Virus record (IMG/VR): IMGVR_UViG_3300036985_006573
Span: 1 to 42,964 of that record
Origin: a virus
Strand: one strand, 5' to 3'
Length of the DNA stretch: 42,964 bases
Both the position numbers and the translations under genes were made by a program. Position 1 is the first letter of the stretch. Every line of letters starts with the position of its first letter. Shown here in pieces: positions 1 to 42,964 of the stretch. The notes beneath the pieces are model-generated. The model had not been told where the DNA came from. It searched no databases and was given only the letters and a program-made list of their open reading frames with translations.

Positions 1-81
1 AATCATCGTCTGAGTCATCCTCAGAAGAATCTAGTTCGGAATCTAGTTCGGAGTCATCCTCAGAAGAATCTAGTTCGGAAT
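1..81. repeat. Terminal 81-bp direct overlap, left copy
   Basis: The first 81 bases are identical to the last 81 bases (42884-42964), read by direct comparison. An exact overlap of this size at contig ends is what k-mer assemblers leave when a molecule is circular or circularly permuted. Merging the copies keeps the long tail reading frame open. The overlap lies in a serine/glutamate coding repeat, so the number of repeat units at the junction may be collapsed. Confidence 0.93.
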
Positions 82-290
82 CATCGTCTGAGTCTAGTTC
101 GGAATCATCGTCTGAGTCTAGTTCGGAGTCTAGTTCGGAATCATCGTCTGAGTCTAGTTCGGAATCATCGTCTGAGTCTAGTTCGGAATCATCGTCTGAG
201 TCTAGTTCGGAATCTAGTTCGGAATCATCCTCAGAAGAATCTAGTTCGGAATCTAGTTCGGAATCATCCTCGGAAGAATCTAGTTCGGAA
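3..290 (+). repeat. SSSE-coding repeat array (codon-scrambled)
   Basis: About 96 codons made only of Ser and Glu, mostly SSSE with occasional SSSEE. The DNA units alternate between tct-agt-tcg-gaa, tca-tcg-tct-gag and tca-tcc-tca-gaa-gaa, so the peptide is regular while the DNA uses mixed synonymous codons. The array continues the one at 42784-42964. Its true copy number is uncertain because the assembly breaks here. Confidence 0.9.
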
Positions 291-3200
291 TGCAGCGATC
301 CTTTGATTGTTGCTTTACCTAATGATGGTCCTAACGTTACGTTCAGCACAACTGGCGATTGCCCATACCCAGTTAGATTTTTTGCTCAATCAGTAGTAGA
401 TGAGTTACCAAGTGGACCATTTGGAGAAGGGTCAAGACAACAAGATGGAACTTGGCAACTCATCAATGGTGAAATCGTTGTAACAATGTGTTATAGCACA
501 CTTGGTGGTAGTAATGGGGACGGTATTTACACACAACAACAACTAGATGCTGGATGGGGGTGGGATACTTCTATTGGACACAATGGTGGAATGTTTGGAC
601 CGTGGATTTGGGAACATGGCTTTACTGCCCCTATTACACATGTCGCAGATGGGGGTTGGACACTAACGCCATTCGATAGAGTAGAACTAGGCGTATTATG
701 TGCTAACTGCGAACCACCTTCAAGTTCTAGCAGTGAATCTAGTAGTGAGTCATCCTCAGAGTCTAGCAGTGAATCTAGTAGTGAGTCATCCTCAGAGTCT
801 AGCAGTGAAAGCAGTTCTGAATGTAGTTGTAATACTACATTCGATATGCCTGATTCTACTACTGATGTTACGTTCACATGTGCAAACGTCCCTGTGAATG
901 TGCGTGTGTTCTTAAATGAGGATTATACCGCAGTAGGAAGATGCGGTTCTACATGGGCATGGGTTGCTGGTGAAATACACGCCACTATAAACATGGTACA
1001 AGATTGTCCACAATCAATGGATGGAAATTACACTTATCCCGAAATCAACACATTATATGTGTGGGTAATAAGAGTTGGACACTTCCAAGCCGAAATGGTA
1101 TACGAATACGGTTTCTCCGAACCCATCGAAGTCTCATTTAACGGTGCTTTCCAAGTAACACCAACTAACGGAATAACAGAACTTGGACTAATCACTGGAT
1201 GCTCATCATCCATCGCAAGCAGTGAATACGGTGAAAGTTCTAGTGAAAGTTCTAGTGAAAGTTCTAGTGAAAGTTCTAGTGAAAGTTCTAGTGAAAGTTC
1301 TAGTGAATCATCGTCTGAGTCTAGCAGTGAATCTGGTTGCAACACGTTCACCACGCAACTACCAGGAGAAAACGCTCCTAATGTTACCTTCACGTATAAT
1401 GGTGTGCTACCTCATGTGGTAAAAATCTACGCACAATCAGTAGGACAATGTTGGCCCCCAAGTGGACCTTATGGCGAACCAAGTAGCCGAGACTGGGCAA
1501 CTGGAACATGGTCCTTGATTGATGGTGAAGTCATCGTAATCATGAACTATAGCACTTATGGTGGTTATCGTGCAAACGGTTACTACGCTCAAGACACGCT
1601 GAATAGACCAGGAGAATGGGACATTTACATCCGACACTGGGAAGGTATTGATTGGATGTGTGTAACAGAAGTATGGGACTTAGACTTCACCAAATCCATC
1701 ACGCACGCCGTAGATGGCGACTGGTCATGCAGCTACTTCCCCCTAACCCTCCTAGGAATACTATCACCTTGTGAGAGTAGCAGTAGTAGCAGTAGCGGTG
1801 AACCAATCACCCCTAATCCTACCACAATAGAATACGCTGACCTATACTTCAACGTTCACGCTGCTCTTGATGCCCCCAACAATAGCACAATCACCCTAAA
1901 CGGTGAAACGCTCAACATTGTTAGTGTGGGAGACTTCGGTATGAGCAACCAAACACTAGTAAATGGTTCACCATACATCAGTGGGTTCATGGGTAGGGAT
2001 GCTATCGGCGATTTCACGGCAGATTTCAGTTTGAACGTTGCCAACAACACTGTTGATAATTTACAACGAGAAGTATTCGGATTCGGTTGTTATGAAGGCG
2101 GGAAACCAGTAGATGGAGCAGTAAGTGCCAGCGTAGGAATCTTAACCGATACTGATGGCTACTACATCACCGATGGAATAGCAGCACCACTACCCTACGG
2201 CTCACCAGTCAAACTAGACTACGACACTGCCTACGGTATCAACGTAATCCGTTCTAGTGGCGATTTGAACATCACTGTTACAGGCGAAACCGTTCTCATT
2301 CAAACTACCATACCTGATGACACGGGTGCTTATGAGTTTACTTACCTACATCTTTTACGCACCAACATCGACCCTTATTATTACGAACTTCAATTAACAA
2401 CAACTGTTGAGTGGAACATGAGCAACCTAGTAATCACACCCCTCTTTGAATACGTGGAAATCCCCACAGTAAGCGAACCAGGAGATTTACGCTCGTGGAC
2501 AAAACTACCCGTCAAATGCACAACCCTGAGTGTTCCTATAAACTGGGAAGAACAAATCACCGTAGTGAATGATAGTACGATTACATTCACCGAAATGTAT
2601 GATAATGAGGGCGAGTGGTATCCCGCCTACTCTTACCTCGGTGGTAAACTACCAGACCCCACAAGTGAATGGCGTGTTTATTTCAAAGCCACCATTCCAA
2701 GTCTCTTAAAAGATGACGATTCAACTGTGAACGAATACAGTCTACTCACCCTAAGAGACGTGAGAGTCGAAGCAGCCCCCGTGAGTGCCGCTTACCTACT
2801 CGCATACATCACAGGCACAGCCAGTGGTGAATCTGGTATCGACACGAGAACCATCAAAGTACGAGCCAAAGACGGAGCTAACTTACTAAGCCAAGACTTT
2901 GACTTACAATCTGATGTAACTTACGTCTACTTAGAATTCGTTAGACGAAACGGTGAACTGTGGGTTTATGTAACACCCGATAAGGGTAGTATCCAAAGCG
3001 TCATGTTCGCCTACAATGACCTAGTACCATTTAATTACTGCTCCTTCAGCGACCCCTACGCTTTACCCACAAGTGCTAATTGGACATTGAGCGATTTCAT
3101 CTGGGGCTTCGGTGAACAAAGCACACCACTCGCTACCGATTATGCTGGTGGTTTTGCTGCTAACCAAGCCACTGCGTATTCTATGGCTCAGTATATCCAA

Positions 3201-3302
3201 GCCATGCGATTAAGAGTTGAAAAGTTCGGTTATGAGGAAACACAAAGGTGCTTCCCGAACTTGAATGTAAAACAATTCCTAGAACACAATAGCGATAAGT
3301 AG
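3..3302 (+). CDS. Giant serine-linker tail/adhesin protein, C-terminal part
   Basis: The frame is open from base 3 to a TAA at 3300-3302 and continues the gene that starts at 41413; joined through the 81-bp overlap the protein has 1590 residues. Seen: an SSSE linker (bases 3-293), then three related modules of about 125-140 residues (294-717, 829-1206, 1339-1770) separated by further SSSE linkers, then a short Ser run and about 500 residues of beta-rich sequence. Modules 1 and 3 are clearly related (shared AQSV, SGP[FY]GE, [LI]DGE[IV]V and YST.GG patterns); module 2 is more diverged. A late segment has the alternating pattern of a jelly-roll domain. Inferred: an extended receptor-binding or adhesion fibre. 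No enzymatic motif was recognised. Residue 1 of this part is not a start codon. Confidence 0.85.
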   Translation, partial: SSSESSSEESSSESSSESSSEESSSESSSESSSESSSESSSESSSESSSESSSESSSESSSESSSESSSESSSESSSEESSSESSSESSSEESSSECSDPLIVALPNDGPNVTFSTTGDCPYPVRFFAQSVVDELPSGPFGEGSRQQDGTWQLINGEIVVTMCYSTLGGSNGDGIYTQQQLDAGWGWDTSIGHNGGMFGPWIWEHGFTAPITHVADGGWTLTPFDRVELGVLCANCEPPSSSSSESSSESSSESSSESSSESSSESSSESSSECSCNTTFDMPDSTTDVTFTCANVPVNVRVFLNEDYTAVGRCGSTWAWVAGEIHATINMVQDCPQSMDGNYTYPEINTLYVWVIRVGHFQAEMVYEYGFSEPIEVSFNGAFQVTPTNGITELGLITGCSSSIASSEYGESSSESSSESSSESSSESSSESSSESSSESSSESGCNTFTTQLPGENAPNVTFTYNGVLPHVVKIYAQSVGQCWPPSGPYGEPSSRDWATGTWSLIDGEVIVIMNYSTYGGYRANGYYAQDTLNRPGEWDIYIRHWEGIDWMCVTEVWDLDFTKSITHAVDGDWSCSYFPLTLLGILSPCESSSSSSSGEPITPNPTTIEYADLYFNVHAALDAPNNSTITLNGETLNIVSVGDFGMSNQTLVNGSPYISGFMGRDAIGDFTADFSLNVANNTVDNLQREVFGFGCYEGGKPVDGAVSASVGILTDTDGYYITDGIAAPLPYGSPVKLDYDTAYGINVIRSSGDLNITVTGETVLIQTTIPDDTGAYEFTYLHLLRTNIDPYYYELQLTTTVEWNMSNLVITPLFEYVEIPTVSEPGDLRSWTKLPVKCTTLSVPINWEEQITVVNDSTITFTEMYDNEGEWYPAYSYLGGKLPDPTSEWRVYFKATIPSLLKDDDSTVNEYSLLTLRDVRVEAAPVSAAYLLAYITGTASGESGIDTRTIKVRAKDGANLLSQDFDLQSDVTYVYLEFVRRNGELWVYVTPDKGSIQSVMFAYNDLVPFNYCSFSDPYALPTSANWTLSDFIWGFGEQSTPLATDYAGGFAANQATAYSMAQYIQAMRLRVEKFGYEETQRCFPNLNVKQFLEHNSDK
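735..806 (+). repeat. 36-bp tandem repeat x2 in serine linker
   Basis: Two identical 36-bp units (735-770 and 771-806) encode ESSSESSSESSS within the second linker of the giant tail protein. The duplicated codon order shows that the linker grew by duplication of a multi-codon block. Confidence 0.85.
1233..1304 (+). repeat. 12-bp tandem repeat x6 in serine linker
   Basis: Six perfect copies of gaaagttctagt encode (ESSS)6 in the third linker. Unlike the first array, the copies are identical at DNA level, which suggests recent slippage or unequal recombination. Confidence 0.9.
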
Positions 3303-3327
3303 TTGGTCCTCTTCTAGGGACAAGAAA

Positions 3328-3373
3328 AAATAAGCCCTAACATTTGCTCGTTGCTTTTGTTATGGGCTTATTT
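3328..3373. terminator. Bidirectional terminator-like hairpin
   Basis: The 15-base arm at 3328-3342 pairs with 3358-3373 with a single bulged base. It has an A-run on its left side and T-rich sequence on its right. It lies between the convergent giant tail gene and the 3368-3940 methyltransferase and overlaps the stop codon of the latter, so it could end transcription in both directions. Confidence 0.75.
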
Positions 3374-3940
3374 AGTTCTTTGAATTACCCATGTTCCCCG
3401 AAACGTTTTAACTTCCCAATTCGGCTCGCTAACAGTTGGTAGAAACTTATCAATGGCACGCTTAACACTCTTAATGAAAATAGAATCATCTATCAACATG
3501 AAACCACCAACATTCACAGCACACCAAAAGTTAAACATGTCATTATACGCACCCGCCTCAGTATGATCGCCATCCACATGCACCAAGTCAAATGTGCTAC
3601 CACCCAAACAACTTAAATCCGTAATGGTTTGAGTATTCACGTTGATTAGCTCGAACTCAAACACTTTCCCACTAGTAGTACGGTAATATTCTAGGTTCTG
3701 GGCAGCAGCCGATTGAGAGTTTCCAATGTACTGCTCACAATCTAAACCCACATACAAGGTAGCAGGTGAGCCATCTAAGAAACTAATTGCACTGTAACCT
3801 AATCTCACACCGATTTCTAGGATTGTGCGTGGTTTTAATTCGGCAGCTAGTTCTTTTAGAGCAGGGTAATAATTAAGTGCTTCAAAGAAATCAGCACCTT
3901 GGTCTCTGTTGACTGGTAACGTGCGGAGAAAATCAATCAT
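3368..3940 (-). CDS. Class I SAM methyltransferase (Methyltransf_24-like)
   Basis: A 190-residue protein. Residues 41-49 (LEIGVRLGY) form the SAM-binding glycine loop, and 118-129 (FDLVHVDGDHTE) is the acidic strand and HxE stretch typical of the Methyltransf_24 family, which often methylates sugars or small metabolites. The start ATG is preceded by AAGGA about 10 nt upstream. It is divergent from 4005-4232 and shares a 64-bp promoter region with it. Substrate unknown. It is one of three unrelated-looking class I methyltransferases in the genome, so a role in glycan or host-surface modification is inferred rather than seen. Confidence 0.8.
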   Translation of the reverse strand: MIDFLRTLPVNRDQGADFFEALNYYPALKELAAELKPRTILEIGVRLGYSAISFLDGSPATLYVGLDCEQYIGNSQSAAAQNLEYYRTTSGKVFEFELINVNTQTITDLSCLGGSTFDLVHVDGDHTEAGAYNDMFNFWCAVNVGGFMLIDDSIFIKSVKRAIDKFLPTVSEPNWEVKTFRGTWVIQRTK

Positions 3941-3960
3941 TTTTAATTTCCTTTTTGTAT

Positions 3961-3984
3961 AATTTAGTGTGATTTGACTAAATT
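3961..3984. promoter_or_regulatory. Back-to-back ACTAAATT boxes between divergent genes
   Basis: ACTAAATT occurs on the minus strand at 3961-3968 and on the plus strand at 3977-3984. Each copy ends 20 nt before the start codon it faces (3940 and 4005). This symmetric spacing supports two divergent promoters using the same element, a one-base variant of the ACTAAATA box seen before virion genes. Confidence 0.5.
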
Positions 3985-4004
3985 AGTTACACAGGAGAAC
4001 TAAA

Positions 4005-4232
4005 ATGGCTGAGATAATGACTACCATTGGTGAGGCAGAAATCTTTTACGATGCCGCTTCAGACTACTTGTACTTGAAAGATAATCAGGGTGGGCTAATT
4101 GGAGCACCGTTGACCACATGGGAACTCAATGCGGAGACATTAAAAAACCCGCAAGATATCCTGCGGGTAGCGAGCGGTATCAAATTGATAACCGCTCAGG
4201 AACGATGGAAAGCATTGAAGCTAGAACGGTAA
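4005..4232 (+). CDS. Small protein of unknown function
   Basis: A 75-residue soluble protein, not recognised. The start ATG has a good ribosome binding site (caggagaact). The 3' end overlaps the convergent gene 4221-4613 by 12 bases. Its last third contains two adjacent hairpins (4147-4168 and 4172-4197) inside the coding sequence, which may end transcription before it runs into the convergent gene. The sequence is mixed alpha/beta with no Cys and no membrane segment. Confidence 0.7.
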   Translation: MAEIMTTIGEAEIFYDAASDYLYLKDNQGGLIGAPLTTWELNAETLKNPQDILRVASGIKLITAQERWKALKLER

Positions 4233-4613
4233 ATCTGGTTCTGGTTGAGCATCCGCATACTCATTCATGCTAGTCTCATCATCACGGATATGAATGAGTG
4301 TCTCTAACGTATCACCGCACGCACCTAGCTCCCACTCAACAGAGGTCAGCACATTCTCTGCTTTCTCTCGTGCTACACTCAGGTAGCGTTGGAGTTTCGT
4401 GTATGCCTCAATGTCATCAGTAAACACGTCCTCAGCATCAACCACTCGCCACGCCATATCAACTTCTTCACCATCGGAACCATTCAATCTCACGCACAAT
4501 GTGCAGTAGGGTGAACCGTTGTCCCCGAATAGGATTGCTGCGTAGACTTCGCCTTCACCCTTGTCTACCACGTAGACACACTGACCGATTTGGAACTTCT
4601 TTGACTTCTTCAT
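4221..4613 (-). CDS. Unknown protein with SSB-like C-terminal tip
   Basis: A 130-residue protein. The N-terminal 55 residues look like a small beta-barrel (KFQIGQCVYVVDKGEGEVYA), the middle is helical, and the chain ends in acidic QPEPDLPF. That ending resembles the D-x-[IL]-P-F tip with which bacterial single-stranded DNA-binding proteins recruit partners. The body is not a recognisable OB-fold SSB, so this is either a highly diverged SSB or a protein mimicking the tip to contact host replication or repair proteins. Convergent with 4005-4232. Confidence 0.65.
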   Translation of the reverse strand: MKKSKKFQIGQCVYVVDKGEGEVYAAILFGDNGSPYCTLCVRLNGSDGEEVDMAWRVVDAEDVFTDDIEAYTKLQRYLSVAREKAENVLTSVEWELGACGDTLETLIHIRDDETSMNEYADAQPEPDLPF

Positions 4614-4864
4614 TACTGACTCTCCATTTGGTTATGGGGTTCTTAGCCCCCGTGTTGCTCCCTAATAGAACAGAACCCGAAAGTCAATGCAATACCAAAA
4701 GAAAATTATCTAAAAATTATTCTAATGGCAGAAAACCCCCCACCTGTGAGTAAGTCATAATACTAACCAGAAAATAATTCCATAAGGGGGGGTTTCAATG
4801 ACTCACCAATTTTGGTAAAATTTAGGGACTGAGACACCCGACTTTCACTTACTGGAGAAACCAA
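4614..4864. other. Intergenic region with C/G-run inverted repeat
   Basis: A 251-base non-coding stretch between divergent genes. It holds an inverted repeat with arms gaaaacccccc (about 4731-4741) and ggggggtttc (about 4787-4796) some 45 bases apart, and an AT-rich segment near 4812-4822 that could serve the downstream gene. A ribosome binding site (ctggagaaa) lies just before 4865. No open frame is convincing here. Confidence 0.5.
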
Positions 4865-5179
4865 ATGATTTACCGCCACACCAAGATCCAACTGGATATC
4901 GCTAATTTTCTGGCTACGGATTGCCTCAATTACCTCAACGAGCAACTGGAGCTGGAGGACGACCCACAAGTCCACGTAGCAGACGTAGCATTCAGCTTGT
5001 TGCTCTACGCCCTACGCACCCACCCCAACCGTGTAGGACTCGCACAAGCCATCACAGCCGCAATCGCCAGCGATGCCACCGACTCATACGACTGCCCCAC
5101 CTGTTTTGACTACGGCGTGATTGATGAGGATGACGGTGATACAGTGCGTGAGGTAGATTGTCCCGATTGTGGAAAATAA
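4865..5179 (+). CDS. Small protein with C-terminal zinc ribbon
   Basis: A 104-residue protein with a helical N-terminal part and a C-terminal CxxC...CxxC unit (YDCPTC, then VDCPDC) expected to bind one zinc ion. The same unit occurs at the N-terminus of the 6712-6969 protein, so the two share a module. The start is supported by GGAGA 7 nt upstream. A strong hairpin follows the stop. Function unknown; such ribbons commonly act in nucleic-acid or protein binding. Confidence 0.75.
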   Translation: MIYRHTKIQLDIANFLATDCLNYLNEQLELEDDPQVHVADVAFSLLLYALRTHPNRVGLAQAITAAIASDATDSYDCPTCFDYGVIDEDDGDTVREVDCPDCGK

Positions 5180-5188
5180 TTTTTCGCA

Positions 5189-5215
5189 CCCCGTCAGGAT
5201 TATCGCCTGACGGGG
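5189..5215. terminator. Perfect 10-bp hairpin between small genes
   Basis: The arms ccccgtcagg (5189-5198) and cctgacgggg (5206-5215) pair perfectly around a 7-base loop. No T-run follows, so it may be a weak terminator, an RNA-processing site or an mRNA stabiliser. Its position argues that the next gene starts after it, not before. Confidence 0.65.
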
Positions 5216-5271
5216 CAATAGTATGCGTAGTGTGTGAGAGAAACGAGTTTACAACAACTGGAGAGAGACAA

Positions 5272-5499
5272 GTGTACATCCAAAAGTTCAACAACCCCGA
5301 AAACTTTACCAACTGTCAAGAATGTGGAGGCGACACCGGACCACACTACGACATTAGTTTCAACCGACCCATCATTGGAATCTTCAACCTCCAAATCAGT
5401 CTACAACTCTGCGAAACCTGCTACAACGAACTCCAAAATGCGGGCTACATTGACAATGCAGACGGGGACGAAGAAGATACAGAAGTCCCAAAACCATAA
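5272..5499 (+). CDS. Small zinc-ribbon protein, GTG start
   Basis: A 75-residue protein beginning at GTG 5272, preceded by ggagagaga at suitable distance. The frame is open further upstream to 5158, but that extension would run through the 5189-5215 hairpin and overlap the previous gene, so the GTG is preferred. It has a CxxC pair near residue 13 (NCQEC) and a second near residue 46 (LCETC), typical of a zinc-binding fold, and a very acidic tail (DGDEEDTE). Function unknown. Confidence 0.6.
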   Translation: MYIQKFNNPENFTNCQECGGDTGPHYDISFNRPIIGIFNLQISLQLCETCYNELQNAGYIDNADGDEEDTEVPKP

Positions 5500-5690
5500 A
5501 TTAAAAAACACCCCCCACTTGAGGTGTCAAAAGTTTTCTCAAAAGGAGGGTATCAAAGTCCAGCAGACTTGCTAAAATGAAGGAGTAAGGGGCAAGCCCC
5601 CTGCTCTTTGACAATTCGGTTGTTATTGTGTCCTATCTGTTTCGTAATGGGTGGTCTAATGACTGCCCCCAAAATGAGGAGTCATCTAAG
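5500..5690. promoter_or_regulatory. Leader with hairpins and candidate promoter
   Basis: Non-coding. It contains caccccccacttgaggtgt, where cacc and aggtg can pair, an AAAGGAGGG run, a GC hairpin ggggcaagcccc at 5589-5600, and TTGACA at 5608-5613 that could be a -35 box. No strong -10 is visible at the right distance. GAGGAG about 9 nt before 5691 is the ribosome binding site that decides the start of the next gene. Confidence 0.4.
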
Positions 5691-6590
5691 ATGACTAGCA
5701 AGAGTGTTAGTGTGGTGGTGCGTGCTAAGACCCGCAAGACCAACAAGCCCGTGAGCAAGAAGAAAACTGGACTCCAGCAAGCCCACTATGACCGCTTTCA
5801 GCGAAAGATCAACGGAGTCATCCGTGGTGTAGGACGGATCGGAACTGCCACCAGAGCAAGCATTGCGGACTACTGGAAGCTCTGGGACTGGATCATCACC
5901 CTACCCGGCTACGAGGAAGCTGCCGCAAAAGGCGAAGCTAGCTTGAATGCCTTCAAGCGAAAGCTCAACGGAGGCACTGAACTGAGCAACCAGCAAATGG
6001 TCATCCTGAACCGCAGCAAGCGAATCAGGGACAACTGGGACAGCGTGGCAGCCGCACAAGGGGCAGGAACAATCATCGCAGCTTGTAACTACAAGCCCCG
6101 TGATCCAGAGTCTAAGACCGCTGAACCGGACTGGCGGCAAGAGGTGATTGATGCCCTCGCCATTCAGGATGAATACGCTAAGCTGCACGCCACCGACAAG
6201 GAAGCCGCTAAGAAACGCAAGGAGGAAAAGGAGGCAGCGGAGTATGCAGCCAAGAAGGCAGCCGAACAAAATCTGAAGGAAGCCGAAGCCAAAGTGTTCG
6301 CACTGGAACAAGCTGATCGTGTGCGAACCGCTGAAGACCACTTCGACGCCCTCATGTTGAAGCTGGCAACCGAAACGGCACGCAAGGAAATCTGGGAACG
6401 GTATGAGCGGGAACTCACTGGTGGTGAGTTAAACGCCGCTATCAAGACCGTCAAGAAAGTGGCAGATAGCGGGGATGCCCTCAACCACTTGCGAGCAAGC
6501 GTATTTGCAATCCTTATCCCCGCCATGAAAGAGCCGATGGTAAAGAAAGCCATTGCCAAACTGACCATCGAAGTGAAGGACGCTGCCTAG
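5691..6590 (+). CDS. Lys/Ala/Glu-rich coiled-coil protein, unknown
   Basis: A 299-residue protein; ATG 5691 is chosen over an upstream in-frame GTG (5628) because GAGGAG precedes it. The first 30 residues are very basic. Residues about 180-240 are a long charged Ala-rich helix (repeated AAKK, KEEKEAA), likely a coiled coil. No family recognised. The abundance of basic and helical sequence fits a DNA- or scaffold-binding protein, but this is only a guess. Codon use is more GC-rich than in the tail genes. Confidence 0.7.
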   Translation: MTSKSVSVVVRAKTRKTNKPVSKKKTGLQQAHYDRFQRKINGVIRGVGRIGTATRASIADYWKLWDWIITLPGYEEAAAKGEASLNAFKRKLNGGTELSNQQMVILNRSKRIRDNWDSVAAAQGAGTIIAACNYKPRDPESKTAEPDWRQEVIDALAIQDEYAKLHATDKEAAKKRKEEKEAAEYAAKKAAEQNLKEAEAKVFALEQADRVRTAEDHFDALMLKLATETARKEIWERYERELTGGELNAAIKTVKKVADSGDALNHLRASVFAILIPAMKEPMVKKAIAKLTIEVKDAA

Positions 6591-6601
6591 GGCTTGCGAT
6601 G

Positions 6602-6622
6602 AGGGGCAAGGAAGCCCCTTTT
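6602..6622 (+). terminator. Terminator hairpin after coiled-coil gene
   Basis: Arms aggggc (6602-6607) and gcccct (6614-6619) with a 6-base loop, followed by TTTT. It sits 12 bases after the stop at 6590, as expected for a Rho-independent terminator. Confidence 0.7.
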
Positions 6623-6651
6623 ACTCACCTTTTACTCACCTTTTACTCACC
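6619..6651 (+). repeat. 11-bp tandem repeat x3
   Basis: Three perfect copies of ttttactcacc (6619-6629, 6630-6640, 6641-6651). They begin at the T-run of the preceding terminator and end at the next hairpin. The role is unknown; protein-binding iterons or slippage are both possible. Confidence 0.85.
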
Positions 6652-6675
6652 CCGCACCAAACAACCGTGTGGGGT
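6649..6675 (+). terminator. Hairpin sharing its right arm with 6986-7015
   Basis: accccgcac (6649-6657) pairs with gtgtggggt (6667-6675) with one G-T wobble. The 16-mer aacaaccgtgtggggt (6660-6675) recurs exactly at 7000-7015 in the next terminator, so matching hairpins flank the 6712-6969 gene. No long T-run follows this copy. Confidence 0.6.
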
Positions 6676-6711
6676 CATTTCTCTGTTCCTGTTATTACGA
6701 AAGGGGCTACA

Positions 6712-6969
6712 ATGCCCAAACCCGAAGTAGAGTATTACGATTGCCCCACTTGCGACAACGAGCAATGGCTCGAAGTCTATCAAGGCAAAGACAAAGGTGG
6801 CAGCATACACCGAGTGGAATGCCCAGATTGTATGGGAGAGAACGACCTGACTGACTGCCCAACCTGTAAAGGCATCGGCTTAGTTAAGAGCGATGGCAGC
6901 CAAGGCATCATCGAACTCACCCCAGAAGGGAAACAAGTCTGGCTCAAATGCCCCACTTGTAATCGCTGA
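6712..6969 (+). CDS. Double zinc-ribbon small protein
   Basis: An 85-residue protein with four CxxC pairs: CPTC, CPDC, CPTC, CPTC, giving two zinc sites arranged like the DnaJ cysteine-rich repeat. The first half matches the C-terminal ribbon of 4865-5179. ATG 6712 is chosen because AAAGGGG precedes it; the frame also runs upstream to 6667 but that crosses a hairpin. Flanked by terminator-like hairpins, so it is probably a monocistronic unit. Function unknown. Confidence 0.75.
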   Translation: MPKPEVEYYDCPTCDNEQWLEVYQGKDKGGSIHRVECPDCMGENDLTDCPTCKGIGLVKSDGSQGIIELTPEGKQVWLKCPTCNR

Positions 6970-6985
6970 ACGACCAGTCCACACC

Positions 6986-7021
6986 ACCCCACATGCCCTA
7001 ACAACCGTGTGGGGTTTTTTA
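6986..7021 (+). terminator. Rho-independent terminator
   Basis: accccaca (6986-6993) pairs with tgtggggt (7008-7015), followed by a run of T to 7019. It directly follows the zinc-ribbon gene. Confidence 0.8.
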
Positions 7022-7043
7022 TTGCTCACGCTTAACTAACAAC

Positions 7044-7589
7044 ATGGACCGAACACTCCTCTGGCAAGCCAAACAAACTTACCTCGCACAATGCCTTGCA
7101 CACACCACACACGTCTTAGGACTCACTGCCGAGATAGGAGTCTACCTAGGTGGCACAAGTGCCTACATAGCTAATCACAACGAGAACAAGCCACACCTAG
7201 CAGCAGACACTTATGGGGTTGGAATAGTACACGCTGGATCAAAAGACCAACACGTCAATGGCGAGTTCACTGTAGACAGAACAGAAGTCATCAACTACCT
7301 CAGAACCATCCCCAACATCATACCAATTGTTGGAATATTCCCCGAATCATTCACTAGCATCGAAGCCACGTTCAGTTTCGTCCACGTCGACTTAGACACG
7401 TATCAAGGCACGATAGACAGCCTAACTTACTTCTGGGATAGACTCAATACAGGAGCATGCCTGCTCTATGACGATTGGCAATGGGGCAACTGCGTAGGCG
7501 TAACAACTGCCCTACAAGAGTTCTTAAAAGAGAACCCGAAAGTAGCATGGTCAGAGGGCAGCAACCAACTCGCCCTCTGGAAAACCTAA
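7044..7589 (+). CDS. TylF/macrocin-type O-methyltransferase
   Basis: A 181-residue protein matching the TylF pattern: AEIGVYLGGTS (29-39) binds SAM, FVHVDLDTY (112-120) and LLYDDW (140-145) provide the acidic metal-binding residues used by these sugar O-methyltransferases. It is shorter than typical TylF proteins (about 250 residues), as is common for phage versions. No clear ribosome binding site precedes ATG 7044, and a terminator lies 23 bases upstream, so expression must rely on an internal promoter or read-through. Convergent with the 1245-residue tail protein. Likely substrate is a methylated sugar, inferred from the family. Confidence 0.82.
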   Translation: MDRTLLWQAKQTYLAQCLAHTTHVLGLTAEIGVYLGGTSAYIANHNENKPHLAADTYGVGIVHAGSKDQHVNGEFTVDRTEVINYLRTIPNIIPIVGIFPESFTSIEATFSFVHVDLDTYQGTIDSLTYFWDRLNTGACLLYDDWQWGNCVGVTTALQEFLKENPKVAWSEGSNQLALWKT

Positions 7590-7601
7590 GTCTATATCAC
7601 A

Positions 7602-10600
7602 TTATAAAATAGTAAACTCCTCATGCGTAACCAACTGAGATATCAACGACTCAGCAAACTCAGCCACAAACAAAACACGCAACATCTTCACCATGTCTAG
7701 TTCAGGCATCAACAAGTGAACCGACCACACACCCTCACTCAAAATACGCTTAGCCAATGCCAATTGCCACTCAGCTAGATTCGGTTTGATCCTACTCGCA
7801 TCAGCCGATCTACCAATGATTTGCTTACTCATCCCCCCTGCAACACCCGACTCCCACTCCAACCCCTCAAACCTAGCATGAACCGACAACGGGACTAACG
7901 TCTTCTCAATTAAAATACCCTCATCCGGTTGACTCACCACGATAATAAACGTATCAGCAAACACAGTCCTACCACCCGCCCTAATACCCGGATTGTACAA
8001 CACCACAGGACACGTTAGGTTCAACGGGTGTAAACCAAACTCAATATCCAAATGCGGCATCGCACACGACCCACTCAGTAACTCCACTGACCTATCCAAT
8101 AGAACCGTAGGACTCACCACAGCACTTGCCACGTTCAAAGCATCGCCAAGACTAATCACCCAACCATTATAAATCGTAGGAACATTTACGCTGGCTACTA
8201 AGTTCAACGTGTTCACATTGATAACCCGATTCATACTTGGGTTATCCACATGAGCATTCACAGTCAAAGTATTAGGATTCAACGTAATTAAAATTAGCGG
8301 CGTAATGATGCTACTAGCCACCGGCAACGTGCTAACACTCACATCACCACCACTCACAATCACAGGAGCAACCAACCCCGCCTGTGCTGACACGAGACCA
8401 ACCGTCTTAGCAATCGCTGGTACTGGAGTTATCACCCCACTGGCAACACTCACAAGACTCACACCCTTACTCACCTGAATGGCTGGACGAACCACACCAC
8501 TCACCGTGTTCACCTCAGTCATCACAGGTCTCAGATTGATTTGAGACGCATACAGAACCACAGGAGCGGTCAACAGTTGCGGCAAAATCGTACCATGCTG
8601 CGTAACCTGAATAGTAGGATTGATAACACTAGCCGCAGCATTCACTGTGCTTAACGTAACATCAAACACTGGGACCGGACTTATAATTGAACCAACCGAT
8701 TCCAAACCCGCATGAATCGTGAAACCCATAACGTGATTAAGGGGAGTATAACTCGTAACCTCAAAACAAGTCCGGTGCAACGTGAACACAATACTAGGTC
8801 TCACCAAACCACTCGTTAAGAACAAGCAATTAGGTCTCAACCGTTGCTTCTGAATATAATTTGGTGGGTACACGATGGCTGGTCTAGACAAGCAAGTCTC
8901 ATTCAACTGAAACTGAATACTAGATGCGAACAACGTTGAACCCAAGTTAAACACGGGCGGTTGAACATCGCTACCAGTTGTGAACGTAGGCGTGTACTGG
9001 ACAACCGTAGCGGTCAACAATGGAGCATTGACCTCCACACTTCCACCGAACTCAGGTTGATACAAGATGGCTGATGCTAACAACGTACCTTGATACCTTC
9101 GCAACTGCAAACGTGGTGCTATCACACTACTCACAGCACTCACCACACTAGGTTCAACCCTAATACTCGCAAATATCCTAGGAGCAATTACGGATGCTAT
9201 TAGCTGGAATAGACTAGGACTCACAGTCCCACCCGTTGTATACGTAGGAGCAATCAAACTACTCACCGTGCTTAACGTGGTAGCCAACGGAGTCAAGTTT
9301 AGTTTAGGCGGCAACGTAACGAGAACATCACCAAACGCAAAATTAAAATTAACATTAGCCGTGCCATCTGAGTAAGCATTAAACGGGAAAAAGTACCGGA
9401 ACGTTAGAGTAGGTTGACACGTAGTCGTCTGCGTAGTACCCACCTGCGTTGTCATACTTGCATCACTGAACACTGCCAACGATAACACCGAACCAGTCCG
9501 CACTACCCTAGCATAATACGTTGTATCCTTCGTAATCTCTTGAGCCACAGCAGCACCAACATTCGGGGCAACGAGATGCAAGTACCATTTATTATTCGCA
9601 CCATAAATGCTAGGACGAATAGCCTGTAAACCACCTGACTGCGTAGCAGAGTTAGCCGTAGTATTCCCGATAATCATAGGAGCAATCGCACCATTGATAG
9701 GATTACCAACAGCCATCGCACTGAATGTTAAATCGAAATTACCAATGCTCCCCACACCCGCATCACGCCACAACTGGCTTGTAGTAGAACGCACCGCAGT
9801 CCCACTCACCGCATGCTCAGCAATCGTCAAATTAGACGTAGCATCATCCTTCGTGTAGAGCGGCAAGAAGTTCTGCATCCCAAACAAGATAGACGGACTT
9901 GCTACCAACCCACTCACTTGCTTCCTTAGTTGTGGTCTAGGAGCATACGTGCGAGACGTAGCAAACGGAGTCTCCATCTTCCTCACGAGCGGAGCATAAG
10001 TGAGAACTGGTCTAGACAACGTAGTAGCGTTTTTAATTAGTTTTATGGTAGGCGTATAACGATAATAATTCGACCAGTAACTTTGTGCCTGAATAACTAA
10101 TGGATAATCACCAACAGACCTTAGCTGATCCATCGTTGTAGACCAAGTACAATTGACCGCCGCACCACCATCATCATACAAATAGAAATAACGATAATTC
10201 TGCACCTTAGTAAACGTTACGGTCTTCCATACCGTTGTCCTAGCAGCATCAGAATAAAACGTAATTGTGTAAACAAAAGCTGGCGAACAATTCACTGACC
10301 ACCACAACTCACTCGGAGGTGAACCCCACTGCCCCAACGTTGTCAACACACCATTATCACGCCTAGCCACACCCACTGCTAACGCACCACTCACTCTACC
10401 ATAATAGAGACAAATATAATTCTCAGGCGTCGTATTATCTGCTAACTTGAATGGATACAACCACACCGTCCCCGTACCAATCCCACCAAATGTTGGCATC
10501 GTAAAATGCCCCTGCCACGTCCCAACCGCACTAGTATGATACGTGAAAGCCCAATGCCGACTCGCACTAGTAACGTTCGTACACTGAATACTATTCTGCC

Positions 10601-11339
10601 CAATCGTGAACCCATTCCCACTAGTCATCGCATACTTGTAATACTGGTCAACCTCCAAGGGTGGACAAGAGCGTGGTACAATCTTCTTACCCACGGGAAT
10701 TGTGGATGCGGTTGTGGTGAGTAGGGTGGCGTTGAACGTATTCACTATGTGTGGACTTAGGTCTAAATCATAAACACCAATACGAATGGTGTTTGTCATA
10801 AGAGCAAAAATCCAATTGCTTAACGCCCACATATAACGAAACGTATTCGAACCAACCCCAGCATTCGTAACACTAACATCACCCACTATGTTAGTTCTCA
10901 ATGCGTCAGTAAACACTCTCAATCTAATCGTGCTAGTAGTCCGAGTGATACTTAAATAGTATGCCGTATTTGAACTTAAATTATTCACACTCGCCGTAGT
11001 CCCCGCACCAGGACCACCACAATACAAAGTCAAACTACCATACGACGCTTGACTTGCTACCCACTCAACACACGCTCTATCTTGATTACCATTATCAAAA
11101 AAATAATTGGACAAAACATTACTAACACCCCACACCAAACAATCATGCGGATCACCAGTTGCCGATAACTCAAAACTAGTCCGCAGATAATGCGTAAACT
11201 CCAAGCCAATCGCCCCAACACCCATGTCCTTATACATATAACAATTCGACGCATGATACATCCAAGGACTAACGATACTAGTGCTTGTTACATTAGAAAC
11301 ATTCTTACGAGTGAAAGTAGTAAAATCTTGTGCAGCCAT
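7602..11339 (-). CDS. Large tail/fibre protein with repeated domains
   Basis: 1245 residues, no enzymatic motif. Seen: three related beta-sandwich-like domains in the first about 680 residues, each containing a TxYY[LA] strand, a [RT]..[SL].[RA]VFSDA-type strand and an FRY[FM] strand, as in concanavalin/LamG-type folds. From about 690 to 1130 there are more than ten short repeats of the form L..[AV].S.[IV]..P.I, about 25-30 residues apart, which fit a beta-helix or stacked hairpin stalk. The last about 110 residues are a different alpha/beta domain. Inferred: a side-fibre or baseplate-attached receptor-binding protein. The ribosome binding site is weak (ggggtg). Confidence 0.8.
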   Translation of the reverse strand: MAAQDFTTFTRKNVSNVTSTSIVSPWMYHASNCYMYKDMGVGAIGLEFTHYLRTSFELSATGDPHDCLVWGVSNVLSNYFFDNGNQDRACVEWVASQASYGSLTLYCGGPGAGTTASVNNLSSNTAYYLSITRTTSTIRLRVFTDALRTNIVGDVSVTNAGVGSNTFRYMWALSNWIFALMTNTIRIGVYDLDLSPHIVNTFNATLLTTTASTIPVGKKIVPRSCPPLEVDQYYKYAMTSGNGFTIGQNSIQCTNVTSASRHWAFTYHTSAVGTWQGHFTMPTFGGIGTGTVWLYPFKLADNTTPENYICLYYGRVSGALAVGVARRDNGVLTTLGQWGSPPSELWWSVNCSPAFVYTITFYSDAARTTVWKTVTFTKVQNYRYFYLYDDGGAAVNCTWSTTMDQLRSVGDYPLVIQAQSYWSNYYRYTPTIKLIKNATTLSRPVLTYAPLVRKMETPFATSRTYAPRPQLRKQVSGLVASPSILFGMQNFLPLYTKDDATSNLTIAEHAVSGTAVRSTTSQLWRDAGVGSIGNFDLTFSAMAVGNPINGAIAPMIIGNTTANSATQSGGLQAIRPSIYGANNKWYLHLVAPNVGAAVAQEITKDTTYYARVVRTGSVLSLAVFSDASMTTQVGTTQTTTCQPTLTFRYFFPFNAYSDGTANVNFNFAFGDVLVTLPPKLNLTPLATTLSTVSSLIAPTYTTGGTVSPSLFQLIASVIAPRIFASIRVEPSVVSAVSSVIAPRLQLRRYQGTLLASAILYQPEFGGSVEVNAPLLTATVVQYTPTFTTGSDVQPPVFNLGSTLFASSIQFQLNETCLSRPAIVYPPNYIQKQRLRPNCLFLTSGLVRPSIVFTLHRTCFEVTSYTPLNHVMGFTIHAGLESVGSIISPVPVFDVTLSTVNAAASVINPTIQVTQHGTILPQLLTAPVVLYASQINLRPVMTEVNTVSGVVRPAIQVSKGVSLVSVASGVITPVPAIAKTVGLVSAQAGLVAPVIVSGGDVSVSTLPVASSIITPLILITLNPNTLTVNAHVDNPSMNRVINVNTLNLVASVNVPTIYNGWVISLGDALNVASAVVSPTVLLDRSVELLSGSCAMPHLDIEFGLHPLNLTCPVVLYNPGIRAGGRTVFADTFIIVVSQPDEGILIEKTLVPLSVHARFEGLEWESGVAGGMSKQIIGRSADASRIKPNLAEWQLALAKRILSEGVWSVHLLMPELDMVKMLRVLFVAEFAESLISQLVTHEEFTIL

Positions 11340-11353
11340 AAATCACACCCCTA

Positions 11354-11393
11354 GAAAAAAAGCCAGCCAACGTATTTAAGCGTAGGCTGGCTT
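11354..11393 (-). terminator. Terminator of HNH gene, read on minus strand
   Basis: aagccagcc (11360-11368) and ggctggctt (11385-11393) form a 9-bp stem. On the minus strand it is followed by seven T. The loop holds a TAAATA sequence (11373-11378 on the minus strand) that could promote the downstream tail gene. Confidence 0.82.
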
Positions 11394-11437
11394 AACCAAA
11401 AACCCAAACAGAGAATGAGAGAACCAAATTATCTACC

Positions 11438-12154
11438 TTATATGTAGTAATCCTCACTTGAAAATAAATCCTCAGCACGCACACCAGTAGGATGCGGCTT
11501 AGACCACAACTCCAAGTTCTCAGGTCTATCATCCGACCTATCACCATTGATATGATGAACATGCTCAGTTGGTAGCAACTCACGACCCAAGATTTCCTCC
11601 ATCACCAACCGATTACGCCGCTTATACTTCCTACTCGTGTTGGGTAGCTCACCAACGAAAATCTCAACATAACCCTTAGGATTAGTCCGCACACCACCAT
11701 TCCACTTAGGGTTCTGGTCGAGCTTCCCAAAGGGTTTACCACTACCCTGCGAAGCATGCCTACACTCATGTGAACAATATCTATTACGCTGTTCCCTAGC
11801 CCAAAAATGTAAACCACAATTCTCACACACCTTATCAATCGCAGCTATTCTTCTTTGATGTGAACCAACTCTATACCACCACTTTCCATCTTCAAATACT
11901 AAGCCCTTAGACTTAGATTTATGAACGTAAATATAACCGTCTTTGTTCGTTATTAAGCCACCCTTCCAATTGTAATGGTCTTCACCACTGGGCAACACCA
12001 ACGTAGGACGCCAGCACTTCTTAGAACAAAACCTAGATGCTTTACGATGCGTAGGATAGTCTTCACCACACTGCTCACACTTACGCAACTCAGCACGAGT
12101 ACGACCACTGTTGTAGTAATACCACCACTCACCATCAATCAACTCATAAGCCAT
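11438..12154 (-). CDS. HNH homing endonuclease (free-standing)
   Basis: 238 residues from ATG 12154; the frame extends upstream to 12223, but gagggt lies 6 nt before this ATG. It contains two CxxC...CxxxC zinc knuckles (C26-C47 and C110-C131) and a C-terminal HNH_3-type motif, EHVHHINGD (197-205), followed by the N of RPENLELWS. These enzymes nick DNA and spread themselves. It sits alone between two tail genes and its ribosome binding site is buried in a hairpin that also resembles a terminator, as known for several phage homing endonucleases. No intron boundaries are evident. Confidence 0.9.
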   Translation of the reverse strand: MAYELIDGEWWYYYNSGRTRAELRKCEQCGEDYPTHRKASRFCSKKCWRPTLVLPSGEDHYNWKGGLITNKDGYIYVHKSKSKGLVFEDGKWWYRVGSHQRRIAAIDKVCENCGLHFWAREQRNRYCSHECRHASQGSGKPFGKLDQNPKWNGGVRTNPKGYVEIFVGELPNTSRKYKRRNRLVMEEILGRELLPTEHVHHINGDRSDDRPENLELWSKPHPTGVRAEDLFSSEDYYI

Positions 12155-12193
12155 AAAAATACCCTCAAACAAAAGTAATTTGAATGAGGGTAT
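12155..12193 (-). promoter_or_regulatory. Hairpin hiding the HNH ribosome binding site
   Basis: Read on the minus strand, ataccctca (12185-12193) pairs with tgagggtat (12159-12167), and caaa/tttg extend the stem after a 2x2 internal loop. The second arm contains the gaggg ribosome binding site of the HNH gene, and five T follow directly before its ATG. It can therefore terminate transcription of the gene at 12270-12686 and block translation from read-through mRNA. Confidence 0.72.
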
Positions 12194-12269
12194 TGTATAG
12201 GTTTTAAGAAGTGAAATCAACAATAAAATGTTAAGTAATGGCTATAATCATGGGGATTATCGCCATAAC

Positions 12270-12686
12270 CTATGTGATGGCAATTATTCCGCTTGTACTC
12301 CATTTTATTGTGAGATCACCACCAGTAATATGCTGATACCCAGTATCAATATTGCAAAATAGCCACTTCGTCGCAGTCGTCGTGTCATAAATCACAGCAT
12401 TATAGACATCCGCCGTGAGGTTGGTCCAAGTGACATCAGCCGCACTAAAAACACCACGATTACCAACATCATCCTGCGTAACAGCCTTAGTAGCCAACGT
12501 AGCACCACCAGCAGTATAACCAGGACCAGTAATCTCGTTCGTGCTAATATCAGACCACTGCGTATTCGCAGCAGACCACGCATGAGAATTGTTCAACAAA
12601 CCAACCTTAACCACATCATTCACCAAATCCAAAGTCTTTTTCATGACCTGAGTCTTAAAACTATTATACACTCCCGAGCTTGCCAT
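12270..12686 (-). CDS. Conserved phage virion protein
   Basis: 138 residues. The order of motifs, MASSGVYNSFK at the start, VKVGLLN, then GPGYTAGGATL, QDDVGNRGVFSAAD and a final GGDLTIKWSTSGI, matches a widespread phage structural family of unknown exact role that I know from many siphovirus and podovirus annotations. The ribosome binding site is strong (gagaggtgat). It is the distal gene of the 14337-12270 group and is followed by the HNH insertion. Confidence 0.8.
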   Translation of the reverse strand: MASSGVYNSFKTQVMKKTLDLVNDVVKVGLLNNSHAWSAANTQWSDISTNEITGPGYTAGGATLATKAVTQDDVGNRGVFSAADVTWTNLTADVYNAVIYDTTTATKWLFCNIDTGYQHITGGDLTIKWSTSGIIAIT

Positions 12687-12741
12687 ATATCACCTCTCTT
12701 AATTTATAAATTAAAACGCAACAGTATCTATCCATCACCAA

Positions 12742-13110
12742 TTAAAGTTGAACAGTCCCACCAGACATTGGCACAGGGAACGGCACATGCACCACCGTAT
12801 CCACCTTACCGTCCGCTCTCTCCACTGTCTCAACCACCGTCGTAAACTCCTGCACAGACCCATCACGCAATGCCAACGAGCCAGTACGTGCTTCAAGTCT
12901 CACACCAGGAATTACTTCGATATAACCAAACTCACCCTCAATAACATACCTGAGTTTCTGCGAATCATTAAACGCTTGTGTTGCTAACTCGGTAATCAAC
13001 TGTAAATCACCAATTGAAAAGCCCGTGGACAAGTCAGCACACCGAACACGAGGATGAATGTTGGCATCCCGAACCTGTCCTATGGTATCATTTAATTCAA
13101 TAGTATTCAT
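12742..13110 (-). CDS. Unknown protein of the second virion block
   Basis: 122 residues, not recognised. The N-terminal half is helical, the C-terminal half has strands with a Val/Thr-rich end and a VPFPVPMSGG stretch. The start overlaps the stop of the 41-residue membrane protein in an ATGA, so the two are translationally coupled; TGAGG lies 10 nt upstream. Position suggests a tail or neck accessory protein. Confidence 0.7.
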   Translation of the reverse strand: MNTIELNDTIGQVRDANIHPRVRCADLSTGFSIGDLQLITELATQAFNDSQKLRYVIEGEFGYIEVIPGVRLEARTGSLALRDGSVQEFTTVVETVERADGKVDTVVHVPFPVPMSGGTVQL

Positions 13111-13232
13111 TCATGCCTCATCACTGTAATCTTTTTATTACTTAAAACACCAGTTATAACCACCATTGATAGCAACACGCCACCCATGAAACATCCTGGT
13201 ATAATCAATAGTAACCACGCCACACTAATCAT
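13107..13232 (-). CDS. 41-residue single-span membrane protein
   Basis: A short gene that begins at ATG 13232 with AAGGG 5-9 nt upstream and ends in an ATGA overlap with the next start. Residues about 5-30 are one hydrophobic segment (AWLLLIIPGCFMGGVLLSM and beyond), followed by a basic tail (SNKKITVMRH). Short proteins of this shape in phages can be holins or membrane-anchored lysis or exclusion proteins. No endolysin was found nearby, so a lysis role is only a hypothesis. Confidence 0.65.
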   Translation of the reverse strand: MISVAWLLLIIPGCFMGGVLLSMVVITGVLSNKKITVMRHE

Positions 13233-13290
13233 CACTTACCCTTCTTAGCCTCACGAACTTGTCTTCCTTGCCCATCCGGTAGGGAAACAA

Positions 13291-13470
13291 TTAGCAATCA
13301 GGAATTACGCAATTTTTAACTTCCAAAATATAATCACCAGTGTACACTTCGACCCTATCCTCAACACAATCCCAATCGTCCTCATTACATGCCATATCAA
13401 CCGCTTCTTTTTCAGTCAAAGCATCCACCACTGCCATCTCAGTAAAATAACGATAAACTGTAAATATCAC
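13291..13470 (-). CDS. Small acidic Cys-containing protein
   Basis: 59 residues from a GTG at 13470 that overlaps the TGA of the upstream gene (GTGA), with GGGGG 6 nt before it; an internal ATG at 13437 would give 48 residues. It is acidic with four Cys (ACNEDDWDC near the middle and NCVIPDC at the end). The spacing of coding signals and coupling to both neighbours support it as a real gene. Function unknown. Confidence 0.55.
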   Translation of the reverse strand: MIFTVYRYFTEMAVVDALTEKEAVDMACNEDDWDCVEDRVEVYTGDYILEVKNCVIPDC

Positions 13471-13769
13471 TTACAACCCCCACAACAATTAAAGCCCTTA
13501 TCGTGCCTCACCACTTCCTTAACTGGGACCGGAACAGGCATCAAACCCACTTGTTCCCGTTCCGGCTCAGGTGGTTTCGTATTCACATAAACTACTTCCC
13601 GCTCAACCGTGCTTACCAACTTACTAACCTTCTCAATACACTCGTCCAAAGATTCGTGCATATTACAAGCGGCTTCTAAACAAGGGTACAAATAAGATGG
13701 TGTAATGTGATTTGATCCTCTATGTTCTCTCAAATATAAAATAGTTTTATTAGTGTCAAAATTATCCAT
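13467..13769 (-). CDS. Unknown small protein with CCGGC tail
   Basis: 100 residues. The N-terminal about 60 residues are helical, followed by a Pro/Val-rich linker (KPPEPER, PVPVPVKE) and a C-terminal NCCGGCK. It overlaps the upstream gene by 8 bases and the next gene by 3, so it belongs to a tightly packed group. The Cys cluster could bind metal or anchor the protein. No family recognised. Confidence 0.65.
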   Translation of the reverse strand: MDNFDTNKTILYLREHRGSNHITPSYLYPCLEAACNMHESLDECIEKVSKLVSTVEREVVYVNTKPPEPEREQVGLMPVPVPVKEVVRHDKGFNCCGGCK

Positions 13770-14337
13770 TTTTTTCCTCAGTCATAATATTTTCACCATT
13801 AGTGGGTACTGGTATTGAACTTGGGGGGTCTAAGGGCTTGACTGGCTCAGGCGGGTTCTGAGTGGGGTTCGGTGCTGGAACGCATCCTGAGGCAACTGGT
13901 GCGTTCTGGGGGGACATTACAGGAACAGTGAGGGTGCGGTTGGTGAGTTCTAGTTGAGCCAATAGTTTGGTGCGTAACTCTTCGGGGCTGATGTACGTTG
14001 ACGATTGGGTGGGCGTGGTGATTTCTAAACTGTTACCCAAGCATTTGTTGAGTATGAATTGAGCGGCTTTTTGGTCGCCCTTTAATGCTTTGTCAACTAG
14101 CACCATCACGATTTTACAAAAGTTTTCTTCTGATAGTGTGTGTACAAATAGTTCGGACCAGGGTGTGCGTTTTTTCCCGTTGTTTACGACTGCGGCTTTA
14201 TTACCTTTGGCGAACTTGCCACGCTCGTCGTGTAGCGGTGGTGGACTCGGTGGGGATTCGGGTTGGACTGATGGTATGGCGGGGGTATCACCGTGCTGGG
14301 TGTGGGGTGCTGGTAGTTGTGGTACGGTGATCGTCAT
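13762..14337 (-). CDS. DUF5681-like protein, possible small terminase
   Basis: 191 residues. The centre carries ERGKFAKGNKAAVVNNG followed by helices with ALKGDQKAAQFIL, the pattern of DUF5681-type proteins that are often found as phage small-terminase-like or DNA-binding proteins. Both ends are Pro-rich and disordered. No ribosome binding site precedes ATG 14337; instead ACTAAATA ends 6 nt before it, consistent with a leaderless mRNA. It lies far from the large terminase gene (39718-41145), which is unusual; 41130-41375 is the alternative small-terminase candidate. Confidence 0.6.
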   Translation of the reverse strand: MTITVPQLPAPHTQHGDTPAIPSVQPESPPSPPPLHDERGKFAKGNKAAVVNNGKKRTPWSELFVHTLSEENFCKIVMVLVDKALKGDQKAAQFILNKCLGNSLEITTPTQSSTYISPEELRTKLLAQLELTNRTLTVPVMSPQNAPVASGCVPAPNPTQNPPEPVKPLDPPSSIPVPTNGENIMTEEKNG

Positions 14338-14343
14338 AATTAT

Positions 14344-14351
14344 TATTTAGT
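14344..14351 (-). promoter_or_regulatory. ACTAAATA box, leaderless position
   Basis: ACTAAATA on the minus strand ends 6 nt before ATG 14337, which has no ribosome binding site. A minus-strand terminator lies just upstream, which would isolate this promoter from read-through. Confidence 0.55.
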
Positions 14352-14360
14352 AGTGTCAAC

Positions 14361-14399
14361 GAAAAAGCCCCGCACTCGTTACGAACGGGTGAAGGGCTT
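14361..14399 (-). terminator. Strong minus-strand terminator
   Basis: aagccc (14365-14370) pairs with gggctt (14394-14399), and inside it cactcgtt pairs with aacgggtg with one wobble. On the minus strand a T5 run follows. It separates the upstream minus-strand genes (15175-17931) from the virion block starting at 14337. Confidence 0.75.
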
Positions 14400-14468
14400 A
14401 TCGCTTAATTATGGAGTTCAGAGTAAAGAGTTTAACAGGTTGGGGCGGGTGAGTCAAGAGGTAGTGGC

Positions 14469-14476
14469 ACTAGATA
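14469..14476 (+). promoter_or_regulatory. ACTAGATA box before FkbM gene
   Basis: A one-base variant of ACTAAATA ends 4 nt before ATG 14481, which has no near ribosome binding site (the closest purine run, gaggta, is about 20 nt away). It may be another leaderless promoter. Confidence 0.35.
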
Positions 14477-14480
14477 ATGT

Positions 14481-15152
14481 ATGACATATAAAGCAAAAAT
14501 CACCGAAGTGAGTTGGTGCGGCTACCCTGTCTATGTTAGAGACGCCACCAACGACCAAGCCATCTGCAACGAGGTACTTGGGTCGGACGTATACGGACTC
14601 AACAAACTCACCACCATCCCACAAACCATCCTCGATATTGGCAGTCATATAGGCACTTTCATCATCCACGCTAAAACACTATTTCCACAATCCACCGTCT
14701 ACGGTTTTGAGCCTCTGTTAGATAATTTTAATATGCTCAAAATCAATACCTGCCACTACACCGACGTTCATATTTTTAATACAGCCCTAGGACTTGTGGA
14801 CAAACCCACCACTGCATCACTCAACATTTACCCCAACAACTTAGGCGGCAACAGCATCGTCCAAGGTACAGCAATCACCTCAACCACTGCCCCCTGCACC
14901 CTCAACAACCCCCTCGCCTATGACCTGCCACCCCGCTTCGACATCGTGAAGTTCGACTGTGAGGGCTGTGAGGTCGAACTAGTCCCACTTATCACCCAAC
15001 ACTTTGATTGCCCATGGATCGTAGGAGAGTACCACGGTGAAAAAGCCGCTCACATGCTTGATAACTTAGCCGGATACTCTATCGCTAGAACAGAGGGAAT
15101 AGTCATTGGAATGTTCACCGCTACCAAGATAAATTATACTAAACTTTGTTAA
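14481..15152 (+). CDS. FkbM-family methyltransferase
   Basis: 223 residues. LDIGSHIGTF (51-60) is the SAM loop, YGFEP (74-78) holds the ribose-binding acid, and KFDCEGCE (157-164) is the characteristic FkbM motif. FkbM proteins O-methylate sugars and polyketides, and phage copies are often linked to glycan modification. It stands alone on the plus strand between minus-strand genes, convergent with 15175-15549. It is the third class I methyltransferase of the genome. Confidence 0.88.
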   Translation: MTYKAKITEVSWCGYPVYVRDATNDQAICNEVLGSDVYGLNKLTTIPQTILDIGSHIGTFIIHAKTLFPQSTVYGFEPLLDNFNMLKINTCHYTDVHIFNTALGLVDKPTTASLNIYPNNLGGNSIVQGTAITSTTAPCTLNNPLAYDLPPRFDIVKFDCEGCEVELVPLITQHFDCPWIVGEYHGEKAAHMLDNLAGYSIARTEGIVIGMFTATKINYTKLC

Positions 15153-15174
15153 GTGGTTCAGGGTGAGTCAATAG

Positions 15175-15549
15175 CTAAATCGCTGCGGGGTTATTTTCTC
15201 GCATGTATTTTTCTTCGGCTTCTCTGCGTGCTGTCATCTCGGTGTAAGTTCGGTAGCAGCATCCATCACAATCACGGGTCTGGTAATAGTGTAGGACGAT
15301 GGGTAGCTCTGATTCAAGCACTATGTCATAGCAGAGGATGTTGGAGTCATCTTTATTGTAGTCATTCCAATAATGGAGTTCCCCATTTTCATCTTGACCT
15401 AAGAATAGGAAATCATAATCGTGTCGATCTTCTGGATCACAGATTAGGGCTAGTACGGGGTGTTGTACAACTTCACAGTGGTCAATAGTTGGGTCATGGT
15501 ATGCGGCTACTATGAATAGCTTGTGTTGGGGTTGGATGAATGTTCTCAT
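15175..15549 (-). CDS. Unknown acidic protein
   Basis: 124 residues from ATG 15549, chosen because AAAGGGA lies upstream; the frame is open to 15621. The first about 100 residues alternate strands and turns rich in Asp/Tyr/His, with RDCDGCC near residue 92, and the C-terminus is a charged helix (ARREAEEKYMRE). Not recognised. Convergent with the FkbM gene. Confidence 0.6.
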   Translation of the reverse strand: MRTFIQPQHKLFIVAAYHDPTIDHCEVVQHPVLALICDPEDRHDYDFLFLGQDENGELHYWNDYNKDDSNILCYDIVLESELPIVLHYYQTRDCDGCCYRTYTEMTARREAEEKYMRENNPAAI

Positions 15550-15681
15550 TATTAAAGTTCCCTTTATTTGGGTTTGTGTTGTTGGTATTAGACCACAGTA
15601 GGAGAGTTGAATCAAGTCCAACTGAGTTATTAATTTGTTGATGTTTCTGCTTGTTTCAAATTATCCCTAATGCTCCTTCCC

Positions 15682-15703
15682 TTTGGTCTCTAAAGAGACC
15701 AAA
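15682..15703. repeat. Perfect inverted repeat (hairpin)
   Basis: tttggtctct and agagaccaaa are separated by two bases. Pairing continues outward with a bulge (tcc with gga). No T-run follows, so a protein-binding site or origin hairpin is more likely than a terminator. Confidence 0.8.
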
Positions 15704-15726
15704 AGGAGAAAGGCAGCAATTTAGTT

Positions 15727-15809
15727 TTTGTGCTTTTCTGCCGAATAAGCACAAATAAGCACAAAAGCACAATTATTTTCGTTAAGATAGGTAAGATAGG
15801 TAAGATGGG
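15727..15809 (+). repeat. Iteron-like direct repeats
   Basis: Two classes lie side by side: a 10-base aataagcaca class (two exact copies, one variant and one inverted copy, 15727-15772) and a 9-base taagatagg class (two exact copies and one variant, 15783-15809). Confidence 0.75.
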
Positions 15810-15861
15810 CTGTTATTAAACTCCCAACTTTCTCCCTTTTTATTAAAAAGGCACAAAGTTA

Positions 15862-17931
15862 TTAAGTATGGCTAAAAATCAACTTTCTGGCTTCGTATTT
15901 TTTGACTAATTGTTCACCTGTGGATGACAAGTGATAGGTGAAGGAACTATTCTTTATCCCCGTGCCTACTCTTAGTGTATATCCTTCATTGAAGGATTGG
16001 TGTAGGATGTTTTTAACGTGTTTGGGGGTCTTATCTGTGAGCTTCGCTATGGTGTCTGGGGTTATGTCATCATTGGGGGTAATGGTGAGGTGTTGGAGGT
16101 AGGTAAAGAATCTAAGTTCATTGTCTTCTTTTTGTAAGCTGCTTAGTTCTTGTGAGCCAGTGATGACTACGCTGCTGTCATCCCCTTCTCCGATGCGTTC
16201 GCAGTCTAGCATGAACTTTGTGAATGGTTCGTAGTCCTTTTGTTTGATACACTCTACTGTGATGCCGTCTAGGATGGTGGCTTTTTCTCCACCGCTCTTG
16301 TTGGCACTTATCATGGTGTCCACTGCGGCTCTGAGGCATGAGTGTCCTCTTTCTCGTTCGCTGTTCCATCCGGTGTGGTGAACCACGATTACGGAGCATT
16401 CGTAGGTTTTTCTGAGGTTGTCTGCGACTCTTACGAACTTGCCCATTGTGTCCGCATCACTGTCGCTGCCTCCTAGGTTGGCTGCTAGGGTGTCTATGAC
16501 GATGATTTTAGGCACTTGGGGGCTGGTGTTGATGATATCTTTCAGTGCGGCGTGTTCTTCGTCTAGGACGAGTTGGAATGCGTCTGGGATACAGTAGAAG
16601 TCGGATGCTGCTTCTTCGGCTAGGTTGTAGTATTCTAGCCAGCGTGAGCAACGTTTGTGTATTCCGGGTTGTCCTTCGGCTGCGATGTAGATGGCTGTTC
16701 CTTTTTGGGTTTCATGGTTGAGCCAAGGTTTGCCTACTGCGGTGGACATACACCAGTCTAGGGCGATGAATGATTTGGCTGAGCCAGATTGCCCCCAGAG
16801 GATGGTGATTGATTTTTGGGGGACTATGTTTTTGATTTGCCATCCTGGTCTGGGGATTGTTCCCATGCGGCTAATGCTCCATAGGGAGCGGTAGGGGTTG
16901 GCATTTGGTTGGGGTATCAATTCAAAAGGGTTTGCGTCTACTTCTCCTCCTGTTACGATTGCGTTGACCCGTGCTTCTTCATCCCCCAACCATTTGTAGT
17001 ATTCGGTGGTGTTATCAATGCTGTTTTGGATGGTGCGGCGTTTGTAGTCTTCCCTATCCCATTTGTCTCGGTAGAGTCCTGATTGTTTGAAGCATTCGTC
17101 TATGAGTTCTTCGTTTGGTCCGCAGTAGAAGGTTAGGTGGGAACAGAGGGCTTGGTCTGCTCTACTGTGGTCATTATCATGTTCTGCGAGACTGCCAGAC
17201 CAGAGTTTGATGAACTTGTCCCCATTTTTTGCTCGACTAGCGACTTCGATGATTTCGCTAACTTGTGCGGTGGTGATGGGAACTGGGGTGGGCTTGTTTT
17301 CTGGTTTGATTTTTTCTGGTGTGTTTACGAGTCCGCCTAGGTAGGTTTCGTAGATTTGGTTGAGTTGCTCTTGTCGGCTTGCTACGGCTTGGATTGTGCC
17401 TGCTACTCTATGACCTGTGATGGTGAGGTAGCGATAGCTGGTGTGATCGTAGATTTCAATTTTGCCATTGCGGTAGCGTCTTGACCCTTGTTCTCCTGGC
17501 ATTACCCCCGTGAGGATGATGCGTATGCCTGTTCCACTGGGTGAATACTCAGTGTAGGAGTTGATACAGTTGATGATGCTGGCTGCCCACGGTTCGATGA
17601 TACCATCTTTCACGCATGCGTCTAGGTCGATGCCTGTTTTGCCTTCGCCTACTACGATACCAATGCCATCAATGTTTGGGATTTGAGATTGAAACATGGC
17701 TGCGTCAAAGGTTGACCATGTTTCGGGGGCATTGGTCTTAGCATACCATTTGGGGTTGCGACTAACTTTTGGAACTTTTGTCCAAGGTTTTTTTGCGTTG
17801 CGGTCTTCGTTATACTTGTATTCCCATAGTACCCATCGGTTCATTTGTTTGAGTTCGATGGGGATGTTTTCGAAGATGGGTTTCAATACGGCGGGTTTTA
17901 CAATTTGCTCTTGATTTTGGTTCTCATCCAT
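15862..17931 (-). CDS. Primase-polymerase fused to RecA-like helicase
   Basis: 689 residues. N-terminal archaeo-eukaryotic primase (prim-pol) domain about 20-200: RWVLWEY near 32, the metal-binding GIDLDAC at 100-106, and SPSGTGIR at 130-137, as in NrS-1-type phage primase-polymerases. A linker helical domain (about 225-310) has the SRADQAL...QSGLYRDKW pattern. Residues 355-600 are a RepA/RecA-fold ATPase: Walker A GQSGSAKS (380-387), Walker B KIIVID (475-480) and VVHHTG (516-521). The last about 80 residues look like a winged helix. It probably primes and unwinds DNA, and may be the only polymerase-like enzyme of the phage. TATAAT lies 4 nt before the ATG and no good ribosome binding site is present. 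Confidence 0.9.
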   Translation of the reverse strand: MDENQNQEQIVKPAVLKPIFENIPIELKQMNRWVLWEYKYNEDRNAKKPWTKVPKVSRNPKWYAKTNAPETWSTFDAAMFQSQIPNIDGIGIVVGEGKTGIDLDACVKDGIIEPWAASIINCINSYTEYSPSGTGIRIILTGVMPGEQGSRRYRNGKIEIYDHTSYRYLTITGHRVAGTIQAVASRQEQLNQIYETYLGGLVNTPEKIKPENKPTPVPITTAQVSEIIEVASRAKNGDKFIKLWSGSLAEHDNDHSRADQALCSHLTFYCGPNEELIDECFKQSGLYRDKWDREDYKRRTIQNSIDNTTEYYKWLGDEEARVNAIVTGGEVDANPFELIPQPNANPYRSLWSISRMGTIPRPGWQIKNIVPQKSITILWGQSGSAKSFIALDWCMSTAVGKPWLNHETQKGTAIYIAAEGQPGIHKRCSRWLEYYNLAEEAASDFYCIPDAFQLVLDEEHAALKDIINTSPQVPKIIVIDTLAANLGGSDSDADTMGKFVRVADNLRKTYECSVIVVHHTGWNSERERGHSCLRAAVDTMISANKSGGEKATILDGITVECIKQKDYEPFTKFMLDCERIGEGDDSSVVITGSQELSSLQKEDNELRFFTYLQHLTITPNDDITPDTIAKLTDKTPKHVKNILHQSFNEGYTLRVGTGIKNSSFTYHLSSTGEQLVKKYEARKLIFSHT

Positions 17932-17997
17932 ACTATTATAACTTAGCCTTTCGTAGTTGAGCCAAAGACCATCCTTGGCTCATTGAAGTTTTCATGA

Positions 17998-18035
17998 AAC
18001 CCATACCAGTTCATACTCGCTGGTATGGGTTTTTT
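17998..18035. terminator. Terminator between RHH gene and primase gene
   Basis: aacccatacca (17998-18008) and tggtatgggtt (18021-18031) form a perfect 11-bp stem, followed on the plus strand by six T and on the minus strand by three. It lies directly downstream of the minus-strand 18044-18229 gene. Confidence 0.75.
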
Positions 18036-18043
18036 CTTATCCT

Positions 18044-18229
18044 TTACTTAGAGTTATGAGCCACGTAATCTAGGATTGCTAAATTTGCGGCATCTCGCAT
18101 TGTTAAATCGTGAGTGGCTGCGTAGACTCGTAATGCTCGCTGTGCTTCTTTGCTCACGGTGAGTGTTGTTACGCTGGGGTAATCGTAAGTTTTGGTTTCC
18201 CCACTGACTGATGTTTTAATGTTTTTCAT
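18044..18229 (-). CDS. Ribbon-helix-helix-like DNA-binding protein
   Basis: 61 residues. A beta strand (VTTLTVS) followed by two helices (KEAQRALRVYAATHD, then MRDAANLAILDYV) fits the ribbon-helix-helix fold of small phage and plasmid regulators. The N-terminus resembles that of 18549-18929 (MK.[IVK]...SG...YDY), so the two are probably paralogues. The ribosome binding site is AAGGT. Probably regulates early or middle transcription; the target is not known. Confidence 0.65.
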   Translation of the reverse strand: MKNIKTSVSGETKTYDYPSVTTLTVSKEAQRALRVYAATHDLTMRDAANLAILDYVAHNSK

Positions 18230-18312
18230 GTGTTTCTACCTTGTTTCCTATTTTACCAAATATTTATACTTAATACAATAGGAAAATTAAATTATTATTT
18301 CTAGATACTCAC

Positions 18313-18492
18313 ATGAATACTTCAAAAACATGTGAATGCTGCTGCGATGCCTGCTGCGATGCCTGCTGCGATGCCTGCTGCGATGCCTGCTGCGATGCCT
18401 GCGGTAAAGAAACAAATCACCTGACTATAGTCCACTACGTGAATGGGGATTTAGAAGTTTGTGCTGCCTGTCATAAGAGTGGTAAACTCTAA
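18313..18492 (+). CDS. 59-residue CCDA-repeat zinc-ribbon protein
   Basis: A small gene with five perfect 12-bp units encoding CCDA. The overlapping CDAC motifs make consecutive CxxC pairs; the last one (CDACGKE, 27-33) and CAACHKS (50-56) form an ordinary four-Cys zinc ribbon. Thirteen of the first 30 residues are Cys. No ribosome binding site is obvious and it may be weakly expressed. It could be a zinc-binding regulator with an expanded metal site or a metallothionein-like protein. The DNA repeat makes length variation likely. Confidence 0.6.
   Translation: MNTSKTCECCCDACCDACCDACCDACCDACGKETNHLTIVHYVNGDLEVCAACHKSGKL
18341..18400 (+). repeat. 12-bp tandem repeat x5 (tgctgcgatgcc)
   Basis: Five perfect tandem copies, all in frame, encode CCDA. 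They begin directly after tgtgaatgc and end before tgcggtaaa. Confidence 0.9.
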
Positions 18493-18522
18493 ACCCCCTA
18501 ATGGGGAAATCTCAGAGACTTT

Positions 18523-18545
18523 TACTGTTTATGCGATAAACAGTA
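18523..18545. terminator. Perfect 10-bp hairpin between convergent genes
   Basis: tactgtttat and ataaacagta are separated by gcg. It lies between the ends of the convergent genes 18313-18492 and 18549-18929. AT-rich arms without a long T-run make it a weak terminator or a protein-binding site. Confidence 0.55.
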
Positions 18546-18548
18546 TAA

Positions 18549-18929
18549 CTAATTATCCAACTCGTAAAAGTACAAGTTGACGGCATACGCCCCTGACTCA
18601 CTCACGTACCACGTATTATTGGCTCGTGGTAAACTGATTTTTCCCGCTGTCAAGTGAGTCCAGATTCGGTGGTAGGTTATTCCACCGAACCATCCCTCTG
18701 CTACGGCGGTAGCGAGTGGTAGCATGCCATCCGTGGTGCTTAACTCGGCGGGTGGTTCGCTCACCTTATTGGCGGTAAACCACAATTCTAGAATATCAGC
18801 CAGCAATAGGTTGGCTCTTGTGCATCTCTCAATGGCTGCGTGTCGCAGTTTTCGGTAATTTGGCAATCCTATGCTGACGTGGGTTACGTCGTAGTTGTAC
18901 TCTTTACCGGACGGTCGCTTGACTTTCAT
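18549..18929 (-). CDS. Two-domain DNA-binding regulator-like protein
   Basis: 126 residues from ATG 18929 (AGGAGA upstream). The N-terminal about 55 residues have strand-helix-helix order (THVSIGL, then RKLRHAAIERC and NLLLADILELW) like the ribbon-helix-helix protein at 18044. The C-terminal part (ITYHRIWTHLTAGKI, then WYVSESG) reads like an excisionase/MerR-type helix-turn-helix with a wing. Expressed divergently from 18960. Likely a transcription or replication regulator; low certainty on the fold. Confidence 0.55.
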   Translation of the reverse strand: MKVKRPSGKEYNYDVTHVSIGLPNYRKLRHAAIERCTRANLLLADILELWFTANKVSEPPAELSTTDGMLPLATAVAEGWFGGITYHRIWTHLTAGKISLPRANNTWYVSESGAYAVNLYFYELDN

Positions 18930-18959
18930 AATGTTTCTCCTAAGCACTAGTATAGTATT

Positions 18960-19367
18960 ATGGATAATTTAGCACAACCCGAATGGTTATTAGATTTACA
19001 GTATTCTGCTGACGCACCCTTTTTAGAACTGGTAGAACTGGTGGAGCAAGTTAGAGTAAAAGAGGTTGAGTTGAAGGCACTCAAAAGCAAACAGGCGAGC
19101 TTAGAGTTCGCTTGTTCTAAACTCTTAGGCGAGGCTAAGAGCAAAAAGATCAAGGATTACACCATCTACCGTAGGCAAGATGTAGTGTACGCTGCTAAGT
19201 CGGACGTGAGTATCACCGTGTTAGAAGCACAGGGGCTATCGTATTATGTGAGCAAAGAGGTGTCTCAGCGAAAATTAAACAAGGATTGGGAATCACTACC
19301 CCCATTTGTGCGTGAACAATTTTCTAAAATTATTCGAGATAAAATAATTGTGAGAAAATTAGTGTGA
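18960..19367 (+). CDS. Unknown early protein, coiled-coil
   Basis: 135 residues. Residues about 20-60 form a charged coiled coil (LVELVEQVRVKEVELKALK), and the C-terminal half is basic. This layout resembles Gp157-like or similar phage early proteins that sit before recombination or single-strand annealing genes, but I do not recognise the family. No ribosome binding site is visible; TATAGT lies 3 nt before ATG. It is followed after 41 bases by the RAMP-like gene. Confidence 0.6.
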   Translation: MDNLAQPEWLLDLQYSADAPFLELVELVEQVRVKEVELKALKSKQASLEFACSKLLGEAKSKKIKDYTIYRRQDVVYAAKSDVSITVLEAQGLSYYVSKEVSQRKLNKDWESLPPFVREQFSKIIRDKIIVRKLV

Positions 19368-19408
19368 GATACTATTCTAAGATATAACCTATATTAGGAG
19401 GATGAATA

Positions 19409-20020
19409 ATGAGATTTTCAGAATATAAAGTTGATTTAGAATTCACAGAAATGCTGCTTGGTGCATGCCCGAAAAGTGAGTCCCTCTACAAGGATTTTAT
19501 TGCCAGCAAAGCACCCGTGCCAGAGGATGCTGAGGAAGCTGAGTTGCCTGATTTGCAAGCCAGTGAGGAACGTGGCTGGACTACTTTCCTACGTGATGAA
19601 AACGGTCCATATTTGAGGCATCATGTGATTAAGGGAGCGTTTAAGGATAGTATACAAATGTTAAACAGAGACTCTCAAAGTGAATGCAAGAAGCCAAATT
19701 TGAAGGCGTTCAAAAAGATCGTTGACGGTTGTGTGTTTGTTGAACCAGATAAGTTGCATTTAATATTGCCTAAGGGTGGTGCTGAGGGTGTGTTTGAGAG
19801 ACCTCTAAGGGTTGCTGATAAGTCGGGTGAGCGTGTTACTCTTGTGCGTTCGGATACTTGCCCGATTGGGACTAAGTGTTCTTTCACGTTGAGAGTTATG
19901 GGAGATGCTATAACTGAGGTGCAAATTAAGGAAGTATTGGAATATTGGGGGTATAGAGGTATCAGTCAATTTCGCAATGCTGGTTATGGCAAATGCATTG
20001 CGAAGATTAAGAAGATGTAG
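19409..20020 (+). CDS. Conserved phage RAMP-like early protein
   Basis: 203 residues with a strong AGGAGG site. It has the order of motifs I know from a common but uncharacterised phage family, mostly in Firmicutes phages: FTEMLLGACPKS, DFIASKAP, GWTTFLRDE, HHVIKGAFKDS, VFVEPDKL, FERPLRV and a C-terminal YRGISQFRNAGYGK. The glycine-rich end and alternating strands recall a ferredoxin/RAMP-type fold, though no Cas function is implied. A long repeat-like non-coding tract follows directly, and I recall similar tracts next to relatives of this gene. Function unknown. Confidence 0.7.
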   Translation: MRFSEYKVDLEFTEMLLGACPKSESLYKDFIASKAPVPEDAEEAELPDLQASEERGWTTFLRDENGPYLRHHVIKGAFKDSIQMLNRDSQSECKKPNLKAFKKIVDGCVFVEPDKLHLILPKGGAEGVFERPLRVADKSGERVTLVRSDTCPIGTKCSFTLRVMGDAITEVQIKEVLEYWGYRGISQFRNAGYGKCIAKIKKM

Positions 20021-20035
20021 TTCATAGTCTTCGTT

Positions 20036-20060
20036 GGGACAGGGATGTCCCCTCCTTTTT
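20036..20060 (+). terminator. Terminator-like hairpin after RAMP-like gene
   Basis: gggaca (20036-20041) pairs with tgtccc (20046-20051); ctcc then TTTTT follow. It is 16 bases after the stop at 20020. Confidence 0.55.
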
Positions 20061-20103
20061 ATGCGATAGCATAGGATGGTATGGCGGTGTGAGCATTGAG
20101 ATG

Positions 20104-20127
20104 GCAGAGCGTAAGCGATAGCAAGGA
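20104..20127 (+). repeat. 24-base repeat unit, copy 1
   Basis: Contains the core gcgtaagcgatagcaa. Compared with copy 2 (20326-20349) it differs at one base, and with copy 3 (20573-20596) at two. Confidence 0.8.
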
Positions 20128-20325
20128 AACCCATCGCCCAGTAATGGCAGAGCGTAAGTGTTCCGTCGAAACTATAAGCAAGGCAACCGAAAAATAGCAA
20201 CGGCTATGGATACACCGGCGATTCCACACAAAGCATCAGCATAGATAAGTCCGGTATAGCGTGGTTAAGGCAATACAATAATTCACGAGTACAGCGATGG
20301 CTAAGCGATATCGAAGTGAGCTTGA

Positions 20326-20349
20326 GCAGAGCGTGAGCGATAGCAAGGA
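20326..20349 (+). repeat. 24-base repeat unit, copy 2
   Basis: Core gcgtgagcgatagcaa, one base different from copy 1. Confidence 0.8.
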
Positions 20350-20572
20350 GAGACAATCCTACGATAAGATGAGGCATAGGTAGGCTTTGCACTGTAATGT
20401 AACGGAAAAGTTAAGTGAGTTGTGATAACAATTAAAAAGCAGCGGCATAGGCATTAACGGAATTGTAGAGCAATAGCAGAGATATGTGTGCAAGGGAATG
20501 GCAAAGGCTAATAAGCAACGTAATTGCAAAGCTCAACAAGGAAACGGCATAGCATTGCTCAGATGGGCAATA

Positions 20573-20596
20573 GCATAGCGTAAGCGATAGCAAAGA
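20573..20596 (+). repeat. 24-base repeat unit, copy 3
   Basis: Core gcgtaagcgatagcaa, with two differences from copy 1 outside the core. Confidence 0.8.
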
Positions 20597-20676
20597 TAAG
20601 GGTGGATATGTGAAGCGAGGGCATGATAGATCATGGTTATGCACTGAGAGGGTATAGCAAAGCCGGTGCTGCGAGG

Positions 20677-21003
20677 TCATCGCTCGGGTAGGACTCGTTT
20701 GCTCGCATAAAGTTTAAGATTTTTGTCATAGGATTGAGAGGACAAGTAACGGTGTCGGACACAATTTCTAATCATCTGTGTTAGGTAAGCAAACGCATTA
20801 GCGTCAGGGTTGATTAAGTGTAATTTTGATAAACAATGGATAAAACAGTCTTGTTGCAAATCATCACCATCTTGCCCGATATAATATCGGCTCAGTGTCC
20901 CTCTAATAATGTCAGTGAGCATTTTTGTGAGGGCAGGGGATGCAACGCTCGTTCTAGACCAAGCGAGCAACTCGGTTCGTAGGATTGTTTTTGAGAGGTA
21001 CAC
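20677..21003 (-). CDS. Sigma-70 region 2-like phage sigma factor
   Basis: About 108 residues, GTG start at 21003 uncertain because only 5 bases separate it from the divergent ATG 21009; an internal start (for example ATG at residue 28) is possible. Residues about 45-86 (DGDDLQQDCFIHCL, then FAYLTQMIRNCVRHRY) match sigma region 2 helices as seen in the T4 late sigma gp55, where a similar DDM.Q...NC and FAYFTQI pattern occurs. It lacks region 4. Likely reprograms host RNA polymerase for phage promoters such as the ACTAAATA boxes. Downstream lies the repeat tract. Confidence 0.6.
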   Translation of the reverse strand: MYLSKTILRTELLAWSRTSVASPALTKMLTDIIRGTLSRYYIGQDGDDLQQDCFIHCLSKLHLINPDANAFAYLTQMIRNCVRHRYLSSQSYDKNLKLYASKRVLPER

Positions 21004-21008
21004 AAATT

Positions 21009-21809
21009 ATGATAGCGATAATTCACGCATCTGATATTACTCAAATTATCAAAACGGTGGATAGTATCCTCCAAGGAACATATCGACCCCCCGTGGTTGT
21101 TCTCGACACGACTGGGGTATTTAATGATTCACGGGTGGAGGTCTACAAAACCTCTTGCGTGGTGAGTGATACAGGGGCGTATGCTTGGGCATCACGAGAG
21201 TACCCTAACGACGACCTAGCGTTTGTGCGTGAGGGCATCATAGTTGGCAAACGGGTCTTATCTAAGTTAGCAGATTGCGAAAGCACTGCTGAGTTAGTTT
21301 CATTCACCGTGCCAGATACGTGGGCGGGTTTCATGGTGAGACCCTCTTTATTCGCTAAGATTGGCTCATTCGATAGTGATTGTTGTGTCATTGATTTTGG
21401 TCATAGGGCTTACTTAAATCGGGTTAGCCAACATATTTTTCCATTAAGCAAAGCTGATTATAGTCAATTATCTATTAGGGTTAAGTTAGCGTTTTTGGCT
21501 AAGTGGGGGACGTTGCCAACCGACTTGGATTCAGCTACGAGAACCCCTTTTGAGAATTCAAAGTACCATGATGAGTTGGTGGGGTGCTTTGACTCCAACG
21601 AGGGACATAGGTTGCAGTTATTATCTAATGGTCGTGTGGGAGTTGGCAACGAGTACGACAGAAGATTTTGGTCTGCTCGTGATGGCTTGCTATTGTTTTT
21701 TGGAGATAAAGAGGTACGGCAAGTATTTGTCAAGCGTGGCTCTGATGGCGAAGCGTTGTGGACTTATAACGATATAGTATTGGAGGTAACCAGTGGACTC
21801 AATATATGA
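21009..21809 (+). CDS. Glycosyltransferase-like protein with shared C-terminal domain
   Basis: 266 residues from ATG 21009 (agaggt upstream). The N-terminal about 130 residues start with IIHASDITQIIKTVDSIL and have GT-A-like alternating strands, reminiscent of family 2 glycosyltransferases, but no clear DxD was found. The C-terminal about 70 residues (GHRLQLLSNGRVGVG, RFWSARDGLL, then ALWTYNDIVLEV) form a beta domain that is also present at the end of 21793-23007; I know such a domain from bacterial glycosyltransferases. It overlaps the next gene by 17 bases. Probably part of a glycan-transfer operon. Confidence 0.6.
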   Translation: MIAIIHASDITQIIKTVDSILQGTYRPPVVVLDTTGVFNDSRVEVYKTSCVVSDTGAYAWASREYPNDDLAFVREGIIVGKRVLSKLADCESTAELVSFTVPDTWAGFMVRPSLFAKIGSFDSDCCVIDFGHRAYLNRVSQHIFPLSKADYSQLSIRVKLAFLAKWGTLPTDLDSATRTPFENSKYHDELVGCFDSNEGHRLQLLSNGRVGVGNEYDRRFWSARDGLLLFFGDKEVRQVFVKRGSDGEALWTYNDIVLEVTSGLNI

Positions 21810-23007
21810 TTCTGTGAATTTAACGGTGGAGAATAGTGCGGGTATTATTCGTGAGGTAATGAGCAAACTACCAGATTACCCAAGCACTTGCGTGGGTCGC
21901 ACTTGCGTGGGTCGTGGTATCGTGATTGGGGCAGGAGGTAGGTATTTAGCGGGTGCGTATTGTCTCATACGATTACTACGGGATAAGGGTTGTACGTTGC
22001 CCATACAAGTCTGGTACGACGGTGAGCGTGAGTACGATGAATCCTTCGCAGCCCTGCTTGTGGATAACGGTGTGGAGTTTGTGGAGGCAAGGAGCGTGAA
22101 TGCTAGGTCGCCATACTCACAAGAGGTAACCCAATCTTATGCAATCAAGTCGCTTGCTCTTATCAACTGTCCCTACAAAGAAGTTCTTTGGTTAGATTCG
22201 GACGTTTATCCCGATGGCAATCCAGACTTATTGTTTGATTCACCAGAATTCAAAGAGTCCCGTGCTATTTTCTTTCCTGATATCAGGAAGGTTAGGTCAG
22301 ATATAAGTTATTGGGACGCTTTTGGCTTGGATTATGAGAAGTATAAGGGTGAGTGGGAGTGGGAATCGGGGGTTATTTATTTGGATAAGGAGGTTCATTG
22401 GAAACCGTTATTGCTGGCTGGTTGGTTTTGCAATCATGCCAACTTCTATATGAACAACAATATCTCTCTAGGAGATAAGGATTTGTTTGCGGCTGCTTGG
22501 CGACTGCTTGGTGCATCTAAGTGGTCTCCAACGGCTTGCCATGCCATCCCAATGTGTTTGATCCAATTGGGTACTAAGGGCGAGTGGTTGTTTTACCATC
22601 GTATTTTTCAGAAGTTTGATACTTCGAGGCATGTTGAGATTGAGGGGTTTGCTAACGAAAGTTTGTTACACCAGTTTTTGGGTGAATTAAAGTTAAAGTG
22701 GTCGCCCGTGTTGCGTGGGTTGGGTCTAACGAACGAGGACAAAGAGAATACTGAGAAACTTAACGGTAGCAAGTTTGTCTACCATCGCCTTGGATTAGAT
22801 AAGCGGGATATGGAGCTTGGGGCAGGTGGCAGTATTAGCGTGGGTGCAGGGGGAGCTGAGGCATACTTTTATCTGAGGGAGGGATTGTTGCATCTGGCTT
22901 CGGATAACGGTGATATTTGTGTGCTTGAGCCATGTTCCGTTGGTTGGGTTGGCAGGTGGATTTCGCACGAGAAATGTGTGATTGTGTTGGAGGCAGTGGT
23001 TTTGTAG
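21793..23007 (+). CDS. MNN1-like (alpha-mannosyltransferase family) glycosyltransferase
   Basis: 404 residues, GTG start with GGAGG 6 nt upstream and 17 bases of overlap with the preceding gene. RGIVIGAGGRYLAGAYCLI (41-59), VWYDGEREY (73-81), SYAIKSLAL (115-123) and the metal-binding WLDSDVYP (133-140) match the Mannosyl_trans3/MNN1 pattern. The last about 70 residues are the beta domain shared with 21009-21809. A 15-bp tandem duplication (21886-21915) repeats TCVGR near residue 32. Expected to transfer a sugar from a nucleotide donor; acceptor unknown, possibly tail serine linkers or host glycans. Confidence 0.75.
   Translation: MDSIYDSVNLTVENSAGIIREVMSKLPDYPSTCVGRTCVGRGIVIGAGGRYLAGAYCLIRLLRDKGCTLPIQVWYDGEREYDESFAALLVDNGVEFVEARSVNARSPYSQEVTQSYAIKSLALINCPYKEVLWLDSDVYPDGNPDLLFDSPEFKESRAIFFPDIRKVRSDISYWDAFGLDYEKYKGEWEWESGVIYLDKEVHWKPLLLAGWFCNHANFYMNNNISLGDKDLFAAAWRLLGASKWSPTACHAIPMCLIQLGTKGEWLFYHRIFQKFDTSRHVEIEGFANESLLHQFLGELKLKWSPVLRGLGLTNEDKENTEKLNGSKFVYHRLGLDKRDMELGAGGSISVGAGGAEAYFYLREGLLHLASDNGDICVLEPCSVGWVGRWISHEKCVIVLEAVVL
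21886..21915 (+). repeat. 15-bp tandem duplication in glycosyltransferase
   Basis: acttgcgtgggtcgc is followed at once by acttgcgtgggtcgt, duplicating TCVGR in frame. Confidence 0.9.
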
Positions 23008-23120
23008 ATTCAGAAAGGAAGCGTCTTGGACTCAAACATAGATCAGAAGTCTAATCCTTACGAAGGTTTTTTCCCTAGGGAAAAACAAGTAGAGAAAGGA
23101 GAACCCAACCGGCAAAAGAT
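23008..23120. promoter_or_regulatory. Intergenic with perfect 18-bp palindrome
   Basis: Contains tttttccctagggaaaaa (23068-23085), a perfect palindrome that could be a terminator or an operator. An AAAGGAGA site follows at 23095-23102, but the first start codon in the next frame is TTG 23121, 19 bases further, which is unusually far. Confidence 0.55.
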
Positions 23121-24062
23121 TTGTTTGAAAACATTTCTTTCGCCGGGCTGAATGGTGATATCCTATGTCTCACAATAGCAGTTGAGTCCTTAGTTAAATC
23201 TTATCCCGATAAGTATGATATTTTCGTCCAGACTAGTTGCGATCAGATTTGGCAGCACAATCCGCATGTTAAGATTATCCCGTGGACATCACCCGTGCCT
23301 GATGGAGTGCGTGTAATTGATTGCACCTACAGTACAATCAATAGGTCATCACAAGAGCCGTGGCGTATGCTGGAGGGCTACACACATGACCTAGGCACTT
23401 ATCTTGGTGTCCCCCTGCATCCTAGGATAAACAAGCCTTGCGTTTATCTCACAGAGGAGGAGTTATCTTGGATGAGTCTAGTGCAGCAACATTTCACACA
23501 TAAAACAACCAAATACGTTTTGTTTTCGCCCGCTTCAAAGCGAGACTACACGAATAAAAATTATCCATCTTCGCATTGGCAAAAAATAATTGATCATTTT
23601 GCAGGTACTTTAACCTTTGTTCAAATTGGTAGCAAGGACGCTAACAATCCGAAGTTAAATAATTGTTTGAATGCGGTTGGTATGACGGATCACAGACAAT
23701 TCTTACGACTGGTAGCTCACAAAGATTGCTTGATGGGATTAGGTTGTATCACCTATCTGATGCACGCCTGTGCTGCTTTTGAGAAGCCCTATATTTTACT
23801 CAACGGCGGCAGAGAACCTACCAGTTGGGTTACGGGTTATAGGTTGCAGCACACAATTAGCTCGGTTGGTCTATTGCCTTGCTCAGGTCATGGTTGTTGG
23901 CGATCACGAGTTGTTCCAATTGGGGACGGAGATAAAAAGGATTCATCTTTATGCGAGCAACCAGTATTGCACCTCGGGGATTTTCCGTCCCCGAGGTGCA
24001 TGGCAATGATTGAGCCAACGGAGGTTTGCCATGCCGTTGAGCGAATATTACGCTTCAGTTAG
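23121..24062 (+). CDS. GT9/heptosyltransferase-like glycosyltransferase
   Basis: 313 residues from TTG 23121, the only start codon available after an in-frame TAG at 23076; the start is therefore uncertain. It has GT-B features of the ADP-heptose-type family: an N-terminal Rossmann half beginning GLNGDILCLTIAVESLVKSY, then YVLFSPASKRDYTNK, HWQKIIDHF, TFVQIGSKDA and GLGCITYLMHACAAF, in which the donor is held. The C-terminal C..HGCW...DSSLCEQPV pattern is also seen in relatives. Ends in the same 4 bases as the convergent polyserine tail gene. A 13-bp hairpin (23968-24000) lies in its last codons. Likely transfers a sugar to a phage or host glycan. Confidence 0.72.
   Translation: MFENISFAGLNGDILCLTIAVESLVKSYPDKYDIFVQTSCDQIWQHNPHVKIIPWTSPVPDGVRVIDCTYSTINRSSQEPWRMLEGYTHDLGTYLGVPLHPRINKPCVYLTEEELSWMSLVQQHFTHKTTKYVLFSPASKRDYTNKNYPSSHWQKIIDHFAGTLTFVQIGSKDANNPKLNNCLNAVGMTDHRQFLRLVAHKDCLMGLGCITYLMHACAAFEKPYILLNGGREPTSWVTGYRLQHTISSVGLLPCSGHGCWRSRVVPIGDGDKKDSSLCEQPVLHLGDFPSPRCMAMIEPTEVCHAVERILRFS
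23968..24000. terminator. Perfect 13-bp hairpin inside coding end
   Basis: tgcacctcgggga (23968-23980) pairs with tccccgaggtgca (23988-24000) around a 7-base loop. It lies 60 bases before the end of the glycosyltransferase gene, which overlaps the convergent tail gene. No T-run follows; it could stop convergent polymerases or protect the mRNA. Confidence 0.7.
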
Positions 24063-26773
24063 TTACAGTCAGTCCAAGTTGTATCAAGTTCGGAGCTTCC
24101 GTCGTGGGTCGGGTAATCACAGGTGCAAGGAGCGTAACACGAGGTAACGGCTGTAACCTCCATCCATAATCCCGGCATCCCAGAGAATCCCGGAAACCAT
24201 TCAAAAAGACAAGCACTCTCCCCAGAACAATTACTACTGCTGATTGACGAACTAGAAGAACTAGAGCTACTAGAAGAACTAGATGAACTACTAGAAGAAC
24301 TAGAACTAGAGCTACTAGATGAACTAGATGAACTACTAGAAGAACTAGATGAACTGCTTACACAACAATTTTCATATTTTTGACTTTCATAAGTTCCCGA
24401 GGTCGGTGGGTCAGGACAATCACACCCCGCAACACTACAGGAGATATCCTTCACCCAAACAGGGGGTTCAGCCCACACGTCCCAATACCACCGGCACATT
24501 TGTCCAGAACATTGTACGCATGAACTGCTGCTGCTGCTGCTGCTAGAACACGAGTGTGATGATGATGAAGAGCCACATTTGGCATTGACCGTCTCACCAT
24601 CGGAGCAACCTGAGCCTTGTGGGGGGACGCACGAGCAGGAACTCATGCTTGTGCAGGAAGCTGTAATCTCATACCATTCGCCGAAAATCTCGTTCCATCC
24701 GAAAATGCAATCACCCGAACATGACTGACAAATGCTTGATTGGGATTGTGAGCTAGAGCATTCGCTACACACTACCAAAGCAAACGTTCCCTCCTCAGGA
24801 GACCCTGAGGGACACGGAGCACAACACGAGTGCGATGGGCAACCCTCACAGGGTATCTCCAACTGCCAAGCTGACCCGTCGCCATACCACAAAGCACCCT
24901 CTGCTTCCCCTCCGCAATCGGAGCATGAACAATTCACTGCACAGGGTGGTGTGATAATTACGTGTCCGCTACTGCTTGTAAGATTAAAATCGCAAGCGTG
25001 CGAGTCGATTTGTCCGTAGGATGAACCATCCACCGTTGGGTATAAGCACTGACACGGTGGGTATGTGCTGTCGTTGCAAGGAGAACAGGTATGACACAAA
25101 GCCCATGAATCCTCTGGCGATACCGATCCGGCAGTCCATTCCCACACGCAAGCACCGGTACACGATTTGCTACTGCTACTGCTACTGCTACTGCTACTTG
25201 AACAACACAAGTAGACTTGCTCTTGACCGTAAGGAGACGCTCCGCAAAAGTAACCATCAGCAAATCGTAATTTTAGCAACCCCTGCTTTATCCAATCTCC
25301 AACCCTGAAAATATTCCCATCACCAACGATAACCGTACCAGTCCAACGACAACGAGAACTTGAACTAGAACTACTACTTGAACTAGAACTAGAACTTGAA
25401 CTTGAACTAGAACTTGAACTAGAACTTGAACTAGACGGGCATACTGTGGCATGCTCGTGGTGCAAATATACGTAATCTAAATTGAAGGAATCACCAGTCA
25501 GCCGTGTACTTACCGTTTTACATGACCACTCAAAAAATGCTTCTACTGCCCCGTCAGGTGTCCAATTAAATATGCCATTGAGTACAATGTCTGTATCGGT
25601 TAAAGTCTTCCAGTTGATATAATCTGCTGCTACTGCACTCGCCAGAGCATCCAATTGAGCCTTATTTTCTGGATCGCCATAAGCCCCAGAGGAAGGACAA
25701 TCACAATAAAACGCTCTAGCGTTATCCTTAAATATTTTTTCATTTCCAATGACACCTAGGTAATTGGAAATCGAACTCGTGTAAACCGTTACCGTGTAAT
25801 ACTCGGCAGCACTCAAAGGATTGGGCTGGTGATAAACCACGTTGTCCTTATCAGCCCAGTTATCCTTACCACTGTAATCTTGTGTGCGTGAGTTGTGGCT
25901 ACTCATAGGGTGATAGGTTGTGTCCGTGCCACACCATTTAGGGAACGTAACGATGAACGTTTCGGGTAGGATAGCTTCAAAATACTTATCGTTGGATACG
26001 CCACCAGCAGCATAATCCCACGATTGGATTTTATTTATGTTGGCTTGATGATCAGATTTGCAATTGACGTAAGTACGAGTCTTATATGTTCCGTCTAATT
26101 TTCTAATTAAACGTTGACCAACATTCATGCAAACAGCGTCTAGGAACGAAGCGGCATTCGCATAATTACCTGCTTCCCATAGCTCACCAACTTTACTAGG
26201 TGTGCCGTAAGTCGTGGGGATTGCATCTGAGGTGAGTGTTATGCCCATCGCAGTAGCAATACCCGAAAGTAATCCAGACCACGTTAGGAGCGATGTCTGC
26301 CCCGTGTGTTTATATTGTTGCCAGAAATACCTGTCATCCACTAAGCAGCACAGATATAAATCGTTCGTGGGGTTGTTGTCCCCCATGGTCGCTAGGGGTG
26401 ATGGTGGTAGCAGATAGAGCGGTGTGGTAATGCTCACACCATTCATTGTCATATTGAAGTTACATGCTGTTGGCGAACCATTAGGGTAGGCGTGGGACTC
26501 TATATTAGCGAGCATGGTTGAAGTACAAATAAACCAAAATTCACACCACTTGCTAGCACCGTTTGGATAGTAGAGTTTGTTTAATTCTAGGTGGTTTTGG
26601 TTCTCATGGCTAGTTAAAAATGTGAGACCACCATTTTGACCTGGGTAGACTGCACCCACAACCATACGACGAGCATCCCGCAATGGAATAGTAGACTCTA
26701 TCCACGCTTCTAAATCGGGCATGTTAAGAACTAAGTCCTGTCCCGCATAGCTCATTCGATTCACTTGTGCCAT
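24059..26773 (-). CDS. Polyserine Cys/Trp-module tail protein
   Basis: 904 residues. The N-terminal about 420 residues look like a tail or baseplate protein (WIESTIPLRDARR, VGAVYPGQNGG early). From about 440 it has long uninterrupted Ser runs joining five Cys-rich modules of about 45-55 residues with the pattern C.[GS].C.[FW].W.....W......C....C.C..P..G....C. Disulfide-bonded modules on flexible Ser stalks suggest an outward-facing receptor or surface-binding protein. Ser runs use mixed codons. Glycosyltransferase gene 23121-24062 abuts its 3' end. Such modules with polyserine linkers recall planctomycete proteins (recollection only). Confidence 0.8.
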   Translation of the reverse strand: MAQVNRMSYAGQDLVLNMPDLEAWIESTIPLRDARRMVVGAVYPGQNGGLTFLTSHENQNHLELNKLYYPNGASKWCEFWFICTSTMLANIESHAYPNGSPTACNFNMTMNGVSITTPLYLLPPSPLATMGDNNPTNDLYLCCLVDDRYFWQQYKHTGQTSLLTWSGLLSGIATAMGITLTSDAIPTTYGTPSKVGELWEAGNYANAASFLDAVCMNVGQRLIRKLDGTYKTRTYVNCKSDHQANINKIQSWDYAAGGVSNDKYFEAILPETFIVTFPKWCGTDTTYHPMSSHNSRTQDYSGKDNWADKDNVVYHQPNPLSAAEYYTVTVYTSSISNYLGVIGNEKIFKDNARAFYCDCPSSGAYGDPENKAQLDALASAVAADYINWKTLTDTDIVLNGIFNWTPDGAVEAFFEWSCKTVSTRLTGDSFNLDYVYLHHEHATVCPSSSSSSSSSSSSSSSSSSSSSSSSSSSRCRWTGTVIVGDGNIFRVGDWIKQGLLKLRFADGYFCGASPYGQEQVYLCCSSSSSSSSSSSKSCTGACVWEWTAGSVSPEDSWALCHTCSPCNDSTYPPCQCLYPTVDGSSYGQIDSHACDFNLTSSSGHVIITPPCAVNCSCSDCGGEAEGALWYGDGSAWQLEIPCEGCPSHSCCAPCPSGSPEEGTFALVVCSECSSSQSQSSICQSCSGDCIFGWNEIFGEWYEITASCTSMSSCSCVPPQGSGCSDGETVNAKCGSSSSSHSCSSSSSSSSSCVQCSGQMCRWYWDVWAEPPVWVKDISCSVAGCDCPDPPTSGTYESQKYENCCVSSSSSSSSSSSSSSSSSSSSSSSSSSSSSSSSSSSSSSISSSNCSGESACLFEWFPGFSGMPGLWMEVTAVTSCYAPCTCDYPTHDGSSELDTTWTDCN

Positions 26774-26781
26774 TAGTTGCC

Positions 26782-27273
26782 TTACTGGTTGTAGTCAATT
26801 AAAAATAATACTTGCCAACTCGTATCCACATACAACCACTCGGGTCTAGTGGTGTCTCTCTTACTTGTCTCAGTGGATACCAAACGCATAGGCTCAGAAA
26901 ACCCAAAACCATCATCCAAATTACAATAAGCATACAATTGTAATGCTTTGATTACACACTCCACCTTATCGTAAATACCCAAAGATGACGTGAGAGCCTC
27001 AGTATCCCTACTAGCCTCGTCTAGACTTATGTTTGCCCACAAGCGGATCATCACACCTAAGTCTACCAGCATTACCTCATCACCACCACCGCTTACTGCT
27101 CCTGCGTCAATGTTGATTCGGTTGGGGGTAACAGCAGCATAGCAACCACCTAAGTATTCAATCTTCTGTGGATCTAAGGTCAAGAATGCTTCTCTATCAG
27201 TGAACCCACCGTCAGCTACTAGTTTGTCAACTATGGCGGTTAAGCATTCTGATATCCGTTGTGAGCAAGCCAT
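26782..27273 (-). CDS. Tail-associated protein, unknown
   Basis: 163 residues, ribosome binding site AGGA. Mixed alpha/beta with a helical N-terminus (SQRISECLTAIVDKLVADGG) and a final strand region (WLYVDTSWQVLFLIDYNQ). Sequence order between the two large distal tail genes suggests a minor tail or tail-tip protein. The length and the ending strand pattern resemble tail-terminator-type proteins, but the position after the tape measure argues against that role. Closely packed with its neighbours (2-8 bases). Confidence 0.6.
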   Translation of the reverse strand: MACSQRISECLTAIVDKLVADGGFTDREAFLTLDPQKIEYLGGCYAAVTPNRINIDAGAVSGGGDEVMLVDLGVMIRLWANISLDEASRDTEALTSSLGIYDKVECVIKALQLYAYCNLDDGFGFSEPMRLVSTETSKRDTTRPEWLYVDTSWQVLFLIDYNQ

Positions 27274-27275
27274 GT

Positions 27276-28646
27276 TTATCCTATCAAGCCGTCGCTTATT
27301 GTTTCAGAGCCACTATCGGCACTGGGGAGTTGATAGCCCAAGTTTCTCAAACCTAACAAACGATTCGCATAAGTTTGAATTTGTCCTTGGTTATTATTGG
27401 TAATTACAATGCTCGAATTATCACCAAAACGGAAATTACTATTACCGGAATGAATGGCTACTTGCGGACCACCCATGTAGAGTGAAGTCATAGGACTAAT
27501 GCCACAATGAGCAACGCATAACTTTGAGCTGTCTGTCATCGTGGAGTTCGTGAAAACTAAGGCGGGCTGAGTTGGCAACACGGTGGGTGTTCTAAAAATA
27601 TAACTCGTGTTGACCCATAAGCCCGTACTACTCGGAACATTACTCACATACCCCGGTGTACCACCATCTAAACCACCACCCGAATTATCCGCCATGTGCA
27701 ACCCCGTGGTGCGGTCAACAATGCTTACACCAACTGCATAATTTCCATTGATTCTCTTTTGTTTGAAATTGAGTGAGTATTGGGTACTGGGACTTAGGAT
27801 TAAGTTTTGGTACAAGTATGTGGGATTACCACTGTTGATGCCAAATGAAGCACTGTAATCCGAACCGTCATACGTATTGACCGCATCCTTGCTAACCCAC
27901 GCACCTTGTGGGGTGTTTAACTCAGACCACGTTGTAAATATGCTGCCGCTACTTGTATCAGCATTTATAGCATTAAATGTGCCATTTATCACCGCGTTAC
28001 CTGTTGTCCACCATGGTGAACACACGGTGATTTGTGCGTTAGCTTGACTACCAACTTTGGGGAAACGAGCATCATTCTCAGGATATATTTGATAGCTTCC
28101 GGTAACCGTAAAAATCTCATTCTCTGCCGTGCGATATCCTGTAACAGCATCAGCCGTACAAGTGAGGTTCAATGTTTCGTTAAACAAATACTCTTGTGGG
28201 TAACCAAAGGGGTGATTGAGACTCATGGCAATAGCACCGTTGCCGTAATTGCTGGTATCGGTGCTGAGTGTTTCGCTAACCACGTTGCGTTTTACGGATT
28301 GCCCATTGACTTGCATACTGGCTATGAGACTGGCTAAACTGGTATTAAATCTAGTGTTAGGTTGGGGGTCTTGTTGATTGACTTTTTTTACAATCGTGGC
28401 TTGAATGAGTGTTCCTAATGCCCCGTTGAGTGTTACGCTGGTGCTTTGAATGGTGTTTTGGAGCGTGGGCAAGCCAGTAATTAAATCACGGTCATTGCCT
28501 AATGCACCGTCAACAACCTCGTAAATTGTTCCCACGTTATTAAAATTAGTGGGGATTGTGCCGGTTATAGTGCTATCGTAGTCTTTTGCTAATTTGTCAA
28601 CTTTGCCAATTTTAGCAAAGAGTGAGTTTACATGAGTGCTGTCCAT
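27276..28646 (-). CDS. Distal tail protein with carbohydrate-binding-like domain
   Basis: 456 residues from ATG 28646 (GGGAGA upstream; the frame is open to 28733 but that overlaps the previous gene). Residues about 215-400 have the beta-jelly-roll pattern of CBM_4_9-type carbohydrate-binding domains (NGTFNAINADTSSG, then SLNFKQKRINGNYAVGVS). The N-terminal part is helical (NSLFAKIGKVDKLAKDYD) and probably trimerises or attaches it to the tail. ACTAAATA ends 19 nt before its start. Possibly binds host glycans. Confidence 0.65.
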   Translation of the reverse strand: MDSTHVNSLFAKIGKVDKLAKDYDSTITGTIPTNFNNVGTIYEVVDGALGNDRDLITGLPTLQNTIQSTSVTLNGALGTLIQATIVKKVNQQDPQPNTRFNTSLASLIASMQVNGQSVKRNVVSETLSTDTSNYGNGAIAMSLNHPFGYPQEYLFNETLNLTCTADAVTGYRTAENEIFTVTGSYQIYPENDARFPKVGSQANAQITVCSPWWTTGNAVINGTFNAINADTSSGSIFTTWSELNTPQGAWVSKDAVNTYDGSDYSASFGINSGNPTYLYQNLILSPSTQYSLNFKQKRINGNYAVGVSIVDRTTGLHMADNSGGGLDGGTPGYVSNVPSSTGLWVNTSYIFRTPTVLPTQPALVFTNSTMTDSSKLCVAHCGISPMTSLYMGGPQVAIHSGNSNFRFGDNSSIVITNNNQGQIQTYANRLLGLRNLGYQLPSADSGSETISDGLIG

Positions 28647-28665
28647 TGTGTTTCTCCCGATAGGG

Positions 28666-28673
28666 TATTTAGT
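28666..28673 (-). promoter_or_regulatory. ACTAAATA box
   Basis: Minus-strand ACTAAATA, 19 nt before ATG 28646, lying at the 3' end of the preceding gene. The same 19-nt spacing occurs before the tape measure gene. Confidence 0.5.
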
Positions 28674-30393
28674 TATATGCTCTTGGTAATATATCCATTC
28701 GCCATGCTGCTGCTGGGATTGTGTTGTTGGCATCCCCCGGACTCCCTGCGAGCATGGGGTTGCGTGGTAGTGGGATATTTGCCATGGTGGTCATCGGCGT
28801 CTGCATGCCGTACACATACTCACCCGTTAGAGTCCAACGTTGTGTAGTACCGTCTTTTTCAACTTGGGTTGTGGGAATATTCACCGTGGAATATAAGTAG
28901 ACATCGTTGTTATTCAGGTTGATTTCTCCTGGTGCTGGCAACTCTGGTACTTGTCCCACACGACTTGTTTTCCAACTTATAACTTTTCGTGTAGTAGTGG
29001 CTGCGGCGGTAGCAAAATAAGCGGGTGTGCCTTTTGTAGTATTGATTACGGGTAGTTGGAAAGTATGCCCATGCGTTTCATATCGGACAACTGTGTCATA
29101 GACTAAGTGGGGGTTATCTGTCGTTTGCCCCAAACTATAACGACTCATTTCAGTGGGTTGCAAGTCATCACTAGGACTTTTTGTGGGTTTAGTTATAGTC
29201 GGTGGTGCGTCCGTTTTAGCGTTAAAAACGTTTTCAATATAAGGTGTTTTAGCCTCACATGGTGAACTTAACGCTTGACCTAATAGTAAGCCCCAGTAGA
29301 TATAACGGTCTTCTGGTGAGCGTGCTTTGTTATCCTTAATGTCATCATTGTTGATTGCAGCACCAAAACGAGTCAGTGGAACTTGTAAGCCCTTCCAAGT
29401 TACCATGTTGGGAGTAGCATTAGTTTTGAGTTTGATGTTTACTTTATTTTGAAAAATATCCTCTGTAATACTTCCAGCAGTCAACCATTCTGTTCCCGGA
29501 CCAGCCTTTTCCTTGGTCAATTTAATACGAGAAAAAACAATTTGACTCGCTATATGAAGCAAAGCCGAAATTGAAGCATCTGGATCACCCTGAACTGTTA
29601 CACTGATATCGTTATTGATTAGACCCGCATTGCCCATCGCACCGAAATTAGTTGTGAATGTTGCTTCAACTGATGTAGCTGGTGATGGAACGGCGATGAA
29701 CTGTTCTTTGTCCACAACTTGATACGACCACGTTAGCCCATCAGGTTGACACTCCACACTCACACCATCTCGTTTCCATCCCTCACTAATTGGGAACGTG
29801 AGAATATCTTTCCACGGTGGAACAAAGTTTTTTTGGTCTTGAATATTAGCACCACTCATAACCACTTGTCCTTGGATTTTTCTAACCCATAGGAACATTT
29901 CATTGAGTTCTTCGCTGATACTAAATCGATTAGATAATATGAGGTTGCTGGCTTGTGGTGTTACGCATGAATACTGCGAACCATGACCCGATACAGGACA
30001 CTCATTGATCCATGTCTCTACTTCAAATTCAACGTGTAGGACTTTACCACCACCTTGTTTGACAACATCGAAGCGAACGGGTTTTGGACCATTATTTTCG
30101 TCCCGCATATTCTGACCATAGGGTGATTGTAGCACTACTTGACCACCCACAGTGTAAATAAGTTTGCCACGAGGTAAGAGCATGCGTTCTCTCATTGCGG
30201 CTAGGAATTGTGGTGCTGTACAAGAACTAGGACTGGTAATGCATTCTTGGGCAATCACGCCTCTCACGGTTAAACTAATTCTCGTGTAGAGCTTATCCGT
30301 ATGACTTGCATCGTATACCGTGTCTTGTCTCCACGCTATTGTGTTGACATAAGTTAAAGTGATACCGTTATATGTTAAAGTGCTAGCACTCAT
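28669..30393 (-). CDS. Large tail-tip/baseplate protein
   Basis: 574 residues, ribosome binding site AGGAGT. Not a family I can name. The first about 150 residues form a beta-rich domain (TLTYNGITLTYVNTIAW, then VVLQSPYG and HVEFEVETWIN), and the central part (VECQPDGLTWSYQVVDKEQF, then ITVTV-like strands) resembles distal-tail or baseplate hub folds. It lies directly after the tape measure gene, the usual place of a distal tail protein (Dit) or hub. Function assigned from position only. Confidence 0.65.
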   Translation of the reverse strand: MSASTLTYNGITLTYVNTIAWRQDTVYDASHTDKLYTRISLTVRGVIAQECITSPSSCTAPQFLAAMRERMLLPRGKLIYTVGGQVVLQSPYGQNMRDENNGPKPVRFDVVKQGGGKVLHVEFEVETWINECPVSGHGSQYSCVTPQASNLILSNRFSISEELNEMFLWVRKIQGQVVMSGANIQDQKNFVPPWKDILTFPISEGWKRDGVSVECQPDGLTWSYQVVDKEQFIAVPSPATSVEATFTTNFGAMGNAGLINNDISVTVQGDPDASISALLHIASQIVFSRIKLTKEKAGPGTEWLTAGSITEDIFQNKVNIKLKTNATPNMVTWKGLQVPLTRFGAAINNDDIKDNKARSPEDRYIYWGLLLGQALSSPCEAKTPYIENVFNAKTDAPPTITKPTKSPSDDLQPTEMSRYSLGQTTDNPHLVYDTVVRYETHGHTFQLPVINTTKGTPAYFATAAATTTRKVISWKTSRVGQVPELPAPGEINLNNNDVYLYSTVNIPTTQVEKDGTTQRWTLTGEYVYGMQTPMTTMANIPLPRNPMLAGSPGDANNTIPAAAWRMDILPRAYN

Positions 30394-30404
30394 TTTTACT
30401 CCTA

Positions 30405-32090
30405 TTAGGGTGGGGCGGCTGCGGCTGCTCTTGCTTCTGGTGTTGGGTTATCACCCGGACCAAAGAATCCGGATCTTCTGTCCATAAAATGAGTACCCCA
30501 GCCTGGGTTCGACGCCATGCTTATCAACATATTCGCATAAGGACCGTTCAACTCATTGGCTTCTAGCTTCTGTTGAGATTTCATGTAATCACTCGCATCA
30601 CCCTTCAACCAGTGGTAAATCAACCCTACTGAATCACTAACCGCCTCCATGGGGGTTGTGTAGGAACTAATCCACAAGTTTAACGCACCAGTGAATGCAC
30701 CACTCACATAAGATTTCACGTTGTGCCACACGTCTCCAAATACTCGTGTCTTATCCTTGAAATCTTCGTTTTGAGTGTTAGCAAACTTAGTAGCGTTAGC
30801 ACGGTATGCACCCGATTTCAAGTTACGAATCGTTTCTCTAACCTCATTTTGACCAGCCATCATAGCTAATTCACCGTTGAAATTGGCGTAATGTAGACCA
30901 GTTTTTACTACCTCTTCATTCATTTTTCTAAGACCAACCACGGCAGCAATTGTCATCTTGCTCATTTCTTTGAAAGCAATAATAGTGGCGGCGATTACCC
31001 ACCCCGGAGGACCACTAGCAGCCGCTCCTGCTCCACCAACTGCCTCAGCTAACACTACTCCCTCAGCAGCCTCACCAGCCGATAGACCAACACCAGCAGT
31101 CCTTCCTGCCACACCAGCAGCCGCACCAGCAGTCCCACCAATATCAGTCATAGCATCCGCACCAGCGTTTAACGCCTTATCAGCAGCCCATGAATATGCT
31201 TTGAACTTACCGTATAATCCATCACCGCTTTTATCCGCACCCTTGAATGCTTCTTTACCAGCATCCCAACCTTTTTTCATTTTCTTAATGTCCGCCCCAT
31301 CATCCATGAACGAACCAGCTAACCCACCCACCAACGTGTTGATTAGACCACCGCCCAACAGTTTGCCAATCATCGCACCAGCACCAGTGTTCGTATCGAG
31401 TAGTCTCCACAGTTTCTCCATAGGACCGGCGTTATTTTTAGCTTGTTTATAAGCCTCAGCAGCTTCTTTTACAACTTTGCCTAGGTCTTCTAATTCTTTT
31501 CCTAACTTTTGTCCTTCTAATTCATTTTCTAAAAAATCTGTTCCTAGTTGTGGTTGTGTGCTTTGCCATTTTCCAGTGTCATAAAGAGCATAAGCATCAA
31601 TGGTTTTATTGAGTATAGCCTCCATCCAATCTTCCATTTTTTGGTTATAATCGCTTATAACATTGGAATGACTGGACTCCATACTTTTATAATCGCTACT
31701 TGCCTTCTCATACGCTTGCTTATATTGCTTATACGCTAATTCAGCCTGACCCAATGGCATAAACGTATTACCACCTTGAACCACGGTTGAACCACCACGC
31801 TGAGCAGCTAACCTATCAAACTGAGAACCGAAAGTAGTTAGCTTCTTGACTAAACCACCCAAACCCCGATCACCCATTAAACGCTCAATGCCCATCCTCC
31901 AATCCTTGCTAAACTTATCTAAGTCTGGAGCAGCACTCAACTTATCCTTAAAGGGTTGCTTAGCACTAGTCTTACGAGATTCCTCAACTTGTTTTCGCAA
32001 CAAGTCAATAATGGTTTGGTTCTGAGAACCTAACTCACTTAGGGTCTGTTTTAGAATATCACGAATGTCATCAAGGGGGTTCGCAGCCAT
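30405..32090 (-). CDS. Tape measure protein
   Basis: 561 residues. Helical throughout, with a charged coiled-coil N-terminal half (LRKQVEESRKTSAKQPFKDK), a Gly/Ala-rich hydrophobic core (GAGAMIGKLLGGGLINTLVGG; VGGAGAAASGPPGWVIAATII) and more helix after it. It follows the frameshifted chaperone genes, as tape measure genes do. At about 0.15 nm per residue this length predicts a tail of roughly 85 nm. Ribosome binding site ctaggagat; ACTAAATA lies 19 nt before ATG 32090. Confidence 0.82.
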   Translation of the reverse strand: MAANPLDDIRDILKQTLSELGSQNQTIIDLLRKQVEESRKTSAKQPFKDKLSAAPDLDKFSKDWRMGIERLMGDRGLGGLVKKLTTFGSQFDRLAAQRGGSTVVQGGNTFMPLGQAELAYKQYKQAYEKASSDYKSMESSHSNVISDYNQKMEDWMEAILNKTIDAYALYDTGKWQSTQPQLGTDFLENELEGQKLGKELEDLGKVVKEAAEAYKQAKNNAGPMEKLWRLLDTNTGAGAMIGKLLGGGLINTLVGGLAGSFMDDGADIKKMKKGWDAGKEAFKGADKSGDGLYGKFKAYSWAADKALNAGADAMTDIGGTAGAAAGVAGRTAGVGLSAGEAAEGVVLAEAVGGAGAAASGPPGWVIAATIIAFKEMSKMTIAAVVGLRKMNEEVVKTGLHYANFNGELAMMAGQNEVRETIRNLKSGAYRANATKFANTQNEDFKDKTRVFGDVWHNVKSYVSGAFTGALNLWISSYTTPMEAVSDSVGLIYHWLKGDASDYMKSQQKLEANELNGPYANMLISMASNPGWGTHFMDRRSGFFGPGDNPTPEARAAAAAPP

Positions 32091-32108
32091 ACTATCTCCT
32101 AGTTAGTG

Positions 32109-32686
32109 TTATTTAGTATAAGCATGACGTAAAAGATCCGCCTGCGTGCTAGTTTCACTAACCGCAAGCAAAGTAGCTTCCGATGGACACTTACCAAACG
32201 CCACCCCTAACGCTTCGATTACACCGTTGAGGACCGTGAAAGAGCTTCGAGTAAGGCATCGGGGGATGTTAAGATAGAGTCCGCACCACTCGCTATAGGT
32301 GAGTCTACGACCGAACCAACCTGTGCCATAGGCATGGCAGAAGTCAGAGTATCGTCGGGCTTTTTTTTTAGGTCAGCAACAAAGAGAAAATACTTCATGA
32401 GGACTTGAAACGCTTTTGCTCCACCAACACCAATATAAGTGCCATCATTCTGACGTTCTAGTTCAGGCAAAGTAAAAACATCACGAGCAGACTTAATCAA
32501 CACCTGCATGCTCCTAGCAGCTTCCTTCTCATCTTTACCCTGCAACGTTCCTAGCTCAGCTTCCCAATCCACATCACATGACTCAATCCGCAAGTGAATA
32601 TCCAACGGGTCAGCACCCACGATTTTATCGCCATTGCTATACTCAAAGATTTTGGTCTCTTCATCATTGAAAAACAAGTCAGACAT
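32109..32686 (-). CDS. Tail assembly chaperone GT (via -1 frameshift)
   Basis: A 192-residue product made if ribosomes slip -1 on the A9 run (32361-32369 on the minus strand). The 0-frame reads DLKKKPDD and stops at 32219; the -1 frame has no stop from the slip to TAA at 32109-32111. It encodes a plausible T-like arm: ARRYSDFCHAYGTGWF, then LTYSEWCGLYLNI, and a hydrophilic end LLRHAYTK. Frameshifted G/GT pairs upstream of the tape measure are conserved in siphophages and guide tail tube assembly. The stop overlaps the ACTAAATA box of the tape measure gene. Confidence 0.82.
32110..32117 (-). promoter_or_regulatory. ACTAAATA box before tape measure gene
   Basis: Minus-strand ACTAAATA, 19 nt before ATG 32090, with the ribosome binding site in between. 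It covers the stop codon of the GT frame. Confidence 0.5.
32219..32686 (-). CDS. Tail assembly chaperone G
   Basis: 155 residues from ATG 32686 (TGGAG upstream; a TTG 12 bases earlier is also in frame). An acidic N-terminal part (DLFFNDEETKIFEYSNGDK) followed by helices (AARSMQVLIKSARDVF, AFQVLMKYFLFVADLK) is typical of tail chaperone G proteins. After the slippery run the 0-frame adds only a low-complexity PDDTLTSAMPM tail and ends. A strong terminator separates it from the tail tube gene, which would keep chaperone levels low compared with the tube. Confidence 0.8.
   Translation of the reverse strand: MSDLFFNDEETKIFEYSNGDKIVGADPLDIHLRIESCDVDWEAELGTLQGKDEKEAARSMQVLIKSARDVFTLPELERQNDGTYIGVGGAKAFQVLMKYFLFVADLKKKPDDTLTSAMPMAQVGSVVDSPIASGADSILTSPDALLEALSRSSTV
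32361..32369 (-). promoter_or_regulatory. Slippery A9 run for -1 frameshifting
   Basis: On the minus strand the 0-frame reads cta-aaa-aaa-aag, containing A-AAA-AAA, an ideal -1 slip heptamer for tandem Lys tRNAs. The -1 frame is open for 83 codons afterwards. Confidence 0.8.
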
Positions 32687-32717
32687 ATAATACTCCAAAA
32701 GGGGTTACCCTATAATA

Positions 32718-32756
32718 GAAAAAAGCGGGACTAATTTATGAATAATTAGCCCCGCT
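32718..32756 (-). terminator. Terminator after major tail protein gene
   Basis: agcgggactaatt (32724-32736) and aattagccccgct (32744-32756) form a 13-bp stem with one G-T pair, followed on the minus strand by six T. It lies 24 bases after the stop at 32780. Confidence 0.85.
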
Positions 32757-32779
32757 ATAACACAATAGGCAAATACTAC

Positions 32780-33319
32780 TTAGACGCCAACAAAACCAAT
32801 CGTATACAAACCAGCATCCGATGGGATAGCACGAACCACAAGCCTGTGTCGAGTTACCTTAGTCCCAACCTTGAACGAGTGTTCATCCATAAGGTAGCAA
32901 TAGGGGAACATCCAACCACCCTCGCCATCATTCTGGCACGCCTTACCAGTAGTTCTAGCCACACCTAGGCTGAAAAAGTGCTGGCATTGAACCATCAAAG
33001 TACCATAATCCGTGGTAGCAGCCGTCAAATTATAGTTAGGTTGAACACCCACTGTACCACCATGCAAGCGGGGGATAATCGTATTCAACACGGATAAGTC
33101 GTATTTAACTAAGTCAATAGTGATTCTAGCATCCTCACCAAAGTTCTGGATGTCTTCTGGAATATTCGGACCTTTGTTATCCGTGAAAATTTGCTCTTGG
33201 TACGCCGAAAAAGATAGTTCTACGCCGTCAACTGACCAGCCAAGTAAATAACCCGGAATCACATTTTGGTTGCCGATATAAACATCAGCACGACCGTTTA
33301 CTCTCAACATATTCGCCAT
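32780..33319 (-). CDS. Major tail (tube) protein
   Basis: 179 residues, ribosome binding site AGGAGA. Beta-rich with VNGRADVYIGNQ at the start, an acidic loop (FGEDARITIDLVKYD) and a strand-rich C-terminus. Identification rests on size, fold pattern, the strong terminator that follows, and its place directly before the frameshifted tail chaperones. The preceding gene is a connector protein, as in many siphophages. Confidence 0.72.
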   Translation of the reverse strand: MANMLRVNGRADVYIGNQNVIPGYLLGWSVDGVELSFSAYQEQIFTDNKGPNIPEDIQNFGEDARITIDLVKYDLSVLNTIIPRLHGGTVGVQPNYNLTAATTDYGTLMVQCQHFFSLGVARTTGKACQNDGEGGWMFPYCYLMDEHSFKVGTKVTRHRLVVRAIPSDAGLYTIGFVGV

Positions 33320-33330
33320 TGTATTTTCTC

Positions 33331-33822
33331 CTATTGTTGTGCAGTCCAGCGTCTAACTGGAAAATATCTAGTATTATCTCGTAACAAGTGCTGTTCCAAA
33401 ATCACCCACTTAGGCGTAGTTGCAGCACTAGTATTACCCGCTTCCTCAACCTCACCAACATCAAACACTCGTTCCCCTAAACGCAACCGATCCAAATAAT
33501 GAAATGACTCATTCACAAGGGGGAACTGTTCCAAATCATAACCACGCCGTTGTCTCAAAAACGCAAAAGCAAAGTCGCAAGTGAGTCGTTTAATGAGGGC
33601 TAGACTGTTTCCAGTTAAACCATTTAAGTCATCGTGCGTGTATCGTGAGCCAACGAAACAAGCTGATTCTAGCAACCCACTGGCATCATCTAATGCGGCT
33701 TGTAGGTTGGTGTTCACGTTAAGTTCGGCTTGGTTTTTACGTGTACCATCATCACCCACTAGGTCTCCTAGTGTGCGGATGTCATAACGAGCGATTATAT
33801 CGTTGGGGGTAGCATAACTCAT
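33331..33822 (-). CDS. Head-tail connector (DUF1320/Gp36-like)
   Basis: 163 residues beginning MSYATPNDIIARYDIRTLGDL, the usual opening of DUF1320 (Mu gp36-like) proteins, with the helical continuation (NTNLQAALDDASGLLESA, then LIKRLTCDFAFAFLRQRRG). These join the portal to the tail. No ribosome binding site at the expected place; ACTAAATA ends 5 nt before ATG 33822, compatible with a leaderless mRNA. It heads a small transcription unit with the tail tube gene. Confidence 0.8.
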   Translation of the reverse strand: MSYATPNDIIARYDIRTLGDLVGDDGTRKNQAELNVNTNLQAALDDASGLLESACFVGSRYTHDDLNGLTGNSLALIKRLTCDFAFAFLRQRRGYDLEQFPLVNESFHYLDRLRLGERVFDVGEVEEAGNTSAATTPKWVILEQHLLRDNTRYFPVRRWTAQQ

Positions 33823-33827
33823 GAATC

Positions 33828-33835
33828 TATTTAGT
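33828..33835 (-). promoter_or_regulatory. ACTAAATA box, leaderless position
   Basis: Minus-strand ACTAAATA ends 5 nt before ATG 33822, so transcription starting 5-6 nt after the box would begin at the ATG itself. Confidence 0.55.
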
Positions 33836-33839
33836 CCTG

Positions 33840-34202
33840 TTATTCAGCAATCAAAATCTTGATTTTAACTGTTGCTAGGTCGGCACTGGTGTTATGCACC
33901 GCAATCGCTGTTACGTTACCACTGAACGCATCATCCCTTGTGGCAGTCCAGACCCAAATCTCACCAGCAGTGAGGGTAACCACCGTGGTGCTTCCGGTGA
34001 ATGTAAAAGTAGCAGCGGCATCACTTGTAACGGCTACCATTTGGACTTTGGCTGCTACGAATGGGGCTGCGAAAGTATCAGTAGCACTGGCGATTACCGT
34101 GTCGTTTACTGCGATTTGTTCAATACCTGTGAGTGTTTCATTTGCTGTGATAGCATCGCCACTCATGACGACGCCTCGTGTTACTTGTGCTGTTAAAGCC
34201 AT
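33840..34202 (-). CDS. Small Ala/Thr/Val-rich virion protein
   Basis: 120 residues from ATG 34202 (GGGAGA upstream; 9 more codons are open). Composition and regular short strands (VTLTAGEIWVW, then AIAVHNTSADLATVKIKIL) fit a compact beta-barrel such as a head decoration or tail-head accessory protein. It lies between capsid and connector genes, a usual position for such proteins. No family named. Confidence 0.62.
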   Translation of the reverse strand: MALTAQVTRGVVMSGDAITANETLTGIEQIAVNDTVIASATDTFAAPFVAAKVQMVAVTSDAAATFTFTGSTTVVTLTAGEIWVWTATRDDAFSGNVTAIAVHNTSADLATVKIKILIAE

Positions 34203-34233
34203 GCTTGTTGTCTCCCTAGGAATAGGCATACAC

Positions 34234-34241
34234 TATCTAGT
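34234..34241 (-). promoter_or_regulatory. ACTAGATA box variant
   Basis: Minus-strand ACTAGATA, one base from ACTAAATA, 31 nt before ATG 34202 and just after the capsid gene terminator. Confidence 0.3.
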
Positions 34242-34270
34242 AGTATTGAGGCAAGTCTTAAGACATAGGT

Positions 34271-34310
34271 AAAAAAACAAGCCCACCAGAAGTTTCCAAC
34301 TGGTGGGCTT
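34271..34310 (-). terminator. Terminator after major capsid gene
   Basis: aagcccaccag (34279-34289) and ctggtgggctt (34300-34310) form a perfect 11-bp stem; on the minus strand gttttttt follows. It lies 38 bases past the capsid stop. Confidence 0.88.
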
Positions 34311-34347
34311 ATCATTCTTGGAGAATTATTTATGGCTCAATTAGTTA

Positions 34348-35358
34348 CTAATCTACGCAACCTGTTACCAAAAATCCTGAAATTGGACTTACAATTTGGA
34401 CATCATAGTCCTCCACACAACGCCCTACGGTTCTGCGGTTAGGTGCATCGATCATCGTTTCAATCGTCATCTCTTCCTTCATCATGATTGCCGCAGTGCT
34501 GAACGTCCCCATCGTGGTTTCCAAACCACCCGGACGAGCCAACAACAAAGCGTTGGTATTCGTGAGGGCATAACCATCCGCACGAGTCGCACCCCTCTGA
34601 GAGGTAACAACTACCGTGTCTTCAATACAAAGTTGTATACCGTACAAGTAGTCCGGCAAACCCCAAAGTGCCAAGTTGTTCCTAACAACATCCATCGAGA
34701 ACGGGCTAGATTTTAGGTAATCAGAAATCTCAGCACTCGCAGCCATTTGACTGGCAGTATTTGGCTGAATAACGAGAACCAAATCACTTGGCTTAACAAC
34801 AGCATTTGTAGCCTTATTGATGGCTTGAACAGCAGCCATAAGACCCAACTTAATATAGGGATTTGAAGTCGTCGCCACATCCCATTTGCCGCCACCGAGA
34901 GAGCTAGCGGTGTTATACTGTGTCATATAACTTGTGCTTTGGAGCTTAGCCAACGCAATTCTCGCACGTTGAGTCATAGCGAGAGCAGCCGCCGTTGCCG
35001 CATAATTCGCAATAATGTTCCAATCGGCTTGCGTGGACGCTAGGTCGCCAATGTTGAAATCATAAGCGTAACGACGGGTGGCGAAGGCTTCATACGTAAA
35101 TTCCTTATTTACGGTGTTCCAACGAGAAGCCGCACCGTCCGCCCAGACAAACTCATCGCCAGTCGTTCCACTAGCACGAGCAGCTTCGTCGGGGGTGTGT
35201 TTCAAGTAATAGCCAGCATTCTTATCAACCTTGATGATGCTGAGATAACGATTGAGGGGGAAGTCCTTCACGTTTCGTGAAAAATCGACCATTAGTTTTC
35301 CCGAGCTTTCAAAACTCGGGATAAAAGTATTTGTGCCGGATGGATACGCAGTAGCCAT
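34348..35358 (-). CDS. Major capsid protein
   Basis: 336 residues, strong AGGAGA site. Residues 75-150 have the long-helix region with Ala-rich sequence (NYAATAAALAMTQRARIALAKL), and later IKLGLMAAVQAINKA and LVLVIQPNTASQMAAS match the A- and P-domain features of HK97-fold capsid proteins. It sits after protease/scaffold and decoration genes and is followed by a strong terminator. The N-terminus MATAYPSGTNTFIP is nearly the same as that of the protease/scaffold (MADYPSGGNTFVP). TAAATA lies 25 nt upstream. Confidence 0.85.
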   Translation of the reverse strand: MATAYPSGTNTFIPSFESSGKLMVDFSRNVKDFPLNRYLSIIKVDKNAGYYLKHTPDEAARASGTTGDEFVWADGAASRWNTVNKEFTYEAFATRRYAYDFNIGDLASTQADWNIIANYAATAAALAMTQRARIALAKLQSTSYMTQYNTASSLGGGKWDVATTSNPYIKLGLMAAVQAINKATNAVVKPSDLVLVIQPNTASQMAASAEISDYLKSSPFSMDVVRNNLALWGLPDYLYGIQLCIEDTVVVTSQRGATRADGYALTNTNALLLARPGGLETTMGTFSTAAIMMKEEMTIETMIDAPNRRTVGRCVEDYDVQIVSPISGFLVTGCVD

Positions 35359-35383
35359 AGTTTCTCCTTTTTGTAACCCTTTT

Positions 35384-35391
35384 TATTTACG
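35384..35391 (-). promoter_or_regulatory. CGTAAATA box before capsid gene
   Basis: Minus-strand CGTAAATA shares the TAAATA core with the ACTAAATA boxes and lies 25 nt before ATG 35358, inside the 3' flank of the decoration gene. Confidence 0.35.
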
Positions 35392-35399
35392 CTCGTTGT

Positions 35400-35795
35400 T
35401 TAATATTTTGCGAGCAATACGAGAACACGGATTTTGTCATTAGCAGCACCGCTTTGCAAAGCGATAGCACCAATCTGACCGGACGCTTTTGTAATCGCCC
35501 TACCGTTGTCGTCGCTGCCCAGCAAATCACCACGAGTGATAGAGCCACCGGCTTCGACGTAACATATTTGACCACCCGTGTAAACGTAGAAACTTTTACC
35601 AGCCGAAGCTGCATAAGCTGTGCTACCAGTTACACCAGGAGGATTAGCTGAACCGATTTGGGAAATACCCAATAGGACACTACTGGAATCACCTTGTAGT
35701 GCCGCATAATCTAAACTTGCATCCGGTCGCACAAAACGAGAACAACCTACGTTACCATTAGCAACCAAATTGAGAACGGGAGCATTAGTAGTCAT
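35400..35795 (-). CDS. Capsid decoration protein (DUF2190-like)
   Basis: 131 residues with the compact beta pattern of DUF2190/head-fibre proteins: GCSRFVRPDASLDYAA, SFYVYTGGQICYVEAGGSITRGDLLGSD, and AIALQSGAANDKIRVLVL. These cover the capsid surface in many siphophages. The gene lies 41 bases upstream of the capsid gene and follows the protease/scaffold by 2 bases, which supports the role. Ribosome binding site AAGGAG. Confidence 0.75.
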   Translation of the reverse strand: MTTNAPVLNLVANGNVGCSRFVRPDASLDYAALQGDSSSVLLGISQIGSANPPGVTGSTAYAASAGKSFYVYTGGQICYVEAGGSITRGDLLGSDDNGRAITKASGQIGAIALQSGAANDKIRVLVLLAKY

Positions 35796-35797
35796 TG

Positions 35798-37231
35798 TCA
35801 GACTCCTTCTAAATATTTTTTCTTGGCTTCGTCGTAGGACAATTGGTTTTCCGCAGCATACTTCACAATCTTCATGACACGATCATGCGTCAAAGCAGAA
35901 CTGCCACCTGCATCGCTCAACTCCACCGTATTTACACGTAATTTACTTGTAGGGGCTTTCGAGTATCTAGTGCGGATAATTTGTAAATGTTTAGAGTATT
36001 GCTCAGGAGACATACTTGAAACATAATCAACTTCCTCATTCAAATCAAAAGTGAACTCATTAGCCAACTTGGTCAACTCACTCTCACGAGTCGCTTTAAC
36101 CATCTGACCACGCAACTCTTCAGCCTCACGTTGATACTTGCGAACCTCTTCCTTAGCTTTACCCAAAGCGAGTTCAAAAGCATAACGCTCTTTCAGTTTT
36201 CCTTCACAATAATAGTTTGGGTCATCACCCAAGTGGTCATCCACGATTTTCTTAATCGCATCATCATCCAACTCAGGATGTTCACTTTTCTCTTTGCGAT
36301 AACCCGTATCTAATGACTCCTGTGAGTATTTCTCAACAGCAGCGTGCTTCTTAGGAACTTCTTTGTCTTCCTCATCATCCTCCGGCTTATCGGCTGGGGC
36401 TTCTGCTGGTTTCTCAACAGCACCACCATCGGTTGTTTCCTCTGGTTGTTCATCAGCAGCTTCTTTAACAGGTGCTTCTACGGGGGATTCAGTTGGGTTC
36501 TCTTTACCCTCTTCCGTAGCTTCCTCACTAGCAACCTCAGCAGCTTCCTCAGCAGCTTCCTCAGCATTTTCGTCTTCGTCTACTTCTGGTTTGTTCATTA
36601 GACCTTTCACGTATTGTCCGACTTCAGTGTTTTCCACTGTCTCGGCAATAAGTTCAATAAGTGTTTCTTTATCCATATCTTCTACCTCTGGTGCTATGAG
36701 GAAGGCGTTGCTTGAATATTTACGCACTACCCCCTCATTTTCTTGTTTACTAAAAATTGTAATACCAATATCCTTAGCCGGTCTAGTTGCCCCAAGCAAC
36801 GAAATCGGATCAATTACCCCATCCTGCCATAGTTCCACACTCTTACGTGGGAATCTACGCACGTAGTTAGCCAATACCTTAAACGTGGCAGTAACTACCT
36901 TCCTAGGGTTTAATTCACCCATCTTACTAACAGCAAAATTATAAGCCCAACCCACAATCGGTGGCTTATCAATTTCCTTATCATTCTCACTCGTATGACC
37001 CACTACGATTGGACACATGTCTCCACTGTCTTTGACTCGTTCGTTATTGATTCGGACAATAGTATCTAACTTATCCGAATCGTATTCCTCGTCTTCATCG
37101 AAGATGGGAACATTAGGGATTTCAATATATTCCTCTGCTCCAGTTAAATCGGGTACACTGTAAGACTCTTTGCGTGTTTTGTAAGTCCCGTTGGGTACAA
37201 AGGTATTTCCACCACTGGGGTAATCAGCCAT
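35798..37231 (-). CDS. Fused prohead protease and scaffold
   Basis: 477 residues. Residues about 60-160 resemble phage capsid-maturation serine proteases of the Mu I/herpes-type fold: VVGHTSE (His79), KSVELW (Ser131) and SLLGATRPAKDIG after it. Residues about 205-300 are strongly acidic and Ala/Glu-rich (EEAAEEAAEVASEEATEE), disordered as in scaffolds, and residues 300-477 are charged coiled coil ending in a helical basic tail. The N-terminus carries MADYPSGGNTFVP, close to that of the capsid protein. Probably cleaves itself and the capsid N-terminus during maturation. Confidence 0.75.
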   Translation of the reverse strand: MADYPSGGNTFVPNGTYKTRKESYSVPDLTGAEEYIEIPNVPIFDEDEEYDSDKLDTIVRINNERVKDSGDMCPIVVGHTSENDKEIDKPPIVGWAYNFAVSKMGELNPRKVVTATFKVLANYVRRFPRKSVELWQDGVIDPISLLGATRPAKDIGITIFSKQENEGVVRKYSSNAFLIAPEVEDMDKETLIELIAETVENTEVGQYVKGLMNKPEVDEDENAEEAAEEAAEVASEEATEEGKENPTESPVEAPVKEAADEQPEETTDGGAVEKPAEAPADKPEDDEEDKEVPKKHAAVEKYSQESLDTGYRKEKSEHPELDDDAIKKIVDDHLGDDPNYYCEGKLKERYAFELALGKAKEEVRKYQREAEELRGQMVKATRESELTKLANEFTFDLNEEVDYVSSMSPEQYSKHLQIIRTRYSKAPTSKLRVNTVELSDAGGSSALTHDRVMKIVKYAAENQLSYDEAKKKYLEGV

Positions 37232-37242
37232 TATTTAACTCC

Positions 37243-38688
37243 TTAAAGGTTATCACTCATCTCTCGCACACCAACTATCGGTTTACGCATGGTTTGACCC
37301 TCTACGAAACCATCTTGACCAAAACCATCTTGTGCGGGTGCTTCAGTCTTCTTCAACACGTCCGCACCCTTCTTTGGCTTACTCAGACCCAACACGCTAC
37401 GAACCTGTGCCTCATCGAGTGAACCATTCATCTCGAACATTCTCTGTGCCGATTCCAAGAAGTTAGTTGGGTCAACCTTATCAACGTGGAACTTGAACCT
37501 AATATCAAAATCAGCACTAGGGAAATTATGCTTTTGTAGCACTGGGATAAATTGAGTAGTCAAAGTATTACCTAGGTTCGCAGCGTCATAACGGATAAGT
37601 CTCGCACAGGACTCTTGCTCATACTCAGTAGCAGTCCCACTTTCCTTACTGGTAGCATCCATATTGCTTAAACCTATAATCATTCTTCTCATCTGGTTAT
37701 TGTAATAGTCGTCGATGATGCCCATGAATGATTCGATACCACCCAGATTCATAGGCACGAACTCCAGCCCAGCCCCTTGACCCTCTTCCCCGATTGGTCT
37801 GGGGAATAGGATAATGTTGTTCTGCTGCTGTTGTTCTAGACTGGTTCTAACCGCATCCATACTGGCGGGATTACCTGCCTCAAAGTAGCCAATGAGGAAA
37901 CCACCGCTCGCACCGTAGCGTTCTAGGGCTTGGAATAAGTAGCCCAGTAGTTCGGAGCGGGAATACCATGCCCAATAGATTTGAGAGCGAATGCCTACAC
38001 CCTCAATGCCCACTGCGACTTCCGGTTCGTCAAATTCGCCGTCAGTAATAAAATGTTTGTGAACTATGAGACATTCCCTGTCCATCGCATCAAACATTTC
38101 CACCATACCCTCTGTGCCAATTCTGATTTCTCTATAACCACTTGTTTTGGATGGGTTGACCCTATAACCGATATCATTTGTGTCATAATCGAAAACTAAC
38201 TTATCACCCATGATAGGTTGCCAACCCTCAACAACCATTTTCCTTAAACCCCTTTTCCATTTGAAAGCCCAATCGATAATTACCGCGTGTTTACCGAACC
38301 ACACCGCTTCCTCTAAGTTACGGAACATTTCGACACGGTTGGGTATAGCATCAACGATTTTGGTGAGTTCATCACATACGGTTTTCTGGAACTTATCGGA
38401 TGGGTCTTCTGGTTCTAGGGAGTATTGGAGTTCTGCTACTGCCATTTGACGTGCGAACAATGCTTCCATAATCACAGGGTCTCTTCGCATCGCCTTAGCG
38501 TTGGACTGTGAATGTTTTAGGGCTTCATCGAGGTTGCGGTAGAGGTGGCTGGGGAGGTTGGGTATCCCCATAAAGGTGGCTACATGCCTAAAATTAGCAT
38601 CTGGGACGACTGCTTCTGCGGCAAACTTGACGAATCTCCCGTGATTATCCCTGATTTTGGTTTTTGCTACTTCTGATTTTTTCGCCAT
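37243..38688 (-). CDS. Portal protein (DUF935/Mu gp29-like)
   Basis: 481 residues from ATG 38688 (AAGGGG upstream; the open frame to 38796 runs into the divergent gene). FARQMAVAELQYSLEP near 80, then EAVWFGKHAVIIDWAF, a central SRSELLGYLFQALERYGASGGFLIGY and YYNNQMRRMIIGLSNM match DUF935-type portals. The portal forms the DNA gate of the head and works with the terminase, encoded just upstream. The start of the minus-strand block is interrupted upstream by two plus-strand genes. Confidence 0.85.
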   Translation of the reverse strand: MAKKSEVAKTKIRDNHGRFVKFAAEAVVPDANFRHVATFMGIPNLPSHLYRNLDEALKHSQSNAKAMRRDPVIMEALFARQMAVAELQYSLEPEDPSDKFQKTVCDELTKIVDAIPNRVEMFRNLEEAVWFGKHAVIIDWAFKWKRGLRKMVVEGWQPIMGDKLVFDYDTNDIGYRVNPSKTSGYREIRIGTEGMVEMFDAMDRECLIVHKHFITDGEFDEPEVAVGIEGVGIRSQIYWAWYSRSELLGYLFQALERYGASGGFLIGYFEAGNPASMDAVRTSLEQQQQNNIILFPRPIGEEGQGAGLEFVPMNLGGIESFMGIIDDYYNNQMRRMIIGLSNMDATSKESGTATEYEQESCARLIRYDAANLGNTLTTQFIPVLQKHNFPSADFDIRFKFHVDKVDPTNFLESAQRMFEMNGSLDEAQVRSVLGLSKPKKGADVLKKTEAPAQDGFGQDGFVEGQTMRKPIVGVREMSDNL

Positions 38689-38696
38689 TTGTGGTA

Positions 38697-38754
38697 AACC
38701 CCTTGTGGTGTTGTGGTATTTAGCAATCACAAAAACTTTTCCACAAGTGGGGTT
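38697..38754 (-). promoter_or_regulatory. Portal leader: long inverted repeat and TAAATA box
   Basis: aaccccttgtgg (38697-38708) can pair with ccacaagtggggtt (38741-38754) with a 2-base bulge. The arm nearest the gene contains its AAGGGG ribosome binding site, so the structure could hide it. GCTAAATA lies in the loop on the minus strand at 38717-38724. Confidence 0.45.
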
Positions 38755-38786
38755 GCGGTTTGGTTTGACTCGTGTAGGATACGTGT

Positions 38787-39230
38787 ATGAAAACATACGT
38801 GAGCGAACAAGTTGGACTGGATTTCTGGGGTGTTCAAGCCTTACTCGTAGAGGCAGCTAACAGCCCCACTACCCCACAACACGTCCTGAAAAACGTTGGG
38901 TACGGACTATACAAACGTTCAGACGCCGTGGTGGTCTGGGATAAGACCCACGTATGGGTTCTCAACCCAACTCAGTGGGAATGCTGGGGAAAAGGTCCGA
39001 CCCACGTTGGTTCACGCTACCACGGGTATTACTTGAAAAAATGGGACTTCAAGTTTAACCCGTCCGATGCGTGGAAAGCCGTGGTCATGTCCCCTCGCTT
39101 GCGTTATGACTACTGGTTTGAGAACCATGGTATTCTAGCCCGCCGTCGCAAAGCAGAGGCAGCCCGTGTAGCCCGCAATGCTAGCAAGCGTGCTGCTTAC
39201 GCTGCTAAGAAAGCCGCTACTCCTGCCTAG
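38787..39230 (+). CDS. Unknown protein with basic histone-like tail
   Basis: 147 residues, ribosome binding site AGGA. The first about 110 residues are Trp/Tyr-rich (VVVWDKTHVWVLNP, then GYYLKKWDF), and the last about 30 are Arg/Lys/Ala-rich (RRRKAEAARVARNASKRA), similar to histone-H1-like tails that bind nucleic acid. It lies on the plus strand between portal and terminase genes, an inserted accessory gene (moron). Function unknown. Confidence 0.7.
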   Translation: MKTYVSEQVGLDFWGVQALLVEAANSPTTPQHVLKNVGYGLYKRSDAVVVWDKTHVWVLNPTQWECWGKGPTHVGSRYHGYYLKKWDFKFNPSDAWKAVVMSPRLRYDYWFENHGILARRRKAEAARVARNASKRAAYAAKKAATPA

Positions 39231-39237
39231 ATAGGGC

Positions 39238-39717
39238 ATGGGTAATTACGGTGGCGATATAGCGGACTGGATACACCAGCCAAAAGTACCCTTCAGTGGG
39301 TCATTACGAGATGAAGCAAGGCGAACTAAGACTAGGGTAACCCGTGGGAGTAAATCCTCATGGGTGAATCTCTACGGTTATGCCATCCTTAACGATGGTC
39401 GCATTGGCATCGTAGTCATGTTTAAGGATGGTTTTGTAGCATTTTACGATGCTAATGATGGTTTTGACGAGGAAATGTATGCTGCTATGGACGCAAGTGA
39501 TAGCAAAGGTCAGTTCATTCATGCTGAAATGTATCATGGACCATACAAAGAAATCCACTGGATAGGAACACCATCCGATACTTTGAAGCAAAAAGATAGG
39601 GTAAAGAAAGCCACTGATAAGAAAAAAGGCATCATTGATCCAGTTGAACAAGAGCGTGAGGAACAACGAGCCGCAATTAAAAAAGCATGGAAAGCACTCA
39701 GTCTAAAACGAAGGTAA
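39238..39717 (+). CDS. Unknown accessory protein
   Basis: 159 residues, 8 bases after the previous gene, together with which it forms a plus-strand pair inside the minus-strand virion block. A beta-rich middle (VNLYGYAILNDGRIGIVV, then FVAFYDAND) and a basic helical tail (REEQRAAIKKAWKALSLKRR). The only upstream purine run (ataggg) touches the ATG, so the start is uncertain. Its stop abuts the stop of the terminase gene. Confidence 0.65.
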   Translation: MGNYGGDIADWIHQPKVPFSGSLRDEARRTKTRVTRGSKSSWVNLYGYAILNDGRIGIVVMFKDGFVAFYDANDGFDEEMYAAMDASDSKGQFIHAEMYHGPYKEIHWIGTPSDTLKQKDRVKKATDKKKGIIDPVEQEREEQRAAIKKAWKALSLKRR

Positions 39718-41145
39718 TCACCTACCAAAGAACGTTCGCTGTGGTTTCATGTGAGTAACCCCTGCCCACGGCTTGGTAATCACTGATTCGGTGCTGTAAA
39801 TTACGTACCTCGTTGCATCGACAATATGGTCGTCATGCTTCTGAGGCTCATCAGGTTGCTCTGCGGGGTTGACCTTAGACTTACTTGCTACCTTCCACTT
39901 GTAGCCCTTCATTTGACGTATGAGTTGCTCACAAGTAGCAAAAATGAATAACTGTGGCTCACCGTCCTTGCCAATGAGTTTCCTACGTATTGTCTCAATC
40001 CCTAACTGAACTGCTTTCTTAGCTGGCACACAATTGATACCCAAGTTCCTCAACCGTGCCATCGCCTGCGGGTCTTCCCAATCGGAAAAAGTGCTAGAAT
40101 ACTGCTTACTACCTTGTATCCACGGGACTGATTGTATTGCCTTAGCAAAATCCTCTGTAAACGTCTCAGGGGTCTGTAATTCGTGATAAACATACCACGT
40201 ATCACCATCCCTAGCAGCCCACACACAAGCTGACTGCCTCCAGCCAAAGTCAATCCCACGGTAATGAACCGCACTGCTTGGTATCTTACGTGGCTGGATT
40301 ATGTGAACATTGCTGTTGAACTCTTTGAATATCACGCCAGAGTAGTGAGCAAAGTCGCCAATCATGCGTGTGGCTATCATGTCTTCTGGTAGACTTCCAT
40401 AGAACATGTCAAACCATGATTGGGGTAAAGTAGTATTTAATTTTGTGTTGAGTCGATAGAATGACCAGTAGTGCTTAACGTCATCACGGGCTTGATTGTT
40501 AAACAGTTCTTCCAACTCAGGTGCGGGGTCAATGGGTGTTAGGGTAATTATTTTAGACCCCGGATACTCATAATCTCTGCAACGAGCCATGATTTCTATC
40601 ACAACATCCCACGGGCATAGTTCATCTAAGTGGAAACCACCGGCGGATATAGCTTGAAACTGCTCACGTCCTTCCAAATAGGAACGGAAGTCTAGCACCC
40701 AACTGTTGCCCTTAGCGTCTGGTTTTAGGATTACTTCACGGGGGAACTGTCGTGCTTTATTTCGCCAGCTGATGTGTGCTATTAAGTCTGGGTTGATATA
40801 CTGGCGGTATTTTTCTACCCATAGTTGCCCAACCATGTCTAAGTCTTGTGATGCAACTAGGAAGGGTGTGAGGGGTCTTGGTGGGGGTGTTTCTTGTACG
40901 AATCGGGCTGCTTTGTATGCCCCAGCGGCACTTTTTCCTGAACCGTTTCCACCAAGTGCTACTGCTACACCTTGGAACTTGTCAGTAACAAAGGACTCTT
41001 GTTCATCATATTCTTCTGGGCTGTCCGGTCTAGGTTGGAAGTTGTAGAATGGAGAATCTAGGTAGGTGGTTAGGAGTGTTAAGTATTCCTCTGGTAGGTT
41101 GGCTATGATTTCTGGGGTGAGTCCTTGAATCATTTGTTTGCCCAT
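39718..41145 (-). CDS. terL: Terminase large subunit
   Basis: 475 residues. ATPase: LGGNGSGKS (64-72, Walker A) and GGFHLDE (169-175, Walker B). Nuclease: YRGIDFGW (295-302, Asp299) and KHDDHIVDATRY (437-448, Asp440/Asp444) supply metal ligands. It packages DNA into the head with the portal. The start region overlaps the upstream small gene 41130-41375 by 16 bases. The gene ends next to the convergent plus-strand pair, with no visible terminator. Confidence 0.93.
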   Translation of the reverse strand: MGKQMIQGLTPEIIANLPEEYLTLLTTYLDSPFYNFQPRPDSPEEYDEQESFVTDKFQGVAVALGGNGSGKSAAGAYKAARFVQETPPPRPLTPFLVASQDLDMVGQLWVEKYRQYINPDLIAHISWRNKARQFPREVILKPDAKGNSWVLDFRSYLEGREQFQAISAGGFHLDELCPWDVVIEIMARCRDYEYPGSKIITLTPIDPAPELEELFNNQARDDVKHYWSFYRLNTKLNTTLPQSWFDMFYGSLPEDMIATRMIGDFAHYSGVIFKEFNSNVHIIQPRKIPSSAVHYRGIDFGWRQSACVWAARDGDTWYVYHELQTPETFTEDFAKAIQSVPWIQGSKQYSSTFSDWEDPQAMARLRNLGINCVPAKKAVQLGIETIRRKLIGKDGEPQLFIFATCEQLIRQMKGYKWKVASKSKVNPAEQPDEPQKHDDHIVDATRYVIYSTESVITKPWAGVTHMKPQRTFFGR

Positions 41146-41375
41146 TCTTCTAGTAATTCGGGTTGTGTACTGATCAATTTGCTGAGAAATGATGCCCAGT
41201 TACAGTTACAAGTTGTGCTTATTTTATAAGCTAATTCTCTATTTTCTGGCAATAGTTTAGCGTTAAATTCTGGGTCTAATAACCATCGTTTTACTTGTTC
41301 TATTTTAACGGCTGCCATGAGTTCACCACAATGAGTTGTTATTATCATAGATAGGGTGCGTATAATTGTTTCCAT
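41130..41375 (-). CDS. Small protein upstream of TerL, possible TerS
   Basis: 81 residues (start uncertain: in-frame ATGs at residues 10 and 20). Helical (VKIEQVKRWLLDPEFNAKLL, then WASFLSKLISTQPELLEEW). Its place directly before terL with a 16-base overlap is where a small terminase subunit is expected, but the length is short and no family pattern was recognised; 13762-14337 is the other candidate. Its start codon touches the palindrome at 41375-41386. Confidence 0.5.
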   Translation of the reverse strand: METIIRTLSMIITTHCGELMAAVKIEQVKRWLLDPEFNAKLLPENRELAYKISTTCNCNWASFLSKLISTQPELLEEWANK

Positions 41376-41386
41376 TTACCGGTAAA
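41361..41386. promoter_or_regulatory. -10 box and 12-bp palindrome between divergent genes
   Basis: TATAAT (41361-41366) on the plus strand faces the giant tail gene (ATG 41413); a weak -35 (TTGTTA) lies 19 bases upstream. The perfect palindrome tttaccggtaaa (41375-41386) would cover the transcription start, a good operator position, and also touches the start codon of the divergent 41130-41375 gene. Confidence 0.5.
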
Positions 41387-41412
41387 TTGTCCCAAGTATG
41401 AAGGATTAAAAT

Positions 41413-42964
41413 ATGACTGCCATTGACCTCACCACTGCTCTTATTGTTACTGACTCCGACACGGGTGCTTTAACTGTAACTACATCAAGCATAAGTTACG
41501 ATCACACCATTACCCCCACTGCGTTCGTAAATGTGGGCATTCCAATCCCTGATATGCTAACAGATTGGGCTTTGGATTGGACAATTCATGTTGCAACTAG
41601 TGATGCAACTACAATGATTAGACCATTCATTGCCTCAGAAATGTTTACTGGTCTAACCCCAGTCCTACCTTATGTGAGTTTATCGCCAATTAGTGCGGAT
41701 AGTTCTGGTGTTGATTCGGTGAGTAGTGGCTTGTTATTGTGTCAAGAACCAGAATCATGGTGGGGCGGGTCATGCACTGCTATCAATAATTCTGATTTTA
41801 CCATTGTGAATGGTGCTGGTTCAGTTGAAAGCGTGATAACATTAAGCGAACCAACATTTAGCATTCAAACCGTGATCAACTCGGATAGCACATCGGGATA
41901 CATCACTAGGGACTTTGGTCAGGCATTACAGCAATGGACTCACGTTTTCAATGTGAATTACACTGATGGAATCACAGATTTACCAACCGATTCTTTCGTT
42001 GAAATCTACCGTGCCAATAACGGATATTTTGATACTTCTGATACAACGGGTGTTGGTTTTGGGTTGAAGAAAGTATTATCTGATAGCACACACTTGCTAC
42101 AATTGATTGGTGGTAATTTAACCACAACAGTGGGTTCGCCATTTGAAGATACCAATATTGTTATTTCAGTGATTAGAGCTTTGACAGGTCCACCTGTACC
42201 TGTTGAGCAGGTTGATGTTACGGTTACACCGTATGGTTCACCAGAAACACTCTTAGTAGACGAGACTCTTACAAGTTCACTAACGGACACTTATTATTAT
42301 TTGTCTTTTAGTCGAAGTAATATGGGTGGGGGTACACCGGCATTGGGTCATAAGTATGATTTGACTATCAATTCTATAACACCCAACCCGTGGTTACCCA
42401 GCACGATCACAATTGCTGGTGATCAAGTTATTATGGATGAACCTGATTATCCAGCAATACCAGTTGATACTGACTTGTATTGTCGTTTAGAAAGAGTGTC
42501 TTCGGATAACCCAAGTATTGATGGGACTGAGGTGATAGCAACGAATGAATGTGATGGTTCATTCAGTGCATTGCCATCCACAATTCAAGCAATTAGATTA
42601 TCATTTTTCAGTGATGCCGAACGCACTACAGCAATTCCTTGGAATGATACGAATAGCGACCCACTCAGTGTTTACACTGGTCCTCCTGCTGGGCAAACAA
42701 TGCCAACTGGTTACTTGACATTCCAAGTTGCACCAGCATCGGGTGATTTTGTCGTGAGCGACGTGAGTTTCCTAACAAGTGAGTCATCTAGTTCGGAATC
42801 TAGTTCGGAATCATCGTCTGAGTCATCCTCAGAAGAATCTAGTTCGGAATCATCGTCTGAGTCTAGTTCGGAGTCTAGTTCGGAATCATCGTCTGAGTCA
42901 TCCTCAGAAGAATCTAGTTCGGAATCTAGTTCGGAGTCATCCTCAGAAGAATCTAGTTCGGAAT
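41413..42964 (+). CDS. Giant serine-linker tail/adhesin protein, N-terminal part
   Basis: Open from ATG 41413 (AAGGA 9 nt upstream) to the window end; through the 81-bp overlap it continues at base 3. The first about 455 residues are beta-rich: an N-terminal domain of about 90 residues (TALIVTDSDTGALTVTT start, WTIHVATSD), several strand-rich segments, then an SFFSDAERTTAI pattern typical of fibre domains, and finally the SSSE array starting at 42784. No signal peptide. Inferred to be the virion-attachment end of the fibre, the repeats and modules forming the outer part. Alone on the plus strand, divergent from the terminase block. Confidence 0.82.
   Translation, partial: MTAIDLTTALIVTDSDTGALTVTTSSISYDHTITPTAFVNVGIPIPDMLTDWALDWTIHVATSDATTMIRPFIASEMFTGLTPVLPYVSLSPISADSSGVDSVSSGLLLCQEPESWWGGSCTAINNSDFTIVNGAGSVESVITLSEPTFSIQTVINSDSTSGYITRDFGQALQQWTHVFNVNYTDGITDLPTDSFVEIYRANNGYFDTSDTTGVGFGLKKVLSDSTHLLQLIGGNLTTTVGSPFEDTNIVISVIRALTGPPVPVEQVDVTVTPYGSPETLLVDETLTSSLTDTYYYLSFSRSNMGGGTPALGHKYDLTINSITPNPWLPSTITIAGDQVIMDEPDYPAIPVDTDLYCRLERVSSDNPSIDGTEVIATNECDGSFSALPSTIQAIRLSFFSDAERTTAIPWNDTNSDPLSVYTGPPAGQTMPTGYLTFQVAPASGDFVVSDVSFLTSESSSSESSSESSSESSSEESSSESSSESSSESSSESSSESSSEESSSESSSESSSEESSSE
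42784..42964 (+). repeat. SSSE-coding repeat array, right part
   Basis: Continuation of the array at 3-290, with the same units tct-agt-tcg-gaa, tca-tcg-tct-gag and tca-tcc-tca-gaa-gaa. The merged array would encode about 129 Ser/Glu residues if no copies were lost in assembly. Confidence 0.9.
42884..42964. repeat. Terminal 81-bp direct overlap, right copy
   Basis: Identical to bases 1-81; see the left copy. Confidence 0.93.

Follow-up and report, generated by a model that had tools for sequence, protein, structure and literature searches.

Stand-alone Cas7-fold proteins and adjoining non-coding tracts with a five-nucleotide beat: a probable CRISPR-independent ribonucleoprotein cassette of phages and bacteria

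The window considered here is the whole stretch of viral DNA that was analysed, the 42,964 nucleotides of IMG/VR virus record IMGVR_UViG_3300036985_006573. It includes a gene for a 203-aa protein, followed on the same strand by a non-coding tract in which a G recurs every five or six nucleotides and by a small convergent gene. The 12/39-nt repeats common to both record ends suggest a circular or permuted phage genome. The features of the window are listed below; the ribosome-binding-site-like motif and the hairpin are readings of the sequence.

12 to 291 and 42786 to 42964: the same 12/39-nt repeats
15862 to 17931, minus strand: primase/helicase with an NrS-1-like helical bundle domain and an AAA_25 ATPase
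19396 to 19401, plus strand: ribosome-binding-site-like AGGAGG ahead of the gene
19409 to 20020, plus strand: stand-alone Cas7-family (RAMP) protein, 203 aa
20036 to 20060, plus strand: terminator-like hairpin GGGACA-GGGA-TGTCCC (20036-20051), then CTCCTTTTT, at the gene/tract junction
about 20061 to 20700, plus strand: periodic non-coding tract of G-N-N-N-N units with 5- and 6-nt steps, the sole tract in the window
20101 to 20127, plus strand: 27-nt repeat, copy 1, ATGGCAGAGCGTAAGCGATAGCAAGGA
20144 to 20170, plus strand: 27-nt repeat, partial copy (70%)
20323 to 20349, plus strand: 27-nt repeat, copy 2 (85%)
20570 to 20596, plus strand: 27-nt repeat, copy 3 (89%)
20677 to 21003, minus strand: small sigma-70 region 2-like protein (Pfam E 3.6e-4), convergent with the tract
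24059 to 26773, minus strand: poly-serine protein

A preliminary description of this DNA had singled out positions 20021-20676 as a tract of recurring short motifs. The stretch is indeed non-random, but its periodic part runs from about 20061 to 20700, starting past the hairpin. A cyclic hidden Markov model (HMM) of G-N-N-N-N units scores 20061-20676 at +30.7, against a shuffled mean of -86.9 (sd 11.0); as none of 1000 dinucleotide-preserving shuffles scores as high, the pattern stands above chance, and it is confirmed as real. The G autocorrelation at lag 5 is 0.19 (z = 4.5; 0/1000 shuffles), and the top HMM score outside the tract, over both strands of the whole 43 kb, is -11.7. There are 51 copies of ATAGC in the 43-kb window, 11 of them in the 656-bp tract. 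The 24-base unit reported three times was recovered as the full 27-nt copies at 20101, 20323 and 20570 (85-100% identical to the reference) and the partial copy at 20144, whereas the spacing of AGC/GGC cores, given as 6-7 bases, is actually 5 and sometimes 6 nt. No plus-strand gene was found in 20021-20676, and the minus-strand frames are fragmented into pieces of 62-131 aa, as had been described. The pattern is strongest at about 20470-20700 and degenerate at about 20140-20320; the tract is of the same kind as those of the relatives described below but looser, with commoner 6-nt steps (29%). The hairpin at 20036-20060 is weak, falling narrowly below a stringent terminator scan. The tract DNA has no match in 50,697 phage records.

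The window protein as sole query had no match in viral contigs. A tblastn search recovered distant relatives in human-gut phages, a Microcystis phage and Hydrogenobaculum phage 1, with flanks of like style. One gut-phage relative, used as query, yielded 64 viral loci, and an alignment query yielded 71 loci in bacterial and archaeal genomes (Clostridia, Coriobacteriia, Saccharibacteria, Chloroflexota, Planctomycetota, Thermodesulfobacteriota and others; many are metagenome bins, and some host names may be wrong). No match to the family was found in plasmids. Tracts were called at a threshold of +2 by a 6-state model of the units, whose maximum was -4.6 in shuffled windows and -12.4 in the coding sequences of family genes. 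The letter preferences of the model were set from about 20 tracts that sit among the tallied viral loci; neither the genome loci nor the controls had a part in that setting.

A tract touches the gene at 125 of 129 usable loci (59/62 viral or phage loci, without duplicates, and 66/67 genome loci), lying downstream only in 76, upstream only in 37 and on both sides in 12. The G strand of the tract is the sense strand of the gene throughout, and no locus has a tract on the opposite strand only. Proteins as little as about 30% identical still adjoin a tract. The exceptions are the Microcystis phage (L040), where C replaces G; L048, where the initial bases of a tract follow the gene and then give way to unrelated coding sequence; L097, with a tract about 560 nt from the gene; and L150, with a very short upstream stretch of about 100 nt of G-units. 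L150, from a Lokiarchaeota bin, also has, downstream of the gene (about 6950-7230), repeats of GTGACGCCCACGTGCGCATGGGAGGATGG separated by unique spacers of 25-40 nt, in a layout that recalls a small CRISPR-like array. No tract was found in 274,565 bases of unrelated viral contigs, the unrelated output of an exact-motif scan that served as negative control. Among 18 virus records scanned, mostly complete, 15 have a single tract, at the gene; three weak tract pieces lie downstream of the gene in the Hydrogenobaculum phage, the G model detects none in the Microcystis phage, and a 258-kb virus has additional tracts. That gene and tract form one system across hosts, which the preliminary description had proposed, is thus strongly supported: the two are a two-part cassette. 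The pair occurs in just a handful of the 50,697 phage records, a possible reason for its having been missed.

In 131 tracts, each unit consists of a G (95%), a base other than G (C 56, A 27, T 14%), a base leaning to A or G, and two bases of any kind. Units follow one another in 5-nt steps, with a 6-nt step (the extra base being G in 93%) per 5.8 units on average, and the mean step of 5.175 nt varies little between tracts (sd 0.024). The 6-nt “GG” step recurs every 5-6 units, with a superperiod of about 31 nt: the G autocorrelation, still coherent beyond 120 nt, peaks at 5, 10, 15/16, 21, 26, 31 ... 62, 93 and 124 nt, multiples of 31 among them. Seams spaced 26-36 nt apart, with the motif G-C-A-A-N-GG-[CA]-A, end runs of about 5-7 units, and tracts in the family comprise about 60-280 units. 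The regularity of the 6-nt steps is far above chance (variance 3.9 versus 27.5), and the lengths of consecutive runs are independent, observed and shuffled values being equal, which implies discrete seam-ended runs rather than a nucleic acid read against a rigid helix. The tract of the Microcystis phage keeps the 5/6 period with C as its fixed base (98%; log-likelihood gain 42.6 versus 9.2 for shuffled sequence, sd 3.6), and in that of the Hydrogenobaculum phage G is fixed (gain 104 versus 8.3). Internal duplications of several units within the tract of L045 (4620-5230) indicate that tracts probably grow by phase-keeping duplication. The period is more alike among similar proteins, weakly but significantly (Mantel r -0.18, 1/500 permutations), which a geometry dictated by the protein would predict. 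The second base (C, T or A) was rejected as a marker of protein clades (22 changes for label C on the tree, shuffled mean 22.8).

Related phages reveal what is maintained in the tracts. Divergence at G sites, at the last two letters of the unit (u4/u5) and at 4-fold silent sites of the neighbouring gene is 1.4%, 17% and 26% for L117/L123; 1.8%, 30% and 43% for L071/L077; and 0.9%, 15% and 24% for L052/L056. The periodic Gs diverge by about 1-5% in clean comparisons and by more in a few poorly alignable pairs, and the rate of change at u4/u5 ranges from about half that of 4-fold silent sites up to parity with it. Indels of at least 4 nt keep the phase (5, 10, 31, 42, 47 and 93 nt), with a mean residual of 0.50 nt versus 1.29 expected. 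The beat is therefore under selection and the intervening letters are nearly free, which argues against a guide, codon or base-pairing role. The structured RNA offered as one reading in the preliminary description finds no backing in folding energy, which differs little from that of shuffled sequence on the two strands (z -0.36 and 0.02), or in Rfam 15, where L091, L136 and L138 have no match at the gathering score and the best match of the window, snoU13 (E 0.22), lies on the other strand, below gathering.

The 203-aa protein falls outside every curated protein family searched. Its match to Pfam RAMPs (PF03787) is below the cutoff (E 0.092; 13.7 bits versus a gathering score of 22.1), and that profile matches just 1 of 52 family members. 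PHROGs gives no matches for the family, NCBIfam two irrelevant single matches and no family, and PADLOC, from which the family itself is absent, a weak match to Cas7_IIId in 6 of 52 members (best E 7e-4). A profile of 52 relatives matches the type VII Cas7 (E 5e-5) and Csm4 (5e-4) in the PDB, in a short region through the C-terminal G-x-G-x-W-R-N-x-G-x-G. AlphaFold models of the window protein (pLDDT 85.5, pTM 0.80) and of its relative L136 (pLDDT 88.7, pTM 0.83) have a predicted ferredoxin-like Cas7 architecture. In Foldseek, Cas7 subunits of type VII and type III systems outrank all else (E 2e-7 for the window protein and 4e-9 for L136; TM about 0.56 to Cas7 backbone subunits), and the best 50 matches are chains of type III, type VII or Cas7-11 CRISPR complexes. 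With both models matching the Cas7 backbone above everything, the label “RAMP-like” given earlier to the gene holds, and the protein is best described as a stand-alone Cas7-fold protein.

No conserved neighbour family was found at the loci, and the cassette is without a fixed partner gene. Phage cassettes lie in early regions near genes for a repressor, antirepressor, SSB, RecT, RusA, YqaJ, Sak or DnaB. On a 221-kb Saccharibacteria contig (L112, 5980-7160) the cassette is flanked by gatB and a sugar-nucleotidyltransferase gene, its tract having terminator-like hairpins on both sides, and on a Chloroflexota contig (L126, 4867-5850) it sits within an apparent tad-like pilus operon. The absence of a fixed partner, together with sites in phages and in apparent chromosomes, indicates that the cassette travels alone, untied to a phage core function. 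PADLOC, applied to 77 neighbours, returned among the matches listed (25 of 112 families) only restriction/methylase and single orphan Cas12/TnpB-like hits, and no CRISPR backbone or processing partner was seen in the neighbourhood tables among those same matches. The neighbouring cas10, cas5, cas14 or cas6 gene or array of a type III or VII CRISPR-Cas effector was not found as a conserved neighbour or among the matches listed.

Terminators are rare in the gap between gene and tract (2/86) and not clearly enriched after the tract (6/84). In L086 and L104 they bracket the tract on both sides. An identical CGCGTAAAAAACACA element with a terminator hairpin stands ahead of both tract and gene in L086 (2960-4010), as though a single antitermination or promoter signal turned on the two. 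The 258-kb virus behind L104 (G027) has a second tract of about 2.6 kb (58799-61388, minus strand, in the direction of its neighbours), far from the gene and split by a putative TnpB/OrfB-like ORF, so read from its N-terminus. Its neighbours are a metallophosphatase gene and mobilisation genes (NikA-like, relaxase), without an adjoining Cas7-like gene; a tract thus need not be the leader of the gene itself. The fixed sense of tracts on either side of the gene and the terminator-bracketed tracts favour RNA as the active form, short of proof.

The explanation considered somewhat better than even is that the Cas7-like protein polymerises on the RNA of its own tract, with about one subunit per 5-nt unit. 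The tract would be transcribed in the direction of the gene, its RNA being either a 3' or 5' leader of the gene or a distinct transcript bounded by terminators. Along this RNA the protein would form a ribonucleoprotein filament, the invariant G of each unit being held in a subunit pocket. The extra G every 26-36 nt would end each series of about 5-7 subunits, which would probably correspond to a turn or a segment of the filament. With almost no constraint on the bases that separate the Gs, the RNA would be a scaffold and not a guide. An array bound by the RAMP-like protein, as in the preliminary description, is the best fit among the three readings offered there. Several points run counter to a filament: the identity of the second base in the unit is not in step with the protein tree; a few loci, the window included, have a terminator-like hairpin in the gap between gene and tract; each subunit of the known Cas7 backbones occupies 6 nt, as opposed to 5 here; and twice the mean step (2 x 5.175 = 10.35) is near the DNA helical repeat.

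The nearest known systems have parts of the cassette but not the whole. Cas7/Csm3 backbones of types VII and III-A share the fold, by the Foldseek scores above, and the C-terminal loop match; unlike them, the window family stands alone, and by its gene lies a non-repetitive tract with a 5.2-nt period instead of a crRNA with the CRISPR period of 6 nt. Filament formation on RNA is a known property of Cas7 proteins. In type IV-B systems, Csf2 forms a filament on heterogeneous non-CRISPR RNA, with six Csf2 per particle (PMC7937560), much as is proposed for the window family. That complex differs in having several subunits (Cas11 and others) and no dedicated periodic tract, and the Csf2, Cas11 and Csf1/Csf3 gene set has no counterpart in this family, which lacks a conserved partner gene. 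TRAP binds one short RNA element per subunit, the (G/U)AG leader repeats recurring every 5-6 nt with unconserved spacers (PMC3913778), but it is an unrelated, tryptophan-dependent 11-mer ring of 75-aa subunits on 11 repeats, compared with about 60-280 units here. TifA of T4-like phages, an RNA-binding counter-defence protein that acts via a large ribonucleoprotein (PMC10853763), is a functional analogy only, being without a Cas7 fold or a known dedicated RNA. ToxIN likewise joins a protein and an adjoining repetitive non-coding RNA in one cassette; it has another fold, true tandem repeats with pseudoknots, and its RNA upstream only.

The main physical rival of the filament is a tract that acts as DNA, an origin or a recombination, single-strand loading or packaging site bound by the Cas7-fold protein. 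The many cassettes near replication and recombination genes (SSB, RecT, RusA, YqaJ, Sak, DnaB) and the doubled period of 10.35 nt would suit such a site. It is nevertheless unlikely, because the G strand is the sense strand whether the tract lies up- or downstream, cassettes occur by gatB and the nucleotidyltransferase gene (L112) and in the tad-like operon (L126), and terminators flank both sides of some tracts (L086, L104). A DNA-helix ruler was rejected, the run lengths between seams being independent draws, unlike a rigid helical ruler, and the period differing between phages and tracking the protein. The single-strand DNA loading or packaging site of the preliminary description is made less likely by the fixed sense orientation, the apparent-chromosome copies and the terminators around some tracts.

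The main functional rival, a type III toxin-antitoxin-like pair in which the protein is harmful and the adjoining repetitive RNA is its antitoxin or sink, is also doubtful. The compact pairing of a single protein with a repeat-rich non-coding RNA in phages and apparent chromosomes, a tract always retained with the gene, and a terminator parting tract from gene in L086, like toxIN (PMC8860590), would all agree with it. The fold, however, is that of Cas7 and not ToxN, no repeated pseudoknot units are indicated (folding z about 0), and tracts lie mostly downstream whereas toxI lies upstream; a ToxN-fold endoribonuclease after a tandem repeat RNA was not found. An orphan cas7 anti-CRISPR gene beside an unrelated by-product tract has precedent in the Cas-homologous anti-CRISPRs of phages, such as the Cas5 mimic AcrIB3 (PMC13131331), but it is very unlikely: adjacency across proteins of about 30% identity and purifying selection on the Gs argue that the tract is not a by-product. 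An anti-CRISPR role of the whole particle is possible. Guide arrays loaded into Cas7-like complexes, with the 31-nt blocks as guides, would account for the fold and for 26-36-nt blocks with a seam motif, but are highly improbable. There are no conserved repeats, all that the units have in common being a G every 5-6 nt and the weak seam motif, and no CRISPR backbone or processing partner appears in the neighbourhood tables among the matches listed; the near-neutrality of the non-G sites led to the rejection of a guide RNA as such. Chance low-complexity or decayed coding sequence might be suspected from the degenerate window copy viewed alone, yet its probability is negligible given 0/1000 shuffles, the same architecture at more than 120 loci and frames broken on both strands.

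The preferred reading is thus of a ribonucleoprotein filament, and a guess at its use is phage-host or phage-phage conflict, as decoy, sink or scaffold particle. The guess comes from cassettes in early phage regions and alone in apparent bacterial chromosomes, and would be in line with the counter-defence of TifA and with Cas-like anti-CRISPRs. No description of such a gene-tract pair was found in the literature searched, many subscription journals and preprints lying outside that search. The pair is likewise absent from the family libraries and the Rfam release searched.

On balance, the cassette seems likely to be a new kind of ribonucleoprotein element, in which a stand-alone protein of the Cas7 family and an RNA transcribed along with it, marked only by a 5-nt beat and a GG seam about every 31 nt, form a defined filament. 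The mobile cassette would spread, independently of CRISPR, among viruses and bacteria belonging to many phyla. If this is true, an RNA would be selected for its rhythm, rather than for its letters, base pairs or reading frame, and that rhythm would be matched to a CRISPR-related protein with no CRISPR nearby. The cassette adds a widespread unannotated element to phage and bacterial genomes. With one base in five seemingly read, it would offer a testable code for programmable RNA filaments, and it could reveal roles of Cas7 before or beside CRISPR.
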